64,000 nt of DNA. It comes from Methylobacterium terrae (lineage in GTDB: Bacteria > Pseudomonadota > Alphaproteobacteria > Rhizobiales > Beijerinckiaceae). The notes below the pieces were generated by a model. The model was not told the DNA's origin. It made no database searches and saw nothing but the letters and a program-made list of their open reading frames with translations. The first letter of the stretch is position 1. Each line of letters begins with the position of its first letter. The DNA is taken from the NCBI RefSeq assembly GCF_003173755.1, contig NZ_CP029553.1, forward strand, positions 5,336,001-5,400,000, given 5' to 3'. The position numbers were made by a program, and so were the translations under genes. Below, piece by piece: positions 1 through 64,000 of the stretch.

Positions 1-1
1 C

Positions 2-178
2 GGGGCCCGGGTGGTGGCGACCGGCCAGATGCTCGAGCCCAAGCCCATCGGCCTGTGGTCGCACGATTCCGCGCTGCTGATCGGGGCCGCGGCCCTGCCG
101 GGCCGGCTGCCGGGCTTCGGCACGGCCGTCGCCGACGCTTTCGCGTCGGCCTGGACCAAGGCGAACCCGGCCCGCTGA
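2..178 (+). CDS. C-terminal end of an unrecognised protein (cut by window edge)
   Basis: An open frame enters from the left edge and ends at a TGA, giving 58 residues that finish with the stretch AFASAWTKANPAR. Codon third positions are mostly G or C, as in the real genes here, and a strong hairpin follows, so it is likely the true end of a gene. I do not recognise the family. The visible part is a mixed hydrophobic and small-residue segment with no diagnostic motif. Confidence 0.55.
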   Translation, partial: GARVVATGQMLEPKPIGLWSHDSALLIGAAALPGRLPGFGTAVADAFASAWTKANPAR

Positions 179-252
179 CGCGCCTCACACGATCGCCGAT
201 CGATTGCTTCGCGATGCGGATTTCGGCTTCGCTCATGCGCCGCGCGGGCTGG

Positions 253-292
253 TGATGCGAAGTCCGGACGGGATCTTCCGGACTTCGCATCA
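253..292. terminator. Bidirectional hairpin terminator
   Basis: A perfect 15-bp stem (TGATGCGAAGTCCGG pairing with CCGGACTTCGCATCA) encloses a 10-base loop between two convergent genes. The stop codon of the minus-strand LysR gene (290-292) lies inside the right arm. There is no long T run, but stem length and position fit termination for both genes. Confidence 0.7.
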
Positions 293-1180
293 TTCCTCCG
301 GCGCCCGCAGGTGGGCGACGAAATCCTGGGCGAAGGGGGGCAGGGCGGCGAGATCGCGCAGGCAGATCGTGAGGTCGCGCACCGCCCACGGGTCCTCCAG
401 CGCCACGATGGCGACCGCCATGGTGCGGGCGGCCCGGCGCGCAGTCGTCTCCGGCACGATGCCCAGGCCGACCCGGCACTCGACCAGGCGGCAGACCGCG
501 TCGAAGCCGCGCAGCTGCACCCGCAGGCGCAGGGGCTGGCCGCTGCGCCCGGCCTTCCCCGCGAGGAACCGGGTCAGCGCGCTCGCCCGGTCGAGCCCGA
601 CGAGGTCGTGGCCGAGCACCTCGGTGAAGGTCACCGAGTCCCGGGCGGCCAGCGGATGGTCCCTCGCCACCACCAGGACGAACCGGTCGCGGCGGAACGG
701 ATAGGTCTCGAGGCTACCGGTCTCGACCGTGCCGGCGACGAGGCCGAGATCCGCCGCGCCCTCGGCGACGAGGCCGACGATCTCGTCGGAGAGCCGCTCC
801 TCGATGTCGACGCTCACCCCCGGATGCTCGGCGAGGTAGGCCGAGAGCACCTCGGGCAGGAACTCGGTCAGCGCGTTGGTGTTCGACAGGACGCGGATCT
901 GCCCCGCCGCCCCGCCCGCGAAGGCGGCCAGATCCCCCTGCAGGCGCTCGACGCCCGAGAGGATCTGGCGGGCATGGGCGAGCAGCGTGCGCCCGGCCGG
1001 CGTCGGGGTGACGCCGAGGCGGGCCCGGGTGAGGAGGGCGGCGCCGAGCGAGGCCTCCATGCTGCGGATGCGGTGGCTCGCCGCGGCGAGCGCCAGGTTC
1101 GCGCGGTTCGCCCCGTGGGTGATCGAGCCCGCCTCGACGACGTGGCGGAACAGGCTGAGGTCGACGAGGTCGAAATGCAT
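290..1180 (-). CDS. LysR family transcriptional regulator
   Basis: A 296-residue protein of typical LysR length. Residues 1 to about 65 form the winged helix-turn-helix (FRHVVEAGSITHGANRANLA and the following recognition helix, ending near MEASLG). The rest is the periplasmic-binding-protein-like effector domain, with the usual linker (TPAGRTLLAHARQIL). The start MHFDLVDLSL is chosen because GGGAGG lies just upstream; a longer frame would add 52 unlike residues. The gene points away from sdhC, but it also lies convergent to an unknown gene, so its target cannot be deduced. No effector can be named from sequence. Confidence 0.88.
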   Translation of the reverse strand: MHFDLVDLSLFRHVVEAGSITHGANRANLALAAASHRIRSMEASLGAALLTRARLGVTPTPAGRTLLAHARQILSGVERLQGDLAAFAGGAAGQIRVLSNTNALTEFLPEVLSAYLAEHPGVSVDIEERLSDEIVGLVAEGAADLGLVAGTVETGSLETYPFRRDRFVLVVARDHPLAARDSVTFTEVLGHDLVGLDRASALTRFLAGKAGRSGQPLRLRVQLRGFDAVCRLVECRVGLGIVPETTARRAARTMAVAIVALEDPWAVRDLTICLRDLAALPPFAQDFVAHLRAPEE

Positions 1181-1477
1181 GGCGGCGCCTCCCGGGCGAT
1201 CGACGAGGGGCGGTCGACCGTCCCGAACTCGACCGATCGTTTCGCCGGCCGCGAAGGTAGATCGGGCCGGCCGACGATGACCAGGGCCGGGATCGGCCTT
1301 CGCCGTTCGCGAAGCCTGGGTCAACGAGAACCGCATTGCGAATTGGACGCGTTCCAGGGAAACAGCTTGGGAAGTCTGTCACTCCCGTGCATCCGCGGCC
1401 ACGTTGCGCTCCCGCGGCGGAGCCGTTAGGTGACCCAGTTTAGAGCCGGTACAGACCAGGGAACCCTGAGGATCACG
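1181..1477. promoter_or_regulatory. Intergenic region between lysR and sdhC
   Basis: About 300 bases separate the divergent LysR gene and the sdh operon. They should hold both promoters. I see no open frame worth calling, no clear hairpin and no confident -35/-10 pair. TGAGGAT shortly before the sdhC ATG is a plausible ribosome binding site. Confidence 0.4.
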
Positions 1478-1897
1478 ATGGCGGACACCGCAAGGCCCAC
1501 GAACCCCGCCGGCAGACCGGTCGTCCGACCGCTCTCGCCCCACCTCCAGATCTACCGCTGGACCTGGACCATGGCGATGTCGGTGGCGCACCGCATCACC
1601 GGCGTGGCGCTCTACGGCGGCACGGCTCTGCTGGCGCTCTGGCTCGTGGCGCTCGCCGCCGGCCCCGGCGCCTACGGCCCGGTGGCGTGGTTCTTCGGCT
1701 CGATCCTCGGGCGGCTGATCCTGTTCGTCTACACCTGGATCCTGCTGCACCACATGCTCGGCGGCATCCGCCACCTGGTCTGGGATTTCGGCCACGGCAT
1801 GGAGCCCGGCACCCGCATCGCGATGGCCCGCTTCACCCTGATCGGCTCGGTCGCCCTGACCGTGGTGATCTGGCTCGTCGCCCTGGTGGCCCGCTGA
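1478..1897 (+). CDS. sdhC: Succinate dehydrogenase cytochrome b556 subunit
   Basis: This 139-residue membrane anchor binds haem b and quinone in complex II, in the cytoplasmic membrane. Family motifs are present: SVAHRITG near residue 35 (the Ser and Arg used for quinone binding) and LLHHMLGGIRH near residue 90, which holds the haem-ligand histidine. Three hydrophobic helices follow the pattern of the family. An earlier in-frame start at 1430 would add 16 unlike residues; MADTARPTNPAG is preferred because of the site before it. It is the first gene of sdhCDA-x-y-B, 13 bases upstream of sdhD. Confidence 0.95.
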   Translation: MADTARPTNPAGRPVVRPLSPHLQIYRWTWTMAMSVAHRITGVALYGGTALLALWLVALAAGPGAYGPVAWFFGSILGRLILFVYTWILLHHMLGGIRHLVWDFGHGMEPGTRIAMARFTLIGSVALTVVIWLVALVAR

Positions 1898-1910
1898 AGG
1901 ACGACGCAAG

Positions 1911-2324
1911 ATGGTCGACAACCGCCCCGACATCCGCCCCTCGATCCGCACGCCCCGCGCCCGCATCAGCGGCCTCGGGCCCGCGCATCACGGCACCCGC
2001 GAGTGGTGGATGCACCGCGTCACCGCGGTCTCGAACGTGCCCCTCGTCCTCGCCTTCGTGGTGATCGTCGCCCTGATGGCCGGCCGGCCCTACCCGGAGG
2101 CGGTCGCCCTGGTGTCGCACCCGCTGGTGGCGATCCTGCTGATCCTTGGCGTCCTCTCGGTCACCAACCACATGCGGATGGGTCTGCAGATCGTCATCGA
2201 GGACTACGTCCACGACAAGGGCCTGCGCATCGCCGCGGTCATCGCCAACAACTTCTACTGCGTCGTCGTCGCGGTCGCCTGCCTCTACGCCATCGTGCGC
2301 GTGAGCCTGCGGGCCTTCGCGTAA
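1911..2324 (+). CDS. sdhD: Succinate dehydrogenase hydrophobic membrane anchor subunit
   Basis: A 137-residue protein with three predicted transmembrane helices. The segment [18 protein letters not shown] carries the histidine that acts as the second haem ligand and the Asp-Tyr pair at the quinone site. Together with SdhC it anchors the catalytic SdhA and SdhB to the inner membrane. The N-terminus is unusually rich in Arg and Pro ([17 protein letters not shown]), which is common in alphaproteobacterial SdhD. The spacing to both neighbours is short, which supports co-transcription. Confidence 0.94.
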
Positions 2325-2346
2325 CGCCAGAACAGGATCACCGTCC

Positions 2347-4173
2347 ATGGCCTCCACCGCTTCCGCCGCGCCGGCCCAGAACGGCAAGGCGTACACCATC
2401 ATCGACCACACCTTCGACGTGGTGATCGTCGGCGCCGGCGGCGCGGGTCTGCGCGCCACCGTCGGCTGCTCGCAGGCGGGCCTGCGCACCGCCTGCATCA
2501 CCAAGGTGTTCCCGACCCGCTCGCACACCGTGGCGGCGCAGGGCGGCATCTCGGCCTCGCTCGGCAACATGGGGCCGGACGACTGGCGCTGGCACATGTA
2601 CGACACCGTGAAGGGGTCGGACTGGCTCGGCGACCAGGACGCGATCGAGTACCTGGTGCGCAACGCCCCGGCCGCGGTCTACGAGCTCGAGCACTGGGGC
2701 GTGCCGTTCTCGCGCACCGCCGAGGGCAAGATCTACCAGCGCCCGTTCGGCGGCATGACCACCGATTACGGCAAGGGCACCGCCCAGCGCACCTGCGCGG
2801 CGGCCGACCGCACCGGCCACGCCATGCTGCACACCCTCTACGGCCAGGCCGTGAAGGCGCAGACCAACTTCTTCATCGAGTACTTCGCCCTCGACCTGAT
2901 CATGGACGAGGAGGGGCGCTGCCGCGGCGTCATCGCCATCGACCAGGCGACCGGCGAGATCCACCGCTTCCGCGCCGGCATGACGGTGCTGGCCACCGGC
3001 GGCTACGGCCGGGCCTACTTCTCGGCGACCTCGGCCCATACCTGCACCGGCGACGGCAACGCGATGGTGCTGCGGGCGGGCCTCGCGCTCGAGGACATGG
3101 AGTTCGTCCAGTTCCACCCGACCGGCATCTACGGCGCCGGCTGCCTCATCACGGAAGGCTCGCGCGGCGAGGGCGGCTACCTCACCAACTCCGAGGGTGA
3201 GCGCTTCATGGAGCGCTACGCTCCCTCGGCCAAGGACCTCGCCTCCCGCGACGTGGTCTCGCGCTCCATGACCATGGAGATCCGCGCCGGCCGCGGCGTC
3301 GGCAAGAGCAAGGACCACATCTTCCTCCACCTCGACCACCTCGACCCGAAGATCCTGCACGAGCGCCTGCCCGGCATCTCGGAGAGCGCGAAGATCTTCG
3401 CCGGCGTCGACGTGACCAAGGAGCCGATCCCGGTCATCCCGACCGTCCACTACAACATGGGCGGCATCCCGACGAACTACCACGGCGAGGTGCTGACCCT
3501 GAAGAACGGCAACCCCGACCACGTGGTGCCGGGCCTGATGGCGATCGGCGAGGCGGCCTGCGTCTCGGTCCACGGCGCCAATCGCCTCGGCTCGAACTCG
3601 CTCATCGACCTCGTGGTGTTCGGCCGCGCCGCGGGCCTGCGCTGCGCCGAGACGGTGGAGAAGGGCGGCCGCCTGCCGGAGCTGCCGAAGGACTCCGCCG
3701 ACAAGGCGCTCGGCCGCCTCGACCGCTTCCGCTACGCCAACGGCGGCACGCCGACGGCGGAGCTGCGCCTCGAGATGCAGAAGACGATGCAGAACAACTG
3801 CGCCGTGTTCCGCACCGGCGAGGTGCTGGAGGAGGGCAAGGGCCTGATCCACAAGGTCTGGGCCGGCGCCGACGACGTGAAGGTGACCGACCGCTCGCTC
3901 GTGTGGAACACCGACCTGCTCGAGACCCTGGAATTCGACAACCTGATCGGCCAGGCCGTCGTCACCATGGAATCGGCCGCCAACCGGACCGAGTCGCGCG
4001 GCGCGCATGCCCGCGAGGACTTCCCGGACCGCGACGACAAGCAGTGGATGAAGCACACGCTCGCCTGGCTCGACCCCGACGCCCGCAAGGTCGCGATCGA
4101 TTACCGGCCGGTCCACACCTACACGATGTCGAACGACATCGCGTATATCGAGCCGAAGGCGCGCGTGTACTGA
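2347..4173 (+). CDS. sdhA: Succinate dehydrogenase flavoprotein subunit
   Basis: A 608-residue catalytic subunit that oxidises succinate to fumarate. FAD-binding motif [13 protein letters not shown] lies near residue 28. The histidine that takes covalent FAD is in [11 protein letters not shown]. The active-site arginine regions [11 protein letters not shown] and [19 protein letters not shown] are intact. The C-terminal domain ends with [23 protein letters not shown], a typical SdhA end. Length matches the family. It is separated from its partner sdhB by two toxin-antitoxin-like genes, which is not the usual alphaproteobacterial order. Confidence 0.97.
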
Positions 4174-4192
4174 GGCCACGTTGGAGGGATCG

Positions 4193-4426
4193 ATGACCGA
4201 GTTCCCCCGGATCACCCGCGACCCGGCCGTCATGGCCGGGAAAGCCTGCATCCGCGGCAAGCGGGTGACGGTCGCGATGATCCTGGGGAATCTGGGCGAA
4301 GGCGTCGGCATCGACGAGTTGCTGGCGGCCTATCCCTACCTCGAGCGCGAGGACGTGCTCGAGGCTCTCCGCTACGCGGCCTGGATGGCGCAGGAGCGCG
4401 AGATCGGTCTCGAGCCGGCGGCGTGA
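4193..4426 (+). CDS. DUF433 family protein, putative antitoxin
   Basis: A 77-residue protein with the DUF433 pattern: an N-terminal strand region (RITRDPAVMAGKACIRGKRV) followed by a three-helix part (MILGNLGEGVGIDELLAAYP, then LEREDVLEALRYAAW). DUF433 proteins are predicted DNA-binding antitoxins paired with PIN-like proteins. The ATG is used because TTGGAGGG sits ten bases before it; the TTG in that site is in frame but is more likely part of the ribosome binding site. It lies 19 bases after sdhA and overlaps the next gene by four bases, so the pair is translationally coupled inside the sdh operon. Confidence 0.85.
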   Translation: MTEFPRITRDPAVMAGKACIRGKRVTVAMILGNLGEGVGIDELLAAYPYLEREDVLEALRYAAWMAQEREIGLEPAA

Positions 4427-4803
4427 GGATCGTGGTCGACATGAACCTTACCCCCGCCTGGGTTCCGTATCTCGCGAACCTCGGGCACGACGCGGTCCAC
4501 TGGTCGGAGATGGGGGCGGAGGACGCGCCCGACACCGACATCATCGATTGGGCGCGGACGCACGGCCGCGCCGTCATGACGGCCGATCTCGATTTCGGGA
4601 TTGCCCTGGCGCGGTCGGATGCGACCGCGCCGAGCGTCATCCAGCTCCGCACGGGAACCACGCTGCCCGGGCGCATCGGCCCCCTCGTCGCCCGCGCGAT
4701 CGACGGGGCGCGGGCGGACCTCCTCGCCGGAGCCCTCCTCACCATCGAGACCGGACGGGTGCGAATGCGTCCCCTCGGGCTCGACCGCACCGATCAGGCA
4801 TAG
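4423..4803 (+). CDS. DUF5615 family PIN-like protein, putative toxin
   Basis: A 126-residue protein. It starts [13 protein letters not shown] and has acidic residues at D6, D55 and D57 (TADLDFG), the arrangement expected of Mut7-C/DUF5615 PIN-like RNase folds. It begins with GTG inside the GTGA overlap with the DUF433 gene, the classical antitoxin-toxin layout. It ends four bases before sdhB. Nuclease activity is inferred from the family, not shown. It is likely transcribed with succinate dehydrogenase from the sdhC promoter, unless there is an internal one I cannot see. Confidence 0.83.
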
Positions 4804-4807
4804 ACAG

Positions 4808-5590
4808 ATGGCCCAGTTCAACCTCCCCAAAGGCTCCCAGTACACCGAGGGCAAGACCTGGCCGAAGCCGGTCGGCGCCAAGAACGTCCAGGAGTTCCGG
4901 ATCTACCGCTGGAACCAGGACGACGGTGCCAACCCGCGGATCGACACTTACTACGTCGATCGCGACGATTGCGGCCCGATGGTCCTCGACGCGCTGCTCT
5001 GGATCAAGAACAAGGTCGACGCGACCCTGACCTTCCGGCGCTCGTGCCGCGAGGGCATCTGCGGCTCCTGCGCCATGAACATCATGGGGCAGAACACGCT
5101 GGCCTGCACGCTCGGCATCGACGACTGCAAGTCGAACCAGGTCAAGATCTACCCGCTGCCGCACATGCCGGTGCTGAAGGACCTGGTGCCGGATCTCACC
5201 GCGTTCTTCGCCCAGCACGCGGCGATCGAGCCGTGGCTGCAGACCGAGACGCCCTCGCCCGAGAAGGAGTGGCAGCAGACCCCCGAGGACCGCGCGCGGC
5301 TCGACGGGCTCTACGAGTGCATCCTGTGCGCCTGCTGCACCACCTCGTGCCCGAGCTACTGGTGGAACGGCGACCGCTTCCTCGGCCCGGCGGCCCTGCT
5401 CCAGGCCTATCGCTGGCTGATCGACAGCCGCGACGAGCATACCGGCGAGCGCCTCGACGGGCTGCACGACCCGTTCCGGCTCTATCGCTGCCACACCATC
5501 ATGAACTGCGCCAATACCTGCCCGAAGGGCCTGAACCCGGCGAAGGCCATCGCCGAGATCAAGAAGATGATGGTCGCTCGCGAGGTCTGA
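4808..5590 (+). CDS. sdhB: Succinate dehydrogenase iron-sulfur subunit
   Basis: This 260-residue subunit passes electrons from FAD to quinone. The [2Fe-2S] ligands are C80, C85, C88 and C100 ([10 protein letters not shown], then LAC). The [4Fe-4S] and [3Fe-4S] clusters are built from [13 protein letters not shown] and [17 protein letters not shown]. The start [16 protein letters not shown] is a standard alphaproteobacterial SdhB start; the longer upstream frame reads through the toxin-like gene in another frame. It is the last gene of the operon and is followed by a terminator. Confidence 0.97.
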
Positions 5591-5649
5591 TCCACCTCGC
5601 AGACCCTCTCCGGTGCGGCCGACTGGGTCCTGTCGGCCACACCCCCTCG

Positions 5650-5672
5650 AAAAGGCGCCTCCGGGCGCCTTT
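5650..5672 (+). terminator. Rho-independent-type terminator of the sdh operon
   Basis: AAAGGCGCC pairs perfectly with GGCGCCTTT around a TCCG loop, about 60 bases after the sdhB stop. The descending arm ends in TTT followed by GTCGTT, which is a reasonable terminator for such GC-rich DNA. Confidence 0.75.
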
Positions 5673-5806
5673 GTCGTTGGGGAAACCCCTGCGCGCGCCT
5701 TCGCGGGATCGTATTTCGCGGGGATCACCGATCCCCGACGATCGCCGCCCGCCCCAAGGCCCTCCACCCCAAGGCCCCCCACTCCAAGGCCCCGCAGGAC
5801 CCCTCG

Positions 5807-6424
5807 ATGCCGCGCCAGATCCTCTGCACCGTCGCCGCCCTGGCCCTCGCCGCGAGCGCCGGCGCCTGCTCCTCGTCGCGCTTCGACACCGGGGGAATCG
5901 GCGCCTCGACGCGCCCGGCGCCGCGCGTCGCCCGGCCGCTGCCGCCGGAGGAGCCGGATCTCGGCCCCGGCCTGTCCTCCGGCCCGGTGACCTCGGCCCC
6001 GCTGGCGCCGCCGCCCGGCGCCGCGGCGGTACCCGGCCCGGTCGTCGCCAACCCGTCCGGCCCGATCATGGCGGAGGCGAGCCCCCCGCCGGTGCAGCAG
6101 CAGGCCGCCATCGCCCCGCCGCCACCCCCGGTGGTCGCGAGCGGCGGACGCTCCGCGGTCGTCGGCGGCTGGACCGCCAAGGACGCCACCGGCGCGAGCT
6201 GCCGGGTCAGCCTGGCGAGCACGCCCGCCCTCGACCTCTACAAGGCGTCGTCCACGGGTTGCGCCAACAAGGACCTCGCCAAGGTCACGGCCTGGGATTT
6301 TCGCGACGGCGAGGTCTACCTCTACCAGCCCGGCGGCACGGTCGCGGCGCGCCTGCGCCCGGCGGGCGGCGCCATGGATGGCGCCCTGTCGAAGTCCGGC
6401 GCGCCGCTCGCAATGGTGCGCTGA
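5807..6424 (+). CDS. Omp19-like AprI/Inh family protease-inhibitor lipoprotein
   Basis: A 205-residue secreted protein. It has an N-terminal signal with a possible lipobox ending at C21 (ASAGAC), a long Pro/Ala-rich linker to about residue 115, and a C-terminal beta-barrel domain that starts VVGGWTAKDATGASCRVSL. This domain resembles the AprI/Inh inhibitor fold and the Brucella Omp19 lipoprotein, with the conserved GxW and two cysteines. The likely role is an outer-membrane-anchored inhibitor of host or self proteases, by family. It stands alone between the sdh terminator and a convergent gene. Just upstream, 5752-5800 holds imperfect repeats of CCCCAAGGCCC. Confidence 0.8.
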   Translation: MPRQILCTVAALALAASAGACSSSRFDTGGIGASTRPAPRVARPLPPEEPDLGPGLSSGPVTSAPLAPPPGAAAVPGPVVANPSGPIMAEASPPPVQQQAAIAPPPPPVVASGGRSAVVGGWTAKDATGASCRVSLASTPALDLYKASSTGCANKDLAKVTAWDFRDGEVYLYQPGGTVAARLRPAGGAMDGALSKSGAPLAMVR

Positions 6425-6439
6425 CCCGATCGTCGGCCA

Positions 6440-7834
6440 TCACTCGGCAGCACTGAGCCGGAAGGCCTGGCGGCGAGGCGCCTCCGCCTCGCCAGCCGAG
6501 GGCCCGCCGGCCATCCGGCGGCAATCCGCGATGGTGGAGCGGGCGGTCTCGATCGCGATCATCACCGCCGCCATGGTGCGGGTGTCGGTCTCGCGCTCGC
6601 GGGTGTAGCGCACCACGTCGGCGGCGAGCGCATCGACCTCGCCGGTCAGCGTGTCGAGGCCGGCGGGATCCGCCCGGCGCGCCTCCGCCAGGATCTCCAG
6701 CAGGCGGTCCATCACCACGTCGATGCGCTCGCGCCGCAGGCGGCGCAGGCGCTGGCGCAGCCAGGCGAGCGCCGAGCCGAAGCCGCCGCCGAGCACCGCC
6801 AGCAGGTACACCCAGTCGCCGTAGCGCTCGATGAAGCCCTGCTGCTCGCGCTCGAAGTAGTCGATGGCGCCGGGATGGATCGGCAGGCGCGCGCTCGTCG
6901 CCTCGGCGGTGGTCTCGTAGGCGGGCGCCGCGACGTAATCCGCCGCCGGCGTCGCGTCGGAGAGGCGCGAGCGCAATTCGAACAGGTGCTGGGTCACGTC
7001 CGCCGCCACGGTGCGGCTCATCGAGGCCTTGGCCATCAGCCGGTAGGAGGCGCCGATGGTCTTCACCTCGTCCTCCGGCACCTTCGGGCTGCCGCCGAAC
7101 AGGCCGGCCGGCACCGTCACCGCCTGGAGCCGGGGCAGGCGCTCGATGATCGCCGGCCCGTCCTCGACGCCGACGAAATCGACCTTGCGGGTCCGGCTCG
7201 CCGCCTGGACGGTGCCGACGAGGCGCAACGCCATCGGGGCGGCCGGGGCGATCACCGCCACCACCGCGTCGATGCGCTTGCTCGCGAAGGCCTGGGGCAG
7301 ATCCTCCTCGGCCAGCGGCACCAGCCGCACCTGCCCCGCGGCGATCGGGCCCGTGCCGCCCTCCTGCAGGGTGAGGCCGTAGTAGCTCATCAGGCTCTTG
7401 AGCAGCCACAGATCCGCGTCGCGGTGAGCGACGATGCCGAGGCGCTTGCGGGCGAGCCCCGGGAAGGTGGTGATGCCAGAGGGCGCCGGCGAGGCGATCA
7501 GCATCGCCTGGTCGCGCAGGATCGCCAGCGTCAGGCCGTTCGCCGGCAGGTCGACGTCGGGCCGCACCACCGCGAGGTCGGCCCGTCCCTGCTCGAGCGC
7601 CCTCGCGCTCTCGCGCACGTCGTCGAAGGGCAGGATCTTGAGGCGCACGCCCTTGTGGGCGCTCTTCAGAGCTTCCGCGTAGGCGCGGATCAGCGCCGGC
7701 TCGGTGCCGTCCCGCGGCGCCACCGCGATGGTCAGCGTGGTCGCCTGCAGGAGGTACAGGGCCACCGCCGCCGCGACGGTCAGCACCAGGCTGGTGACCA
7801 GGAAGATGCGCTCGGGCCGGAACGCTGTCGTCAT
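6440..7834 (-). CDS. TAXI family TRAP transporter solute-binding protein
   Basis: A 464-residue protein with an N-terminal membrane helix (residues about 9 to 30, IFLVTSLVLTVAAAVALYLL). A binding-protein domain follows, with the TAXI features TLTIAVAPRDGTEPALIRAY and later LGIVAHRDADLWLLKSLMSYY. A second hydrophobic segment near residue 345 (WVYLLAVLGGGFGSALAWL) leads into a cytoplasmic helical tail. TAXI proteins normally feed fused-permease TRAP transporters. No permease gene is nearby, and the two membrane anchors with a cytoplasmic tail suggest a sensor-like role instead. The start MTTAFRPERIF is chosen over a longer antisense-like frame. Confidence 0.8.
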   Translation of the reverse strand: MTTAFRPERIFLVTSLVLTVAAAVALYLLQATTLTIAVAPRDGTEPALIRAYAEALKSAHKGVRLKILPFDDVRESARALEQGRADLAVVRPDVDLPANGLTLAILRDQAMLIASPAPSGITTFPGLARKRLGIVAHRDADLWLLKSLMSYYGLTLQEGGTGPIAAGQVRLVPLAEEDLPQAFASKRIDAVVAVIAPAAPMALRLVGTVQAASRTRKVDFVGVEDGPAIIERLPRLQAVTVPAGLFGGSPKVPEDEVKTIGASYRLMAKASMSRTVAADVTQHLFELRSRLSDATPAADYVAAPAYETTAEATSARLPIHPGAIDYFEREQQGFIERYGDWVYLLAVLGGGFGSALAWLRQRLRRLRRERIDVVMDRLLEILAEARRADPAGLDTLTGEVDALAADVVRYTRERETDTRTMAAVMIAIETARSTIADCRRMAGGPSAGEAEAPRRQAFRLSAAE

Positions 7835-7944
7835 CGCGCGGACGAGCCCTCCCTCGGGAGCGGAGCCTTTGCGGCTCCGACCAGAGCTAACGGAGAGGAG
7901 GCGGTCCGGGTTGCGCAGCCTGCATGTCGCAGCGGAACCGGTGG

Positions 7945-8754
7945 TTAAAGCTCCAGTTCCACCGTCACCGGCACGTGGTCGGACGGCTTCTCCCAGGCGC
8001 GGGCGTGGCGCGCGACGGTGACGGATCTCACCGTGCCGGCGAGGTCCGGCGTGACCCAGATGTGGTCGAGGCGCCGTCCCTTGTCGGCGGCGGCCCAGTC
8101 GGGGGAGCGGTAGCTCCACCAGGTGTAGATCTTCTCCGGCGGCGGGCGCAGGTGGCGCATCGTGTCGATCCAGCCGGCCTCGCCGCGAAGGGTCTCCAGG
8201 CGCTCGGTCTCGATCGGGGTGTGGCTGACCACGTCGAGGAGCTGCTTGTGCGACCAGACGTCGTGCTCGAGCGGCGCCACGTTGAGGTCGCCGACGAGGA
8301 TCGCCGGGCCGGAGGGGCGCCGCCCGCCCCAGGCGCGCAGCTCGTCCATGAAGGAGAGCTTGTGGGCGAACTTGTCGTTGAGCTTGGCGTCCGGCACGTC
8401 GCCGCCGGCCGGCACGTAGAAGTCGTGGACGGCGATGCCGGCGGCCGCTCCCGCCTCGGGCCCGAGCACCGCCGAGATGTGGCGCGCGTCCTGGCGCTCG
8501 CAGAAGCTCATCACCTCGCGGGTGACGAGCGGCAGCCGCGAGAGGATCGCGACGCCGTTATAGCCCTTCTGCCCGGCGAAGACGATGTGGGGATAGCCGA
8601 AGCCCTGCAATTCCTTGAGCGGGAAGCGGTCGTCCGGGCACTTGGTCTCCTGGAGGCAGAGCACGTCGGGCTTCGCCTCGTCGAGGAAGCGGCGCACGAG
8701 GTCGATGCGCAGGCGGACCGAGTTGATGTTCCAGGTGCTGACGGTGAGGCGCAA
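7945..8754 (-). CDS. xthA: Exodeoxyribonuclease III
   Basis: A 269-residue AP endonuclease/exonuclease of the base-excision pathway. Motifs are in order: STWNINSVR (metal and DNA contacts), LQETKCPDDRFP with catalytic E36, HDFYVPAGGD, ILVGDLNVAP (catalytic Asp and Asn), and the C-terminal SDHVPV with the active histidine. The frame opens with TTG: MRLTVSTWNINS matches the usual start of the family, and no ATG lies in a suitable place. It is transcribed in the same direction as lolA, 21 bases downstream of it. Confidence 0.95.
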   Translation of the reverse strand: MRLTVSTWNINSVRLRIDLVRRFLDEAKPDVLCLQETKCPDDRFPLKELQGFGYPHIVFAGQKGYNGVAILSRLPLVTREVMSFCERQDARHISAVLGPEAGAAAGIAVHDFYVPAGGDVPDAKLNDKFAHKLSFMDELRAWGGRRPSGPAILVGDLNVAPLEHDVWSHKQLLDVVSHTPIETERLETLRGEAGWIDTMRHLRPPPEKIYTWWSYRSPDWAAADKGRRLDHIWVTPDLAGTVRSVTVARHARAWEKPSDHVPVTVELEL

Positions 8755-8775
8755 CGGTCGGGTACTCGCGAGAAA

Positions 8776-9735
8776 TCAGTTGGGGCGGGCCTGCTGCATC
8801 TTGGCCTCGAGCTCCTTGTCGACCGCCCGGCCGTAATTGATGACGAACATCATGCCGTCGACGGCGCGGCCGCGCTGGAGGTTGGAGAGCAGCACGGTGG
8901 TCTGGTAGCCCTGCGGGTCGGTGATCCGCCACTGGCTCAGGGTCTTCATCGCATCGTCGAAGTAGAGCGCGATGCGCGAGGTGCCCCCGAGCGTCGAGCG
9001 GTCGTCGAGCACGATGCGGATGCCGCCGGGCTCGGCCGAGACGTCGGTGACGGTGAGGTCGCGGGCGAGGTCGATCTTGTCGCGCAGCAGGAATTTCAGC
9101 GGCGTCTGCGAGATGAAGTAGAGGTCCTGGGTCGCGAGCTTGCGGTCGCGCACCGCCACCGAGGTCCCGTCGGCGACGACCTCGAGGGAGGAGGGCTGGT
9201 CGTAGTCGAAGCGCAGGCGGCCGGGCTTGGCGAGGGTGAGCTTGCCGCCGATCTTGCGCCCGTCGGCGCCGATCTGGACGAAGTTGCCGGTCAGGGTCGA
9301 GACGCCGTTGAAGTAGGCGTTGGCGCGCTCGATCACCGCGGCCGGGTTGGCCGGATCGACGGCCGCCGCGGTGGTCGCGGCGGCGACCTGCTGGGCGGGC
9401 CGGCCCGCTTCGGGGGCCGTCGGCACCGCGGCGGTCTCGACCGGCTCCGGCGCGGCGTTCTTGGTCCCCCCGAGGGAGGAGGGCCGGCGCGGCGGCAGCG
9501 GCGCCTTGGCGGACGCGCCGGAACCGGGCCCGGACGGTGCCGCCTGGGCCGGGGCCGCCTCGGGCTGGGCCTCGGGGCCTGAGTCCTTGCGGCCGAACAG
9601 GCCGTCGAGGAACGACGAGACCTGCGCCTCGGCCGGAGAGGCCGCGAGCACGGCCGGCATCGCGAGGGCGGCGACCGTGAGCGCGGCGCCGAGGGACGCC
9701 GCGCGGAGCGGGCCGGAGCGAGGACGGCCGTTCAT
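8776..9735 (-). CDS. lolA: Outer-membrane lipoprotein carrier protein LolA, with long proline-rich insert
   Basis: The periplasmic chaperone that carries lipoproteins from LolCDE to the outer membrane. There is a signal peptide (RAASLGAALTVAALAMPAVLA, ending near AEA), then about 90 residues rich in Pro, Ala and Lys, then the LolA domain from about residue 130 (NAYFNGVSTLTGNFVQIGA, LTLAKPGRLRFDYDQPSSLE, WRITDPQGYQTTVLLSNL). At 319 residues it is well over the usual 200 because of the linker. The start is set by GGAGA before MNGRPRSGP. ftsK ends 148 bases upstream on the same strand. Confidence 0.9.
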   Translation of the reverse strand: MNGRPRSGPLRAASLGAALTVAALAMPAVLAASPAEAQVSSFLDGLFGRKDSGPEAQPEAAPAQAAPSGPGSGASAKAPLPPRRPSSLGGTKNAAPEPVETAAVPTAPEAGRPAQQVAAATTAAAVDPANPAAVIERANAYFNGVSTLTGNFVQIGADGRKIGGKLTLAKPGRLRFDYDQPSSLEVVADGTSVAVRDRKLATQDLYFISQTPLKFLLRDKIDLARDLTVTDVSAEPGGIRIVLDDRSTLGGTSRIALYFDDAMKTLSQWRITDPQGYQTTVLLSNLQRGRAVDGMMFVINYGRAVDKELEAKMQQARPN

Positions 9736-9883
9736 CGGCAGGGTTCTCCGTGGTGGCGGACGGGGACGGACGGGCTCGCGCGGTCGAGCCGACGCCGCGC
9801 CCGCCCGACGGGTGGGTGTGCCGCAGGGGACCGGCGCCACGATAGAGCCGCCCCCTGTGGCGAATATGCGACGGCGGGGCCGC

Positions 9884-12800
9884 TCACGCCTCCTCGCCTC
9901 CCGCCTGCGGGGCGGGCTCGATCAGGATCTCGCGCTTGCCGGCATGGTTGGCGGGGCCGACGATGCCCTCGCGCTCCATCCGCTCCATCAAGGAGGCCGC
10001 CCGGTTGTAGCCGATCTGCAGGCGCCGCTGGATGTAGCTCGTCGAGGCCTTCTTGTCGCGCAGCACCACCGCCACCGCCTGGTCGTACAGGTCGGCCGCC
10101 GGATCGCCGAAGCTGCCCTGGTCCATGACCGGGGTGTCGGGGCTCGCTGCGGCCTCCTCGACCTCGTCGTCCGCCGTGACGGCGTCGAGATAGGAGGGGC
10201 GGCCCTGGCGCTTGAGGTGGGCCACGACCTGCTCGACCTCGTCGTCCGAGCAGAACGGCCCGTGCACCCGGGTCGTGCGCCCGCCGCCCGCCATGAACAG
10301 CATGTCGCCCTGGCCGAGCAGCTGCTCGGCGCCCATCTCGCCGAGGATCGTGCGCGAATCGATCTTCGAGGTCACCTGGAAGGAGATCCGGGTCGGGAAG
10401 TTCGCCTTGATCGTCCCGGTGATCACATCCACCGACGGGCGCTGCGTCGCCATGATCAGGTGCAGGCCGGCCGCGCGCGCCATCTGGGCGAGGCGCTGGA
10501 TCGCCCCCTCGATGTCCTTGCCCGCCACCATCATCAGGTCGGCCATCTCGTCGACCACGATCACGATGTAGGGCAGGGCGGAGAGGTCCATGACCTCGTC
10601 CTCGTAGACCGCCTCGCCGGTCTCGCGGTCGAAGCCGGTCTGGACGGTGCGGGTGATCACCTCGCCGCGCGCGCGGGCCTCCGCCACCCGGGCGTTGAAC
10701 CCGTCGATGTTGCGAACGCCGAGGCGCGCCATCTTCTTGTAGCGCTCCTCCATCTCGCGCACCGCCCATTTGAGGGCGATGACCGCCTTCTTGGGATCGG
10801 TGACGACCGGGGAGAGCAGGTGCGGGATGCCGTCGTAGACGGAGAGTTCCAGCATCTTCGGGTCGACCATGATCAGACGGCACTCCTCCGGCTTCATCCG
10901 GTAGAGGAGCGAGAGGATCATGGTGTTGATGGCGACCGACTTGCCCGAGCCGGTGGTGCCGGCCACCAGCAGGTGGGGCATGCGGGCGAGGTCGGCGATG
11001 ATCGCCTCGCCGCCGATGTTCTTGCCCAGACACAGCGCGAGCTTCTGCTTGGTCTCGGTGAAGACCGGCGAGGTCAGGAGCTCGCGCAGGTAGACCGTCT
11101 CGCGCTTGAGGTTCGGCAGCTCGATGCCGATGGCGTTGCGGCCCTGGACCACCGCGACGCGGGCCGAGATGGCGGACATCGAGCGGGCGATGTCGTCGGC
11201 GAGCGAGATGACGCGGCTCGACTTGGTGCCGGGTGCGGGCTCCATCTCGTAGAGCGTGACCACCGGGCCGGGGCGCACCGCGAGGATCTCGCCGCGCACG
11301 CCGAAATCCTGGATCACCTGCTGCAGCTGCAGGGCGTTGTCCTCCAGCATCTCGGGATCGAGGTTGCTGCCGTCCGATTCCCGCGGCTCGGCCAGGAGGT
11401 CGACCGAGGGCAGCTCGTAGGGCACCTCGACCATGCGGGCGGCCGGGCGCAGCGGAATCGTGGCGACGGGCGCCAGGATGTCGTCCTCGTCCTCTCCGTC
11501 GTCGTCCGCGTCGAGGCCGAGATCGGTGACGAGTCCCGTCGTGCCGATGACGAGGCCGTGCGGCTCGGCGGCCGGTACCTCCGGCAGGGCGGCCGACCAG
11601 GCCGGCGTCACGGAATCCGGCTCGGGAGCGGGAGAGGCGGCCTCCATCGCGGCCGGCACCGGCTGCTCGGCCATCGGCACCGGTTGCGAAGCGATCGGCA
11701 CCGGTTGCGAAGCGATCGGCACCGATGGCGAAGCGATCGGCAGGATGATGCGCGGCGGGCGCGGGGGGGCGGGCAGGGTCGGGGCCGGCGGCTGCGCGTT
11801 GAGGCGGCCGGTCGGCACGTACACGAAGGGCTGCGAGGCCGGCCGGCCGGCCGGCTCCGCCGCGGGATCCTCGACCGGCGCGGGCGCGAGGGCCGTCGCG
11901 GCCTGCGGTGCGTCGGCCTGCGCCGTCTCCTCGGCCATCGCGACCGGCAGCGTGCCGGCGGCGATGAACGACCACGGCACCGGGGCGAAGGCCATGGGCA
12001 TGAAGGCGGGCTGGGGCGTTGCGGCCGACATCTCGTCGACGGGAAGAGGGGCGGCAAGGGGCAGCGGGGCGGCCGGAGGCTCGACCGCCACCGGCACGGA
12101 GATGATCGTCGCCTCCGGCGAGTCCGGCACGTCCGCCTCGTCGGCGAGGGGCGCGTAGGTGAGCGCCAGCATCGGAGCGGGCGCCGGCAGCAGGATCGTG
12201 GCGGGCAGCGCTCCCGCCACGGCGGAGAGATCCGACGAGGATGCCGGCTCGATCGCATCCGGCGTCGCCGCGGCGTTCCGCTCCGCCGCGGGAGCCGGCT
12301 CGCCCTCCGCGTCCGCCGGCACGATCACCGGGACGTCGGCCTCGATCACGATCTCGACCGGCGCGTCGCCGACCGATCCGGGCACGGCCCCAGCCTCCGC
12401 GACGACAACCTCGACCGTCGCTCTCGGCTCCTCGGCAGGGTGCAGGTTTTCGGCAGGTTGACGTTCGTCGGGCAGGGCCTCGATCGTCAGGACTTCGACT
12501 TGCAAAGCTTCGACTTGCAAAACTTCGACTTGCAAGGCCTCGACTTGCGGCGCCTCGACGACCGCCTCGGGCGGCAGCCGGTTGTCCTGCTCGGCCGCGG
12601 TCGGGAGCGGGCGGGTCCAGTCGTGCTGCAGCAGGCGGTCGAGGGCGTAGACCGGGCGCGGCGGCAGCGAGCGCAGGTGCGAGACGTCGACCGGCACCAG
12701 GATGGCGCTGTTCGGCACGTCGAAGACCTGCACCGGCGCCTCCATGGCGGTGGCGGGCTCGGGAATCGAGAGGTCCGGCGTCGACGGGAAGGTCCCGGCG

Positions 12801-14308
12801 AGGACGGCCGCGATCTCGGAAGCCGGAGCGGCGGGCTGCGGAACGGTGATCTCCTGGGCGCCGGCCCGGGTCTCCGGGGCAGCCGGTCCCTGTGCCGTGG
12901 GCTCGGCCACCGGCTCCATCATCGTGACGGGCTCGGTCGGCGCACCGGCGACGGCCGGCCCCTCGGCCGGAGACGTCGCCTCGGCGGTCGCAGCCGTCTC
13001 CAGGAACGTCACCGTCTCCCAGGACGCGACCGCTTCCCACGACACGATCGTCTCGTCGGACGCCGCCGTCTCCCGGGACACGCCGCCTTCTCGCGGCGCG
13101 GCCTCTCCCTGGGGAGCCGTCTCCTGGGGATGGCGCAGCAGGTGGTCCGGCGTGCGGGTGAAACGTACCCCCGGCGGCAGGACGTAGGGCTGGCGCCACA
13201 GGGGCACCGCCGCGGCGGCGGCCCGCGCCTCGGCTTCGGCCCGGGCGGCGTCGGCCTCGGCGCGCGCCGCCTCGGCGGCCGCGATCTCGGCGGCGGCGCG
13301 GGCGGCGGCCTCGGCCTCCGCGGCGAGCCGAGCCTCCTCCTTCTCCCGCACCGCCTGCTCGCGCCGGCGCTGGCGCGCCTGGAGCACGTGGTCGGGCGTG
13401 CGGGTGAAGCGCACGCCGGCCTCGGCGGGCCGTTCGACCGGCGCGGGGCGCGCCCGCACCTCCGGTGCCGCCTGGTCCGGCTCCGCCTCGCGGCGGCGGG
13501 CACGGGTCAGCACGGCCCGGGCCGGGCCGGCGGGGGGAATCGGCATCGACCAGCCGCCATCGGGCACGAGGGCGGGATCCGGCGCCCAGTGCGAGGCGCG
13601 GCGCGGGGCCGGTACTTCCGGCGCGACCTCCACGATCGGCGCGGCCACGGGCTCGGGCTGGGGCGCGGGATGGAGCACGGGCTTCATCACCGGCTCCTGG
13701 CGGTACGCCCGGGCCGGCTCGGCCGGGGGCGGGGGCACGAAGGCTCCGGGCGCGGGCGACCACGCGTCCGGGCCCGGGGAGAGGCGCGCGGCGCCGGCCC
13801 CCTCGACGGGGCCTCTGCCGTAACCGTCGTCAGCCCGGGCCTCGGGCTGCCGCGGCGGAGCGGCGCGCGCCGGCTCGGGCCAGGAAGCCGGCAGCGGTGC
13901 CGTCGGGCCCGGTTCCGGCGCCCAGGCCTCGGCCGGGGCGGCGAAGTGCGGCGGGGGAACCGCCCGCGCCGGGTGCGGGGCGGGATGCGGCCCCGGGGCG
14001 AACGGGCTCTCGCTCCACGGTTCCGGCGGCATCGCGGGAGCGGCGTCGGGCCGCGTCGCATCGGGCCGCACCAGGGCGTCGGCCATCCAGCTCGGAGCGG
14101 CGCGGCGGCTCAGGCCGTAGTCCCGCTGGGCCGGCGGCGCGGCCGGCGGCGCGAAGCGGCGGGCGAGGATCGCCCGCAGGCTCATGACGGTCTGGGCGAG
14201 GACGCCCAGCGGGCGCTCCCGGCGCCCGGGCGTGCGAAGATGGTCGCGCACCCGCTGGGGCGCGCGCGGCGAGGAGTCGGAGAAGGGTGGCCGTCCCGAT
14301 TGTCTCAT
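9884..14308 (-). CDS. ftsK: FtsK/SpoIIIE-type DNA translocase without evident membrane domain
   Basis: A 1474-residue protein. The C-terminal 500 residues are a complete FtsK motor: Walker [15 protein letters not shown], Walker [28 protein letters not shown], and a gamma winged-helix domain ([20 protein letters not shown]) that reads KOPS-like sites. This motor pumps DNA during chromosome dimer resolution and division. The first 950 residues are a Pro/Ala/Glu-rich linker, and I find no run of hydrophobic residues long enough for the four helices that normally anchor FtsK. The linker repeats a motif, [10 protein letters not shown], twice (near residues 295 and 380) and has two tandem-repeat patches. 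Start MRQSGRPPF is the earliest supported codon; [10 protein letters not shown] at 14185 is the alternative. Confidence 0.9.
11673..11735. repeat. 21-bp tandem repeat in the ftsK linker
   Basis: Three consecutive copies of a 21-base unit (ATCGGCACCGGTTGCGAAGCG, the third with two changes) encode on the minus strand a repeated PIASQPV-like heptapeptide. A fourth, more diverged copy lies to the left. The unit is a multiple of three, so copy-number change keeps the frame. Confidence 0.85.
12492..12551. repeat. 15-bp tandem repeat in the ftsK linker
   Basis: Four consecutive 15-base units of the form ACTTCGACTTGCAAA encode a repeated [10 protein letters not shown] pentapeptide. The first two arms are nearly identical and the fourth is GC-enriched. 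The unit length preserves the reading frame. Confidence 0.85.
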
Positions 14309-14482
14309 GATGCCGAAGGTGTGTGTGGGCGGCCCGCGGCCGCGTCGCGTGCCGCCAGTTAGCCACGGCATCGTTAACACCCGATTAGGCACGCGGGCCG
14401 GCGGCCGCCTCCGGGGTACCGGGCGACGCCCCGGCGCGTTAAGGACGAGGGGCATTTCCGGCGAGAAGGGACCTTTCGCGCG
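14309..14482. promoter_or_regulatory. Divergent ftsK/nadE intergenic region
   Basis: A 174-base gap between divergently transcribed ftsK and nadE. It must carry both promoters, but no convincing box pair or palindrome stands out. AGAAGGGAC before the nadE ATG is a weak ribosome binding site. Confidence 0.35.
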
Positions 14483-16525
14483 ATGTTTCGATCCCTCTAC
14501 CGGCACGGTTTCGCCCGCGTCGCGGCCTGCGTCGGCCGCAGCCACATCGCCGATCCGGACGCCAACGCGGCCGAGATCCGGCGGCTCGCCGAGACCTGCG
14601 ACGCGCAGGGCGTCGCCGTGGCGGTGTTCCCCGAGCTCTGCCTGTCGGGTTACGCGCTCGAGGACCTGCTGCTGCAGGAGACGCTGCTGGAGCGGGTCGA
14701 GGCGGCGCTCCTCGCCCTCGTCGAGGCCAGCCGCGCGCTGATGCCGGTCCTCGTGATCGGCGCGCCGCTTCGCCACCGCAACCGGATCTACAACACCGCA
14801 GCGGTGATCCATCGCGGCCGGCTGCTCGGGGTGGTGCCGAAGAGCTACCTGCCGAACTACCGCGAGTTCTACGAGAAGCGCCACTTCGCCCCCGGCGTCG
14901 GGATCACGGCCGAGACCCTCCGCATCGGCGGGACGGAGGCGCCGTTCGGGACCGACCTGCTGTTTCCGGCCGAGGACCTGCCCGGCCTCGTCCTCGGGGT
15001 CGAGATCTGCGAGGACATGTGGATCCCGGTGCCGCCCTCGGCGCTCGCCGCGCTCGGCGGCGCGACCGTGCTCGCCAACCTCTCGGGCAGCCCGATCACC
15101 ATCGGGCGGGCGGAGAGCCGCACGCTCCTGTGCCGCTCGACCTCGGCGCGCTGCCTCGCCGCCTACATCTACGCCGCGGCGGGCCCGGGCGAATCGACCA
15201 CCGACCTCGCCTGGGACGGCCAGACCGCGATCTTCGAGGACGGCGAGACCCTCGCCGAGGGCGCGCGCTTCCCCGCCGAGCCGCAGGTGACGCTCGCCGA
15301 CATCGACCTCGACCGCCTGCGCCAGGAGCGGGCCCAGATGGGCAGCTTCGACGACAACCGGGCGGCCCTGACGCCCGGCGCGCCGGCCTACCGCCGGGTG
15401 GCGTTCCGCCTGGCACCCCCGGACGCCGATCTCGGCTTCCACCGCACGGTCGAGCGCTTCCCCTTCGTGCCCGCCGATCCCGCCCGCCTCGCCCAGGATT
15501 GCTACGAGGGCTACAACATCCAGGTCGCCGGCCTCGCCCAGCGCCTGCAGGCGATCGGCACCCGCCGGGTGGTGATCGGCATCTCGGGCGGGCTCGATTC
15601 GACCCACGCGCTGATCGTGGCGGCCCGCGCCTTCGACCAGCTCGGCCTGCCGCGCTCGGACATCCTCACCTACACGATGCCGGGCTTCGCCACCTCGGAC
15701 GAGACCAAGGGCAACGCCCACCGGCTGATGGCCTCCCTCGGGACCCGCGCGGCCGAGCTCGACATCCGGCCCGCCGCCCGGCAGATGCTCGCCGACATGG
15801 GCCACCCGTTCGGGCGGGGCGAGGAGGTCTACGACGTCACCTTCGAGAACGTGCAGGCGGGGCTTCGCACCGACTACCTGTTCCGCCTCGCCAACCAGCA
15901 CGACGCGATCGTCATCGGCACCGGCGACCTGTCGGAGCTGGCGCTCGGCTGGTGCACCTACGGCGTCGGGGACCAGATGTCCCACTACGCGGTCAATGCG
16001 GGCGTGCCCAAGACCCTGATCCAGCACCTGATCCGCTGGGTGATCGCCTCGGGCCAGTTCACCGCTGAGGTCGGCCGCACCCTGGAGGCGATCCTCGAGA
16101 CCGAGATCTCGCCCGAACTGGTGCCGGCCCGGGAGGGCGAGACGATCCAGAGCACGGAATCGAAGATCGGCCCCTACGCGCTGCAGGACTTCAACCTGTT
16201 CTACACGCTGCGCTACGGCTACCGGCCCTCGAAGATCGCCTTCCTGGCGCTGATGGCCTGGGAGGACGCCGCCCGCGGGCCCTGGCCGCCCGGCTTCCCG
16301 GAGGCGAAGCGGGGGACCTACGCCCTCCCGGAGATCCGGGCCTGGCTCGCGGTGTTCCTGCGCCGCTTCTTCGGCTTCAGCCAGTTCAAGCGCTCGGCCC
16401 TGCCGAACGGCCCGAAGGTGGCGGCCGGCGGCGCCCTCTCGCCCCGGGGCGACTGGCGCGCCCCCTCCGACGGCAACGCGCGGATCTGGCTCGAGGAACT
16501 GGAGAGCCACGTCCCGGAGGGATGA
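14483..16525 (+). CDS. nadE: Glutamine-dependent NAD(+) synthetase
   Basis: A 680-residue, two-domain enzyme that makes NAD from nicotinate adenine dinucleotide with glutamine as nitrogen donor. The N-terminal amidase domain shows the triad E51 (FPELCLSGY), K120 ([18 protein letters not shown]) and C176 (GVEICEDMW). The C-terminal synthetase carries the ATP pyrophosphatase loop [11 protein letters not shown] near residue 367, and [16 protein letters not shown] further on. Length and domain order match the large bacterial NadE type, as in Mycobacterium tuberculosis. It stands alone, divergent from ftsK. Confidence 0.96.
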
Positions 16526-16632
16526 TCCCGGACGCATGATCCCGCGGGGGCGATCCAGAAACCCCGCAGGAGTATGAGCGTTGGTCGGGCCCTGGGGCCG
16601 GAAAGAGCCCTCAGCACGGGAGCCCGACCCGC

Positions 16633-17277
16633 ATGGCCGCCACGCCCGCCGACACCGACGCCCTGCCGAACGGCCCGCTCGACGAGACCGCGGTGCATGT
16701 CTGCGTCGACATGCAGAATCTCTTCGCCCGGAAGACCGCCTGGCATACCCCCTGGATGGGGCGGGTCCTGCCGCGGGTGCTGCACCTCGCGAGCGCCGTG
16801 CCGGAGCGCACGGTGTTCACCCGCTTCGTTCCGGCCCGGCATCCCGGCGAGGGCCGGGGCTGCTGGAAGCGCTACTGGGAACGCTGGGCCGAGATGACGG
16901 TGGACCGGCTCGGCGAGGAGATGGTCGAACTGGTGCCGGACCTCGCGGCGCTGACGCCCCCCGGCACGGTCGTCGACAAGACCGTCTACTCGCCCTGGAT
17001 GGAGCCGGGCCTGGAGAACGCCCTGCGGGCGCGCCGGGCCGAGACCCTGGTGATCACCGGCGGCGAGACCGACGTCTGCGTGCTCGCGACCGTGCTCGGC
17101 GCCGTCGACCGCGGCTACCGCATCGTGCTCGCCACCGACGCGGTGTGCTCGTCGTCGGACGAGACCCACGACGCGATGATGACGCTCTATCGGCAACGCT
17201 TCGGCCAGCAGCTCGAAGTGGCGACGACCGACCAGATCCTGCAGAACTGGAATTTGTCCGAGTTGACGAAACGATGA
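16633..17277 (+). CDS. Isochorismatase-like cysteine hydrolase
   Basis: A 214-residue member of the cysteine hydrolase superfamily. The catalytic triad is visible as D26 (CVDMQNLF), K116 ([10 protein letters not shown]) and C149 ([20 protein letters not shown]). Such enzymes cleave C-N or C-C bonds in amides such as nicotinamide, carbamoylsarcosine or isochorismate. The substrate cannot be read from the sequence. It follows nadE by about 100 bases, so a nicotinamidase-like role in NAD recycling is possible but unproven. The metal-site residues of true nicotinamidases are not obvious. Confidence 0.85.
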
Positions 17278-17501
17278 GCGTGCCGCCTCCGGCGTTGCGC
17301 GAGCGTGACGCGCCCGTTTCCCATGTCGTTCCGAGGTTCCCGGCTCGCACGTTTTCGTGATTCGGCCCCGCTCGGCACCCACGCACCTAAGGTCATGGCC
17401 GAGATCGCGGTGGCGCCCGTCGGCGACGCCTGACATAGTCTCGGCCAAATCAGCCGGTAGCGATGGACGCCATGGCAGCACCTGCGAGCGGAGGCGATCC
17501 G

Positions 17502-17729
17502 ATGCGAAGCTACAACCTGTTCTGCCTGAGGAGCATCGACGGCCTGGTCTGCGCCGTGCCGGAGGATTACGCCGTGCCGGCCTTCGTCACCGAGGCGCGC
17601 TGGGCCTTCGGCGGCAAGCTCGACGGCAGCACGCCCCGGCCGGTCGGCTTCGACGGCGCCGCCGCGGCGACCGCGGTCCGCTTCAACGGCTTCTACCTGT
17701 TCCAGCGCATGTCGGCGGCGCAGGGCTGA
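17502..17729 (+). CDS. Small hypothetical protein
   Basis: A 75-residue protein starting MRSYNLFCLRSIDGLVCAVP, with GGAGGC eight bases before the ATG. The frame has strong GC3 bias. It is compact and mixed alpha/beta in character (aromatic-rich, RWAFGGKLDG, NGFYLFQRM), with no signal peptide or membrane segment. I do not recognise the family. The gap to the cysteine hydrolase before it is about 220 bases and contains no other frame I can support. Confidence 0.6.
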   Translation: MRSYNLFCLRSIDGLVCAVPEDYAVPAFVTEARWAFGGKLDGSTPRPVGFDGAAAATAVRFNGFYLFQRMSAAQG

Positions 17730-17845
17730 CCGTGACCGGCCGGGAGAGGACCCGCGAGTCGGACATCGCGGCGAGCATTCCTTAAAGGTCGGTCAGGCAT
17801 GATCGCGGCATCCGAAACCCGCGAGGCCGAACGGGGCTGGCCGCC

Positions 17846-18238
17846 ATGTCCGACATGTCAGAGTTGCGCAGGGAGGCCCGCCTGCGGACGTTCCTGAAGG
17901 GACGCATCCTCTTCAACAACGGCAATTCCAGCATGGATTGCCTGGTGCGGGACCTCTCCGGCTCCGGCGCCCGCCTGATGCTGAGCCAGACCGCGACGCT
18001 GCCCGAAGGCTTCGACCTCCACATCCCGGCCAAGGATCGCACCCACCGGGTGACGCTGCGCTGGCGCAAGGAGGACAGCGTCGGCGTTACCTTCGCGGAG
18101 GAGCCCGTTCAACCGCCGGCGCCGGAGACCGATCCGGCGGCGCTTCTCGCCCGCATCCGCGCGCTGGAGGCCGAGAACGAATCCCTGCGTCGTCAGCTCA
18201 AGGAGGCGGAGACTCTCCTGCTCGAGCGCACGCCCTGA
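17846..18238 (+). CDS. PilZ domain protein with C-terminal coiled coil
   Basis: A 130-residue protein with a PilZ fold in residues about 5 to 85. The c-di-GMP-binding motifs are present: the RxxxR-type RREARLR near residue 8 and DLSGSGARL near residue 37. Residues 100 to 126 (RIRALEAENESLRRQLKEAE) form a leucine-zipper-like coiled coil, which suggests dimerisation. It probably couples c-di-GMP level to a partner such as a motility or polysaccharide machine, but no such gene is adjacent. It ends 70 bases before a bidirectional terminator. Confidence 0.9.
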   Translation: MSDMSELRREARLRTFLKGRILFNNGNSSMDCLVRDLSGSGARLMLSQTATLPEGFDLHIPAKDRTHRVTLRWRKEDSVGVTFAEEPVQPPAPETDPAALLARIRALEAENESLRRQLKEAETLLLERTP

Positions 18239-18249
18239 CGCCTCGCACG

Positions 18250-18291
18250 GACGAGGCCCTCTGAACGACAGACGAGGCCCTCTGAACGACA
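18250..18291. repeat. 21-bp perfect tandem duplication
   Basis: GACGAGGCCCTCTGAACGACA occurs twice head to tail directly after the PilZ gene and before the terminator hairpin. It has no obvious coding meaning. Confidence 0.85.
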
Positions 18292-18308
18292 AAGGCTTGA
18301 AACGGACG

Positions 18309-18338
18309 AAGGGCCGCCCCGTTGCCAGGGCGGCCCTT
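18309..18338. terminator. Bidirectional hairpin terminator (PilZ gene and small ORF)
   Basis: AAGGGCCGCCC pairs perfectly with GGGCGGCCCTT around an eight-base loop. It lies downstream of the PilZ gene on the plus strand and downstream of the 23-codon small ORF on the minus strand, so it can serve both. Confidence 0.78.
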
Positions 18339-18345
18339 CCATTGC

Positions 18346-18391
18346 CGAACCGCGGTTCGACTCGTCGATCTGTCAGGATCTACCGATCCTG
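18346..18391. other. Two further hairpins in the 3' region of the small ORF transcript
   Basis: A 14-base perfect palindrome CGAACCGCGGTTCG (18346-18359) and a stem CAGGATC/GATCCTG with a TACC loop (18374-18391) lie between the stop of the small ORF and the terminator. They would make the 3' end of this short minus-strand RNA highly structured. Confidence 0.6.
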
Positions 18392-18408
18392 GACTGTTCG
18401 TCGTACGC

Positions 18409-18480
18409 TCAGGCCTTGAAGCCGGAGGCGACGATCCAGGTCCGGCGCGCAGACGACCGCGGCTGATGACAATGAGACAC
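18409..18480 (-). CDS. 23-residue small ORF with extended Shine-Dalgarno
   Basis: A GTG-initiated frame encodes a basic peptide that begins MSHCHQPRSSARR and ends TWIVASGFKA. Its ribosome binding site is exceptional: 15 bases, AAGGAGGTGATCCAG, are exactly complementary to the 3' tail of 16S rRNA, with GGAGG seven bases from the start. A promoter precedes it and a terminator follows, so this is a self-contained unit. There is no downstream minus-strand gene, so it is not an obvious leader peptide. Function is unknown. The His-Cys-His start and the C-terminal WIVASGFKA are the features to search for in relatives. Confidence 0.62.
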   Translation of the reverse strand: MSHCHQPRSSARRTWIVASGFKA

Positions 18481-18494
18481 TGGATCACCTCCTT
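18480..18494 (-). promoter_or_regulatory. 15-nt anti-Shine-Dalgarno complement (ribosome binding site)
   Basis: Read on the minus strand, AAGGAGGTGATCCAG would pair without a break with the 16S 3' end. Most genes here have only four to six matching bases. This is the strongest ribosome binding site I noticed in the window and decides the start of the small ORF. Confidence 0.75.
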
Positions 18495-18515
18495 CCTGTT
18501 GTTGCCGATGATCCG

Positions 18516-18543
18516 AATGTAACCATCCGGCGGCGTTGTGCAA
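18516..18543 (-). promoter_or_regulatory. Predicted sigma-70-type promoter of the small ORF
   Basis: On the minus strand TTGCAC is followed after 16 bases by TACATT, which places the transcript start near 18509 and gives a leader of about 30 bases. It faces away from the MBL-fold gene. The spacing is slightly short, so the call is moderate. Confidence 0.5.
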
Positions 18544-18616
18544 TGCGGCCCGGGCGCGGCGAAGGGTCCGCGCATCCGCACCTTGACCTCGGCCTTCCCG
18601 CGGTCATCTCCCCCGC

Positions 18617-19678
18617 ATGAAGAACCGCGGCTTCCTCAAATTCGCCAGCGCCATGACCGTGATGACGCTCGGCGGCGTCGGCTACGCCGCGCATCGGCGC
18701 AGCCGCAATCCCTATTACCGGGGCCCGGTCAGCGACCATTTCGATGGCGTACGGTTCTTCTCGCCGGGGCAGCCGCAGGACAAGGGCGTGGGCGAGGTGG
18801 CGCGCTGGCAGCTCGGCGGCGGCCGGACGGCCTGGCCCGCGAGCGTCCCGAGCCCGTTCCCGCAGGATACGCCGCCGGAGCGGGTCGAGGGCCTGCGGGT
18901 CGTCCACATCGGCCATGCGAGCTTCCTGATCCAGGTCGCCGGCCGCAACATCCTGATCGACCCGGTCTACGCCAGGCGCGCGAGCCCGGTCGGTTTCACC
19001 GGGCCGAAGCGCGTCAACCCGCCGGGCATCGCCTTCTCGGCCCTGCCGCCGATCGACGCGGTGCTGATCACCCACAACCACTACGACCATCTCGACGGGC
19101 CGATCCTGGCCCGGCTCTGGGCCGAGCACGCGCCGGCCTTCGTGGCGCCGCTCGGCAACGACGCGATCATCCGCAGCTACGACGCCACCATCCCGGTCGA
19201 GACCCGGGACTGGGGCGAGTCGGTCGATCTCGGCGCGGGAGTCACGGTGCACCTCGTGCCGGCCTACCACTGGTCGGCCCGGGGCGTGAACGACCGGCGC
19301 ATGGCGCTGTGGTGCGCCTTCGTGCTCACCACCCCGCACGGCGTGCTCTACCATGTCGGCGATACCGGCTACGGCGACGGGGCGATCTTCCGGGCGGTGC
19401 GCGAGCGCTTCGGCGCGCCCCGCCTCGCCACCCTGCCGATCGGCGCCTACGAGCCGCGCTGGTTCATGCAGGCCCAGCACATGAACCCGGAGGACGCGGT
19501 GCGCGCCTTCCGGGAGGTCGGGGCCGAGCAGGGGCTCGGCCATCACTGGGGCACGTTCCGCCTCACCAACGAGGGCGTCGCCGAGCCGGCCGAGGCTTTG
19601 GCGCGGGCACTCGCGGAGGCCGAGGTGCCGGCGGAGCGCTTCCTCGCCCTGCGGCCGGGGCAGGTCTGGGGCGGGTGA
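18617..19678 (+). CDS. MBL-fold metallo-hydrolase, NAPE-PLD/UlaG type
   Basis: A 353-residue metallo-beta-lactamase-fold enzyme. An N-terminal hydrophobic segment (FLKFASAMTVMTLGGVGYAA) may be a signal or anchor. The zinc motif THNHYDHLD (HxHxDH) is near residue 155, with further ligands in HVGDTGYGDG, PAYHWSARG and GHHWGTF. The pattern HIGHASFLIQVAGRNILIDP resembles the N-acyl-phosphatidylethanolamine phospholipase D branch of the fold, so a membrane-associated lipid hydrolase is plausible. It is monocistronic. Confidence 0.85.
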   Translation: MKNRGFLKFASAMTVMTLGGVGYAAHRRSRNPYYRGPVSDHFDGVRFFSPGQPQDKGVGEVARWQLGGGRTAWPASVPSPFPQDTPPERVEGLRVVHIGHASFLIQVAGRNILIDPVYARRASPVGFTGPKRVNPPGIAFSALPPIDAVLITHNHYDHLDGPILARLWAEHAPAFVAPLGNDAIIRSYDATIPVETRDWGESVDLGAGVTVHLVPAYHWSARGVNDRRMALWCAFVLTTPHGVLYHVGDTGYGDGAIFRAVRERFGAPRLATLPIGAYEPRWFMQAQHMNPEDAVRAFREVGAEQGLGHHWGTFRLTNEGVAEPAEALARALAEAEVPAERFLALRPGQVWGG

Positions 19679-19727
19679 GGGAACCTTGGTTCCTGTCGAG
19701 TGGCCCGACAGAGTTGAGACTCTCCTC

Positions 19728-19762
19728 GTCATACCGGGGCCGCGAAGCGGAGCCCGGGATCC
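19728..19762. repeat. REP-like hairpin element, left side of AT-rich island
   Basis: GTCATACCGGGGCCGCGAAG and the following GCGGAGCCCGG form an imperfect hairpin. It is the inverted relative of the element at 20609-20643. The two flank the AT-rich stretch on opposite sides. Confidence 0.6.
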
Positions 19763-19920
19763 GGAGCCGCAGGGCGTTCAGAAGCGAGCGGAACGCCATT
19801 CGCTTCATCCTGCATCATACCGCGGCTCTGGGCGTAGCCGCGGCAGAACTTCAAAAATGCGGAGGAGGCCAAAGACACCCTCTTGTCATTGAGGCGAGGA
19901 TGTATAGCAAATTTTTTGAT

Positions 19921-20352
19921 TCACCTCTTTAATATTAAATATATTTTATATATAAAATATGATATTAAATACAATGCCAGAATATGCGTAAAAAATATGT
20001 ATGGAACAGCGAAAAACATCGCTTCTTTCGTATAGAAACGACTATCAAATGTATATTGAGCACATCCAAGAAGGCCGCACCAGAGATGTTTATTTATAAT
20101 TAACAAGCAAACAAATATTATTGATAGCGGTACCAAATGCCCAATAATACATATCAAAATTGATATAATCATAGGGACAATGTCGCCGACCGTTGTAAAT
20201 CTTAAATGATCCGGAGTTCTGAAGAAATTATCATTAACATAGGCATTATTTGCGATCAGTGGATAAAATATCAATGTCAATATTGCTATTCGTAGGCTGT
20301 TTCTGATAATTTTTACGGCTTTTTCCTTCGAAGGGGTTGTATATATATTCAC
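19921..20352 (-). CDS. AT-rich gene for a small membrane protein of unknown function
   Basis: A 143-residue, strongly hydrophobic protein with about three transmembrane helices (SLRIAILTLIFYPLIANNAY, IVPMIISILICIIGHLVPL, FAVPYIFFTHILALYLISYF). The GTG start is preferred over a TTG five codons earlier because AGG lies seven bases before it. Base use is completely unlike its neighbours: 19921-19980 has only 10 G or C in 60 bases, and codons are rich in AAA, ATA and TAT. This marks recent foreign origin. I do not recognise a family; a small immunity or bacteriocin-type membrane protein is one guess among many. Confidence 0.6.
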   Translation of the reverse strand: MNIYTTPSKEKAVKIIRNSLRIAILTLIFYPLIANNAYVNDNFFRTPDHLRFTTVGDIVPMIISILICIIGHLVPLSIIFVCLLIINKHLWCGLLGCAQYTFDSRFYTKEAMFFAVPYIFFTHILALYLISYFIYKIYLILKR

Positions 20353-20608
20353 TGTACTACCTTTCAAAAAATCATGGAATTATTGAGACATGTCTTCATT
20401 CCTTGTAACTTAGATCTTCATCATAATGCACGCAAGTGGATATAACGTACGTAGTTGATACTATTATTATACATTATCTGAAAATATCAAATATCCTGTA
20501 ATATATATTAAGTAATATGAAAATTTTCAATAGTATAATATCACTTTCACATAGCAACTTGTTGAATGAACTTCAAATGTATACATTTTATAGATTACTC
20601 TTCAGCAC
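20353..20608. other. AT-rich non-coding part of the foreign island
   Basis: Long runs of A and T with many short direct and inverted patterns continue right of the membrane-protein gene. No frame of useful length is present on either strand. The stretch probably holds the promoter of that gene. Its composition would attract xenogeneic silencers of the MucR/Ros or H-NS-like kind (inference). Confidence 0.5.
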
Positions 20609-20643
20609 CCCGGGCTCTCGCCTGCAGCGAGGCCCGGGATGAC
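20609..20643. repeat. REP-like hairpin element, right side of AT-rich island
   Basis: CCCGGGC and CTCGC pair with GCGAG and GCCCGGG around CTGCA, followed by ATGAC. Read in reverse complement it starts GTCATCCCGGGC, matching the left element. It also sits where a terminator for hslU would be expected. Confidence 0.65.
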
Positions 20644-20676
20644 TCTGGGTGTGGGCGCGGTGTCGTGCACTTCAGA

Positions 20677-21990
<1,314 letters not shown>

Positions 21991-22047
21991 GAGGCTCTTC
22001 GAGCGGGCCCGCGGCCCTTGTGCGAGTGGGGTGGGTCGGGGAGCGGC

Positions 22048-22611
22048 TCAGGCCGCGTCCAGGCTCTCGATCACCAGGCTGCCGTTGGTGTAGACGCAGA
22101 TCTCGGCGGCGATCCGCATGGCGCGGCGCACGATCGCCTCGGCGTCGAGATCCTGCTCCTCCAGCGCCCGCGCGGCGGCGAGGGCGTAGTTGCCGCCCGA
22201 GCCGATCGCCATCACGCCGCCCTCGGGCTCCAGCACGTCGCCGGCGCCGGAGAGGAGCAGGCTCACGTCCTTGTCGGCCACCAGCATCATCGCCTCGAGG
22301 CGGCGCAGGTAGCGGTCGGTGCGCCAGTCCTTGGTCAGCTCGACGCAGGCCCGGGTGAGCTGGCCCGGATACTGCTCGAGCTTGGCCTCCAGCCGCTCGA
22401 ACAGCGTGAAGGCGTCGGCGGTGGCGCCGGCGAAGCCCCCGATCACCGACCCCTTGGCGAGGCGCCGCACCTTGCGGGCGTTGCCCTTGACGATGGTCTG
22501 GCCGAGGCTGACCTGGCCGTCGCCCCCGATCACCACCCGGCCGCCCTTGCGCACCATCAGGATCGTCGTCGCATGCATGCGGGGGGCGCCCCCCGCGTCG
22601 TCGTTGGCCAA
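22048..22611 (-). CDS. hslV: ATP-dependent protease peptidase subunit HslV
   Basis: A 187-residue proteasome-beta-like peptidase. Autoprocessing should expose T15 as the catalytic N-terminal threonine ([20 protein letters not shown]), leaving a 14-residue propeptide, as is common in Hyphomicrobiales. The motifs [12 protein letters not shown] and [14 protein letters not shown] are conserved. It is first in hslVU. A heat-shock promoter is expected, but I could not find a convincing one upstream. Confidence 0.96.
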
Positions 22612-22812
22612 GGATGTCTCTCCGGACGGGCTGTCTTTCGTCGTGCTGCGGCGTAGGTGGGGGTTGCGGGCGCGTTCGTCCAGCGGGGCTCAAGGTGCGG
22701 AGCGGGGATCGCGGCGCGGTAGCCGGCCTGGCGCCGGGTGATGTGATAGAGCCGGGCCGGAGGGGCGTGTCGCCGTCCTTCGCCTCGATCGCAATCGCCA
22801 GGAGCTCACGCC

Positions 22813-23331
22813 ATGCTGATCGTGTTCGCGGGCCTGCCCGGCACCGGAAAGACCACCCTCTCCCGCGCCGTCGCCCGCGCCCTCGCGGCGACCCATCTGC
22901 GGGTCGACGTCATCGAGCAGGCGATCCGGGATTCGGGCGTGCCGGCGGACGCCGTGGGCATCTCCGGCTACGCGGTGGCGCAGGCCCTGGCGGGCGCGAA
23001 TCTCGGCGACGGGCGGGTCGTCGTGGCCGATTGCGTCAACCCGGTCGCCGCCAGCCGCACGGGATGGCGGGCGGTGGCCGCCCGCGCCGCATTGCGGCTG
23101 ATCGAGGTCGAGGTCGTGTGCCCGGACGCGCAAGAGCATCGCCGCCGCGTCGAGGAGCGGGTCTCCGACGTTCCCGGCCTCGTCCTGCCCTCGTGGGAGG
23201 CGGTCCGGCGCCTCGACTACCAGCCGTGGGACCGGCCACGCCTGGTCGTCGACAGCGCAGCCTCGTCGCCCTCGGAGGCGGTCGCCGCCGTGCTCGAGGT
23301 CATGGCGCAGGACCGGCCGGGCGTCAGGTGA
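22813..23331 (+). CDS. P-loop kinase-like ATPase
   Basis: A 172-residue protein with Walker A GLPGTGKTT at residues 7-15. It has the layout of small-molecule kinases of the AAA_33/zeta-toxin-like group: a nucleotide loop, a central helical part (GYAVAQALAGANLGDGR), and a strand GRVVVADCVNP where the acceptor site lies. The substrate cannot be inferred. The AGGAGCTCACGCC before its ATG is a good ribosome binding site. Divergent from hslV; its 3' end overlaps the end of a convergent pseudogene by a few bases. Confidence 0.78.
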   Translation: MLIVFAGLPGTGKTTLSRAVARALAATHLRVDVIEQAIRDSGVPADAVGISGYAVAQALAGANLGDGRVVVADCVNPVAASRTGWRAVAARAALRLIEVEVVCPDAQEHRRRVEERVSDVPGLVLPSWEAVRRLDYQPWDRPRLVVDSAASSPSEAVAAVLEVMAQDRPGVR

Positions 23332-23663
23332 GCGGCACGGCGGTGACGAGACGCCGCATCGATCCGTCCTGCGATTGCCACACGCTGCGGATCCGTGGCA
23401 GGCGGCCGTCCGGCGTCTCCGTCGGTCACTCGACGATCATCCGGCGGCAGGACCCGTGCTCCGCGGGGCGCAGGACGCACCGAGCGTCGGTGGCCTTGCA
23501 CGATGAGAGCGTCCGCCATGACCTCGGGCTGCGCAGGATCGAAGCCGAAAGCCAGGAAGAACCGGGCTTTCGGACCGCCATTTGGAGGATCGACGTTCAG
23601 CAAGTAGGGAGCGAGCTTGCTGCCTGGCACTTCGAGGGCAGGACGCCACCCGTCCTCGCTCAA
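23324..23663 (-). pseudogene. Decayed DUF6883-like gene (frameshift plus nonsense)
   Basis: The first 65 codons give a DUF6883-like start (VPGSKLAPYLLN, GGPKARFFLAFGF, ADALIVQGH). The conserved second half is in another frame: MIVE, then TGA, then PTETPDGRLPRIRSVW and RLVTAVPL to a stop. A single-base indel near 23470-23500 must link the halves. The internal TGA at 23426-23428 looks like GGA with one change, since VEGP.ETPDGR is the expected text. The total span, 340 bases, is one more than a multiple of three. It begins six bases after the RecD-like gene, suggesting a former operon. The family assignment is by memory of the pattern, so moderately sure. Confidence 0.5.
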
Positions 23664-23668
23664 GGCCC

Positions 23669-24772
23669 CTACACCACCACCGTGATCGTCTCCGCCGCCC
23701 GGGTCAGCGCCGTGTAGAGCCAGCGCGCCCGGTGCTCGCGGAAGGCGTAGGACTCGTCGAACAGCACCACCTTGTCCCATTGCGAGCCCTGCGCCTTGTG
23801 CACGGTCAGCGCGTAGCCGTAGGTGAACTCCTCGGTCTCGCGCCGCAGGATCGCCGGCACCTCCTCGTCACTGGCGGCGATGACCGAGCGTAAGACCCGG
23901 ATGTCCTGGGGCTTGCGGCGCAAGGCGGGGTCGTCCTCCGGCACCACCTCGAGGCGCACGAGGTCGGGGCGGGGGGCGGCGCGCAGGGCCTGCACGGTCC
24001 AGGTCGAGCCGTTGAGCAGGCCCTTGGTGCGGTCGTTGCGCAGGCAGACCAGCTTCTCGCCCACCGCCGGCATCGGGTCGGCATGGCCGATCAGCTCGCG
24101 GATGCGGCCGTTATAGAGCCGCCGCGTGCGGTTGAGCCCGACCAGCACCTGGTCGGCGGCGAGCACCGTCGCGGGGTCGATGTCGCGACGCGGGATCACC
24201 CGGCTCTCGCCGTAGGCGCCGTAGTCGAGCCGCCCGCCCTCCCGCACCGTCATGGCGAGGCGCACGATCGGGTTGTCGGCCGCCTGGCGGTGGACCTCCG
24301 TCAGCATCACGTCGGGCTCGGCCTCGGTGAAGAAGCCGCCGCCCTTCACCGGCGGCAGCTGCGCGGGATCGCCGAGCACCAGGACCGGCGTGCCGAACGA
24401 GAGCAGGTCGTTGCCGAGGTCGCCGTCGACCATCGAGCACTCGTCGATGACGACGAGGGCCGCCTTGCTCACCGGTCCGGTGCGGTTGAGGGTGAAGGCC
24501 GGCCCGCCCTCGGTATCCTCGCGGGTGCGGTAGATCAGGCTGTGGATGGTGGAGGCGTCCGGGCAGCCGCGGGCGCGCATGACGGAGGCCGCCTTGCCGG
24601 TATAGGCGCAGAACAGCACCCCGCCGTCGACGTCCTCGGCGAGGCGCTTCGCCAGCGTCGTCTTGCCGGTGCCGGCGAAGCCGAACAGGCGAAAGACCTG
24701 CGGGCTGCCGCGCTTGAGCCAGTCCGACACCGCCTTGAGCGCCGCTTCCTGCTGGGGGCCGACTCCGCTCAC
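23669..24772 (-). CDS. RecD-like ATP-dependent DNA helicase
   Basis: A 367-residue superfamily 1B helicase of the short RecD2/TraA type. Motif I is GFAGTGKTTLAKRLA near residue 31, motif II VVIDECSMVDGDL, motif III VLVLGDPAQLPPV, and the C-terminal motifs V/VI are YALTVHKAQGSQWDKV and RWLYTALTRAAETITVVV. The N-terminal helical extension of full RecD is missing, as in many stand-alone alphaproteobacterial copies. It likely acts in DNA repair without RecBC. The start MSGVGPQQEAALKAV is normal for the group. Confidence 0.9.
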   Translation of the reverse strand: MSGVGPQQEAALKAVSDWLKRGSPQVFRLFGFAGTGKTTLAKRLAEDVDGGVLFCAYTGKAASVMRARGCPDASTIHSLIYRTREDTEGGPAFTLNRTGPVSKAALVVIDECSMVDGDLGNDLLSFGTPVLVLGDPAQLPPVKGGGFFTEAEPDVMLTEVHRQAADNPIVRLAMTVREGGRLDYGAYGESRVIPRRDIDPATVLAADQVLVGLNRTRRLYNGRIRELIGHADPMPAVGEKLVCLRNDRTKGLLNGSTWTVQALRAAPRPDLVRLEVVPEDDPALRRKPQDIRVLRSVIAASDEEVPAILRRETEEFTYGYALTVHKAQGSQWDKVVLFDESYAFREHRARWLYTALTRAAETITVVV

Positions 24773-24802
24773 GATTCACTCACGGTCACTGGCGTCTCAT
24801 GA

Positions 24803-26593
24803 TCACTGGGGTTTCCCGACGGTGCGGCGGGCCTGGAAGGGAGCGGCTGGCGGCGCCTCCTTGCGGCGCAGGATCGCCCGGAACTCGTCGCGGCGCTCGT
24901 GGATCGAGGCGATGACGAGGCCCATCGGCACCCCGACATCGACCAGCACCGCCTCCGAGAGCTGGAGCGAGGCCTCGATCGTCTCCGGCACCGCGTCGTC
25001 GACGCCCATCTCGTAGAGGGCGGTGGCGTGGCGGGCGTCCCGGGCCCTCGCCACGATGGTCAGGTCGGGCCGCTCGGCGCGCGCGGCCGCCACCACCGCC
25101 TCGACGGCGCGGGGCTGGTCGAGGGTCACCACCAGGGCGCGGGCGGTGTCGATGCCGCAGCGGCGCAGGAGGTCGGGATTGGCCGAATCGCCGAAATAGA
25201 CCGGGTTGCCGAGGCGGCGCTGGTCGGAGACGCGGGCGGCGTCCATGTCGAGGGCGATGTAGGGCACCTTGTGGCGGGCGAGCATCTCGGCGACGAGCCG
25301 GCCGACCCGACCGTAGCCCGCGACGATCACCCGGCCGGGCTGGCGCTCCGGCGGCGGCGGCTCGGCCCGCGCCCGGCCGAGCGACGTCCGGTCGATCCGC
25401 CGGCCGAGGCGGCGGGCGAGCGCCGCGAGCCCCGGGATCATCACCATCGTGGCGGTGGTGACGACGAGCGCCGCCTGGCCGAGATCGTCGGGCACGAGAC
25501 CCGCGACGAGCGCGCTGCCGACGAGCACGAAGGCGAACTCGCCCCCGGGCCCGAGGAGGAGCGCCGATTCGAGCGCCACCGCCCGGGGCAGGCGCAGCAG
25601 GGTGGCGATCCCTAAGATCACCCCGCCCTTGAGGACGAGGAGGCCGAGGGCCAGCCCCAGGATGGTGAGCGGCGTCTTCATCAGCACCGCCGGGTCGATC
25701 CCCATCCCGACCGAGACGAAGAACACGCCGAGAAGCAGGCCCTTGAAGGGATCGATCGTGGCCTCGATCGCCCGGCGGTACTCGGTCTCGGCGAGGAGCA
25801 GCCCGGCCACGAAGGCGCCGAGCGTCATCGACAGGCCGCTCGCCGCCGCCACCAGCGCCGTCGCCGCGATGACGAGGAGGCAGGCCGCCATGAACAATTC
25901 GGGGCTGCGGGTGCGGGCGACGAGCTGGAACAGCGGACGCAGGCCCAAGCGGCCGGCGCCGACCAGCAGCGCCAGGGCCACCGCCGCCTGGCCGAGCGCG
26001 AGCGCCAGCCCGGTCACCGCGTCGCTGTCCTTGCGGCCGAGCACCGCGATGGCGAACAGGACGGGAGCGACGGCGAGGTCCTGGAACAGCAGCACCGCGA
26101 AGCTCGCCCGGCCGGCGGGCGTGTTGAGCCGCTTCTGCTCGGCGAGCACCGGCAGCACGATGGCGGTGGAGGACAAGGCCAGCGCCAGCCCGACCAGGAT
26201 CGCGGCGGTGGGCGAGACGTCGAGCGCCATCAGCACCGCCCCGACGAGGAGGCTCGACACCACCACCTGCAGCGAGCCGAGGCCGAAGACGAGGCGGCGC
26301 AGGATGCGCAGGCGCTCCCACGACAGCTCGACCCCGATCATGAACATCAGGAACACCACGCCGAGCTCGGCGAGATGCGCGATCTCGGTGCGGTTCGCGA
26401 TCGTCACCGCGCCGAGCCACGGCACCGTCTCGGTGAGCCGCCCGAGGCCCGACGGCCCGAGGAGGGCGCCGGCCCCGATGAAGCCGAGGACGGGGCTGAC
26501 GCGCAGGCGATGGAACAACGGCACCACGATCCCGGCCGTGACCAGGAACAGGATGACCTCCTTGTAGGAGCCGGACGCGGCGTGCTCGGTCAT
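24803..26593 (-). CDS. CPA2 family monovalent cation:proton antiporter, KefB-like
   Basis: A 596-residue membrane protein. Residues 10 to about 390 form the Na+/H+ exchanger domain with roughly twelve helices, including GFIGAGALLGPSGLG, FQDLAVAPVLFAIAVLG and FFVSVGMGIDPAVL. From about residue 410 a cytosolic TrkA-N domain follows with the Rossmann motif VIVAGYGRVGRLVAEML, which gates K+ efflux in response to NAD(H) or ligands. A Kef-type role in K+/H+ exchange under electrophile or pH stress is the family expectation. Start MTEHAASGSY is chosen; a start 29 codons earlier is possible. Confidence 0.9.
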   Translation of the reverse strand: MTEHAASGSYKEVILFLVTAGIVVPLFHRLRVSPVLGFIGAGALLGPSGLGRLTETVPWLGAVTIANRTEIAHLAELGVVFLMFMIGVELSWERLRILRRLVFGLGSLQVVVSSLLVGAVLMALDVSPTAAILVGLALALSSTAIVLPVLAEQKRLNTPAGRASFAVLLFQDLAVAPVLFAIAVLGRKDSDAVTGLALALGQAAVALALLVGAGRLGLRPLFQLVARTRSPELFMAACLLVIAATALVAAASGLSMTLGAFVAGLLLAETEYRRAIEATIDPFKGLLLGVFFVSVGMGIDPAVLMKTPLTILGLALGLLVLKGGVILGIATLLRLPRAVALESALLLGPGGEFAFVLVGSALVAGLVPDDLGQAALVVTTATMVMIPGLAALARRLGRRIDRTSLGRARAEPPPPERQPGRVIVAGYGRVGRLVAEMLARHKVPYIALDMDAARVSDQRRLGNPVYFGDSANPDLLRRCGIDTARALVVTLDQPRAVEAVVAAARAERPDLTIVARARDARHATALYEMGVDDAVPETIEASLQLSEAVLVDVGVPMGLVIASIHERRDEFRAILRRKEAPPAAPFQARRTVGKPQ

Positions 26594-26752
26594 CGGGAGC
26601 GGCGGGGCCTCTCTTCGCGGGCTGTCGGATGGGCGAGCGTCCCACCGCGCGGGCGGCCCAAGGAATCTCGCGGCCATCATGCGGAGGGAGGCCGGCGGGG
26701 CAAGCCGAAAGGGAGGGGCGGCGGGCGCTTTCGCGACCGCCGGCGCCGATTT

Positions 26753-28072
26753 TCAACCCAGCGTCGCGAGCGCCGCCTCCAGATCCGCCGCCAGATCCTC
26801 CGGATGCTCGATGCCGATCGAGACCCGGATCGTCGCGTCGGTGACGCCGAGGCGGTCGCGCACGGCTTTCGGCACCCCCGAATGGGTGGTCGAGGCCGGG
26901 TGGCTGGCGAGCGATTCGGTCCCCCCGAGACTCACCGCCAGCTTGAACAGCTGGAGCGCGTTGAGGACCCGGAACGCCCCCGGCTCGCCGCCCGCGACGT
27001 CGAACGAGAAGGTCGAGCCCGGCGCCGCGCATTGGGCGGCGTAGACCCTCGCCGCGCCGGAGCCGGGTTCGAGGTGGCCGAGATGGTGGAGCCGCGTCAC
27101 CCTGGGGTGGGCGCGCAGGCGTTCGGCGATGATCTCGCCGTTGCGGTTCGCCTTCTCCATCCGCAGGGTCAGGGTCTCGAGCGAGCGCCCGAGCATCCAG
27201 CACGAATGCGGGTCGAGCTGGGTGCCGATCGCCGAGCGGAGCAGGCGCACCGGCTTCATCCGGGCGGCCGAGCCGAGAGCCGCCCCGGCGATGAGGTCGG
27301 AATGGCCGCCGACGTATTTCGTGAGCGAGTAGACCGAGATGTCGGCGCCGTGGCGCAAGGGGTGCTGGAAGAGGGGGCCGAGCAGGGTGTTGTCGCAGAC
27401 CACGACCGGCGCCGGCCCGCCCTGGCGGGCGCCGATCCGGTCGGCCGCCTGGCGCACCAGCGCGAGGTCGACGAGCGTGTTCAGGGGATTGGACGGCGTC
27501 TCGACCATCACGACGCTGACGCGTCCGCCGCTCGTCCGCGCCAGCGCTTCCGCCGCCTCGGCGGCGGCCGCGACGCTCGCCTCGTCGGTGCCGTCCTGGA
27601 AGCCGACCGCGCCGATGCCGAATCCCGCGAGCGTCCTGGCGATCAGCGTCTCGGTGCCGCCGTAGAGCGGTTGCGAGTGCAGCACCACGTCGCCGGGCCG
27701 GGCATGCGCCAGGATCACGGTGGCGATCGCCGACATGCCCGACGAGAACAGGAGCGCGGCCTCCGCCTCCTCGAACACCGCCAGGCGGTCCTCGACGATC
27801 TCGCTGTTGGGATGGTTGAAGCGCGAATAGACGAGGCCCGCCGCCTCGCCGGCCGGCGGCTCGCGCCGCCCCGAGACGTAGTCGAAGAACGCCTTGCCGT
27901 GCTCGGCGGAGGTGAACACGAAGGTCGAGGTCAGGAAGACCGGCGGCTTCACCGCCCCCTCCGACAGGGCGGGGTCGTAGCCGTAGCCGAGCATCAGGGT
28001 CTCGGGCATCAGGCGGCGGCTGCCCAGGCGATCCTTGTGATAGCGGTCCTTGTGGTAGCGGTCGTCCGACAT
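26753..28072 (-). CDS. Cystathionine gamma-synthase family PLP enzyme
   Basis: A 439-residue Cys/Met-metabolism PLP protein. The PLP lysine is K252 in [14 protein letters not shown]. Other family features are [54 protein letters not shown] and the C-terminal [18 protein letters not shown]. The reaction could be gamma-synthase, beta- or gamma-lyase; the sequence does not settle it. The N-terminus has a duplicated pentapeptide, [11 protein letters not shown], from a 15-base tandem repeat. It lies alone, divergent from the next gene. Confidence 0.9.
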
Positions 28073-28330
28073 GCGGGGCCTCGCTCCGGTCTGGCGACGC
28101 CGCCTGAGCGGCGTCGGGTTCGCGGCGCGACGACCGCGCCACGCGCCAGTTCTAACGCGGGCGACGCGTTTTGCGGTGCGTAAACCGCCGCCCGGACGCT
28201 GCGCCGCGGCAAGCCCCACTCGCCCAGGGCGCATTTTCGGCGCAAAACCCGCTTAAGACGAAGGATTGAGAATCCGTGTACGCGGCCGCGGCCCCGGGCG
28301 GCCAGGCGAGGAGTGGTGCGAGGAGTGGTG

Positions 28331-29560
28331 ATGAGCCGACAGCCTCCCGATCGGGTGGTGGTGCGCGAGCAGCGCGCCTGGACCGACGAGACCGACGCCT
28401 GGAAGCAGGACCGGGCGATCCGCAAGGGCTACCGCATCCGCTGGGGCTACGTCGCCATCGCGTACGTCGTCGAGGCGCTGGTGATCTGCACCTCGCTCGC
28501 CGGCGCCTGGTTCTTCGCCGAGACCTATGCCGACCGCAACGACCAGAGCTTCTGGTTCATGCTGCTGGCGCCGATCGTCTACGCGGCGATCGAGCTGTGC
28601 CGGGTGCCGCTCGGCATCCTGATCCGGGTCCAGCGCGACTGGCTGATCAAGAGCCTCGCGGTGATCGGCATCGTGATGGCGGCGGGCGTCACCACCAAGT
28701 CGGTGTCGCAGCTCGGCGAGATGATGTTCCATCCCCGCCTCGCCGAGGCCTCGAAGGCCCGCACCGTCCTGAAGGAGGCCGAGGCCGACCGCGGCACGAT
28801 CGACAACCGCATCGCCCAGGCCGATGCCCGGGTGGCGCAGTACGCGGCGGAAGCCGCCGCGCTCGAGAAGCGCACCACCGAGGCCTCGTCCCAGCTCGCC
28901 GGCCTGCCGGGCCAGCGCTGCGAGCGCCTGTCGGGCACCAACAGCCGCGGCAAGCGCTACAATTACCTTCGCTGCGTCACCGACCCGCGCACCGCCACCA
29001 TCGCGGGCAGCCTGAAATCCGCCGGCGACGAGCGGGCGGTGGTGGCCAAGAACCTGGCCGAGGCCCGCGCCGCCCGGGCCCAGCTCGACCGCGCCGCCGC
29101 CGACCGCCGGGTGACGGAAGCCGAAGGGGCCTACCGCGACGCGGTGCGGCGCTCGCAGCTCCACTCCTTCACCGCGATGGTCTACGGCGCCGATCCGGTC
29201 GACGTGACCGACCAGCAGGTCCACGCCTTCCTGCGCATCTTCGTCTTCGCGCCGGCTCTCTGCGCCGCCTTCGCCTCGACGCTGCTCGCGCTCTGCGCCG
29301 TGCAGCTGCGCCGGACCTACCGCGACGAGGACGACCTCGACGCGGTGATGCATGCCGAAGGCATGCCGCTCCTCCTCAACCAGATGGCCGAGAGCGCGAC
29401 CCAGATCCAGGACGCGCAGCGGGCGATGCGCGAGGCCGCGGTGGCCTCGGGCGCCGCGATCCCCCTCGACCAGCGCCGCTCGCCGACCGTACCGCAGGCC
29501 GGCACGCCCCCGGCGCCGCCGGCGCGCGACGACGACCGCATCGAGAGGCCGAGACCGTGA
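28331..29560 (+). CDS. Membrane protein with central coiled coil, unknown function
   Basis: A 409-residue protein. Three hydrophobic segments lie in the first 125 residues (YVAIAYVVEALVICTSLAGA, FWFMLLAPIVYAAIELC, SLAVIGIVMAAGVTT). About 150 residues rich in Ala, Arg and Glu follow, likely coiled coil (ARVAQYAAEAAALEKRTTEA). A fourth hydrophobic segment (RIFVFAPALCAAFASTLLAL) is near residue 305, and the tail is soluble. GGAGTGGTG before MSRQPPDR fixes the start. Its stop overlaps the start of the next gene (GTGA), so they are co-expressed. Family not recognised. Confidence 0.75.
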   Translation: MSRQPPDRVVVREQRAWTDETDAWKQDRAIRKGYRIRWGYVAIAYVVEALVICTSLAGAWFFAETYADRNDQSFWFMLLAPIVYAAIELCRVPLGILIRVQRDWLIKSLAVIGIVMAAGVTTKSVSQLGEMMFHPRLAEASKARTVLKEAEADRGTIDNRIAQADARVAQYAAEAAALEKRTTEASSQLAGLPGQRCERLSGTNSRGKRYNYLRCVTDPRTATIAGSLKSAGDERAVVAKNLAEARAARAQLDRAAADRRVTEAEGAYRDAVRRSQLHSFTAMVYGADPVDVTDQQVHAFLRIFVFAPALCAAFASTLLALCAVQLRRTYRDEDDLDAVMHAEGMPLLLNQMAESATQIQDAQRAMREAAVASGAAIPLDQRRSPTVPQAGTPPAPPARDDDRIERPRP

Positions 29561-30216
29561 GCTACCTCGCACCGGGCACGCCGGAGAACGTCGCGCTCGC
29601 CCAGCACGTCAACGGGCGCCTGCGGGCCGAGGCGCGGATCTCCAACGCCCGCGCCTTCCTGTTCCGGGCGATCGGGCTCGGGGCGCTCATAGGGCTGGCG
29701 GGCGCCGGCCTCGGCGCCGCCTTCTACGGCTACGCCACGATGAACGAGGTCGGCAACGCCTCCGACAAGCTCGCGAAGGCCCTGACCCAGGCCCTCGAGA
29801 CCACGACGCTCAAGACGAGCGGCGAGGTCCGGCTCACCGACAACACCCTCAAGATCGAGGGCGCGGTGCCGGCGGCGAAGGGCCGACCCGACGTGTCCGC
29901 GCTCACCGGCAACCAGGGCAAGACCGAGGCGCCCGCGAGCGCCGCGGCCGCGGTGCGCACGAGCTTCACGGTGTTCAAGACCGTGCCCTACCTCGACGGC
30001 TCGATCGTCACCGGCTGGAACTTCAAGGGCGACGAGCAGAAGCCCGAGAAGCAGTATTGCTACGTGACCCGCCCCCAGACCTTCGGCGACGGCGCGACCT
30101 CGAACCAGACCACGGTCGCGATCGACGGCGAGCTGCTGCCCCAGCCGGCCCGCTCGGAGGTGAACTTCTCGGTGATCGCCCGCAGCTGCGTGTGGTTCGA
30201 TCCGTCGAAGCTGTGA
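29557..30216 (+). CDS. Single-pass membrane protein of unknown function
   Basis: A 219-residue protein with one N-terminal membrane helix (AIGLGALIGLAGAGLGAAFYGY, residues about 43 to 64) after a short cytosolic part. The outer domain starts around residue 85 (SGEVRLTDNTLKIEGAVPA) and has two cysteines (QYCYVTRP and RSCVWFDPSKL) that could form a disulfide. It starts with GTG in a four-base overlap with the coiled-coil membrane protein, which it probably partners. I do not recognise a family. Confidence 0.72.
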   Translation: MSYLAPGTPENVALAQHVNGRLRAEARISNARAFLFRAIGLGALIGLAGAGLGAAFYGYATMNEVGNASDKLAKALTQALETTTLKTSGEVRLTDNTLKIEGAVPAAKGRPDVSALTGNQGKTEAPASAAAAVRTSFTVFKTVPYLDGSIVTGWNFKGDEQKPEKQYCYVTRPQTFGDGATSNQTTVAIDGELLPQPARSEVNFSVIARSCVWFDPSKL

Positions 30217-30295
30217 GGAGGGCGGGGCTCGCCAGCGCCGCCTTCGCCGCATAGGTTCGGGGAAATTCCCGAACGACAGGACTGACACGAGCCCG

Positions 30296-31141
<846 letters not shown>

Positions 31142-31145
31142 AGCG

Positions 31146-31664
31146 ATGCGCCGCCTGATCCTGCTCCGCCACGCCAAGTCCGACTGGCCGGACGGCGCCT
31201 CGGACGTCGACCGGCCGCTGGCGCCCCGCGGCCGGGACGCCGCGCCGAAGATGGCCGCCTACCTGGCGGCGGAGGGGCTGATCCCCGGAAGGGCGCTGGT
31301 CTCGCCGGCCCGGCGCACGCAGGAGACCTGGGATCTGGTCAAGCCGGCCCTCGGTGCGGTGCCGGACGAGACCGTGCCGCAGATCTACGAGGCGCCGGTC
31401 TCGCGCCTCCTCGACGTGGTGCGGGCGATCCCGGACGACGTCGCCACCGCCCTGATGATCGGCCACAATCCGGGCTTCCAGGATCTCGCCCGGCTGCTCG
31501 GCAAGCCCGGGGAGGCGCGCCGGGCGCTGACCAAGAAGTACCCGACGGCAGCGGTCGCGGTGATCGACCTGCCCGTGGAATCCTGGGTCGAGGTCGAGGC
31601 CGGGGAGGGCGATGTCGAGCGCTTCGTGACGCCGAAGAGCCTGGGGCACGGCGAGGACGAGTAG
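31146..31664 (+). CDS. Histidine phosphatase family protein, SixA-like
   Basis: A 172-residue phosphatase of the RHG branch. The catalytic motif LILLRHAKSDWPDG places the nucleophilic histidine at position 9, and the second histidine is in MIGHNPGFQDLARLL. Length and motif spacing fit SixA, which removes phosphate from histidine phosphotransfer proteins. The partner kinase is not in view. ATG follows the MoxR stop by four bases, with GAGGGACGC as ribosome binding site, so the two are co-transcribed. Confidence 0.88.
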   Translation: MRRLILLRHAKSDWPDGASDVDRPLAPRGRDAAPKMAAYLAAEGLIPGRALVSPARRTQETWDLVKPALGAVPDETVPQIYEAPVSRLLDVVRAIPDDVATALMIGHNPGFQDLARLLGKPGEARRALTKKYPTAAVAVIDLPVESWVEVEAGEGDVERFVTPKSLGHGEDE

Positions 31665-31736
31665 AGAGGTGGCGAACCGGATCGCCCCCGGGCCGTTTGA
31701 GAGAGCCCAAGCCTTGAACGGAGACCCACGGGCCCC

Positions 31737-32927
31737 GTGATCCTCGCCGCCTTCCTCGCCCTGAGCCTCGCGGCCGGACCCGCGGCCGACGCGGGCGCCG
31801 CCCTGGTCAGGGACGGCGCCGGGCGGATCGGCGACGGGCTCGCCGCGGCCTCCGCCCTGGCGGCACCCGTCCGCGAGAGGCCGGTCTACCGTCCCGAGGC
31901 GCGGGCGGTGTCGAACTGGCGAGCCGAGACCCGCGACGGGCTCAAGCCGCTCTCGCTGGCCTGGACCGCCTGGGCGGCGCCGGGCGATCCGGCCTTCGTG
32001 GCGCGCTGCGTCAAGCTCAACAACTACTGGTGCATCAAGCGGGCGCGCTGGGACGGCGAGATCGGCGGCGACCAGGAGGGGCATACCGGCTTCGCCACCG
32101 CCGGGCAGGGGGCGGATGCCGCGGTCTCGCTGCTGCGGCGCTACTACGGCGAGTACGGGCGGCGCTCGGCGCTCGCGATCGTCCGGCGCTGGGCGCCGGC
32201 CGAGTGCGGCGGTGCCACCGCGGCGCGCCCGGCCACCCCGGGGCGGGGGGCGGCCCCCGTGCGGGCCGCCTCGCCGGCTCTGGCGGCCCTGGCGCCCCAG
32301 GGCCTCGGCCGCACCCTACGGGCGCGCTTCCTCGCCACGCACGGCCGCGGCGGCGCCCCCCGGCGGGTCGTGCGCGCGCCGGGGGGCGCGGCTGCCGCCC
32401 GACCGGTCGCCGGCAACGCCCTGCGGGTCCAGCCCTGGTCGGCGCTCGCCCGGATGCAGGGGCGGCCGCGCCAGCCGGTGCGGGCCGTCAGGGCGGCCCC
32501 GCTCCCCGCCATCGCCACCGGCATCGGCGAGACGGCGCGCCCCGCGGCCGCGGTCGAGCCGGGCCGGATCCTCGACGGCGCCCGCCTCGCCGCGGAGGCC
32601 GCCGCCCTGCCGACGCTCGCCGTCGCCCCGGCCTCGTCGCTGCCGCCCTCCTTGCGCCCGCCGGCGCCGCTCTGCGGCTCCGACGAGATCCGCATCCAGA
32701 ACTACGCCGCCCGCATCGCCGGCAGCGTCGGCGTCAAGCCCGGCGACGATCTCGGCCTGTTCACGCCCGACGGCCGGGCCACCGGGCGCCTCGCGCCCGT
32801 CCTCCTGGCGATGTCCTCGGTCGAGCTCGGGGCGCTCCGGGCGAGCCCGGCCCTCGTCGCCGCCGCGATCGCCCGGGCCGATGCCGAGCGCGGGGCGGCC
32901 GGCCGGCAGGCCGAGGCCGCGCCTTGA
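31737..32927 (+). CDS. Secreted hypothetical protein, Ala/Arg-rich
   Basis: A 396-residue protein that opens with GTG and a signal-like segment (ILAAFLALSLAAGPAADAGA). A conserved-looking block lies at residues 85-150: RCVKLNNYWCIKRARWDGEI and GRRSALAIVRRWAPAECGG, with three cysteines. The middle is low-complexity Ala/Pro/Arg. A second compact block (RIQNYAARIAGSVGVKPGDD) is near residue 320. I do not recognise the family. The first block has the look of a small peptidoglycan-related or structural domain, but this is a guess. Confidence 0.6.
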   Translation: MILAAFLALSLAAGPAADAGAALVRDGAGRIGDGLAAASALAAPVRERPVYRPEARAVSNWRAETRDGLKPLSLAWTAWAAPGDPAFVARCVKLNNYWCIKRARWDGEIGGDQEGHTGFATAGQGADAAVSLLRRYYGEYGRRSALAIVRRWAPAECGGATAARPATPGRGAAPVRAASPALAALAPQGLGRTLRARFLATHGRGGAPRRVVRAPGGAAAARPVAGNALRVQPWSALARMQGRPRQPVRAVRAAPLPAIATGIGETARPAAAVEPGRILDGARLAAEAAALPTLAVAPASSLPPSLRPPAPLCGSDEIRIQNYAARIAGSVGVKPGDDLGLFTPDGRATGRLAPVLLAMSSVELGALRASPALVAAAIARADAERGAAGRQAEAAP

Positions 32928-32930
32928 GGC

Positions 32931-32975
32931 CTCTCGCCCCGAGCCCTCTCGCCCCGAGCCCTCGCGCCCCGAGCC
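32931..32975. repeat. 15-bp tandem repeat, three copies
   Basis: CTCTCGCCCCGAGCC occurs three times in a row (third copy with one change) right after the stop of the secreted hypothetical protein and before ycjX. No function is apparent. Confidence 0.85.
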
Positions 32976-33035
32976 CTTGCGGAAGCCCGAGCGCCGCGCC
33001 ACCTCCCGGATCACGATGAAGCGAGAGCGTACCGC

Positions 33036-34502
33036 GTGCCGCCCCTGACCGACCTCGCCGCGCGTGCCGGCTCCCTCGCCAAGTCCGTCACCGAGGCCAC
33101 GCGTTCCCTGGCGGAGGCCTCGAACGATCTCCTGGTCCAGCCGACGGTGCGGCTCGGCGTCACCGGCCTCGCCCGCTCCGGCAAGACGGTGTTCACCACC
33201 GCGCTCGTGCACCAGCTCACCGGCCTCCACCCGCTGCCGGCGCTCCGCGCCTCGCAGGAGGGCCGCCTGCGCCGGGCTCGCCTGGTGCCGCAGCCCGACG
33301 ACGCGGTGCCGCGCTTCCCCTACGAGGACCATTTCGCGGCGCTGACGGAGGCGCGGCGCTGGCCGCGCTCGACCGACCGGATCAGCCAGCTGCGCCTCGA
33401 GATCGACTACGAGCGCAAGAGCGGCTGGCGCACCGGTCCCGCGAGCCTGATGGTCGACATCGTCGACTACCCGGGCGAGTGGCTGCTCGACCTCGCGCTG
33501 ATCGAGCAGACCTACGAGGGCTGGTCGCGCGAGACGATCGCCGCCGGCGAGCGCCCCGGCCGGGCCGCGATGGCGGCGCCCTGGTTCGCGTCCCTGCGGG
33601 CGCTCGACCCGAACCAGCCCCTCGACGAGATCGTTGCCGAGCGGGCGAGCGAGGCCTTCACCACCTACCTCGCCGCGGTGCGGGCCGGCCCCGAGGCGGT
33701 GGCGACGACGCCGCCCGGCCGCTTCCTGATGCCCGGCGACCTCGCCGGCTCGCCGGCGCTGACCTTCGCGCCGCTGATCCTGAACGGGCCGGTGAACGCG
33801 GACAGCTTGGGCGGCCTGATGCAGCGCCGCTTCGAGGCCTACAAGCACCGCGTCGTGACGCCGTTCTTCCGCGACCACTTCCAGCGCATCGACCGGCAGA
33901 TCGTCCTCGTCGACGTGCTGGCGGCGGTCGATGCCGGGCCGGCGGCGCTCGCCGAGCTGGAAGAAGCCCTCGACCGGGTGCTGATGAGCCTGCGCGTCGG
34001 GCGCAACAGCCTCCTGTCGCGGTTCTTCGCGCCGCGGGCCGACCGGATCCTGTTCGCCGCCACCAAGGCCGACCACCTCCACCACGCGAGCCACGACCGG
34101 CTCGACGCGCTGCTGCGCCTCCTCGTCGCCCGCTCGCTTCGCCGCACCGAGGCCGCCGGCGCCCATGTCAGCACCCAGGCGCTCGCCTCGGTGCGCTCGA
34201 CCCGCGAGACGGTGGTGCATGACGGGCCGGCCTCGTTCCGGGCGGTGGCCGGCACGCCGGAGGCGGGCGAGAGCATCGACGGCGAGACCTTCGACGGCGA
34301 GACCGAGGCCGCGATCTTCCCCGGCGAGCTGCCCGAGCGGCCCGAGGCCGTCCTGGAAGGGGCGGTGCCGCCGGGATCCTTGCGCTTCCCGCGCTTCCGC
34401 CCGCCGCTCGTCTCGCGCGATGCGCTCGGCCGCCCGGGCCGCCTGCCGCAGATCCGCCTCGACCGCGCCCTGCACTTCCTGATCGGCGACCGCCTCGCCT
34501 GA
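33036..34502 (+). CDS. ycjX: YcjX family GTP-binding protein
   Basis: A 488-residue protein of the YcjX/DUF463 family. The P-loop GLARSGKTVF is at about residues 44-53; further family text includes SLMVDIVDYPGEWLLDL (a G3-like motif) and LFAATKADHLHH (a G4-like motif). In E. coli ycjXF belongs to the phage-shock regulon. The frame starts with GTG. It precedes ycjF by eight bases. PspA and flotillin genes a little downstream strengthen the membrane-stress reading. Confidence 0.93.
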   Translation: MPPLTDLAARAGSLAKSVTEATRSLAEASNDLLVQPTVRLGVTGLARSGKTVFTTALVHQLTGLHPLPALRASQEGRLRRARLVPQPDDAVPRFPYEDHFAALTEARRWPRSTDRISQLRLEIDYERKSGWRTGPASLMVDIVDYPGEWLLDLALIEQTYEGWSRETIAAGERPGRAAMAAPWFASLRALDPNQPLDEIVAERASEAFTTYLAAVRAGPEAVATTPPGRFLMPGDLAGSPALTFAPLILNGPVNADSLGGLMQRRFEAYKHRVVTPFFRDHFQRIDRQIVLVDVLAAVDAGPAALAELEEALDRVLMSLRVGRNSLLSRFFAPRADRILFAATKADHLHHASHDRLDALLRLLVARSLRRTEAAGAHVSTQALASVRSTRETVVHDGPASFRAVAGTPEAGESIDGETFDGETEAAIFPGELPERPEAVLEGAVPPGSLRFPRFRPPLVSRDALGRPGRLPQIRLDRALHFLIGDRLA

Positions 34503-34509
34503 GGGTCTG

Positions 34510-35562
34510 ATGACGAGTCCTCCCCCCCAGAAGCCCCGCGCCTTCCGCCTTCCGCCCGCCGGCACGGAGGCTCCGACCGCCCCGCCGCCCGGCACCGAGA
34601 CGGCGCTCGCCGACGGCATCCGGGTGGTGGAGGAGCCGTTCGAGATCGTCGAGGCCGCCGACGGCGTGCCCGTGCCGGTGGCGCCGCGCTCGCGCGCGCC
34701 TTGGGCGACGCTGCTCCTCTCGGCCCTCGGGGGACTGGCCTCGCTCGGGATCGGCCTCGCGGTCGAGCGGCTGATCGCCGACCTGTTCTCCGCCGCGCCC
34801 TGGCTCGGGATCGTCGCCCTGGTGCTTCTCGCGGTCGCCGTGGTGGCGTTGCTCGCCATCGTCTGGCGCGAGGTGGCGGGGGTGCTCCGCGAGCGCCGCA
34901 TCGAAACCTTGCGCGAGGAGGCCCTCGACGCGCTGCGCTCCCGCGACCACAGCGCCGCCAAGGCGGTGGTGCGCGATCTCTCCGCCCTCTACGCCGGGCG
35001 GCCGGCGGCCGCTGCCGCCCGCGCCCGGCTCGCCGCCCTCGACGACCAGATCCTCGACGTCGAGGACCGGATCGGCATCGCCGAGGCCGAGCTGCTAGCC
35101 TCCCTCGACCGCGCCGCCAAGGCGGCGGTGGCGGAGACCGCCAAGCAGGTCTCCGCCGTGACGGCGCTGAGCCCGCGGGCGATCGTCGATGTCGGCTTCG
35201 TCATCTTCGCGGCGGTCCGGCTCTTGCGCCGCATCGCCACCATCTACGGCGGCCGGCCCGGCCTGTTCGGCTTCCTGCGCCTCGCCCGGGCGGCCCTCGC
35301 CCATCTCGCCGTCACCGGCAGCGTCGCGGTCGGCGACAGCCTGGTGCAGCAGGTCCTGGGACTGGGGGTCGCCGCGCGGATCTCGGCGAAGCTCGGGGAG
35401 GGCGTGCTGAACGGGCTGATGACGGCGCGCTTCGGTCTCGCCGCCCTCGCCGTGTGCCGGCCGCTGCCCTTCACCCGCGAACCACCGCCGCGGCTCGGCG
35501 ACGTGGCGGGAGAGCTGTTGCGGGGCGGGGGCGACGGGGAGGGGCGGGAGGCGACGCGGTAG
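34510..35562 (+). CDS. ycjF: YcjF/TIGR01620 family inner-membrane protein
   Basis: A 350-residue membrane protein. A Pro-rich cytosolic start is followed by two membrane helices (LLLSALGGLASLGIGLAVE and IVALVLLAVAVVALLAIVW) within residues 65-125. The soluble part contains the family block RARLAALDDQILDVEDRIGI and GGRPGLFGFLRLARAALAHL. Its partner is YcjX. Length is typical. The gap to the next promoter is about 90 bases, so the pspA-like operon downstream is separately controlled. Confidence 0.92.
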   Translation: MTSPPPQKPRAFRLPPAGTEAPTAPPPGTETALADGIRVVEEPFEIVEAADGVPVPVAPRSRAPWATLLLSALGGLASLGIGLAVERLIADLFSAAPWLGIVALVLLAVAVVALLAIVWREVAGVLRERRIETLREEALDALRSRDHSAAKAVVRDLSALYAGRPAAAAARARLAALDDQILDVEDRIGIAEAELLASLDRAAKAAVAETAKQVSAVTALSPRAIVDVGFVIFAAVRLLRRIATIYGGRPGLFGFLRLARAALAHLAVTGSVAVGDSLVQQVLGLGVAARISAKLGEGVLNGLMTARFGLAALAVCRPLPFTREPPPRLGDVAGELLRGGGDGEGREATR

Positions 35563-35650
35563 GGCCGACGTGGAGCGAGCCGAGGGACCCCGCACGCCCA
35601 TGGCCGGTGGTCCGGCACGGCCTCCCTCACATCCGGCGGACCTGCTCGGC

Positions 35651-35679
35651 TTGAAAACACCGATTTGGTGTTTTACTCT
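35651..35679 (+). promoter_or_regulatory. Promoter with embedded inverted-repeat operator; leaderless start predicted
   Basis: TTGAAA and TACTCT are 17 bases apart. Between and overlapping them lies AAAACACC-GATTT-GGTGTTTT, an 8-bp perfect inverted repeat (35654-35674), a classic operator position. The ATG of the next gene (35686) is seven bases past the -10 box, where transcription should start, and no Shine-Dalgarno precedes it. The message would therefore be leaderless. The AT-rich text stands out from its surroundings. Confidence 0.6.
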
Positions 35680-35685
35680 TCAGGC

Positions 35686-36825
35686 ATGCCTCGCTCAGGA
35701 GCCTTTCCCTCCCGGCTGACGTACCGGCTCCTGCCCGGGCCCGAGGATCTCCGTGCGGTCCGGGCCCTGCTGGCGGCCTACCGGCGGATGTTCGTCGTCC
35801 TGGCGGAGATCCGGCGCGAGCACGGCCTGCGCGCCAACGTCGTCGCCCTGATCGAGCAGGGCTACCAGCGGGTGCGCGACGAGACGGGGCTGCCGGCCCG
35901 CCTCGTCACCCTGGGGATCCGCGACTTCGCCCGGCAGGCGGCGGACCTCGACCCGGAGCGGGTCACGTCCATGCCGCTCGACGACAAGCTGTTCAGCGTG
36001 AAGAGCGCCTCCGAGATCGCGCTCTCCACGCTCCATGGCCGGCGCACGATGCCCTACCGCGTCGAGGGCTACGACGGCCCGTGGCGCGACCTCGCGAGCG
36101 CCCGCCTCGCGCTCGCGGGCGACGTGCTCACCATCCAGGTGGGCGTCTCCGTCGCCGCACCGAAGGAGGAGACCCGCGTGACCGAGAACATCCTGACCCG
36201 CGTCGGCCGGATCATCGGCGGCCTGTCCAATGCCGCCCTCGACGCGGTGGAGGACCGCGCCCCCCTCGCGGTCGCCGAGCAGGCCCTGCGCGAGATCGAT
36301 GCGGTGATCCAGGACGCCCGGCTCGACCTCGGCAAGGTCAAGGCGGAGGAGCACCGTCTCTCAGCCCGGTGCGGACAGCTCGACGCCGAGCTGTCCGCTC
36401 TGCCCGAGAAGCTGGCCCTGGCGCTCGCGAACGGGCGCGAGGACCTGGCGCGGGCCGGCATCGCGCGGCAGCTCGACCTGGAGAGCCAGATCGAGGCGAT
36501 CGCCTCGAGCCTCGCCGACGTCGCCGAGCGGCACGCGGCGGCCGTCAAGGCGATGCAGGCCGCCACCGCCGCCCGGCGCGACGCCGAGCACCGGATCGCG
36601 CTGCTGCGCCGGCCTCCGGCCAAGGCGGCGGATCCCCTCGACGGCTACGGGAGCGAAGAGGCGGACCGCACCCGCCGGCTCGGGCAGTCGCTGCGGGCGA
36701 TCGACCGGGCGACCGGCACCGCCGCGGCGGTCGCCGACCCCTCGATCGAGGAGCTGGACCGCCTCCACCGCGACGATGCCATCGAGCGGCGGCTCGCCGC
36801 GCTCAAGCAGGGCCGGTCGTCGTGA
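35686..36825 (+). CDS. TnpB-like N-terminal domain fused to PspA/IM30 family protein
   Basis: A 379-residue fusion. Residues 1-164 resemble the N-terminal part of TnpB/OrfB-type proteins: LTYRLLPGPEDLRAVRALLA, then PLDDKLFSVKSASEIALSTL and the strand pair LHGRRTMPYRVEGYDG. The RuvC nuclease half is absent. Residues 165-379 are a PspA/IM30 protein of the YjfJ type (TENILTRVGRIIGGLSNA, then long helices such as ALANGREDLARAGIARQLDL), which binds stressed membranes. A GTG at 36178 with AAGGAGGAG before it could start PspA alone, so two products are possible. The operon promoter sits before the fusion start, which argues that the N-terminal domain is expressed. The TnpB match is inferred by eye. 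Confidence 0.65.
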   Translation: MPRSGAFPSRLTYRLLPGPEDLRAVRALLAAYRRMFVVLAEIRREHGLRANVVALIEQGYQRVRDETGLPARLVTLGIRDFARQAADLDPERVTSMPLDDKLFSVKSASEIALSTLHGRRTMPYRVEGYDGPWRDLASARLALAGDVLTIQVGVSVAAPKEETRVTENILTRVGRIIGGLSNAALDAVEDRAPLAVAEQALREIDAVIQDARLDLGKVKAEEHRLSARCGQLDAELSALPEKLALALANGREDLARAGIARQLDLESQIEAIASSLADVAERHAAAVKAMQAATAARRDAEHRIALLRRPPAKAADPLDGYGSEEADRTRRLGQSLRAIDRATGTAAAVADPSIEELDRLHRDDAIERRLAALKQGRSS

Positions 36826-37490
36826 CCGCGCTGGCGGGCGCGGTTGCCGGCCCGGGCCTGTTCCCCTTCGCCCTCGCGGCGGCGGTGATGGCCGGCCTCG
36901 TCGTGGTCGAGGCGGTCTCGCTCCTCGTCGGGCAATCCCTCTCGGGGCTGGTCGACGGGGCGCTCGGTCACGAGGCGGGTGGCGGCGGCGACCTCGCGAC
37001 CGCGGCGGATGCGGACGGGGCGTTCTCGCCGGCGGCGCTGATGTCCTGGATCAATCTCGGCCGCGTGCCCTTCCTGATCCTCCTGATCCTGGGCCTCGCC
37101 GTCTTCGCGCTCGCGGGCTTCGCCCTCCAGGGCCTCGCCGCCGCGCTGCTCGCCCCCCTGCCGACCCCTGCCGCGGTCGGGCTCGCGGGCGCGGCGACGC
37201 TGCCCGCTCTGCGCGTCGCGACCCGGGCGCTCGCCCGGCTGATCCCGCGGGACGAGAGCTACGCCGTCACCGCCGACGACCTCGTCGGCGCGACCGCGGA
37301 GGTTACCCTCGGTCCCCTCGACGACGGGCTGCCCGGGCAGGTCCGGGCGATGGACCGTCACGGCAACCTCCACCTCCTGCGCGCCCGCGCCGCGTCCGGG
37401 ACGCCGCCGATGCGGACCGGCACCCGCGTCCTGCTCGTGGACCGGGCCGACGCGGTCTACGTCGCGGTCCCGGCGACGCCGGACCTCTGA
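36822..37490 (+). CDS. YqiJ-like OB-fold membrane protein
   Basis: A 222-residue protein with three to four membrane helices (FALAAAVMAGLVVVEAVSL, VPFLILLILGLAVFALAGFA, and ALLAPLPTPAAVGLAGAAT) followed by a C-terminal OB-fold-like domain of the NfeD type (LVGATAEVTLGPLDDGLPGQ, GTRVLLVDRADAVYVAVP). This matches the YqiJ partner of YqiK flotillins. The GTG start overlaps the PspA stop by four bases. It likely helps organise a flotillin membrane domain. Confidence 0.8.
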   Translation: MTALAGAVAGPGLFPFALAAAVMAGLVVVEAVSLLVGQSLSGLVDGALGHEAGGGGDLATAADADGAFSPAALMSWINLGRVPFLILLILGLAVFALAGFALQGLAAALLAPLPTPAAVGLAGAATLPALRVATRALARLIPRDESYAVTADDLVGATAEVTLGPLDDGLPGQVRAMDRHGNLHLLRARAASGTPPMRTGTRVLLVDRADAVYVAVPATPDL

Positions 37491-37525
37491 TCCCTTCGCC
37501 TCCCGCAACCGAGGGAACGCCCCCG

Positions 37526-39223
37526 ATGGACTTGGTCAGTTCCGGTCTCGTCAACCTGCTGGTGATCGCCGGCATCATCGTCGTCGCGCTCATCGGCATC
37601 GGCTTCGTGTTCAGCCGGCTCTACCGGCGCACCACCCGCGACACAGCCTTCGTCCGCACGGGCCTGGGCGGGCGCAAGGTCGTGGTCGACGGCGGCGCGG
37701 TGCTGCTGCCGGTGTTCCACTCCATCGCCATGGTGAACCTCAACACGCTGCGCCTCGAGGTGAAGCGCTCGGGCAACGAGTCGCTCATCACCAAGGACCG
37801 CCTGCGGGCCGACATCACCGTCGAGTTCTACGTCCGGGTCGAGCCCCGCGAGGAATCGATCGCGCTGGCCGCCCAGACGCTCGGCGAGCGGACCAACGAC
37901 GCCATGCTCCTGCGCGAGCTGATCGAGGCGAAGTTCGTCGATGCGCTCCGGGCGGTGGCCGCCGGCATGACCCTGCCCGACCTCCAGGAGAAGCGCGCCG
38001 ACTTCGTGAAGGGCGTGCAGGAGGCGGTCTCGGGCGACCTGCGCCACAACGGCCTCGAGCTCGAATCCGCCTCGCTGACCCGCCTCGACCAGACCTCGAT
38101 CGAGCACTTCAACCCCGACAATTCCTTCGACGCGGAAGGGCTCGCCCGGCTGAAGGAGATCACCGAGCAGCGCCGCAAGGAGCGCAACGCCACCGAGCGC
38201 GACGCCGAGGTGGCCGTCGCCGAGAAGGACCGCGAGACCGCCTTGAAGCAGCTCGAGATCAAGCGCACCACCCGCGAGGCCCAGCTCGCCCAGGAGCGCG
38301 ACATCGCCAACAAGACCGCCGAGACCCGCGCCGAGACCGCCCAGGCCGAGCAGCGCGCCCAGCAGAGCGAGGAGACCGCCCGGATCGAGCGCGAGCAGGC
38401 GGTACGCCTGCGCGAGGCCGAGGCGCGCAAGACCTCGGAGAGCGCCCGGATCGAGGCCGACCTCGCCATCTCTCAGCGCAACGCGGAGGCCGAGCGCGAC
38501 CGCCAGTTGATCCTGCAGGACAACGCCATCAGGATCGCCGAGCGCTCGCAGAAGGAATCGGAGGCCCGCGCCGCCGCCAAGGAGGCGGAGGCCCTGGCGG
38601 TCGCGGCCGAGGAGCGCGTCGCGACGGCGAAGGCCAAGGAGATCGCCGAGCGCGAGCGCGAGATCGCCGTCATCGCGGCCCGCCGCGAGGCGGAGCGGGA
38701 CGCCACCGGGGTCACCGTCACGGCGGAGGCCGAGCGGCGCGCGTCCGAGGACCGGGCCAACGCCATCACCACGCTGGCCGAGGCCGAGGCGACCGCCGCC
38801 GCCTCCAAGGCCGAGGCCATCGCGAGGCTCGGCCAGGCCGAGGCCGAGCGCGAGCGGGTGATGAACGAGGCCCGCAACGCCCTCTCGGCCGAGGCCCGTA
38901 CCTACGAGACCGGCCTGAAGCGCCTCGGCATCATCCCGGAGGCCCTGCGCGAGAGCATGCGGGCGGTGGAGAAGATCGACTCGATCCGCATCTTCGACGC
39001 CGGCGGCCTGATGGGCGGGGGCGCCAACGGCGCCTCCGCGAGCTTCGGCGACAGCCTGTCCGGCCACCTGCTGCGCTACCAGTACAACAGCCCGATCCTC
39101 GGGGCGATCCTGAACGAGGCGGGCTTCGCCGAGGGCAACGGCAGTGTCGACGCACTGGTCGGCACGTTGCGTGGCGCCCGGTCACCGACAGCCAAGGGCG
39201 AGCGGATTGCCGCCGAACCATGA
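37526..39223 (+). CDS. Flotillin family protein, YqiK-like
   Basis: A 565-residue flotillin. One N-terminal membrane helix (LLVIAGIIVVALIGIGFVF) is followed by an SPFH domain (residues about 40-210, with GNESLITKDRLRADITVEFY) and a very long Glu/Ala/Arg heptad region (about 215-480) that forms the coiled-coil staves. The C-terminus is Gly-rich. Flotillins scaffold ordered membrane patches and work with NfeD-type partners, here the YqiJ-like protein 35 bases upstream. PspA in the same operon points to membrane integrity under stress. Confidence 0.93.
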   Translation: MDLVSSGLVNLLVIAGIIVVALIGIGFVFSRLYRRTTRDTAFVRTGLGGRKVVVDGGAVLLPVFHSIAMVNLNTLRLEVKRSGNESLITKDRLRADITVEFYVRVEPREESIALAAQTLGERTNDAMLLRELIEAKFVDALRAVAAGMTLPDLQEKRADFVKGVQEAVSGDLRHNGLELESASLTRLDQTSIEHFNPDNSFDAEGLARLKEITEQRRKERNATERDAEVAVAEKDRETALKQLEIKRTTREAQLAQERDIANKTAETRAETAQAEQRAQQSEETARIEREQAVRLREAEARKTSESARIEADLAISQRNAEAERDRQLILQDNAIRIAERSQKESEARAAAKEAEALAVAAEERVATAKAKEIAEREREIAVIAARREAERDATGVTVTAEAERRASEDRANAITTLAEAEATAAASKAEAIARLGQAEAERERVMNEARNALSAEARTYETGLKRLGIIPEALRESMRAVEKIDSIRIFDAGGLMGGGANGASASFGDSLSGHLLRYQYNSPILGAILNEAGFAEGNGSVDALVGTLRGARSPTAKGERIAAEP

Positions 39224-39389
39224 AGCCACGTCCACCGCATGCCGCCGGCTGGACATGGATGCCCCGGAGCCGGTTTGGCTGGACGAGCCGGCCGGTCCAG
39301 CGGCCCTGCGGGGACGTTCCGGCAGAAACCGGCCCTGGCGCGTCGACCCCTGAGCATCGCTCTTCCACTCGGGGCCGTCGTTCACCCCC

Positions 39390-41639
<2,250 letters not shown>

Positions 41640-41643
<4 letters not shown>

Positions 41644-42603
41644 GCGTGGAGCACGGACTGACCCGGCAGGGTTTCCTCGGCGGCGCGCTGGCGGCCGCGG
41701 CGGCTCTCGGCGGCGGAGCGGCGCAAGGAACGCCGCAAGGAACGCAGCAAGGAACGCCGCAGGGCGCGGCCCTCCACCGGCGGCCGATCCCGGCGAGCGG
41801 CGAGACCCTGCCGGTGATCGGGCTCGGCACCTGGCGCGGCTTCGACGTCGGCGAGAAGCCCGCCGAGCGGGCGCCGTTGCGCGAGGTGGTGGCGACGCTG
41901 CTCGCGCAGGGCGGAACGGTGATCGATTCCTCGCCGATGTACGGCCGGGCCGAGGGGGTCACCGGCGATCTGGTGGCGGGGGCCGGCGCCCGCGAGAAGA
42001 CCTTCCTCGCCACCAAGGTCTGGACCAGCGGGCGCGAGGCGGGAATCGCGCAGATGCGCCGCTCGCTCCAGCTCCTGCGCGCCGAGCGCCTCGACCTGAT
42101 GCAGATCCACAACCTGCTCGACTGGCGCACCCACCTGCCGGCCCTGCGGGCCTGGAAGGAGGAGGGGCGCATCCGCTACCTCGGCGTCTCGCACTACACC
42201 GAGAGCGCCTACGACGCGGTCGAGGCGGTGCTGAAGGCCGAGCGGCTGGACTTCCTGCAGATCAACTACGCCCTCGACGACCGGGCGGCGGAGGCGCGCC
42301 TGCTGCCGCTCGCGGCGGATCGCGGCGGATCGCGGCGTGGCGGTGCTGGTCAACCGGCCCTTCGGCGGCGGCGGGCTGCTGCGCCGCCTCGGGGCGAAGC
42401 CGCTGCCGGACGAGGCGGCGGAGCTCGGCTGCGGCTCCTGGGCCGAGATCCTGCTCAAATACGTGGTCTCCCACCCGGCGGTGACCTGCGCGATCCCCGG
42501 CACCGCCGATCCCAGCCACATGGCGGCGAACCTGCGCGCCGGCACCGGCACGCTGCCGGACGAGGCCCTGCGCCGCCGCCTGGCGGCGATGCTTCCGGCC
42601 TGA
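41640..42603 (+). pseudogene. Aldo/keto reductase, frameshifted by 10-bp tandem duplication
   Basis: The first 225 codons encode an aldo/keto reductase with the tetrad residues in VIDSSPMYGR, ATKVWTSGREA and MQIHNLLDWR. There is an N-terminal Ala-rich segment like a weak export signal and a QGTPQGTQQGTPQG repeat. At 42311-42330 the ten bases CGCGGCGGAT occur twice in a row. Removing one copy restores AADRGVAVLVNRPFGGGG and the rest to LAAMLPA. As read, the frame shifts and runs on through unrelated codons to 42665. It is either a recent pseudogene, a reversible slip, or a sequencing artefact. Confidence 0.8.
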
Positions 42604-42887
42604 CTCCAAGCCGGACGCGTCGAACGGCCAAGCAGTATGGCCAAGCAAGCAGTATGGCCAAGTAGGTGAGCCGGCAGCTGAGCAGTACGCAAGCATTGGA
42701 TCGCGCCCGATCTCAGTCGATCCGGTCAAGAGGCGCGATCGATCCGCCATATTGCTGCCGTTCTGCCAGCGTTAAGGATCCCCCATCCATATCGCTTCAC
42801 GTCGAGGGCGCACCCGCAAGGCTTCATGCCGCAGCGTGTCGCGCTCCAAGCTCAAGAATCCGCCTGATCGGAACTCCCGGGGGTCTC
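42604..42887. other. Intergenic region with short direct repeat
   Basis: No convincing gene is present. AAGCAGTATGGCCAAG is repeated around 42631-42663, directly after the reductase. The remainder should hold the promoter of the small secreted protein, but I see no clear boxes. Confidence 0.45.
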
Positions 42888-43280
42888 ATGCTCAAGTCGT
42901 CCGTCGCCGCTCTCGTCCTGTGCGCCGCCCTGCCGGCCAGCCTGCAGCCGGCGGCGGCGGAGGGGCGGAGCTACAACGGGACCTGGGCGGTGCAGCTCGT
43001 CACCGATTCGGGCCTGTGCGACAGCCGCTACACCGTCTCGCTGGCGATCAACGACGGCGACGTGCGGGTGGCCTCGGCGGGCGAGGGCGGCGCGATGGTG
43101 AGCGGGCGCATCGGCCAGGACGGCAATGTCGGGCTGACCGTCCGCCACGGCTCGGCGAGCGGCGCCGCCTCCGGCCGGCTCCAGGCCAATGCCGGCTCCG
43201 GCACCTGGAGCGTGTCGTCGCTGTGCTCGGGCCGCTGGACCGCCCAGCGCCGCTCGACCCGGGTCGCGCAGGCGGACTGA
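42888..43280 (+). CDS. Small secreted protein of unknown function
   Basis: A 130-residue protein with a clear signal peptide (LKSSVAALVLCAALPASLQP, cleavage near AAA). The mature part is about 105 residues, beta-rich, and contains SYNGTWAVQLVTDSGLCDSR and GTWSVSSLCSGRWTAQRRS; two cysteines could pair. The Gly-x-Trp repeats resemble small periplasmic beta-barrel proteins. I do not recognise a named family. A strong hairpin follows the stop. Confidence 0.75.
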   Translation: MLKSSVAALVLCAALPASLQPAAAEGRSYNGTWAVQLVTDSGLCDSRYTVSLAINDGDVRVASAGEGGAMVSGRIGQDGNVGLTVRHGSASGAASGRLQANAGSGTWSVSSLCSGRWTAQRRSTRVAQAD

Positions 43281-43289
43281 TCCGGTCCC

Positions 43290-43314
43290 GGATCGCTGCA
43301 ACAGGCAGCGATCC
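43290..43314. terminator. Bidirectional hairpin terminator at the left edge of the prophage
   Basis: GGATCGCTGC pairs perfectly with GCAGCGATCC around AACAG. It lies between the host small secreted protein and the convergent prophage repressor, in a 40-base gap. Confidence 0.7.
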
Positions 43315-43320
43315 CCGTTC

Positions 43321-44058
43321 CTACCCGCCCGGGGTCGAGCGGGCGCAGAACCGGCTCCAGTGCTGCGCGTGCACGGTGCTGATGATGCCCGAGGCCCAGA
43401 CCAGGCGACGGTCGGGCATCAGCGGGGCGTTGTGGCTCTCGAGGTGGTAGGCGCCCCGCTGCGAGCCGCGCAGGATCTTCTTCAGGAAGCGGTGCCCCTC
43501 CGCCGTGGCGACCGCGGCGTAGAGGTCGAGGAGGCGGTCCGGGCTCTCACCGGCCTCGGCGCAGAGCACCACATCGTCGGGCTCGTATTTCGGGTACATC
43601 GACAGCCCGGCGACCCGGAACGCGATGGTGCCGGGCGGGACCCCGAACGGCACCGTGATGCGGTAGAGGTCGCCCCCGGGCCCCAATTGCTCGTCCCCGG
43701 TGTCGATCAAGCCGCCGGCGCTGATCAATCCCTTCACTCCCACGACCACTCCCACGCTCTGGCCGCCCTCGGCGGGCGGCTCGGGCGCGTCGTCGTCGCC
43801 GAACAGCAGCCCCTTGGCGGTGACCTCGACGCCGTCGCGGCGGAAACGCGCGGCGTAGCGCTCGGCATCGTCCTGGCCGATCGTCCGGGTGCCGGCCTCG
43901 TGCGCCCGGTAGGTGCTCTCCGGCCAGGCATTCTGCAGGGCGGCGTCCCGCGCCGAGCGGTAGCCGGCGGCGATGCGCGCCTGCCGCAGCCGCTCCCCTT
44001 GCGCGGCCCGGACCCGGTTCTCTCCCGACTGGATCACCTCAGCGAACTTCCCCGACAC
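43321..44058 (-). CDS. S24 family phage repressor (LexA-like, self-cleaving type)
   Basis: A 245-residue repressor. An N-terminal helix-turn-helix-like part (RLRQARIAAGYRSARDAALQ, then WPESTYRAHEAGTR) is followed by an S24 peptidase domain. Ser153 (GLSMYPKYEPDD) and Lys193 or Lys194 (HRFLKKILRG) form the dyad. An Ala-Gly bond at 114-115 lies 39 residues before the serine, as in cleavable repressors. RecA-triggered cleavage is therefore likely. It starts with GTG and reads leftward from a region with short palindromes; the rest of the prophage reads rightward. Confidence 0.9.
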   Translation of the reverse strand: MSGKFAEVIQSGENRVRAAQGERLRQARIAAGYRSARDAALQNAWPESTYRAHEAGTRTIGQDDAERYAARFRRDGVEVTAKGLLFGDDDAPEPPAEGGQSVGVVVGVKGLISAGGLIDTGDEQLGPGGDLYRITVPFGVPPGTIAFRVAGLSMYPKYEPDDVVLCAEAGESPDRLLDLYAAVATAEGHRFLKKILRGSQRGAYHLESHNAPLMPDRRLVWASGIISTVHAQHWSRFCARSTPGG

Positions 44059-44228
44059 TTGAGGTATTGAGCAAAATCATTACATCATGTAGCTACTGTG
44101 ATCGCAAGCGGCGTATCAGGGCGTCGGCAAGCATCGTTGTTCGCGCGTGCCCCGCCCCGTCCTGTCCCCGAGGCATCCTACACCCCGGGCCGCCTTGCGC
44201 CGTATCCCTCGCTGCGGGAGTTCTTCCT
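44059..44228. promoter_or_regulatory. Repressor operator/promoter region
   Basis: TACATCATGTA (44081-44091, an 11-base palindrome) and GTAGCTAC (44089-44096) overlap just upstream of the repressor, in a local AT-rich patch. They are the best candidates for repressor operators and the early rightward promoter. No cro-like gene follows; the rest of the stretch shows no supported frame. Confidence 0.5.
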
Positions 44229-44648
44229 ATGGTCCACCGTTTCCTCGCGGCTCGCCGCGAACCGCCCGACGGCGAGGCGATCCGCCCGGGCAACGCCGGG
44301 GCGGAACGGGGCGATCCGGGGCGAGCGGCGCCGCGGCCGCCGGGCGGCGAATCGCCGCAACGGGGCGGGGTGGGGCGGCAGAGCCGCCGCGCCGCGGACG
44401 AAGGCGCTCGCGCGGCGCGCCGCCCCGGTGCAGGAGAGGCGGATGAAGGTTGCCCTGATCGTGCTCTGGACCCTCGCGGCGGGGGTCGGCCTGTTCCTGA
44501 TGGTGCGCGCGCGGATCGTGCGCGCGACCGAGGCGCTGACGCGGAAGGCCGCGCGCGCGCGGATCGACCCGCCGGCGCCAGGTTCGCCGCCGGACCGCCC
44601 CGGCGGGGCCTGACCGCCGCCGAGTCCCGGACGGGGAGGGCGGCGTGA
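44229..44648 (+). CDS. Possible small prophage protein, Arg/Gly-rich
   Basis: A frame of 139 codons starting MVHRFLAARREPPDGEAI, with GGGAG eight bases before the ATG. Its first 65 codons have high GC at third positions; the second half lies under the better supported small membrane protein in another frame, and there GC3 falls. The product is Arg- and Gly-rich and low in complexity. It may be real only in its first half, or not at all. Confidence 0.3.
   Translation: MVHRFLAARREPPDGEAIRPGNAGAERGDPGRAAPRPPGGESPQRGGVGRQSRRAADEGARAARRPGAGEADEGCPDRALDPRGGGRPVPDGARADRARDRGADAEGRARADRPAGARFAAGPPRRGLTAAESRTGRAA
44443..44613 (+). CDS. Small single-pass membrane protein
   Basis: A 56-residue protein with one membrane helix (VALIVLWTLAAGVGLFLMV) followed by a basic, Arg-rich tail and a Pro-rich end. 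AGGAGAGG is six bases before the ATG. It lies just before the NusG-like gene in the prophage leader region. It could be a small phage membrane effector or a host-range or lysis-control peptide. No family recognised. Confidence 0.6.
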   Translation: MKVALIVLWTLAAGVGLFLMVRARIVRATEALTRKAARARIDPPAPGSPPDRPGGA

Positions 44649-45304
44649 CGGGCAAGAAGCGCCGCATCGCCCGCCGCCGCCGCGAGGCCCTTGCTCATGA
44701 CCGCCCGCCCGACGCCGGCCGCGCCGCCGAGATCCGCCGCCGCCGCCGCCGGCGGCTGCGGCCCGCCCGGGTCGTGCTGGCGGCCGACCGGGTCTGGATG
44801 GTCGCCGAGACCAGGGCGCGCTGGGCCGCCCGGGCCGCCCGCGACCTCGAGGCCGCGGGCATCGCCGCCTTCGACCCGCGGGAGGAGGTCGAGCTGACCT
44901 CCGCGACCGGCCGGCGCCGCACCGCCCGGGTGCCGCTCCTGCACCGCACGCTCTTCGTGGGCCTGCGCGACGACGGCGACCTCGCGCGGGTCGAAGCGCA
45001 TCCCGGCATCGACCGGATCCTGTTCCGCGACGGCCGCGCGGTCGTCGTCGCGGCGTCCGTGCTCCAGGGCTTCGCCGACGCGATCGCCGGGCATGACGGC
45101 GAAGAGGGCGGGGGCGAGGAGGCCGTGAGGGCGGTCCTGTTCGCCCTCGGGGACGGCGTGCGAGTCGTCGACGGGCCGCTCGCGGCCCTGCGCGGCACGG
45201 TCGAGGGGATCGAGCCGGGCCGCCGGCGCTACCGGGTCGCCCTGTCGCTGTTCGGGCGTGAGACCCCGGCCCTGCTCGACGAGGACAAGATCGCACGGGA
45301 CTGA
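44645..45304 (+). CDS. NusG/RfaH-like transcription elongation factor, prophage-encoded
   Basis: A 219-residue protein. An Arg-rich head (first 45 residues, KKRRIARRRREALAH) precedes an NGN-like domain from about residue 48 (VWMVAETRARWAARAARDLE, then VPLLHRTLFVGLRDDGDLAR) and a C-terminal KOW-type domain (LGDGVRVVDGPLAALRGTVE). NusG paralogues bind RNA polymerase and can suppress termination on long operons. Its place directly before the late promoter suggests an antiterminator for the structural operon (inference). GTG start. Confidence 0.8.
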   Translation: MTGKKRRIARRRREALAHDRPPDAGRAAEIRRRRRRRLRPARVVLAADRVWMVAETRARWAARAARDLEAAGIAAFDPREEVELTSATGRRRTARVPLLHRTLFVGLRDDGDLARVEAHPGIDRILFRDGRAVVVAASVLQGFADAIAGHDGEEGGGEEAVRAVLFALGDGVRVVDGPLAALRGTVEGIEPGRRRYRVALSLFGRETPALLDEDKIARD

Positions 45305-45334
45305 CCGCCTGAGAAAATCGCGCCCCGTCGAAAA

Positions 45335-45369
45335 GAACATTTGACGAACATCGGCGGGGCGGGTACAAG
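45335..45369 (+). promoter_or_regulatory. Strong promoter overlapped by a LexA (SOS) box
   Basis: TTGACG and TACAAG are separated by 17 bases, an excellent sigma-70-type pair. GAAC-N7-GAAC (45335-45349) matches the alphaproteobacterial LexA box (GTTC-N7-GTTC read on the other strand) and covers the -35 element, so LexA would block RNA polymerase. Transcription would start near 45376 and enter the terminase and structural genes. This is the clearest promoter I found in the window. Confidence 0.75.
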
Positions 45370-45540
45370 GATCCCAGGTTATCCAGGTCTGCGGCCTGCT
45401 CTTCGAGGAAGTGGCCGCTCGACTGCCCCGCAATGCGGGGATGTGTCCCTGGACCCGGCCCACGGCATCACCGAGGCGAAGGGCGGCTCGTCCCCGCCGG
45501 CCGCGATTGCCGGTGCCTTCCGGGCCGCGCCGCGCTTCGG

Positions 45541-45576
45541 CGACATCCCCAAGAGGCGACATCCCCAAGAGGCGAC
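45541..45576 (+). repeat. 16-bp tandem repeat duplicating the terS ribosome binding site
   Basis: GACATCCCCAAGAGGC occurs twice in a row (45542-45573), and its AAGAGGCGAC core directly precedes the terS ATG. The upstream copy offers a second identical binding site but is followed by ATC, not ATG. A CCCCGC-AAT-GCGGGG hairpin lies further up at 45426-45440. The 45376-45540 leader holds no supported gene. Confidence 0.7.
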
Positions 45577-46149
45577 ATGGCCAAGAAGCACTCGGCACGG
45601 CGAGTCATCGACTGGGCGGGCATCGCGGCGGCCTACCGGGCCGAGCCGGGGGCCGGGCCCGCCATCGCGCGCAGGTTCGGCATCAGCCCGGCGACCCTGC
45701 GGCGCCGGGCACGGGCGGAGGGATGGGCGGGGGACGCCCCCGACGCTCCTGCCGCCGACGTGCGCGGCGGCCACCGCATCGTCGTGGCACAGGGCGCGGC
45801 CCTCACCCTTCGGCTGCTCGACGATCTCCAGGCAGCCTCCGCGGAAGATCCCGGATCCGAGGACGGCACCGAGGAGGGCGGGCTCGCCCGCGCGGCCATC
45901 CTGCAGAAGCGCGTCGCGGTCCTGCGCGACCTCGCCAGCGCGGCGCGGCTGTGGATCGCGCTCGAGCGCCAGGCCTGGGACATCGACCGCCAGGGAGAGG
46001 GCAAGCAGCGTGACGAGACCGCCTTCCCGGACCCCGAGGCCGCCTTCCGCCTCCTCGACGAGGGCCAGCGGGCCCAGCTCCGGGCCATCGCCGAGCGCCT
46101 GGCTGGCCGACCCGCCGGCCCTGCTGCGGGCCCTCGACCGGCTGGATAG
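45577..46149 (+). CDS. Terminase small subunit-like protein
   Basis: A 190-residue protein with an N-terminal helix-turn-helix (IDWAGIAAAYRAEPGAGPAI, then RRFGISPATLRRRARAEGW) that would recognise the packaging site. The rest is helical and acidic (LLDDLQAASAEDPGSEDGTE, LQKRVAVLRDLASAARLWIA). It lies directly before the large terminase, and its end overlaps that gene. The ATG is fixed by AAGAGGCGAC. Role in DNA packaging inferred from position and fold. Confidence 0.8.
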   Translation: MAKKHSARRVIDWAGIAAAYRAEPGAGPAIARRFGISPATLRRRARAEGWAGDAPDAPAADVRGGHRIVVAQGAALTLRLLDDLQAASAEDPGSEDGTEEGGLARAAILQKRVAVLRDLASAARLWIALERQAWDIDRQGEGKQRDETAFPDPEAAFRLLDEGQRAQLRAIAERLAGRPAGPAAGPRPAG

Positions 46150-47539
46150 CGAGGAGAGCCTGGCGGGCTTCGTGCGCCGGGCCTGGCCGGTGATCGAGCC
46201 GGGCGCCCCTTACGTCCACGGCTGGCACATCGATGCGGTCAGCGCCCATCTGGAGGCCGTCACCGCCGGCGAGATCACCCGGCTCCTGATCAACGTGCCG
46301 CCCGGCACGATGAAGAGCCTGCTCGCCGGCGTGTTCTGGCCGGCCTGGGAATGGGGTCCGAGAAACCGCCCGTCCTTGCGGACCGTCGCGGTCTCGCACA
46401 CCGAGCGGCTGGCGCTTCGCGACAACCTGCGCACCCGGCGCCTGATCACCTCGCCCTGGTACCGGGCCCTGTGGGGCGAGCGCGTGCGGCTCACCCGCGA
46501 CCAGAACCGCAAGGGCCGGTTCGAGACCACGGCGTCCGGCCTGCGCGAGGCGGTCTCGGCCGGCTCGATCACCGGCTCACGCGGCGACCGGGTGATCCTC
46601 GACGACCCGATCTCGGTCGAGGGCGCCAATTCCGAGCGGGTGCGCGAGGGGATCGCGCGGTGGTTCCTGGAGGCGGTGCCGACCCGCCTCAACGACCCCG
46701 TGCGCTCGGCCATCGTGGTCGTCATGCAGCGGCTGCACGAGCGCGACCTGTCGGGCGTGATCCTGGCGAAGAATCTCGGCTACGAGCACCTGATGCTGCC
46801 GATGGAGTTCGAGCCGGAGCGCGCCTGCGCCACCCGGATCGGCTTCTCAGATCCGCGCCGGGAGGCGGGCGAGCTGCTGTTTCCCGCTCGCTTCCCCCGC
46901 GCGGCGGTGGAGCGCGACAAGGCCGCGATGGGCGAGTACGCGGCGGCCGGCCAGTACCAGCAGCGGCCGGCGCCCCGGGACGGCGGGTTGTTCAAGCGCG
47001 GCTGGTTCACCCTCGTGCGGGCTCTGCCCGCCGGATGCATCCATGTGCGGGCCTGGGACCTCGCGGCGAGCGTGCCGAGGCCCGGGCGCCAGCCGGACTA
47101 CACCGTCGGCGTCAAGCTCGCGCGCGGCCCCGACGGGCGGCTCTACGTCGTGGATGTCCGCCGCGACCGGCTCTCGGCCGGCGGCGTCGAGCGGCTGATC
47201 CTGGCGACCGCCGCGGAGGACGGGCCGTCCTGCCGGATCTCGCTGCCGCAGGATCCCGGCCAGGCCGGCAAGGCGCAGGCGCAGTACCTCGTCTCGCGCC
47301 TCGCCGGCTACGACGTCCGGGCGTCACCGGAGAGCGGGGACAAGGCGACCCGCGCCGCCCCGGTCTCGGCCCAGGCCGAGGCCGGCAACCTGCACCTCGT
47401 CGCCGGCCCCTGGAACGGGGCCTTCCTCGACGAGCTCTGCGCATTCCCCAACGGCGCCTTCCTCGACCAGGTCGACGCCCTCTCGCGCGCCTTCTCGGCG
47501 CTCGCCCGGCCTGGATACGGCCTGCTCGGAGTCCTGTGA
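46010..47539 (+). CDS. Phage terminase large subunit
   Basis: About 509 residues. The ATPase shows PPGTMKS as Walker A near residue 97 and RVILDDPIS as Walker B near 194. The RNase H-like nuclease begins with RAWDLAAS near residue 347 and DVRRDRLS further on. The family stretch AWPVIEPGAPYVHGWHIDAV is typical of this prophage type. The start is uncertain: GTG 46010 has GGGAGAGG before it, but the conserved part begins near 46103 with no usual start codon. The overlap with the small subunit is large if 46010 is right. Confidence 0.88.
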   Translation: MTRPPSRTPRPPSASSTRASGPSSGPSPSAWLADPPALLRALDRLDSEESLAGFVRRAWPVIEPGAPYVHGWHIDAVSAHLEAVTAGEITRLLINVPPGTMKSLLAGVFWPAWEWGPRNRPSLRTVAVSHTERLALRDNLRTRRLITSPWYRALWGERVRLTRDQNRKGRFETTASGLREAVSAGSITGSRGDRVILDDPISVEGANSERVREGIARWFLEAVPTRLNDPVRSAIVVVMQRLHERDLSGVILAKNLGYEHLMLPMEFEPERACATRIGFSDPRREAGELLFPARFPRAAVERDKAAMGEYAAAGQYQQRPAPRDGGLFKRGWFTLVRALPAGCIHVRAWDLAASVPRPGRQPDYTVGVKLARGPDGRLYVVDVRRDRLSAGGVERLILATAAEDGPSCRISLPQDPGQAGKAQAQYLVSRLAGYDVRASPESGDKATRAAPVSAQAEAGNLHLVAGPWNGAFLDELCAFPNGAFLDQVDALSRAFSALARPGYGLLGVL

Positions 47540-48804
47540 TGTGGCTCGCCGACCGCCTCGCCAACCTCGTCTCCGGCCTCGGCGGCCCGCGGGACAAGAG
47601 CACCGGCAACCTGCACGTCCACGTGCCCCGCGCGCCTGCAGAGCTCGACGCCGCCTACCGGGACAACTGGCTCGCCCGCAAGGTCGTCGACATCGTGCCG
47701 TTCGACATGCTGCGCGAGTGGCGCGCCTGGCAGGCGCCGCCCGAGGTCGCGGCGGCGCTCGCGGCGAGCGAGGAGCGCCTGGCCCTGCGCGACCGCCTGC
47801 TGCGGGGCTTGCGGCTCGCCCGCCTGCACGGCGGCGCCGCCCTCCTGATCGGCGACGGCGCGCCCGATCCGGCCCGGCCGCTCGATCCCGAGACGCTCGG
47901 GCAGGGGGAGTTGCGCTACCTCCACGTCCTCCCCCGCGGCCGGATCCAGGCCGGCGGCCTCGAGCGCGACCCGCTCTCGCCCTGGTTCGGCGAACCCCGG
48001 AGCTACACGATCGCGGGCGGGCAGGCGGTCCATCCCTCCCGGGTGGTGCGTCTCCTCGGCGCGGCCCTGCCGGACGACGCGGTGGGCGACGGCTGGGGCG
48101 ACAGCGTGCTCCAGGCCCTCCTCGAGGCGATCGACCAGGCGACGGCGGCCGCCGCCCACATCGCCGCGATGCTGCCCGAGGCCAAGCAGGACGTAATCTC
48201 GGTGCCGGGCCTGTCGCAGCACCTCTCGACCGAGGACGGCACCCGCCACCTCACCGAGCGCTTCGCCTATGCGGCCCGGATGAAGGGCCTGTTCGGGATG
48301 CTGCTGCTGGAAGGCGACGGCCGCTCGCCGGAGGGCGAGCGCTACCAGCAGAAGCAGCTCGATTTCTCCGGCCTGCCGGAGGTGGCCCGGCTCTTCCTCC
48401 AGGTCGCGGCGGGCGCCGCCGACATCCCGGTCACGCGCCTTCTCGGCCAGTCGCCCGCCGGCCTCAACGCCACCGGCGAATCCGACACCCGCAACTACCA
48501 CGACCACGTCGCGGCCCGTCAGACCGTCGAGCTCACCCCGGCGATCGCCCGCCTCGACCGTCTGCTCATCCGCGACGCGCTCGGCCGCTCCGACCCCTCC
48601 CTGCGCTACGCCTGGCGGCCGCTCGCCCAGGCGAGCGAGCGCGAGAAGGCGGAGGTCGGCCGCCTCAAGGCGGAGGCCGCCGCGATGCTCGCCCGCGAGG
48701 GCGTGGTCCCGGCGGGCGTGCTCGCCCGCGGCGTCGAGGGCTGGCTCTCCGCCGCCGACCTCTTCCCCGGCATCGCCGCGGCCTTCGGCCGGCCGGCGGG
48801 CTGA
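47539..48804 (+). CDS. Phage portal protein, DUF1073 family
   Basis: A 421-residue portal of the DUF1073 type, the group whose relatives include the anti-CBASS Acb1 N-terminal family. Conserved parts are NWLARKVVDIVPFDMLREWR, SRVVRLLGAALPD and TRLLGQSPAGLNATGESDTR. The ring it forms is the gate for DNA into the head. The ATG overlaps the terminase stop (TGATG). I see no extra phosphodiesterase HxT motifs, so an anti-CBASS role is not supported here. Confidence 0.88.
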   Translation: MWLADRLANLVSGLGGPRDKSTGNLHVHVPRAPAELDAAYRDNWLARKVVDIVPFDMLREWRAWQAPPEVAAALAASEERLALRDRLLRGLRLARLHGGAALLIGDGAPDPARPLDPETLGQGELRYLHVLPRGRIQAGGLERDPLSPWFGEPRSYTIAGGQAVHPSRVVRLLGAALPDDAVGDGWGDSVLQALLEAIDQATAAAAHIAAMLPEAKQDVISVPGLSQHLSTEDGTRHLTERFAYAARMKGLFGMLLLEGDGRSPEGERYQQKQLDFSGLPEVARLFLQVAAGAADIPVTRLLGQSPAGLNATGESDTRNYHDHVAARQTVELTPAIARLDRLLIRDALGRSDPSLRYAWRPLAQASEREKAEVGRLKAEAAAMLAREGVVPAGVLARGVEGWLSAADLFPGIAAAFGRPAG

Positions 48805-49166
48805 AGCCGCGTTCCCAACCCACTCCCGAGCGGGTCGAGACAGTCACGTTCACATCGCCGGACACGGCGCAGGTCCCCCCCTCTCCCGTGTGGGAGAGGG
48901 GCTGGGGGTGAGGGTGCTACGGTCCTGAGTCATGCTCTGACCGCCCCGCTACCAGCACCACGTTCAGTGCTTCACACTGAAGCGTGTCACCCTCACCCCT
49001 ACCCCTCTCCCACACGGGAGAGGGGCCCGCGCCTGATCTTTGCAGCACTTCAATTGTGCCATCCGCACCCACCGATGCGACCGGTGGAGGCGGCGCATCC
49101 CGGCCTGTGACCTGACAAGCCCGAGCGGGAGCGAGACCACCCCCTCCCAACCCGAGACCACACCCC
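48805..49166. repeat. Intergenic region with a pair of inverted hairpin elements
   Basis: Two near-identical elements of about 38 bases (48878-48916 and 48988-49025) face each other. Each contains CCCCTCTCCC-4-GGGAGAGGGG followed on the inner side by a GGGGTGAGGGTG-like tail. Between them is a small GCTTCACACTGAAGC hairpin. No gene is supported. The elements look like dispersed REP-type repeats. Either could end transcription, which would matter in the middle of a late operon. Confidence 0.75.
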
Positions 49167-50165
49167 ATGCACCTCTTCGACAGGCTCAGCCTCGGCCCCG
49201 CGGCCGAGATCGCGGGCGCGCGCCCGCTCGGCAACGGCGCCCTGGTGGTGCAGGCCCGCGCGGCGCGGGCCGGCAACGTGCAGGTCTATCGCGGCGACGA
49301 GGTCGCCCGGCCGGACCTCGCGGAGGTACGGATCTACCGCGACCCGGACGAGATCTTCCGGCCCGAGAGCTTGCGCAGCTTCGGCCACAAGCCGGTCACC
49401 CTCGATCATCCCTCCGAGGCGGTGACGCCGCGGACCTGGCGCGGGGTGGCGCGGGGCCATGTCGGCGACGAGGTGGCGCGCGACGGCGAGTTCGTCCGCA
49501 TCCCGATGCTGCTCGCCGATTCCGCGGCCATCGCGGCCGTGCAGGGCGGGCGGCGCGAGGTCTCGGTTGGATACACCTGCGACCTCGACTGGACGCCCGG
49601 CACCGCCCCGGACGGCAGCCCCTACGACGCCCGCCAGACGAAGGTGATCGTCGACCACGTCGCCATCGTGGCGCAGGGGCGCGCCGGGCCGGAGTGCCGG
49701 ATCGGCGATGCCGACCTGGCGCGGCGCCTCGCCGAGGCGGAACGGCGGGCGGAGACCGCCGAGGCGGTGCTGGCCGAGCGCGACGGCGAGGTGGCGGCGC
49801 TCCGCGCCCGGGTGCCGGACGCCGCCGCCCTCGACGCGCTCGCGGCCGAGCGCGGCGCCCTGGTCGCTGACGCCCGCCGGATCCTCGGCGACGCCTTCGA
49901 CCCGGCCGGCCTGACGCCCGAGGCGATCCGGCGGGCCGCCGTCGCCCGGGCGCTCGGCGAGGCGGAAGCCGCCGCCATGAGCCCCGCAGCGATCGAGGGC
50001 GCCTTCCGGGTCGTCGCCGCCGGCCCGCCTCCCGCCACCCGCCACGCCCCTGACCCGCTGCGCGACGCCCTGCGCCAGCGCGCCGACGCCCCGACGCCCG
50101 AGGCGGCCCACGCCGCCATGGTCGAGACCCTCCGCACCGCCTGGAAACCCACCGGAGCCCGCTGA
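49167..50165 (+). CDS. DUF2213 family phage protein (protease/scaffold type)
   Basis: A 332-residue protein. The first 180 residues are the DUF2213 domain (VYRGDEVARPDLAEVRIYRD, LRSFGHKPVTLDHPSEAVTP, VSVGYTCDLDWTPGTAPDGS, VDHVAIVAQGRAGPECRI). The VDHVAIV histidine and the preceding HP-type motif fit a prohead protease-like fold. The second half is helical and scaffold-like (RRLAEAERRAETAEAVLAER). A fused capsid-maturation protease and scaffold is the likely role. Its stop overlaps the next start by one base. Confidence 0.82.
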   Translation: MHLFDRLSLGPAAEIAGARPLGNGALVVQARAARAGNVQVYRGDEVARPDLAEVRIYRDPDEIFRPESLRSFGHKPVTLDHPSEAVTPRTWRGVARGHVGDEVARDGEFVRIPMLLADSAAIAAVQGGRREVSVGYTCDLDWTPGTAPDGSPYDARQTKVIVDHVAIVAQGRAGPECRIGDADLARRLAEAERRAETAEAVLAERDGEVAALRARVPDAAALDALAAERGALVADARRILGDAFDPAGLTPEAIRRAAVARALGEAEAAAMSPAAIEGAFRVVAAGPPPATRHAPDPLRDALRQRADAPTPEAAHAAMVETLRTAWKPTGAR

Positions 50166-50608
50166 TGCCCCCCGTCCAGACCAGCTATCCCGGTCGCCCG
50201 GCCGCCGCCTACGAGGGCATGGCCGCCGACCAGAACCCGGCGACCATCCTCAGTCGCACCGTCGAGACCCCGGAGGGGATCGGTTTCGGCCGGGCCGCCT
50301 TCCAGGGCGCCCGCGACGAGGGCATCGCCGCCGCGGGCGCGGTGTTCCGCGGCATCGTGCTCGCCGACCGCAACGCCCGGCCGAACGCGAGCGGATCCGA
50401 CCTCCACGCCAAGGGCGAGACCGCCCCCGTGATGGTGCGCGGCGCCGTCTGGGTCGTCACCGCCTCGGCCGCGAGCGCGGGCGGTCCCGCCTACGTCACG
50501 CCCGCCGGCGCGGTCACGGCCACCGCCTCCGGCAACGCCCCGATTCCGAACGCCCTGTTCGACACCTCCGCCCCCGCCGGCGGCCTCGTCCGCCTGCGCC
50601 TGAACTGA
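50165..50608 (+). CDS. DUF2190-type capsid decoration (cement) protein
   Basis: A 147-residue protein, small and beta-rich, with Gly/Ala/Thr-rich text (VVTASAASAGGPAYVTPAGA). It lies between the protease/scaffold and the major capsid gene, the usual place for a gpD-like structural cement protein. The ATG overlaps the previous TGA. Function follows from position and family pattern. Confidence 0.72.
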   Translation: MPPVQTSYPGRPAAAYEGMAADQNPATILSRTVETPEGIGFGRAAFQGARDEGIAAAGAVFRGIVLADRNARPNASGSDLHAKGETAPVMVRGAVWVVTASAASAGGPAYVTPAGAVTATASGNAPIPNALFDTSAPAGGLVRLRLN

Positions 50609-50619
50609 GAGAGGCCCGC

Positions 50620-51567
50620 ATGACCCGCACCCTCGTCACCGACGCGCCCCGGGCGCTCGCCTTCCTGGTCAGCCAGCAGGCCTTCATCGAGCCCACCGTC
50701 TACCGCGCCCAGTACCCGGCGATCCGCTACCCGCGCCTCGTGCCGGTCGACACCGCGGCGCCCGAATGGGTGCCGACCGTGACCTACTTCTCGGTCGACC
50801 GGGTCGGGCAGGCGACCTGGGTCCACGGCGGCGCCGCCGACGTGCCGAAGGTCGAGCTCACGCGCCGCCAGCACGAGACCGCCGTCGCGATGGCGGGGAT
50901 CGGCTACGGCTACGACCTGGAGGAGCTCGGCAAGGCCCAGCTCCTCGGCATGACCCTCGACGCCGACAAGGCCGACGCGGCGCGGCTGGCGTCGGAGGAG
51001 TTCATCGACCAGGTCGCGCTCATGGGCGACCCCGCGAAGGGCTTCTCGGGCCTCCTCAACCACCCGGGCGTGACGGTCGGCAGCGCCGCGGCGACCGGCA
51101 CGAACGGCAGCACCGCCTGGGCCCAGAAGACGCCCGAGCAGATCCTCGCCGACGTCAACGGCCAGCTGATCGGCATCTTCACCGGCTCGAACACCGTCGA
51201 GATGGCCGACACCCTGCTGCTCCCCTACGAGCAGATGCTCGGCATCGGCCTGCGCCGCCTCGACGGGATCAGCCCGCTCACCCTGCTCGACTGGATCCGG
51301 CGCCACAACGTCTACACCCTGGAGACCGGCCAGGAGCTGACGGTCTACGGCGTGCGGGCGCTCGAGACCGCCGGCACCGGCGGCACCGCCCGCCTCGTCG
51401 CCTATCGCCGCGATCCCTCGGTGCTGAAGCTGTGGCTGCCGATGCCGTTCCGGTTCTTCCCGGCCTGGCAGACCGGCCCGTGGCGCTTCGAGGTGCCGGG
51501 TGCCTTCCGGCTCGGCGGCCTCGACATCCGCCGCCCCGCCGCCTGCCGCTACCTCGACGGCATCTAG
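50620..51567 (+). CDS. Major capsid protein, DUF2184 family
   Basis: A 315-residue protein with the DUF2184 pattern: LVSQQAFIEPTVYRAQYPAI near the start, TYFSVDRVGQATWVHGGAAD, RRQHETAVAMAGIGYGYDLE, and the C-terminal LKLWLPMPFRFFPAWQTGPW. This family builds the head shell in this prophage group. Length is typical. GAGAGAGGCCCGC precedes the ATG. Confidence 0.87.
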   Translation: MTRTLVTDAPRALAFLVSQQAFIEPTVYRAQYPAIRYPRLVPVDTAAPEWVPTVTYFSVDRVGQATWVHGGAADVPKVELTRRQHETAVAMAGIGYGYDLEELGKAQLLGMTLDADKADAARLASEEFIDQVALMGDPAKGFSGLLNHPGVTVGSAAATGTNGSTAWAQKTPEQILADVNGQLIGIFTGSNTVEMADTLLLPYEQMLGIGLRRLDGISPLTLLDWIRRHNVYTLETGQELTVYGVRALETAGTGGTARLVAYRRDPSVLKLWLPMPFRFFPAWQTGPWRFEVPGAFRLGGLDIRRPAACRYLDGI

Positions 51568-51578
51568 GGAGGGACGCG

Positions 51579-51839
51579 ATGATGCGGGTGACGAACCACG
51601 CTGCCGGCCCCCGGCTGGTCTGGCCCAAGGGCGCGCGGGCGCCCCGGCTCCTGGTGCCGGGCGAGAGCGCGGTGATCGCGCTGCCCGACCGGCCCGATCC
51701 CTGCCTCGCCGCCTGGGAGGCGGCGGGGGAGGTGCGGATCGAGGCGGCGGAGCCCGGCGGGGATCCGCCGCGGCAGCAGGATCCGCGGCCCGAGCGCCGC
51801 CGCGGCCGCGAGCGGCCGCCCTTCGGCGGGGAGGCGTGA
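51579..51839 (+). CDS. Small prophage head-region protein
   Basis: An 86-residue protein (MMRVTNHAAGPRLVWPKGAR), with a compact first 55 residues and a basic, Arg/Pro-rich tail. AGGGAGGGACGCG is a strong ribosome binding site. It sits between the capsid and the DUF4054 connector, one base before the latter. It may be a minor head protein; no family recognised. Confidence 0.65.
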   Translation: MMRVTNHAAGPRLVWPKGARAPRLLVPGESAVIALPDRPDPCLAAWEAAGEVRIEAAEPGGDPPRQQDPRPERRRGRERPPFGGEA

Positions 51840-51840
51840 G

Positions 51841-52212
51841 ATGGCGGATCCCACGCCCGCCGCCTTCCGGGCCCGCTTCCCGGCCTTCGCGTCCGTCCCC
51901 GACGCCGCGGTCGCGGGTGCGCTCGCGGAGGCCGCCCCCCGGATCGGCGTCGCCTGGCCCGACGCGGACGCGACCCTCGGACGGATGCTCCACGCCGCCC
52001 ATACCCTGACCCTCGACGGGCAAGGGGGCCCCGAGGCCGAGCTCGCCCGGGCGGGCGCCCTCGACCTCAAGGGCTTTCGCAGCGGCACGCTCCACCTCGA
52101 GCGCCGCGACGGACCCGCCGAGGCGCTGCCCGGCACGCTCGGGCTGACCTCCTACGGGCGCCGCTTCCACGAGGTGATGCGCCGCAACGCCTTCGGCGTG
52201 GCGGTGGTGTGA
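51841..52212 (+). CDS. DUF4054 family head-tail connector protein
   Basis: A 123-residue protein with the DUF4054 pattern: TPAAFRARFPAFASVPDAAV at the start, a helical core, and FRSGTLHLERRDG toward the end. These proteins bind below the portal and complete the head. It overlaps the next gene by one base. Confidence 0.8.
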   Translation: MADPTPAAFRARFPAFASVPDAAVAGALAEAAPRIGVAWPDADATLGRMLHAAHTLTLDGQGGPEAELARAGALDLKGFRSGTLHLERRDGPAEALPGTLGLTSYGRRFHEVMRRNAFGVAVV

Positions 52213-52526
52213 TGGGCCTCCTCGACGGACTCGGCCGCCATCTCGGCGGCGTCCTCGCTCCCCTGTTCGACGAGGCGGTCCTGCACCGGATCGGCCCGGA
52301 CGGCATCGCTTCGGACACGCCCGTCCGGGCCCGGCGCGACGGCGTCCGGGAAGCGACCGAGGAGCCCGGACTGCCGGGCCGCCTCGTGCGGATGACCGTG
52401 CTGACGCCGAGCCTCCCCCCGAACCCCGACGACGAGATCACCCTGGCGGGGATCCGCCACCGCATCGTCGCGGTGGAGACCGACCCCGCCGGCAGCCACG
52501 CCCTCATCCAGGGGAGACCGTTGTGA
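52212..52526 (+). CDS. Probable head-tail stopper protein
   Basis: A 104-residue protein starting MGLLDGLGRHLGGVLAPLF. Its second half is beta-rich (PDDEITLAGIRHRIVAVETD), like lambda FII or gp16-type stoppers. It lies between the connector and a tail-completion-type gene, with a TGATG overlap upstream. The role is by position. Confidence 0.6.
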   Translation: MGLLDGLGRHLGGVLAPLFDEAVLHRIGPDGIASDTPVRARRDGVREATEEPGLPGRLVRMTVLTPSLPPNPDDEITLAGIRHRIVAVETDPAGSHALIQGRPL

Positions 52527-52807
52527 TCCAGAAAGTCGAGACCGGCCCGCTCCAGGCCCGGCTCGCGCGGCTCGCCCGGGCCGGCGGCGACGCCGCGCGG
52601 GCCCGGGCGCGGGCGGCGGCGAGCCTCCTCGCCGCCGAGATCGCGCAGGCGACCCCGGACGGGCGCGCCGAGGTCGCAGAAACGCCCGGCGGCGGCGCCG
52701 TCACGGTCGAGGCGCCGGGCCTGACCGGGCGGGAATTCGGCACCGCGACGCGGGCGGCCCGGCCGGTGATCGGGCCCGTCATCGCCCGCCTGCCGGGGAG
52801 GGGGTGA
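52523..52807 (+). CDS. Small connector/neck protein, HK97 gp10-like position
   Basis: A 94-residue protein that starts with GTG in a four-base overlap. It has a helical N-terminal half rich in Ala and Arg (LARLARAGGDAARARARAAA) and a short beta part with REFGTATRAARPVIGPVIAR. The REFGT...ARP pattern near the C-terminus is typical of gp10/HK97-type neck proteins. No other data. Confidence 0.6.
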   Translation: MIQKVETGPLQARLARLARAGGDAARARARAAASLLAAEIAQATPDGRAEVAETPGGGAVTVEAPGLTGREFGTATRAARPVIGPVIARLPGRG

Positions 52808-53226
52808 TGGCTGGAACCGACCTGTCGCCCCACCTCCTGCGGGCGGTGCGCGCCCGCCTCCTCGCCGACCCGACCTTGCGCGCCCTCGTCGGCATCCGGG
52901 TGCGCGAGGCGGTGAGCGCCCGCGAGGAATGGCCGTTCCTGCGCGTCGATCCGCCGGAGGTCAGCCCCTACGAGGCGCAAGGCTGGCGCGGCTGCGCCTG
53001 TCGCCTGACGATCCACGCCTTCCTGCGCGACGCCCGGGACTTGAGGCCGGTGCAGGAGCTGCTCGCCGCCGTGGCAGGCGCCCTCGACGAGGCCGACCTG
53101 GCGCTCGCCCGCGGCGAGCTGCTGTGGCTGTCGCACGAGCGCAGCCTGGTGCTGCCGGAACCCCTCGGGCCCGGCTCCTGGCACGGCGTCGCCCGCTTCG
53201 GCGCGGTCGCCGCCGAAACCGTCTGA
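52807..53226 (+). CDS. DUF3168 family tail completion protein
   Basis: A 139-residue protein of the DUF3168 type: SPHLLRAVRARLLADPTLRA at the start, then TIHAFLRDARDLRPVQELLA and ALDEADLALARGELLWL. These proteins end the tail tube at the neck. The ATG is three bases after an in-frame GTG that forms the overlap with the preceding stop. Confidence 0.78.
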   Translation: MAGTDLSPHLLRAVRARLLADPTLRALVGIRVREAVSAREEWPFLRVDPPEVSPYEAQGWRGCACRLTIHAFLRDARDLRPVQELLAAVAGALDEADLALARGELLWLSHERSLVLPEPLGPGSWHGVARFGAVAAETV

Positions 53227-53250
53227 CCTCCCTCTGTCCGGAGCGAACCC

Positions 53251-53697
53251 ATGGCCCAGCCCACCACCCTGCCGTTCTCGGCCATCGCCGTGAAGCTCGA
53301 GAGCCTGACCAAGGCCGGGACCTTCGAGGCGCCCTGCGGCCTCACCGAGCGCGCGGCGCAATTCACCAAGGAGACCAACAGCTCGGTCGTGCCGGACTGT
53401 GCGAACGAGGACGCCGCGCCCTTCGTCGACCGGTTCGCGGTGTCGAAATCCGTGACGGTGTCAGGCAAGGGCGTGATGGCGCGCCAGAGCATCGCCCGCT
53501 GGCGCGCCGCCTACGAATCCGACGTCCCGGTCCGTGCCCGGGTCGAGGTGGGCGGCACGGGAGCCGACGGGGGCGGCGCCTGGGAGGGATTGTTCCACCT
53601 CACGAGCTTCGAGGTCGGTGCGGTGCGAGGCGAGCGCTGCACCGTCTCGGTGGCGCTGCAATCGACCGGGGCGGTGCCCTTCACGGCGGCGGCGTGA
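53251..53697 (+). CDS. Phage tail tube protein
   Basis: A 148-residue protein, mostly beta, with the major tail protein pattern: CGLTERAAQFTKETNSSVVP, SKSVTVSGKGVMARQSIARW and GLFHLTSFEVGAVRGERCTV. It would polymerise to form the tail tube. It is followed after seven bases by the tail assembly chaperone. Confidence 0.82.
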   Translation: MAQPTTLPFSAIAVKLESLTKAGTFEAPCGLTERAAQFTKETNSSVVPDCANEDAAPFVDRFAVSKSVTVSGKGVMARQSIARWRAAYESDVPVRARVEVGGTGADGGGAWEGLFHLTSFEVGAVRGERCTVSVALQSTGAVPFTAAA

Positions 53698-53704
53698 GCC
53701 GGTC

Positions 53705-54280
53705 ATGAGCCGCGACGGCCATATCGACCTCGCCCTCGAGGACACCACCCATCGCTTCCGCCTCGCCATCGGCGACCTGGAGGCGCTGCAGGAAGCGACG
53801 GGCTCAGGGCCGGCCGACCTGCTGCACCGCTTTCATGCCGGCAGGCTTTATCGGTTCCGGGACGTGCGCGACGTGCTGCGCCTCGGCCTGATCGGCGGCG
53901 GCACCCCGGTGCCGCAGGCCCACGCCCTCGCCCGGCGCCTCGACGGGCTGCCCTGCATCCCGCTGATCGCCAAGGCCGCCCTGGTCCTGGCGGCGGCGCT
54001 GGAGGGCACCGAGGACGAGCGGGTCGGCCGCCCGGCCGACGCCGCCGGCCCCGAGGGGCGGATCGCCTTCGCGGCGTTCTACGGCGCCGCCGCCGCCATG
54101 GGCCTGCCCGCCGCCGACCTGCGGGCGATGAGCCTGTGGCAGCTCGCCGCCTACATCGACGGCTTCAACCGCGCCCGCGACCCCGACGCCGCCGACGCCC
54201 CCACGCCGCAGGAGGAGGACGCGCTCTGGGCCTGGCTGCAAGGCCTCCCGGGCCTCCCGGATGACGGATCCCCCGCATGA
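53705..54280 (+). CDS. Tail assembly chaperone, GTA-TAC-like
   Basis: A 191-residue protein. Residues 1-90 match the GTA-type tail assembly chaperone (HRFRLAIGDLEALQEATGSG, RDVLRLGLIGGG). Residues 115-165 add AFYGAAAAMGLPAADLRAMS and LWQLAAYIDGFNRARDPDAA, as in longer phage chaperones that bind the tape measure. In many phages these two parts are made by frameshifting; here they are one frame. The ATGA overlap with the tape-measure gene fits the standard order. Confidence 0.75.
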   Translation: MSRDGHIDLALEDTTHRFRLAIGDLEALQEATGSGPADLLHRFHAGRLYRFRDVRDVLRLGLIGGGTPVPQAHALARRLDGLPCIPLIAKAALVLAAALEGTEDERVGRPADAAGPEGRIAFAAFYGAAAAMGLPAADLRAMSLWQLAAYIDGFNRARDPDAADAPTPQEEDALWAWLQGLPGLPDDGSPA

Positions 54281-55638
54281 CGACCGAGATCGAGCGCCTG
54301 GTGGTCTCCCTGGAGGCCAACGTCGAGGCCTACGAGCGCGAGCTCGCCCGGGCCGGCCCGCTCGCCGAGCGGGCGATGACCGAGGCCGAGCGCGCGGTCG
54401 AGGCCGGGGCCGGGCGCATCGCGGCCGCGATGGCGCGGGCCGGTGCCGAGGTGCGCGACGAGCTCGCCCGCATCTCCGCGCCGGAGGCCCTGGGGCGGCT
54501 CCAGCGGGCGATGGAGCAGGCGACCACCGTGCCCGCCGGCGACGGCGCCTCCTTGCGGCGGATCGACGATGCGGTCGGGAGCCTGGCGACCCGCCTCGGC
54601 GAGGCGGGATCCGCCTCCCGGGAGGCCGTGGCGGGGTTCGAGGCGGTGGCGGGCGCGGTCGGGGGCATCGCCGACAAGATCCCCGCCGCCGCCGACCTCG
54701 TCGCCGATCTCGGCCGGCGGGTGAAGGCCGCCGCCCAAGAGAGCGCTCAAGGGGGCGCGGCCATCCGCGCCCGCATCGCCGACGCCTTCGCGATCAGCGA
54801 CGCCGCGCCCCGCGGCAGCCTCGCGCCGGCCGCGCCGGCCGCACCCGCCGCCGAGCCCGCGCGGGCGACCGTCCGGTCGCCGGCGAGGCCCGCCAGGGCC
54901 GCGGAGCCGGAGGACGACGCGTTTCGCGACGAGGTCGCGCGCCTCACCCGGCGCACCGGCCTCCTGAAGGTCGAGGCCGATGCCGTCGGCCAGGAGGAGG
55001 GCGCCGCCGCGAAGGCCGAAGCGGCCTTCCGCCTGCTGGAGGCGGCCAAGAAGGCCGACCTCGCGGTGACGCCGGCCCTGCGCGAGGAGGTCGACCGGGT
55101 GGCGGAGGCCTACGGCGCGGCGACCGCGCAGGTGGAGCGGGCGGAGGCCGCGCAACGCGCCGCCCACTCCGCCTCCCGGGAGCTCGGCTCGGCGCTCGCC
55201 GACAGCTTCAAGGGCGCGATCCTGCACGGCGAGCGCCTGACCACGGTCGTCGCGCGGCTCGCCACCACCCTGGCGAGCCGGGGCCTCGATCGGGCCTTCG
55301 ACGGCCTGTTCGGCCGCGGCAGCCCCGGCAGCGACCTGGTCGGCGACGCCCTCGGGTCGCTCGGCCTGACCCAGAACCCGACCGGCCGCGCCGCCGGCGG
55401 CCCCGTCACCCCGGGCGTCGCCTACACGGTCGGCGAGAGCGGGCGCGAGACCTTCGTGCCGCTCCAGCCCGGTCGCATCCTGCCGGCGACGCACGGCGTC
55501 GCCCCGCAAGCCGCCGCCCCGACCGTCCAGGTCTCGGTGTCGATCGCCACCGCGGACGCCCCGAGCTTCCACCGCTCGGAGGCGCAGGTCAGCGCCGCCC
55601 TCGCCCGGGCGGTGCAGCGCGGCCTGAGAGGCCTGTGA
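54277..55638 (+). CDS. Tail tape measure protein
   Basis: A 453-residue protein, helical and Ala/Arg/Glu-rich, with heptads such as VSLEANVEAYERELARAGPL. The C-terminus has the tape-measure signature GGPVTPGVAYTVGESGRETF. The length suggests a short tail, near GTA size. It lies directly before the tail-tip genes. Confidence 0.82.
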   Translation: MTTEIERLVVSLEANVEAYERELARAGPLAERAMTEAERAVEAGAGRIAAAMARAGAEVRDELARISAPEALGRLQRAMEQATTVPAGDGASLRRIDDAVGSLATRLGEAGSASREAVAGFEAVAGAVGGIADKIPAAADLVADLGRRVKAAAQESAQGGAAIRARIADAFAISDAAPRGSLAPAAPAAPAAEPARATVRSPARPARAAEPEDDAFRDEVARLTRRTGLLKVEADAVGQEEGAAAKAEAAFRLLEAAKKADLAVTPALREEVDRVAEAYGAATAQVERAEAAQRAAHSASRELGSALADSFKGAILHGERLTTVVARLATTLASRGLDRAFDGLFGRGSPGSDLVGDALGSLGLTQNPTGRAAGGPVTPGVAYTVGESGRETFVPLQPGRILPATHGVAPQAAAPTVQVSVSIATADAPSFHRSEAQVSAALARAVQRGLRGL

Positions 55639-55673
55639 GAACCGGGCTCGTCAGAACCAGGAGCCCGTGAGCC

Positions 55674-56309
55674 ATGCCGAGCCCCTTCCACGAGGTCCGC
55701 TTTCCCCTCGCGCTGTCCTACGGCTCGCGCGGCGGGCCCGAGCGGCGCACCGAGATCGTCACGCTGGGTTCCGGCGACGAGGAGCGCAACAGCCTCTGGC
55801 GCCACTCCCGCCGCCGCTACGATGCCGGGCCGGCCTTGCGCTCGGCCGAGGACGTCGCCGTGCTCCTCGCCTTCTTCGAGGAGCGCCGCGGGCCGCTCTA
55901 CGGCTTTCGCTGGCGCGACACCTTCGACCACGGCTCGGCCGCACCGGGCCGGGCGATCGCCCCCACCGACCAGCGCCTCGGCACCGGCGACGGGACCACC
56001 CGGGTCTTTCCGCTGACGAAGACCTACGGCGGCGCCTTCGCGCCCTATGCCCGCCCGATCACCAAGCCGGTCGCCGACTCGGTCACGGTCGCGGTCGGCG
56101 GCGTGGCGCTCGGGCCTTCCGCCTTCGCGCTCGATCCCGCCACCGGCCTCGTCACCCTCAAGGCCGCGCCCGGCCCCGGGGCCGTCGTCACCGCCGGCTT
56201 CCTGTTCGACGTGCCGGTGCGCTTCGCCACCGACCGCATCGAGATCGACCACCAGGCGCTGCGCGCCGGACTGGTCGCCGACATCCTGGTCCTCGAGATC
56301 CGCCGCTGA
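55674..56309 (+). CDS. DUF2460 family distal tail protein (GTA g12-like)
   Basis: A 211-residue protein beginning FHEVRFPLALSYGSRGGPER, with RFATDRIEIDHQALRAGLVA near the end. This is the DUF2460 family, whose RcGTA member g12 forms the distal ring of the tail. It is the first of four genes in the RcGTA g12-g13-g14-g15 order. Confidence 0.9.
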   Translation: MPSPFHEVRFPLALSYGSRGGPERRTEIVTLGSGDEERNSLWRHSRRRYDAGPALRSAEDVAVLLAFFEERRGPLYGFRWRDTFDHGSAAPGRAIAPTDQRLGTGDGTTRVFPLTKTYGGAFAPYARPITKPVADSVTVAVGGVALGPSAFALDPATGLVTLKAAPGPGAVVTAGFLFDVPVRFATDRIEIDHQALRAGLVADILVLEIRR

Positions 56310-56313
56310 GCCC

Positions 56314-57201
56314 ATGAAGACGCTCTCGTCCACCCTCGCCGCCAGCCTCGCGAGCGGGGTCACCACCCTGTGCCAGTGCTGGATCGTCACCCGCACCGAC
56401 GGCCTGCGCCTCGGCTTCACCGACCACGACGAGGATCTGACCGTCGATGGCGTGAGCTGCTCGGCCGAGAGCGGCGCCGCCGGCACCGCCCTCGAACAGG
56501 GCACCGGCCTCTCGGCCGACAGCCTCGAGATCGTCGGGGCGCTGACCAGCGGGCGCCTGGCGGAAGCCGAGCTGGCGCGCGGCCTGTTCGACGGCGCCAC
56601 GGTCGCGGTCTGGCGGGTCGACTGGTCGAGCCCGGCCGATCGCGTCCTCGTCCTCTCCGGCACCGTCGGCGAAGTCTCGCGCGGGCCCACCGCCTTCACG
56701 GCCGAGGTGCGCGGCCTCGCCGATCGCCTGAACCAGCCCCGCGGCCGGGTCTACCAGCGCTCGTGCGACGCGCTCCTCGGCGATGCCCGCTGCCGCCTCG
56801 ACGCCACCGCCACCGCTTTCCGCGGCGCCGGGACGGTCGCGACGGTGCGGAGCGCCCGCACCGTCATCGCCTCCGGCCTCGCCGGGTACGCTTCCCGATG
56901 GTTCGAGGCCGGCCGGCTGGTCTGGACCTCCGGGGCGAATGCCGGCGCGGCGGTCGAGGTGCGGGCGCACGGCCGCGCCGGCACCCTCGCGGCTCTCGAC
57001 CTGTGGGAACCGATGTCGGCGCCGATCGCGCCCGGCGACGCGTTCCAGCTCGTCGCCGGCTGCGACAAGTCCCTGGCGAGCTGCCGGGACAAGTTCGCCA
57101 ACGTCGTCAACTTCCGCGGCTTCCCGGATCTTCCGGGCAACGACTACGCCGTGGCCTACGCGGTCCAGGGGGCAGACAATGACGGAGGCCGCTTCGGCTG
57201 A
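56314..57201 (+). CDS. DUF2163 family tail hub protein (GTA g13-like)
   Basis: A 295-residue protein of the DUF2163/phage_BR0599 type: TLCQCWIVTRTDGLRLGFTD, SCSAESGAAGTALEQGTGLS, YQRSCDALLGDARCRLDATA, and the C-terminal CDKSLASCRDKFANVVNFRG. The many cysteines (CDALLGDARC, CDKSLASC) are family features that bind iron-sulfur in related tail hubs. Its end overlaps the next gene by 23 bases. Confidence 0.9.
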   Translation: MKTLSSTLAASLASGVTTLCQCWIVTRTDGLRLGFTDHDEDLTVDGVSCSAESGAAGTALEQGTGLSADSLEIVGALTSGRLAEAELARGLFDGATVAVWRVDWSSPADRVLVLSGTVGEVSRGPTAFTAEVRGLADRLNQPRGRVYQRSCDALLGDARCRLDATATAFRGAGTVATVRSARTVIASGLAGYASRWFEAGRLVWTSGANAGAAVEVRAHGRAGTLAALDLWEPMSAPIAPGDAFQLVAGCDKSLASCRDKFANVVNFRGFPDLPGNDYAVAYAVQGADNDGGRFG

Positions 57202-57661
57202 CACTCGCGCGCGCGTCGTCGCGCTGGCGCGCACGTGGCTCGGCACGCCCTACCACCACCAGGCCAGCGTGCGGGGCGCCGGCTGCGATTGCCTCGGCCT
57301 GCTGCGGGGCGTCTACGCCGCGCTGTACGGCGCCGAGCCGGAGGTGCCGCCGCCCTATACGCCGAGCTGGGCGGAGGACTTGGGCGCCGAGACGTTGCGG
57401 GATGCCGCTGCCCGGCACCTGGTCGCGCTCGACCCGGCCGCGGCCGAGGCCGGCGACGTGCTGCTGTTTCGCTGGCGCGATGCCCTGCCGGCCAAGCATT
57501 GCGCGATCCTGGTCGCCCCGTCCGTGATGATCCACGCCTATGACGGCCATGCCGTGGTCGAGACGTGGATCCCGCCGGCCTGGTCCCGGCGCATCGCCTA
57601 CGCCTTCCGCTTCCCGGACCCCTCGCCCGCGCCCGCCCCTTCGCCGGAGATCCCGACGTGA
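57179..57661 (+). CDS. NlpC/P60 family tail peptidase (GTA g14-like)
   Basis: A 160-residue cell-wall peptidase. The catalytic cysteine is in GAGCDCLGLLRGVYAALYGA and the histidine in PAKHCAILVAPSVMIHAY. It would cut peptidoglycan cross-links as the tail penetrates the cell. It overlaps the DUF2163 gene, and its stop overlaps the start of the next gene (GTGA). Confidence 0.9.
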   Translation: MTEAASADTRARVVALARTWLGTPYHHQASVRGAGCDCLGLLRGVYAALYGAEPEVPPPYTPSWAEDLGAETLRDAAARHLVALDPAAAEAGDVLLFRWRDALPAKHCAILVAPSVMIHAYDGHAVVETWIPPAWSRRIAYAFRFPDPSPAPAPSPEIPT

Positions 57662-60600
57662 GCACGCTCGTCCTGTCCACTGTCGGCCAGGCGGTCGGCA
57701 CCGCGATCGGCGGCCCGATCGGCGGCGCGATCGGCCAGATGGTCGGCGCTGCCGGCGGCAGCGCCCTCGACCGGGCCATGTTCGGCTCGCGCCCCAAGCC
57801 GCAGATCAACCTCGGCCCGCGCCTGTCTGACCTCCACGTCACCGCCTCGACCGAAGGGGCGGCCATCGCCCGCGTCTTCGGCCGCGTCCGCATCGGCGGG
57901 CAGATCATCTGGGCGACCAAGCTCAAGGAGGTGCAGAAGGTCGAGAAGGTCAAATCGTCCGGCGGCAAGGGCGGGGGCAGCCAAAAGCAGTTCAACGTGA
58001 CGTATTCGTACAGCGTCAGCGTGGCGATTGCCTTGTGCGAAGGCCCGATCGTCGCCGTGGGACAGGTCTACGCCGACGGCAAGCCGATCGCGCTCGCCGC
58101 CCACGGCGCCCGGGTCTATCTCGGCGACGAGGCGCAGGGCCCGGATCCGAAGATTGCCGCGATCGAGGGCGCGGCGAGCGCCCCGGCCTATCGCGGCCTC
58201 GCCTACATCGTGTTCGAGGATCTGCCGCTCGCGGGCTTCGGCAACCGCGTCCCGGTCATCACCGCGGAGGTGATCCGGCGCGCACCCAACGCGTCGGGCC
58301 GGCCGAGGCTCGAGGAGCTGGTGACGGCGGTCACGATGATCCCGAGCATGGGCGAATTCACCTATGCGACGGTGCCGGTCAACGCCTCGACCTTCGGCGG
58401 GATCACCGGACAGAACACGGTCTCGGGCGGGGTCGACGCGTTGAAGGCGCTGGATCAGCTCGCGGTCGAGGCGCCGCGCTGCCGGCACGTCTCGCTCGTG
58501 GTCGCCTGGCAGGGCACGGATTTGCGGCTCGGGTCCTGCCGCATCGTCCCGAAGGCCGAGACGGCGAACAAGACCACGTCGCCGGAATGGATCGCCGGCG
58601 GGGTCGACCGGGCCGCGGCGGCGATCGTCAGCCGCGACGCGGCCGGCGCGCCGTTGCTCGGCGGCGCGCCGTCCGACCTGTCGGTGGTGCAGCTCATCCA
58701 GGCGCTCAAGGGCCGCGGTTACGCCGTCACCCTCTACCCGTTCGTGATGATGGACATTCCGGCCGGGAACGGCCTGCCCGATCCCTACGGGGCGGCGGAA
58801 CAGGCCCCGTTCCCCTGGCGCGGGCGCGTGACCTGCCATCCGGCCCCCGGCCAGCCCGGCACGGTCGACAAGACCGCCGCCGCCGGCGACCAGGTCGCGG
58901 CGTTCTTCGGCACGGTGGCGCCGGCCGAGCTGGCGTGGAACGGCCGCACCGTGACCTGTGCCCGGGCCGAGTTCTCGTTCCGCCGCTTCATCCTGCATTG
59001 CGCGCGCCTCGCCGAGGCCGCCGGCGGGGTCGATACCTTCCTGATCGGCTCGGAGATGATCGGGCTCACCACATTGCGCTCAGACGCCTCGACTTATCCG
59101 GCGGTGGCGCAGCTCGTCAGCCTGGCGGCCGATACGCGCGCGATCCTGGGGGCTGCCACGAAGCTCGGCTACTCGGCCGACTGGACGGAATACGCCAATC
59201 ACCGTCCGGCCGATGGAACCGGCGACGTGTATTTCCACCTGGATCCGTTGTGGTCGAGCCCGAACATCGACTTCGTCGGGATCGACAATTACATGCCGCT
59301 CGCCGATTGGCGCGACGGGTTCGACCATCTCGACGCCAAGGTGGGGGCCCCGTCGCCCTACGATGCGGGATACCTCACCGGCAACGTCGCGGCCGGCGAG
59401 CTGTTCGACTGGTACTACCCGACGCAAGCCGATCGCGACGCGCAGAACCGGGTGCCGATCGCCGACACCGCTTACGGCGAGCACTGGATCTTCCGGATCA
59501 AGGACTTACGCGCCTGGTGGGCGAACCCGCATCGCGACCGGCCGGGCGGAGTGCGCCAGACGAACGCAACCGGGTGGGTGCCGCAGGGCAAACCGGTTCG
59601 CTTCATCGAACTCGGCTGCCCGGCGGTCGACAAGGGCATGAACCAGCCCAACGTCTTCGTGGACCCGAAATCGTCGGAAAGCTTCCTGCCGTACTACTCG
59701 AACGGCCGGCGCGATCCGGCGGCGCAGAGGGCCTACCTGGAAGCCACCTTGGCGTACTGGCAGGCGCCGGCCGGCAACCCGGTGTCGACGGTCTACGGCG
59801 GCCGGATGGTCGATCCCGACCGCCTGTTCGTCTGGACGTGGGACGCCCGGCCCTATCCGGACTTCCCGCGCCAGGCGGCGGTCTGGAGCGACGGACCCAA
59901 CTACCGGCTCGGCCACTGGATCAACGGGCGTCTCGGCCTGGCGCCGATCGCCGACGTGGTGGCGGAGCTGTGCGGGGGCCTCGGCGTGTCGATCGATGTC
60001 GGCCAGCTCACCGGCCTGGTGGAGGGCTTCGCCGTCACGGAGGTGCAGACGCCGCGCGCAAGCCTCGAACCTTTGCGCACGTGCTTCTTCTTCGACGCGG
60101 CGGAGTCGGCCGGGCGCCTGGTCTTCGCGCCGCTCGCCCGGGCGCCGGCAGCGGCCCTCACGGCCGACGACCTGGTGGCGCGGGGCGGCACCGGCGGCGA
60201 CTACCGCCGCACCCGGGGAGAGGAAACCGCGCTTCCGGGGGTGGTGGCGCTGACCTACATCGATCCGCATCGCGGCTACCAGTCGGCATCCGTCGAGGCG
60301 CGCCGCACCAACGGCCGGGCGAATTCGGTGCAGCGGGTGGCGGTGCCGCTCTGCCTCGACGAGGGCGCGGCCCGGGGCATCGCGCAAGCGCTGCTCTATC
60401 AGGGCGTGGTCGAGCGCGAGCAGGTCGGGGCCACCTTGCCGCCGTCCTGCCTGGCGCTCGATGCCGGCGACGTCGTCACCCTCTCCCTCGCCGGGTCCTC
60501 GACCGACTACCGCCTCACCCGCCTCGGCCTGGAAGGGGGCCGGCCGGCGAGCGGCATCCGCACCGACCTGTCGGTGTTCGCCTACCGGGACGGCACCGCG

Positions 60601-61572
60601 ACGCCGCGGCCGGCCGAGCCGCCGGCAACGGTGGGGGTGGCTTTGTTCCAGTTCCTCGACCTGCCGCTCCTGCGCTCGGACGCGGCACCGCACGCGCCCT
60701 ACCTCGCCGCCTACACGGCGCCGTGGTCGCCCGTCGCGGTGCTGCGCTCGACCGCCGGCGGGGCGTTCGCGGACGACGCGACTTTGGGCGCCCGGTCGAT
60801 CATCGGGCGTCTGACGGGCGAGCTCTACCCGGGCCCGGTCGCCCGGTGGGACCGGGTGAACACGGTGTTCGTGGAGGTGCCGCGCGGGGTCGAGCTGACC
60901 TCGGCTCCCGAGGTCGACGTGCTGAACGGGGCCAACGTCGCGGCCCTGCTGACGCCGTCGGGCGAGTGGGAGGTGCTGCAATGGGCGCAGGCCACCCTGC
61001 TCGCGCCCGGGCGCTACCGCCTCGCGACGCTGCTGCGCGGGCAGCTCGGGACGGACTTCGCGCTGGGCAACCCGACCCCGGCCGGGGCGCCGTTCGTGGT
61101 CCTCACCGATGCCCTCGTGCAGTCCGGGATGCCGCTGTCCTCGCGCACCCTGCCACTCGCCTGGCGCTGGGGGCCGCTCGGCCGGCCGTCCGACGATCCG
61201 AGCTTCGCCGGCGCCACCCTGGCGTTCCGGGGCGTGGGCCTGCGGCCCTACGCGCCGGTGCAGGCCCGGATGGTGCGGGCCGAGTCGGGCGACCTGGTGC
61301 TGTCGTGGATCCGGCGCACCCGGATCGACGGCGACCCGTGGGAACAGGTCGAGGTGCCCTTGGGCGAGGAGGGCGAGGCCTACGCCCTCGACGTGCTGGC
61401 CGGCTCCACCGTCGTCCGCACGTTCAGCCCGTCGGCGCCGTCCGTCACCTACAAAGCCGCCCACCAGGCGGCCGACTTCGGCGGGCCGGTCACCAGCCTG
61501 TCCGTCGCCATCCACCAAGTCTCGGCAACCTACGGCCGCGGCGCGGCCCTGAGGGCGACCCTGTATGCCTGA
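57658..61572 (+). CDS. GTA-type TIM-barrel tail tip protein (megatron, g15-like)
   Basis: A 1304-residue protein, the largest of the tail. A Gly-rich hydrophobic head (AVGTAIGGPIGGAIGQMVGA) may insert into the membrane. A tail-protein domain follows (residues about 60-300). The GTA TIM-barrel domain lies around 430-740 (LIGSEMIGLTTLRSDASTYP, DFVGIDNYMPLADWRDGFDH, VPIADTAYGEHWIFRI, RFIELGCPAVDKGMNQPNVF). The C-terminal half has fibronectin-like and receptor-facing beta parts. In RcGTA this protein forms the tail spike that contacts the host. GTG start in an overlap with the peptidase gene. Confidence 0.9.
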   Translation: MSTLVLSTVGQAVGTAIGGPIGGAIGQMVGAAGGSALDRAMFGSRPKPQINLGPRLSDLHVTASTEGAAIARVFGRVRIGGQIIWATKLKEVQKVEKVKSSGGKGGGSQKQFNVTYSYSVSVAIALCEGPIVAVGQVYADGKPIALAAHGARVYLGDEAQGPDPKIAAIEGAASAPAYRGLAYIVFEDLPLAGFGNRVPVITAEVIRRAPNASGRPRLEELVTAVTMIPSMGEFTYATVPVNASTFGGITGQNTVSGGVDALKALDQLAVEAPRCRHVSLVVAWQGTDLRLGSCRIVPKAETANKTTSPEWIAGGVDRAAAAIVSRDAAGAPLLGGAPSDLSVVQLIQALKGRGYAVTLYPFVMMDIPAGNGLPDPYGAAEQAPFPWRGRVTCHPAPGQPGTVDKTAAAGDQVAAFFGTVAPAELAWNGRTVTCARAEFSFRRFILHCARLAEAAGGVDTFLIGSEMIGLTTLRSDASTYPAVAQLVSLAADTRAILGAATKLGYSADWTEYANHRPADGTGDVYFHLDPLWSSPNIDFVGIDNYMPLADWRDGFDHLDAKVGAPSPYDAGYLTGNVAAGELFDWYYPTQADRDAQNRVPIADTAYGEHWIFRIKDLRAWWANPHRDRPGGVRQTNATGWVPQGKPVRFIELGCPAVDKGMNQPNVFVDPKSSESFLPYYSNGRRDPAAQRAYLEATLAYWQAPAGNPVSTVYGGRMVDPDRLFVWTWDARPYPDFPRQAAVWSDGPNYRLGHWINGRLGLAPIADVVAELCGGLGVSIDVGQLTGLVEGFAVTEVQTPRASLEPLRTCFFFDAAESAGRLVFAPLARAPAAALTADDLVARGGTGGDYRRTRGEETALPGVVALTYIDPHRGYQSASVEARRTNGRANSVQRVAVPLCLDEGAARGIAQALLYQGVVEREQVGATLPPSCLALDAGDVVTLSLAGSSTDYRLTRLGLEGGRPASGIRTDLSVFAYRDGTATPRPAEPPATVGVALFQFLDLPLLRSDAAPHAPYLAAYTAPWSPVAVLRSTAGGAFADDATLGARSIIGRLTGELYPGPVARWDRVNTVFVEVPRGVELTSAPEVDVLNGANVAALLTPSGEWEVLQWAQATLLAPGRYRLATLLRGQLGTDFALGNPTPAGAPFVVLTDALVQSGMPLSSRTLPLAWRWGPLGRPSDDPSFAGATLAFRGVGLRPYAPVQARMVRAESGDLVLSWIRRTRIDGDPWEQVEVPLGEEGEAYALDVLAGSTVVRTFSPSAPSVTYKAAHQAADFGGPVTSLSVAIHQVSATYGRGAALRATLYA

Positions 61573-63211
61573 CGCAGCCACCGCCAACCTCGCCCTGCCG
61601 CTGCTCCAGGCGGCGCAGGCGCAGAAGCACGTCACCCACAACGAGGCCCTCGTCGGCCTCGATACGCTGGTCCAGCTCGCGGTCCTCGACAAGGACCTGA
61701 CGGCGCCGCCCGTCAGCCCGGCCGAGGGCGACCGCTACCTGATCGCCGGCGCTTCCCCGACGGGGGCGTGGGCGGGCTGGGCCGGCCGGGTGGTGCGCTA
61801 CCAGGACGGGGCGTGGCGCAGCTTCGTGCCGCGCCCCGGCTGGCTCGCCTTCGTGGCGGACGAGGCGGACCTCTACACCTATACAGGTGTGGCCTGGGCC
61901 TCGTTCCGCTCCACCCTGACGGTGCTCCAGAACCTCACCCGGCTCGGGATCGGCACCACCGCCGACGCCCAGAACCCGTTTGCCGCCAAGCTGAACAAGG
62001 CGCTGTGGACCGCGCTCACCGTGCCTGAGGGCGGGACCGGGGACCTGCGCTACACCCTCAACAAGCAGGCCTCCGGCAACACCCTGTCGCTGCTGCTCCA
62101 GTCCGGCTTCTCCGGCCGGGCCGAGTTCGGCCTGACCGGCGACGACGATCTCCGGCTCAAGGTCTCGGCCGACGGGAGCACCTGGCGCGAGGCGCTGCGG
62201 GTCGAGGGCGCGACCGGCGCGGTCTCCGTCTCGGATGCGGTCACGTGCGGCAACCAGAGCCTCCAGTACGGCGCCGGTCTCGTCATCAGGGAGAGCGCGC
62301 ACGCGAGCGGATCGAAGCGCGCGGCGATCAATCTCGGCACCCGCTGGAGCTTGTTGCAGGACAGCGGAGGAACCGGATATCGCGACTTCATGATCTTCAA
62401 TGCCGGGACTGGCACGACAGCCCTGGTGCTGAACCCGCTCGACAACGCCCTGACGCTGAGTGGCGCGCTCAATACCACCGCCTCCCCCTTGGGGCAGACG
62501 GCTGGATCGGCGACGCGGCACGCCCGTTTGCAGCAGAACGCCGGCGGCAACGGCCTGTTTCTCGACGTCATCAATCGTCGGCATACCGCGGGCTCCGACT
62601 GGATAGGGACCAGCGCCCGCATACAGAGAACGGTCGACGTCACGCCGCACGGCTTCATCGATTTCGGGATCGACGGCCTCGCCGCCAATGCGGGTCTCGG
62701 TTTCGGCGTCGGCACCACGACGCTGCTGCGGGTCGATGGCGGCGGGGTCTCGGCCGCGGTTCCGCTGAGCGTCAGCGGCAGGCTGTCGTCGCTGGGCGAC
62801 ATCACCAATGGGGGATACATCGGGTTCGCTTTCGCGAATGCCGGTGGTCAGATCTACTGGGGCTGGGGCCTCGGGGACGCGCTCGGCGGCGGCAATGCGG
62901 GCGGAAACCTAAAGCTGTTCTCCTACGGCGACGGCGGCGGGTATCTCAGCGCTCCCGTCATCATCAACCGGGCGACCGGCCAGACGGGTCTCATGTCCCT
63001 GTCCGTCGTGGGCGGGACGACGCTCGGCGGCACCTTGCAGCTCGCCTCCTACACGGTGGCGACGCTGCCGGCCGGGCTGGCCGGGGGGCTGGTCTTCGTG
63101 GGCAACGCCCGCAAGCCCGGCGAGGGCGCCGGGGCCGGGACGGGCGTGGTCGCCTCCTACTCCAACGGCAACTGGCGGCGGCTGTCGGACGACGGCCCGG
63201 TCGCGGCGTGA
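61565..63211 (+). CDS. DUF2793 tail-fibre-type protein
   Basis: A 548-residue protein. Residues 1-110 are DUF2793 (ANLALPLLQAAQAQKHVTHN, EGDRYLIAGASPTGAWAGWA, GWLAFVADEADLYTYTG), typical of prophage and GTA spike or fibre proteins. The rest is beta-rich with repeats of short Gly/Thr-rich strands. The last 50 residues contain LAGGLVFVGNARKPGEGAGA. It probably carries host-recognition parts. It overlaps the tail-tip gene by eight bases. Confidence 0.8.
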   Translation: MPDAATANLALPLLQAAQAQKHVTHNEALVGLDTLVQLAVLDKDLTAPPVSPAEGDRYLIAGASPTGAWAGWAGRVVRYQDGAWRSFVPRPGWLAFVADEADLYTYTGVAWASFRSTLTVLQNLTRLGIGTTADAQNPFAAKLNKALWTALTVPEGGTGDLRYTLNKQASGNTLSLLLQSGFSGRAEFGLTGDDDLRLKVSADGSTWREALRVEGATGAVSVSDAVTCGNQSLQYGAGLVIRESAHASGSKRAAINLGTRWSLLQDSGGTGYRDFMIFNAGTGTTALVLNPLDNALTLSGALNTTASPLGQTAGSATRHARLQQNAGGNGLFLDVINRRHTAGSDWIGTSARIQRTVDVTPHGFIDFGIDGLAANAGLGFGVGTTTLLRVDGGGVSAAVPLSVSGRLSSLGDITNGGYIGFAFANAGGQIYWGWGLGDALGGGNAGGNLKLFSYGDGGGYLSAPVIINRATGQTGLMSLSVVGGTTLGGTLQLASYTVATLPAGLAGGLVFVGNARKPGEGAGAGTGVVASYSNGNWRRLSDDGPVAA

Positions 63212-63218
63212 GGGCAGC

Positions 63219-63827
63219 ATGGATCACCCCTACCTGTACGAGTTCCTGTATCGCGGCCGGCCCCCGGGCTCGGCCGAGCCGCCGGCCTGGCACGTGGTGC
63301 TCGGCCGGCACGTGACGGCGCCGGGCGCGCGGGAGGCGCAGTTCCTGGCGAGCGGGGCGCTGACCCCGGCGCAAGCCGAGGCGGCGGGGTTCCCGCTCTC
63401 GGCGGTGCTGGCGGGGATCGACGCGGCGGCGCTGGCGGGGCGGGACGCGGCGCTGGCCGAGGCGGAGGCCGCGCGGCGGGAGCGCGATGCCGCGGCGGCC
63501 GAGCGCGACGCCCTGGCGGCGCAGCTCGCGGCGCTGCAAGCCGCGCCGGCGGCGGTGTCGGATCGGCAGTTCTTCCAGGCCTTGGCGCTCGCCGGCGCGA
63601 TCACGCCCGACGAGGCGCTGGCGGCGGTGATGACGGGCGTGCTGCCGGCGCCGATCGCCGCGGCGGTGGCGGCCCTGCCGGAGGCGGAGCGGTTCGCCGC
63701 CCGGATGCTCCTGTCCGGCGCCACGGCGTTCGAGCGCAGCCATCCGATCGCGGCGCAGCTCGGCGCGGCGCTCGGCTACGACGCGGCGGAGCTGGACGCG
63801 CTGTGGCGCCAGGCCGCCGACCTCTGA
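63219..63827 (+). CDS. Phage tail-fibre-associated protein
   Basis: A 202-residue protein that follows the DUF2793 gene by seven bases. Its head (MDHPYLYEFLYRGRPPGSAE) is compact. The middle is an Ala/Arg/Glu heptad region (AEAEAARRERDAAAAERDAL), and the last 80 residues are helical (DRQFFQALALAGAITPDEAL). Its place suggests a fibre chaperone or minor fibre part. No family recognised. Confidence 0.6.
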   Translation: MDHPYLYEFLYRGRPPGSAEPPAWHVVLGRHVTAPGAREAQFLASGALTPAQAEAAGFPLSAVLAGIDAAALAGRDAALAEAEAARRERDAAAAERDALAAQLAALQAAPAAVSDRQFFQALALAGAITPDEALAAVMTGVLPAPIAAAVAALPEAERFAARMLLSGATAFERSHPIAAQLGAALGYDAAELDALWRQAADL

Positions 63828-63893
63828 CTTTCCCCCGACCGCTGCGCCACCCGGCCCGGTCCTCGAGATCCCTGACAATCCGGAGAAGACGGT

Positions 63894-64000
63894 ATGGCCG
63901 CGAGCACGTTCGAGCGGGCGCTTTCGCATGTCCTGCAGCACGAGGGCGGGTGGTCGGACGACCCGCACGACCCGGGCGGGGCGACGAACCTCGGGGTGAC
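63894..64000 (+). CDS. Glycoside hydrolase family 108-type endolysin (cut by window edge)
   Basis: The first 35 codons read ASTFERALSHVLQHEGGWSD and then DPHDPGGATNLGV, the opening of GH108 muramidases. The glutamate in HEGG is the catalytic residue. CCGGAGAAGACGG precedes the ATG. It is the expected lysis gene after the tail module. The rest lies outside the window. Confidence 0.85.
   Translation, partial: MAASTFERALSHVLQHEGGWSDDPHDPGGATNLGV

Follow-up and report, generated by a model that had tools for sequence, protein, structure and literature searches.

A TnpB-like domain without its nuclease half is fused to PspA behind a palindromic promoter site in methylobacteria and rhizobia: a candidate autorepressor

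TnpB is the ancestor of Cas12 and the source of RNA-guided repressors. It requires a guide RNA for DNA binding, and its WED-REC half contacts this RNA and reads a short target-adjacent motif. To our knowledge, the Cas12 enzymes and RNA-guided repressors derived from TnpB all retain RuvC in an active or inactivated form. PspA of E. coli controls its own operon by inhibiting a separate activator, PspF. Binding of PspA to PspF has been described (PMC6003685). According to the main text of PMC11237479, from which the word TnpB is absent, more than 98% of PspA homologues vary little; tandem, NlpC/P60 and PspAA fusions are among the remainder. No open-access paper retrieved by literature searches describes, in its title or the opening of its abstract, a fusion of PspA with a TnpB domain.

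The window, a 64,000-nucleotide stretch of the Methylobacterium terrae genome, contains such a fusion on the forward strand. A single open frame of 379 codons, running from ATG 35686 to TGA 36825, encodes a 379-aa protein composed of a TnpB-like WED-REC domain without RuvC (residues 1-164, 35686..36177, with regular structure at about residues 9-154) and a PspA_IM30 part that may also be started separately from a GTG (36178..36825). In a Pfam scan, PF04012 matched residues 168-295 (E 8.5e-11, 42.3 bits against a cut-off of 33.9), and residues 1-164 gave no family at E <= 1. The original prediction set the gene at 35651..36825; the fused frame is present, with the gene itself beginning at 35686 and position 35651 belonging to the promoter. 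The same strand carries next a YqiJ-like membrane/OB-fold protein (36822..37490; PF21001, E 9e-20; PF07290, E 3.6e-10), whose start overlaps the end of the fused gene by 4 nt, and a third gene (37526..39223) named flotillin after three annotated plasmid copies that were inspected. Genome contigs yielded 144 relatives, the best 79 of which were kept as named loci; in 79/79, a single ORF carries domain and PspA and is followed by YqiJ and, behind it, by flotillin (a tblastn match). Directly upstream of the operon, the window's genome carries YcjX (DUF463) and YcjF-like (DUF697) genes (33036-35562), which were matched in 0/79 named loci within the flanking stretch compared; such genes adjoin psp operons in Yersinia (PMC9239133). 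The genome also encodes a second PspA (G000:C1:4461562-4462227, open frame of 241 codons), and a search of it for PspF gave nine TIGR02974 matches, none above cut-off.

With moderate confidence, we hypothesize that the TnpB-derived half and PspA form an autorepressor of their own operon, in which PspA is the membrane sensor. A TnpB gene fragment for the WED-REC half would have been captured in front of pspA and would now serve as the DNA-binding half; two copies would bind a palindrome between -35 and -10 and so shut the operon. Membrane stress would draw the PspA part to the membrane or to ESCRT-III-like assemblies, the domain would leave the DNA, and upon this release fused PspA, YqiJ and flotillin would be made. 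An internal start with a strong ribosome site may additionally yield PspA alone, an effector without DNA binding.

The promoter of the window's operon consists of a -35-like hexamer, TTGAAA (35651..35656, + strand), read from the sequence, and a -10-like hexamer, TACTCT (35674..35679, + strand), separated by a 17-nt spacer. ATG 35686 lies 7 nt downstream of the end of TACTCT and coincides with the predicted transcription start. Overlapping the promoter spacer is the palindromic site AAAACACC-N5-GGTGTTTT (35654..35674, strand not applicable), the presumed operator, which shares three bases with the -35 hexamer at its left end and one base with the -10 at its right end. An operator-bearing promoter had been predicted here; hexamers and inverted repeat lie where described, and the promoter proved weak by consensus, since TACTCT agrees with TATAAT at 3/6 positions and a promoter scanner run over 35400-36300 returned 0 sigma-70-like sites, the window's promoter falling below threshold. 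For comparison across relatives, ORFs of at least 120 codons were collected if they matched the domain at E <= 1e-10, giving 125 loci and 107 distinct proteins including the window's. The promoter pattern fitted 96/107 loci, the remaining 11 carrying variants; TTGAAA is common to 63 of the 96, and the -10 place is TATGTT or TACGTT in 44.

The dyad is kept over the 107 loci, where it precedes the fused start and typically consists of two 7-base arms around a 7-base spacer; in most relatives it reads AAAGCAC-N7-GTGCTTT. This conservation, together with mirrored changes in the arms, strengthens the prediction of an operator-bearing promoter. The best dyad within 75 nt is perfect in 72/107, matches 6 of 7 positions in 28 and 5 of 7 in 7, a count that took any sequence in the 75 nt and does not give the true site in a few loci (L017, L089). 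Shuffled upstream stretches give an equally good dyad in 5.7% of cases on average, so that one locus proves little. The commonest arms among the 107 are AAAGCAC/GTGCTTT (59) and AAAACAC/GTGTTTT (12). The latter is a mirrored change, as are AAAGGAC/GTCCTTT (L175), CAATGAC/GTCATTT (L186) and, at position 5, AAAGTAT/GTACTTT (L251). Imperfect dyads occur in 35/107 loci, 15 of them being of the one-sided types AAAGTAC/GTGCTTT (10) and AAAGCAC/GTACTTT (5); the site of L017 is worn (AAAACAC/GTATCTT). Across all 107 loci, including the one misplaced at L017, complementarity was observed in 705/749 arm cells versus 86/321 spacer positions. Among sixteen chosen site types, both sides were changed in 10 cells versus 2.6 in shuffles, a value reached in 0/500, and two of five measures did not exceed shuffles (pairs changed on both sides, 340/500 as high; further pair types, 89/500); these counts do not weigh frequency because the sites were hand-picked. 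An RNA hairpin was considered in place of a DNA site and rejected, as the palindrome lies upstream of the predicted transcription start and its departures include C-A, A-C and A-G besides T-G. A separate conserved block, TTGCAACTCATTTGCAACTGCAT with repeated TTGCAACT, is found upstream of the palindrome in L046 and many other Bradyrhizobium loci and is possibly a second regulator site.

The pattern AAARCACN7GTGYTTT occurs once in the window's 6.16-Mb genome and was found in 17/199 genomes of relatives, 14 of which have the domain, with the site just upstream. Of the remaining eight domain-bearing genomes, seven carry variant sites and one (G068) a broken copy. The site is present in 3/177 domain-less genomes, where the domain profile had no match in 3 kb around it, and was found in 0/30 plain PspA loci fetched, with two-letter variation allowed at several places. 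Site and domain thus belong together. In the domain tree, G116, from the window's family, groups with G512, from another order, and with G448, at a support of 100/99 and with long branches. The site of G116, AAAGGA-N9-TCCTTT, resembles that of G512 and not the AAAACAC type seen in Methylobacterium. G204 and G312 belong to one family, yet differ in both domain clade and site.

These observations bear on a reading in which an unlinked host regulator binds the palindrome and the domain serves PspA otherwise, through RNA binding, nucleoid tethering or protein contacts. The dyad would equally fit an unlinked dimeric regulator, a cis site travels with its gene anyway, the site has been found and its binder is presumed, and plain PspA-YqiJ pairs exist without the domain. 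However, one exact site per genome, in 17/17 site-bearing genomes, is unusual for a global regulator, the site type follows the domain clade in G116 and G204, and site and domain co-occur; we therefore consider this reading unlikely. A search for a linked regulator gene in the flanking DNA (in most loci about 6 kb upstream and 3 kb downstream of the operon) revealed no ORF in more than 4/14 representative loci, and the ORF shared by four came from Rhizobium or Rhizobiales in every case; across genera, the operon is linked to no further gene. Binding by the fused domain itself, as a dimer, and repression through it are the reading we prefer, and regulation by the domain is consistent with the findings.

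PspA-YqiJ loci without the domain indicate what stands in its place. YqiJ was detected in 22/199 genomes, namely 21 of the 22 domain-bearing ones and G142, which has a plain PspA. The 18 YqiJ loci fetched from other orders of the class comprise 3 with the fusion, 7 with plain PspA and 8 without PspA in the stretch. Each of the 8 readable plain pspA genes (G142 included) is preceded by a small ORF whose end overlaps it or lies no more than 32 nt away, and 7/8 of these ORFs share an N-terminus like SVPVSVRVSPEDAEFI...TPSDKIRALIKRAR, which to us looks like a ribbon-helix-helix DNA-binding domain; Pfam did not confirm ribbon-helix-helix, and the model of the small gene was poor (pLDDT 53). Given this regulator look, the TnpB-like domain occupies the place of what is elsewhere a probable regulator. 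Other palindromes were seen by eye in 2/7 promoters, CATTTGTATACAAATG (L241) and AGTATGCAAATGCATACT (L239). Leading genes of about 170 codons stand before plain pspA in the alphaproteobacterial loci L237, L238, L239, L241, L242, L243 and L215, and those scanned had no Pfam or NCBIfam name above cut-off. Tentatively, and with less than even confidence, we suggest that an RNA-free, dimeric, palindrome-reading domain from an RNA-guided nuclease and an ESCRT-III-type protein make up a one-piece membrane-stress repressor, which may stand in for the ribbon-helix-helix regulator of other lineages, its operator changing in step with the domain.

Binding of DNA by the domain free of RNA would be new, because TnpB requires guide RNA for it, and the domain might instead hold a guide or scaffold RNA, making the fusion an RNA-guided or RNA-regulated factor similar to TldR. 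Contact of WED-REC with guide RNA in TnpB speaks for this. So does the action of nuclease-dead TnpBs as RNA-guided repressors (PMC13418256). Against it, no Rfam match was obtained in 33000-39500 at E <= 1, a database that need not hold such an RNA; the 4-nt overlap with YqiJ leaves little room for a guide at the 3' end of the gene, a guided factor needs no palindrome, and the RuvC half is missing. An RNA-guided fusion is accordingly improbable in our view, and the autorepressor would act independently of guide RNA.

The origin of the domain was addressed by structure and by sequence. A fold search with the confidently predicted structure identified the WED-REC N-terminal fold, and its 48 best VIA rows were all TnpB, Fanzor, Cas12 or TranC, at modest Foldseek E-values (best 2.0e-3; none below 0.001 in PDB). 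Sequence homology to the TnpB N-terminal half was detected for one TnpB clade only, that of P0122, with which the domain profile is colinear over 142 columns, ending just before RuvC. RuvC after the WED domain is missing, not mutated; PspA_IM30 begins at residue 168 instead. Conserved residues of the domain include R64, R72, K101, K106, R119 and Y129. The restriction of sequence similarity to one clade would suit a domain not derived from TnpB, either sharing an older fold or having been the host domain from which TnpB took its front half. The colinear match that stops just before RuvC, the uniform fold hits and the size of the matched clade, which alone yielded 1921 proteins, argue against such an origin, and we rate it as very doubtful. 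The claim that residues 1-164 resemble TnpB without the nuclease half is thus supported by both fold and profile, a structural comparison that had been named in advance as a possible refutation and that favours TnpB.

Further profile comparisons returned no additional family. The domain profile found nothing among PDB sequences, its best NCBIfam hit (NF047320, E 0.048) was below cut-off, and hhalign gave no match between the domain and six long ORFs from relatives' TnpB loci, which were chosen by length and motif and are not necessarily all TnpB. When 53 relatives were compared with Pfam and NCBIfam, the 25 commonest families were PspA and coiled-coil families. The alignments comprised 53 of the 120 best-listed proteins (A1), the window's domain with 74 of them (A2), the window with 36 of 79 loci (A3) and the query P0122 with 27 of 120 listed TnpBs (A4). 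Another candidate for the domain was DUF2170/YjfI (CesT/Tir), since it lies upstream of PspA in other bacteria (PMC11237479); it was set aside when the fold search gave TnpB/Cas12. One record, P0041 (491 aa, on a 3187-base contig), joins the TnpB-like domain to another C-terminus, which contains a hydrophobic stretch and for which a family scan gave no family above cut-off.

A search with residues 1-164 retrieved 309 proteins at E <= 1; PF04012 was present in 115 of the best 120 (window's protein included), and the named matches among the 120 listed were Methylobacterium/Methylorubrum, Rhizobium and Bradyrhizobium, with P0008 being a PspA/IM30 protein of this type from Methylorubrum extorquens. 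The domain occurs in 22/199 genomes of relatives, in 25/397 genomes of the order (G486 fragments included) and in 10/398 genomes of the phylum, one of the ten being a true TnpB. Eleven plasmid records match as well, and the three inspected hold all three genes and the site in different surroundings. The fusion is open, with no stop, in 106/107 distinct intact copies, L023 ending at a contig edge, and the shortest complete fused ORF has 369 codons. Most substitutions in the domain fall at third codon positions, and its median dN/dS (80 pairs per group) is 0.26 in Methylobacteriaceae (17 rows), 0.11 in Bradyrhizobium (24) and 0.16 in Rhizobium (22). The fusion is therefore old and maintained under selection; the frame conservation in relatives for which the original prediction asked bears out an in-frame fusion, not a random read-through. 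Broken copies, which the count set omits, comprise G068 (L020), with one TGA in the domain and the YqiJ match also missing, fragments only in G486 (L187/L188), and a decayed second domain copy in G101 (L024/L025, G101:C1:6363297-6363596), about 5 kb from the intact copy on the opposite strand.

In 96/96 counted loci, no Shine-Dalgarno match of more than 4 nt precedes the fused start, which lies 11-12 nt after the site in 66/96. As the fused start we used whichever in-frame start codon comes first downstream of the site; in 26/96 this codon is 0-8 nt away and maybe too early. Judging from the letters, such a start close behind the site is consistent with a leaderless message. At the internal start, the window has AAGGAGGAG (36163..36171, + strand) 6 nt upstream of GTG 36178. 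A start codon is present there in 106/106 copies (L023, without the PspA part, excluded), 105 with ATG and the window with GTG, and a Shine-Dalgarno match of at least 5 nt in 100/106. The expectation from synonymous shuffling is 57%, and 8/382 of the other in-frame ATGs are preceded by such a match; because the sequences are related, these counts are not independent. The predicted internal start of PspA thus appears to be a conserved signal, and its use would provide the PspA-only effector. It is highly improbable that the domain represents accidental read-through or a leftover, with PspA alone made from this strong internal ribosome site (100/106), in view of its dN/dS of 0.11 to 0.26 with changes mostly at third positions, its confidently predicted fold and at least 369 open codons in all complete copies.

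Taken as an autorepressor, the fusion suggests that a piece of RNA-guided machinery has been turned into a stress-sensing gene switch in many rhizobia-like bacteria. A widespread descendant reduced to the WED-REC half would demonstrate that this part has a use of its own and, if the reading is true, would supply a compact natural DNA-binding module of several site specificities (GC, AC, GG, TG and GT in positions 4 and 5 of the arm). It would also provide a control route for the Psp response in rhizobia and methylobacteria, with no PspF above cut-off in the one genome searched.

Among known systems, the fused gene shares with the PspA/IM30 family its PspA_IM30 half, and control of the operon by its own PspA, if the autorepressor reading is true, would follow the principle known from E. 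coli; it differs from the PspA-PspF pair of E. coli in that a DNA-handling fold lies within PspA itself, in a genome with no PspF above cut-off. The combination of PspA with YqiJ/YuaF and a band-7/flotillin protein is also that of operons with a CesT/Tir-like partner, whereas the few PspA fusions reported there are tandem repeats, NlpC/P60 and PspAA (PMC11237479). TldRs are likewise TnpB descendants without cutting activity that stand beside host genes as regulators, as is likely here, but their RuvC is still present in inactivated form and they work with a guide RNA (PMC13418256), whereas the fusion has PspA where RuvC would be, its presumed site is a palindrome within its own promoter, and Rfam found no guide RNA. 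With TnpB/InsQ of IS200/IS605 and Cas12f, the domain has in common the WED-REC fold and the sequence match to the P0122 clade; in contrast to them, it has no RuvC and is part of an operon gene with PspA, not of a transposon gene.
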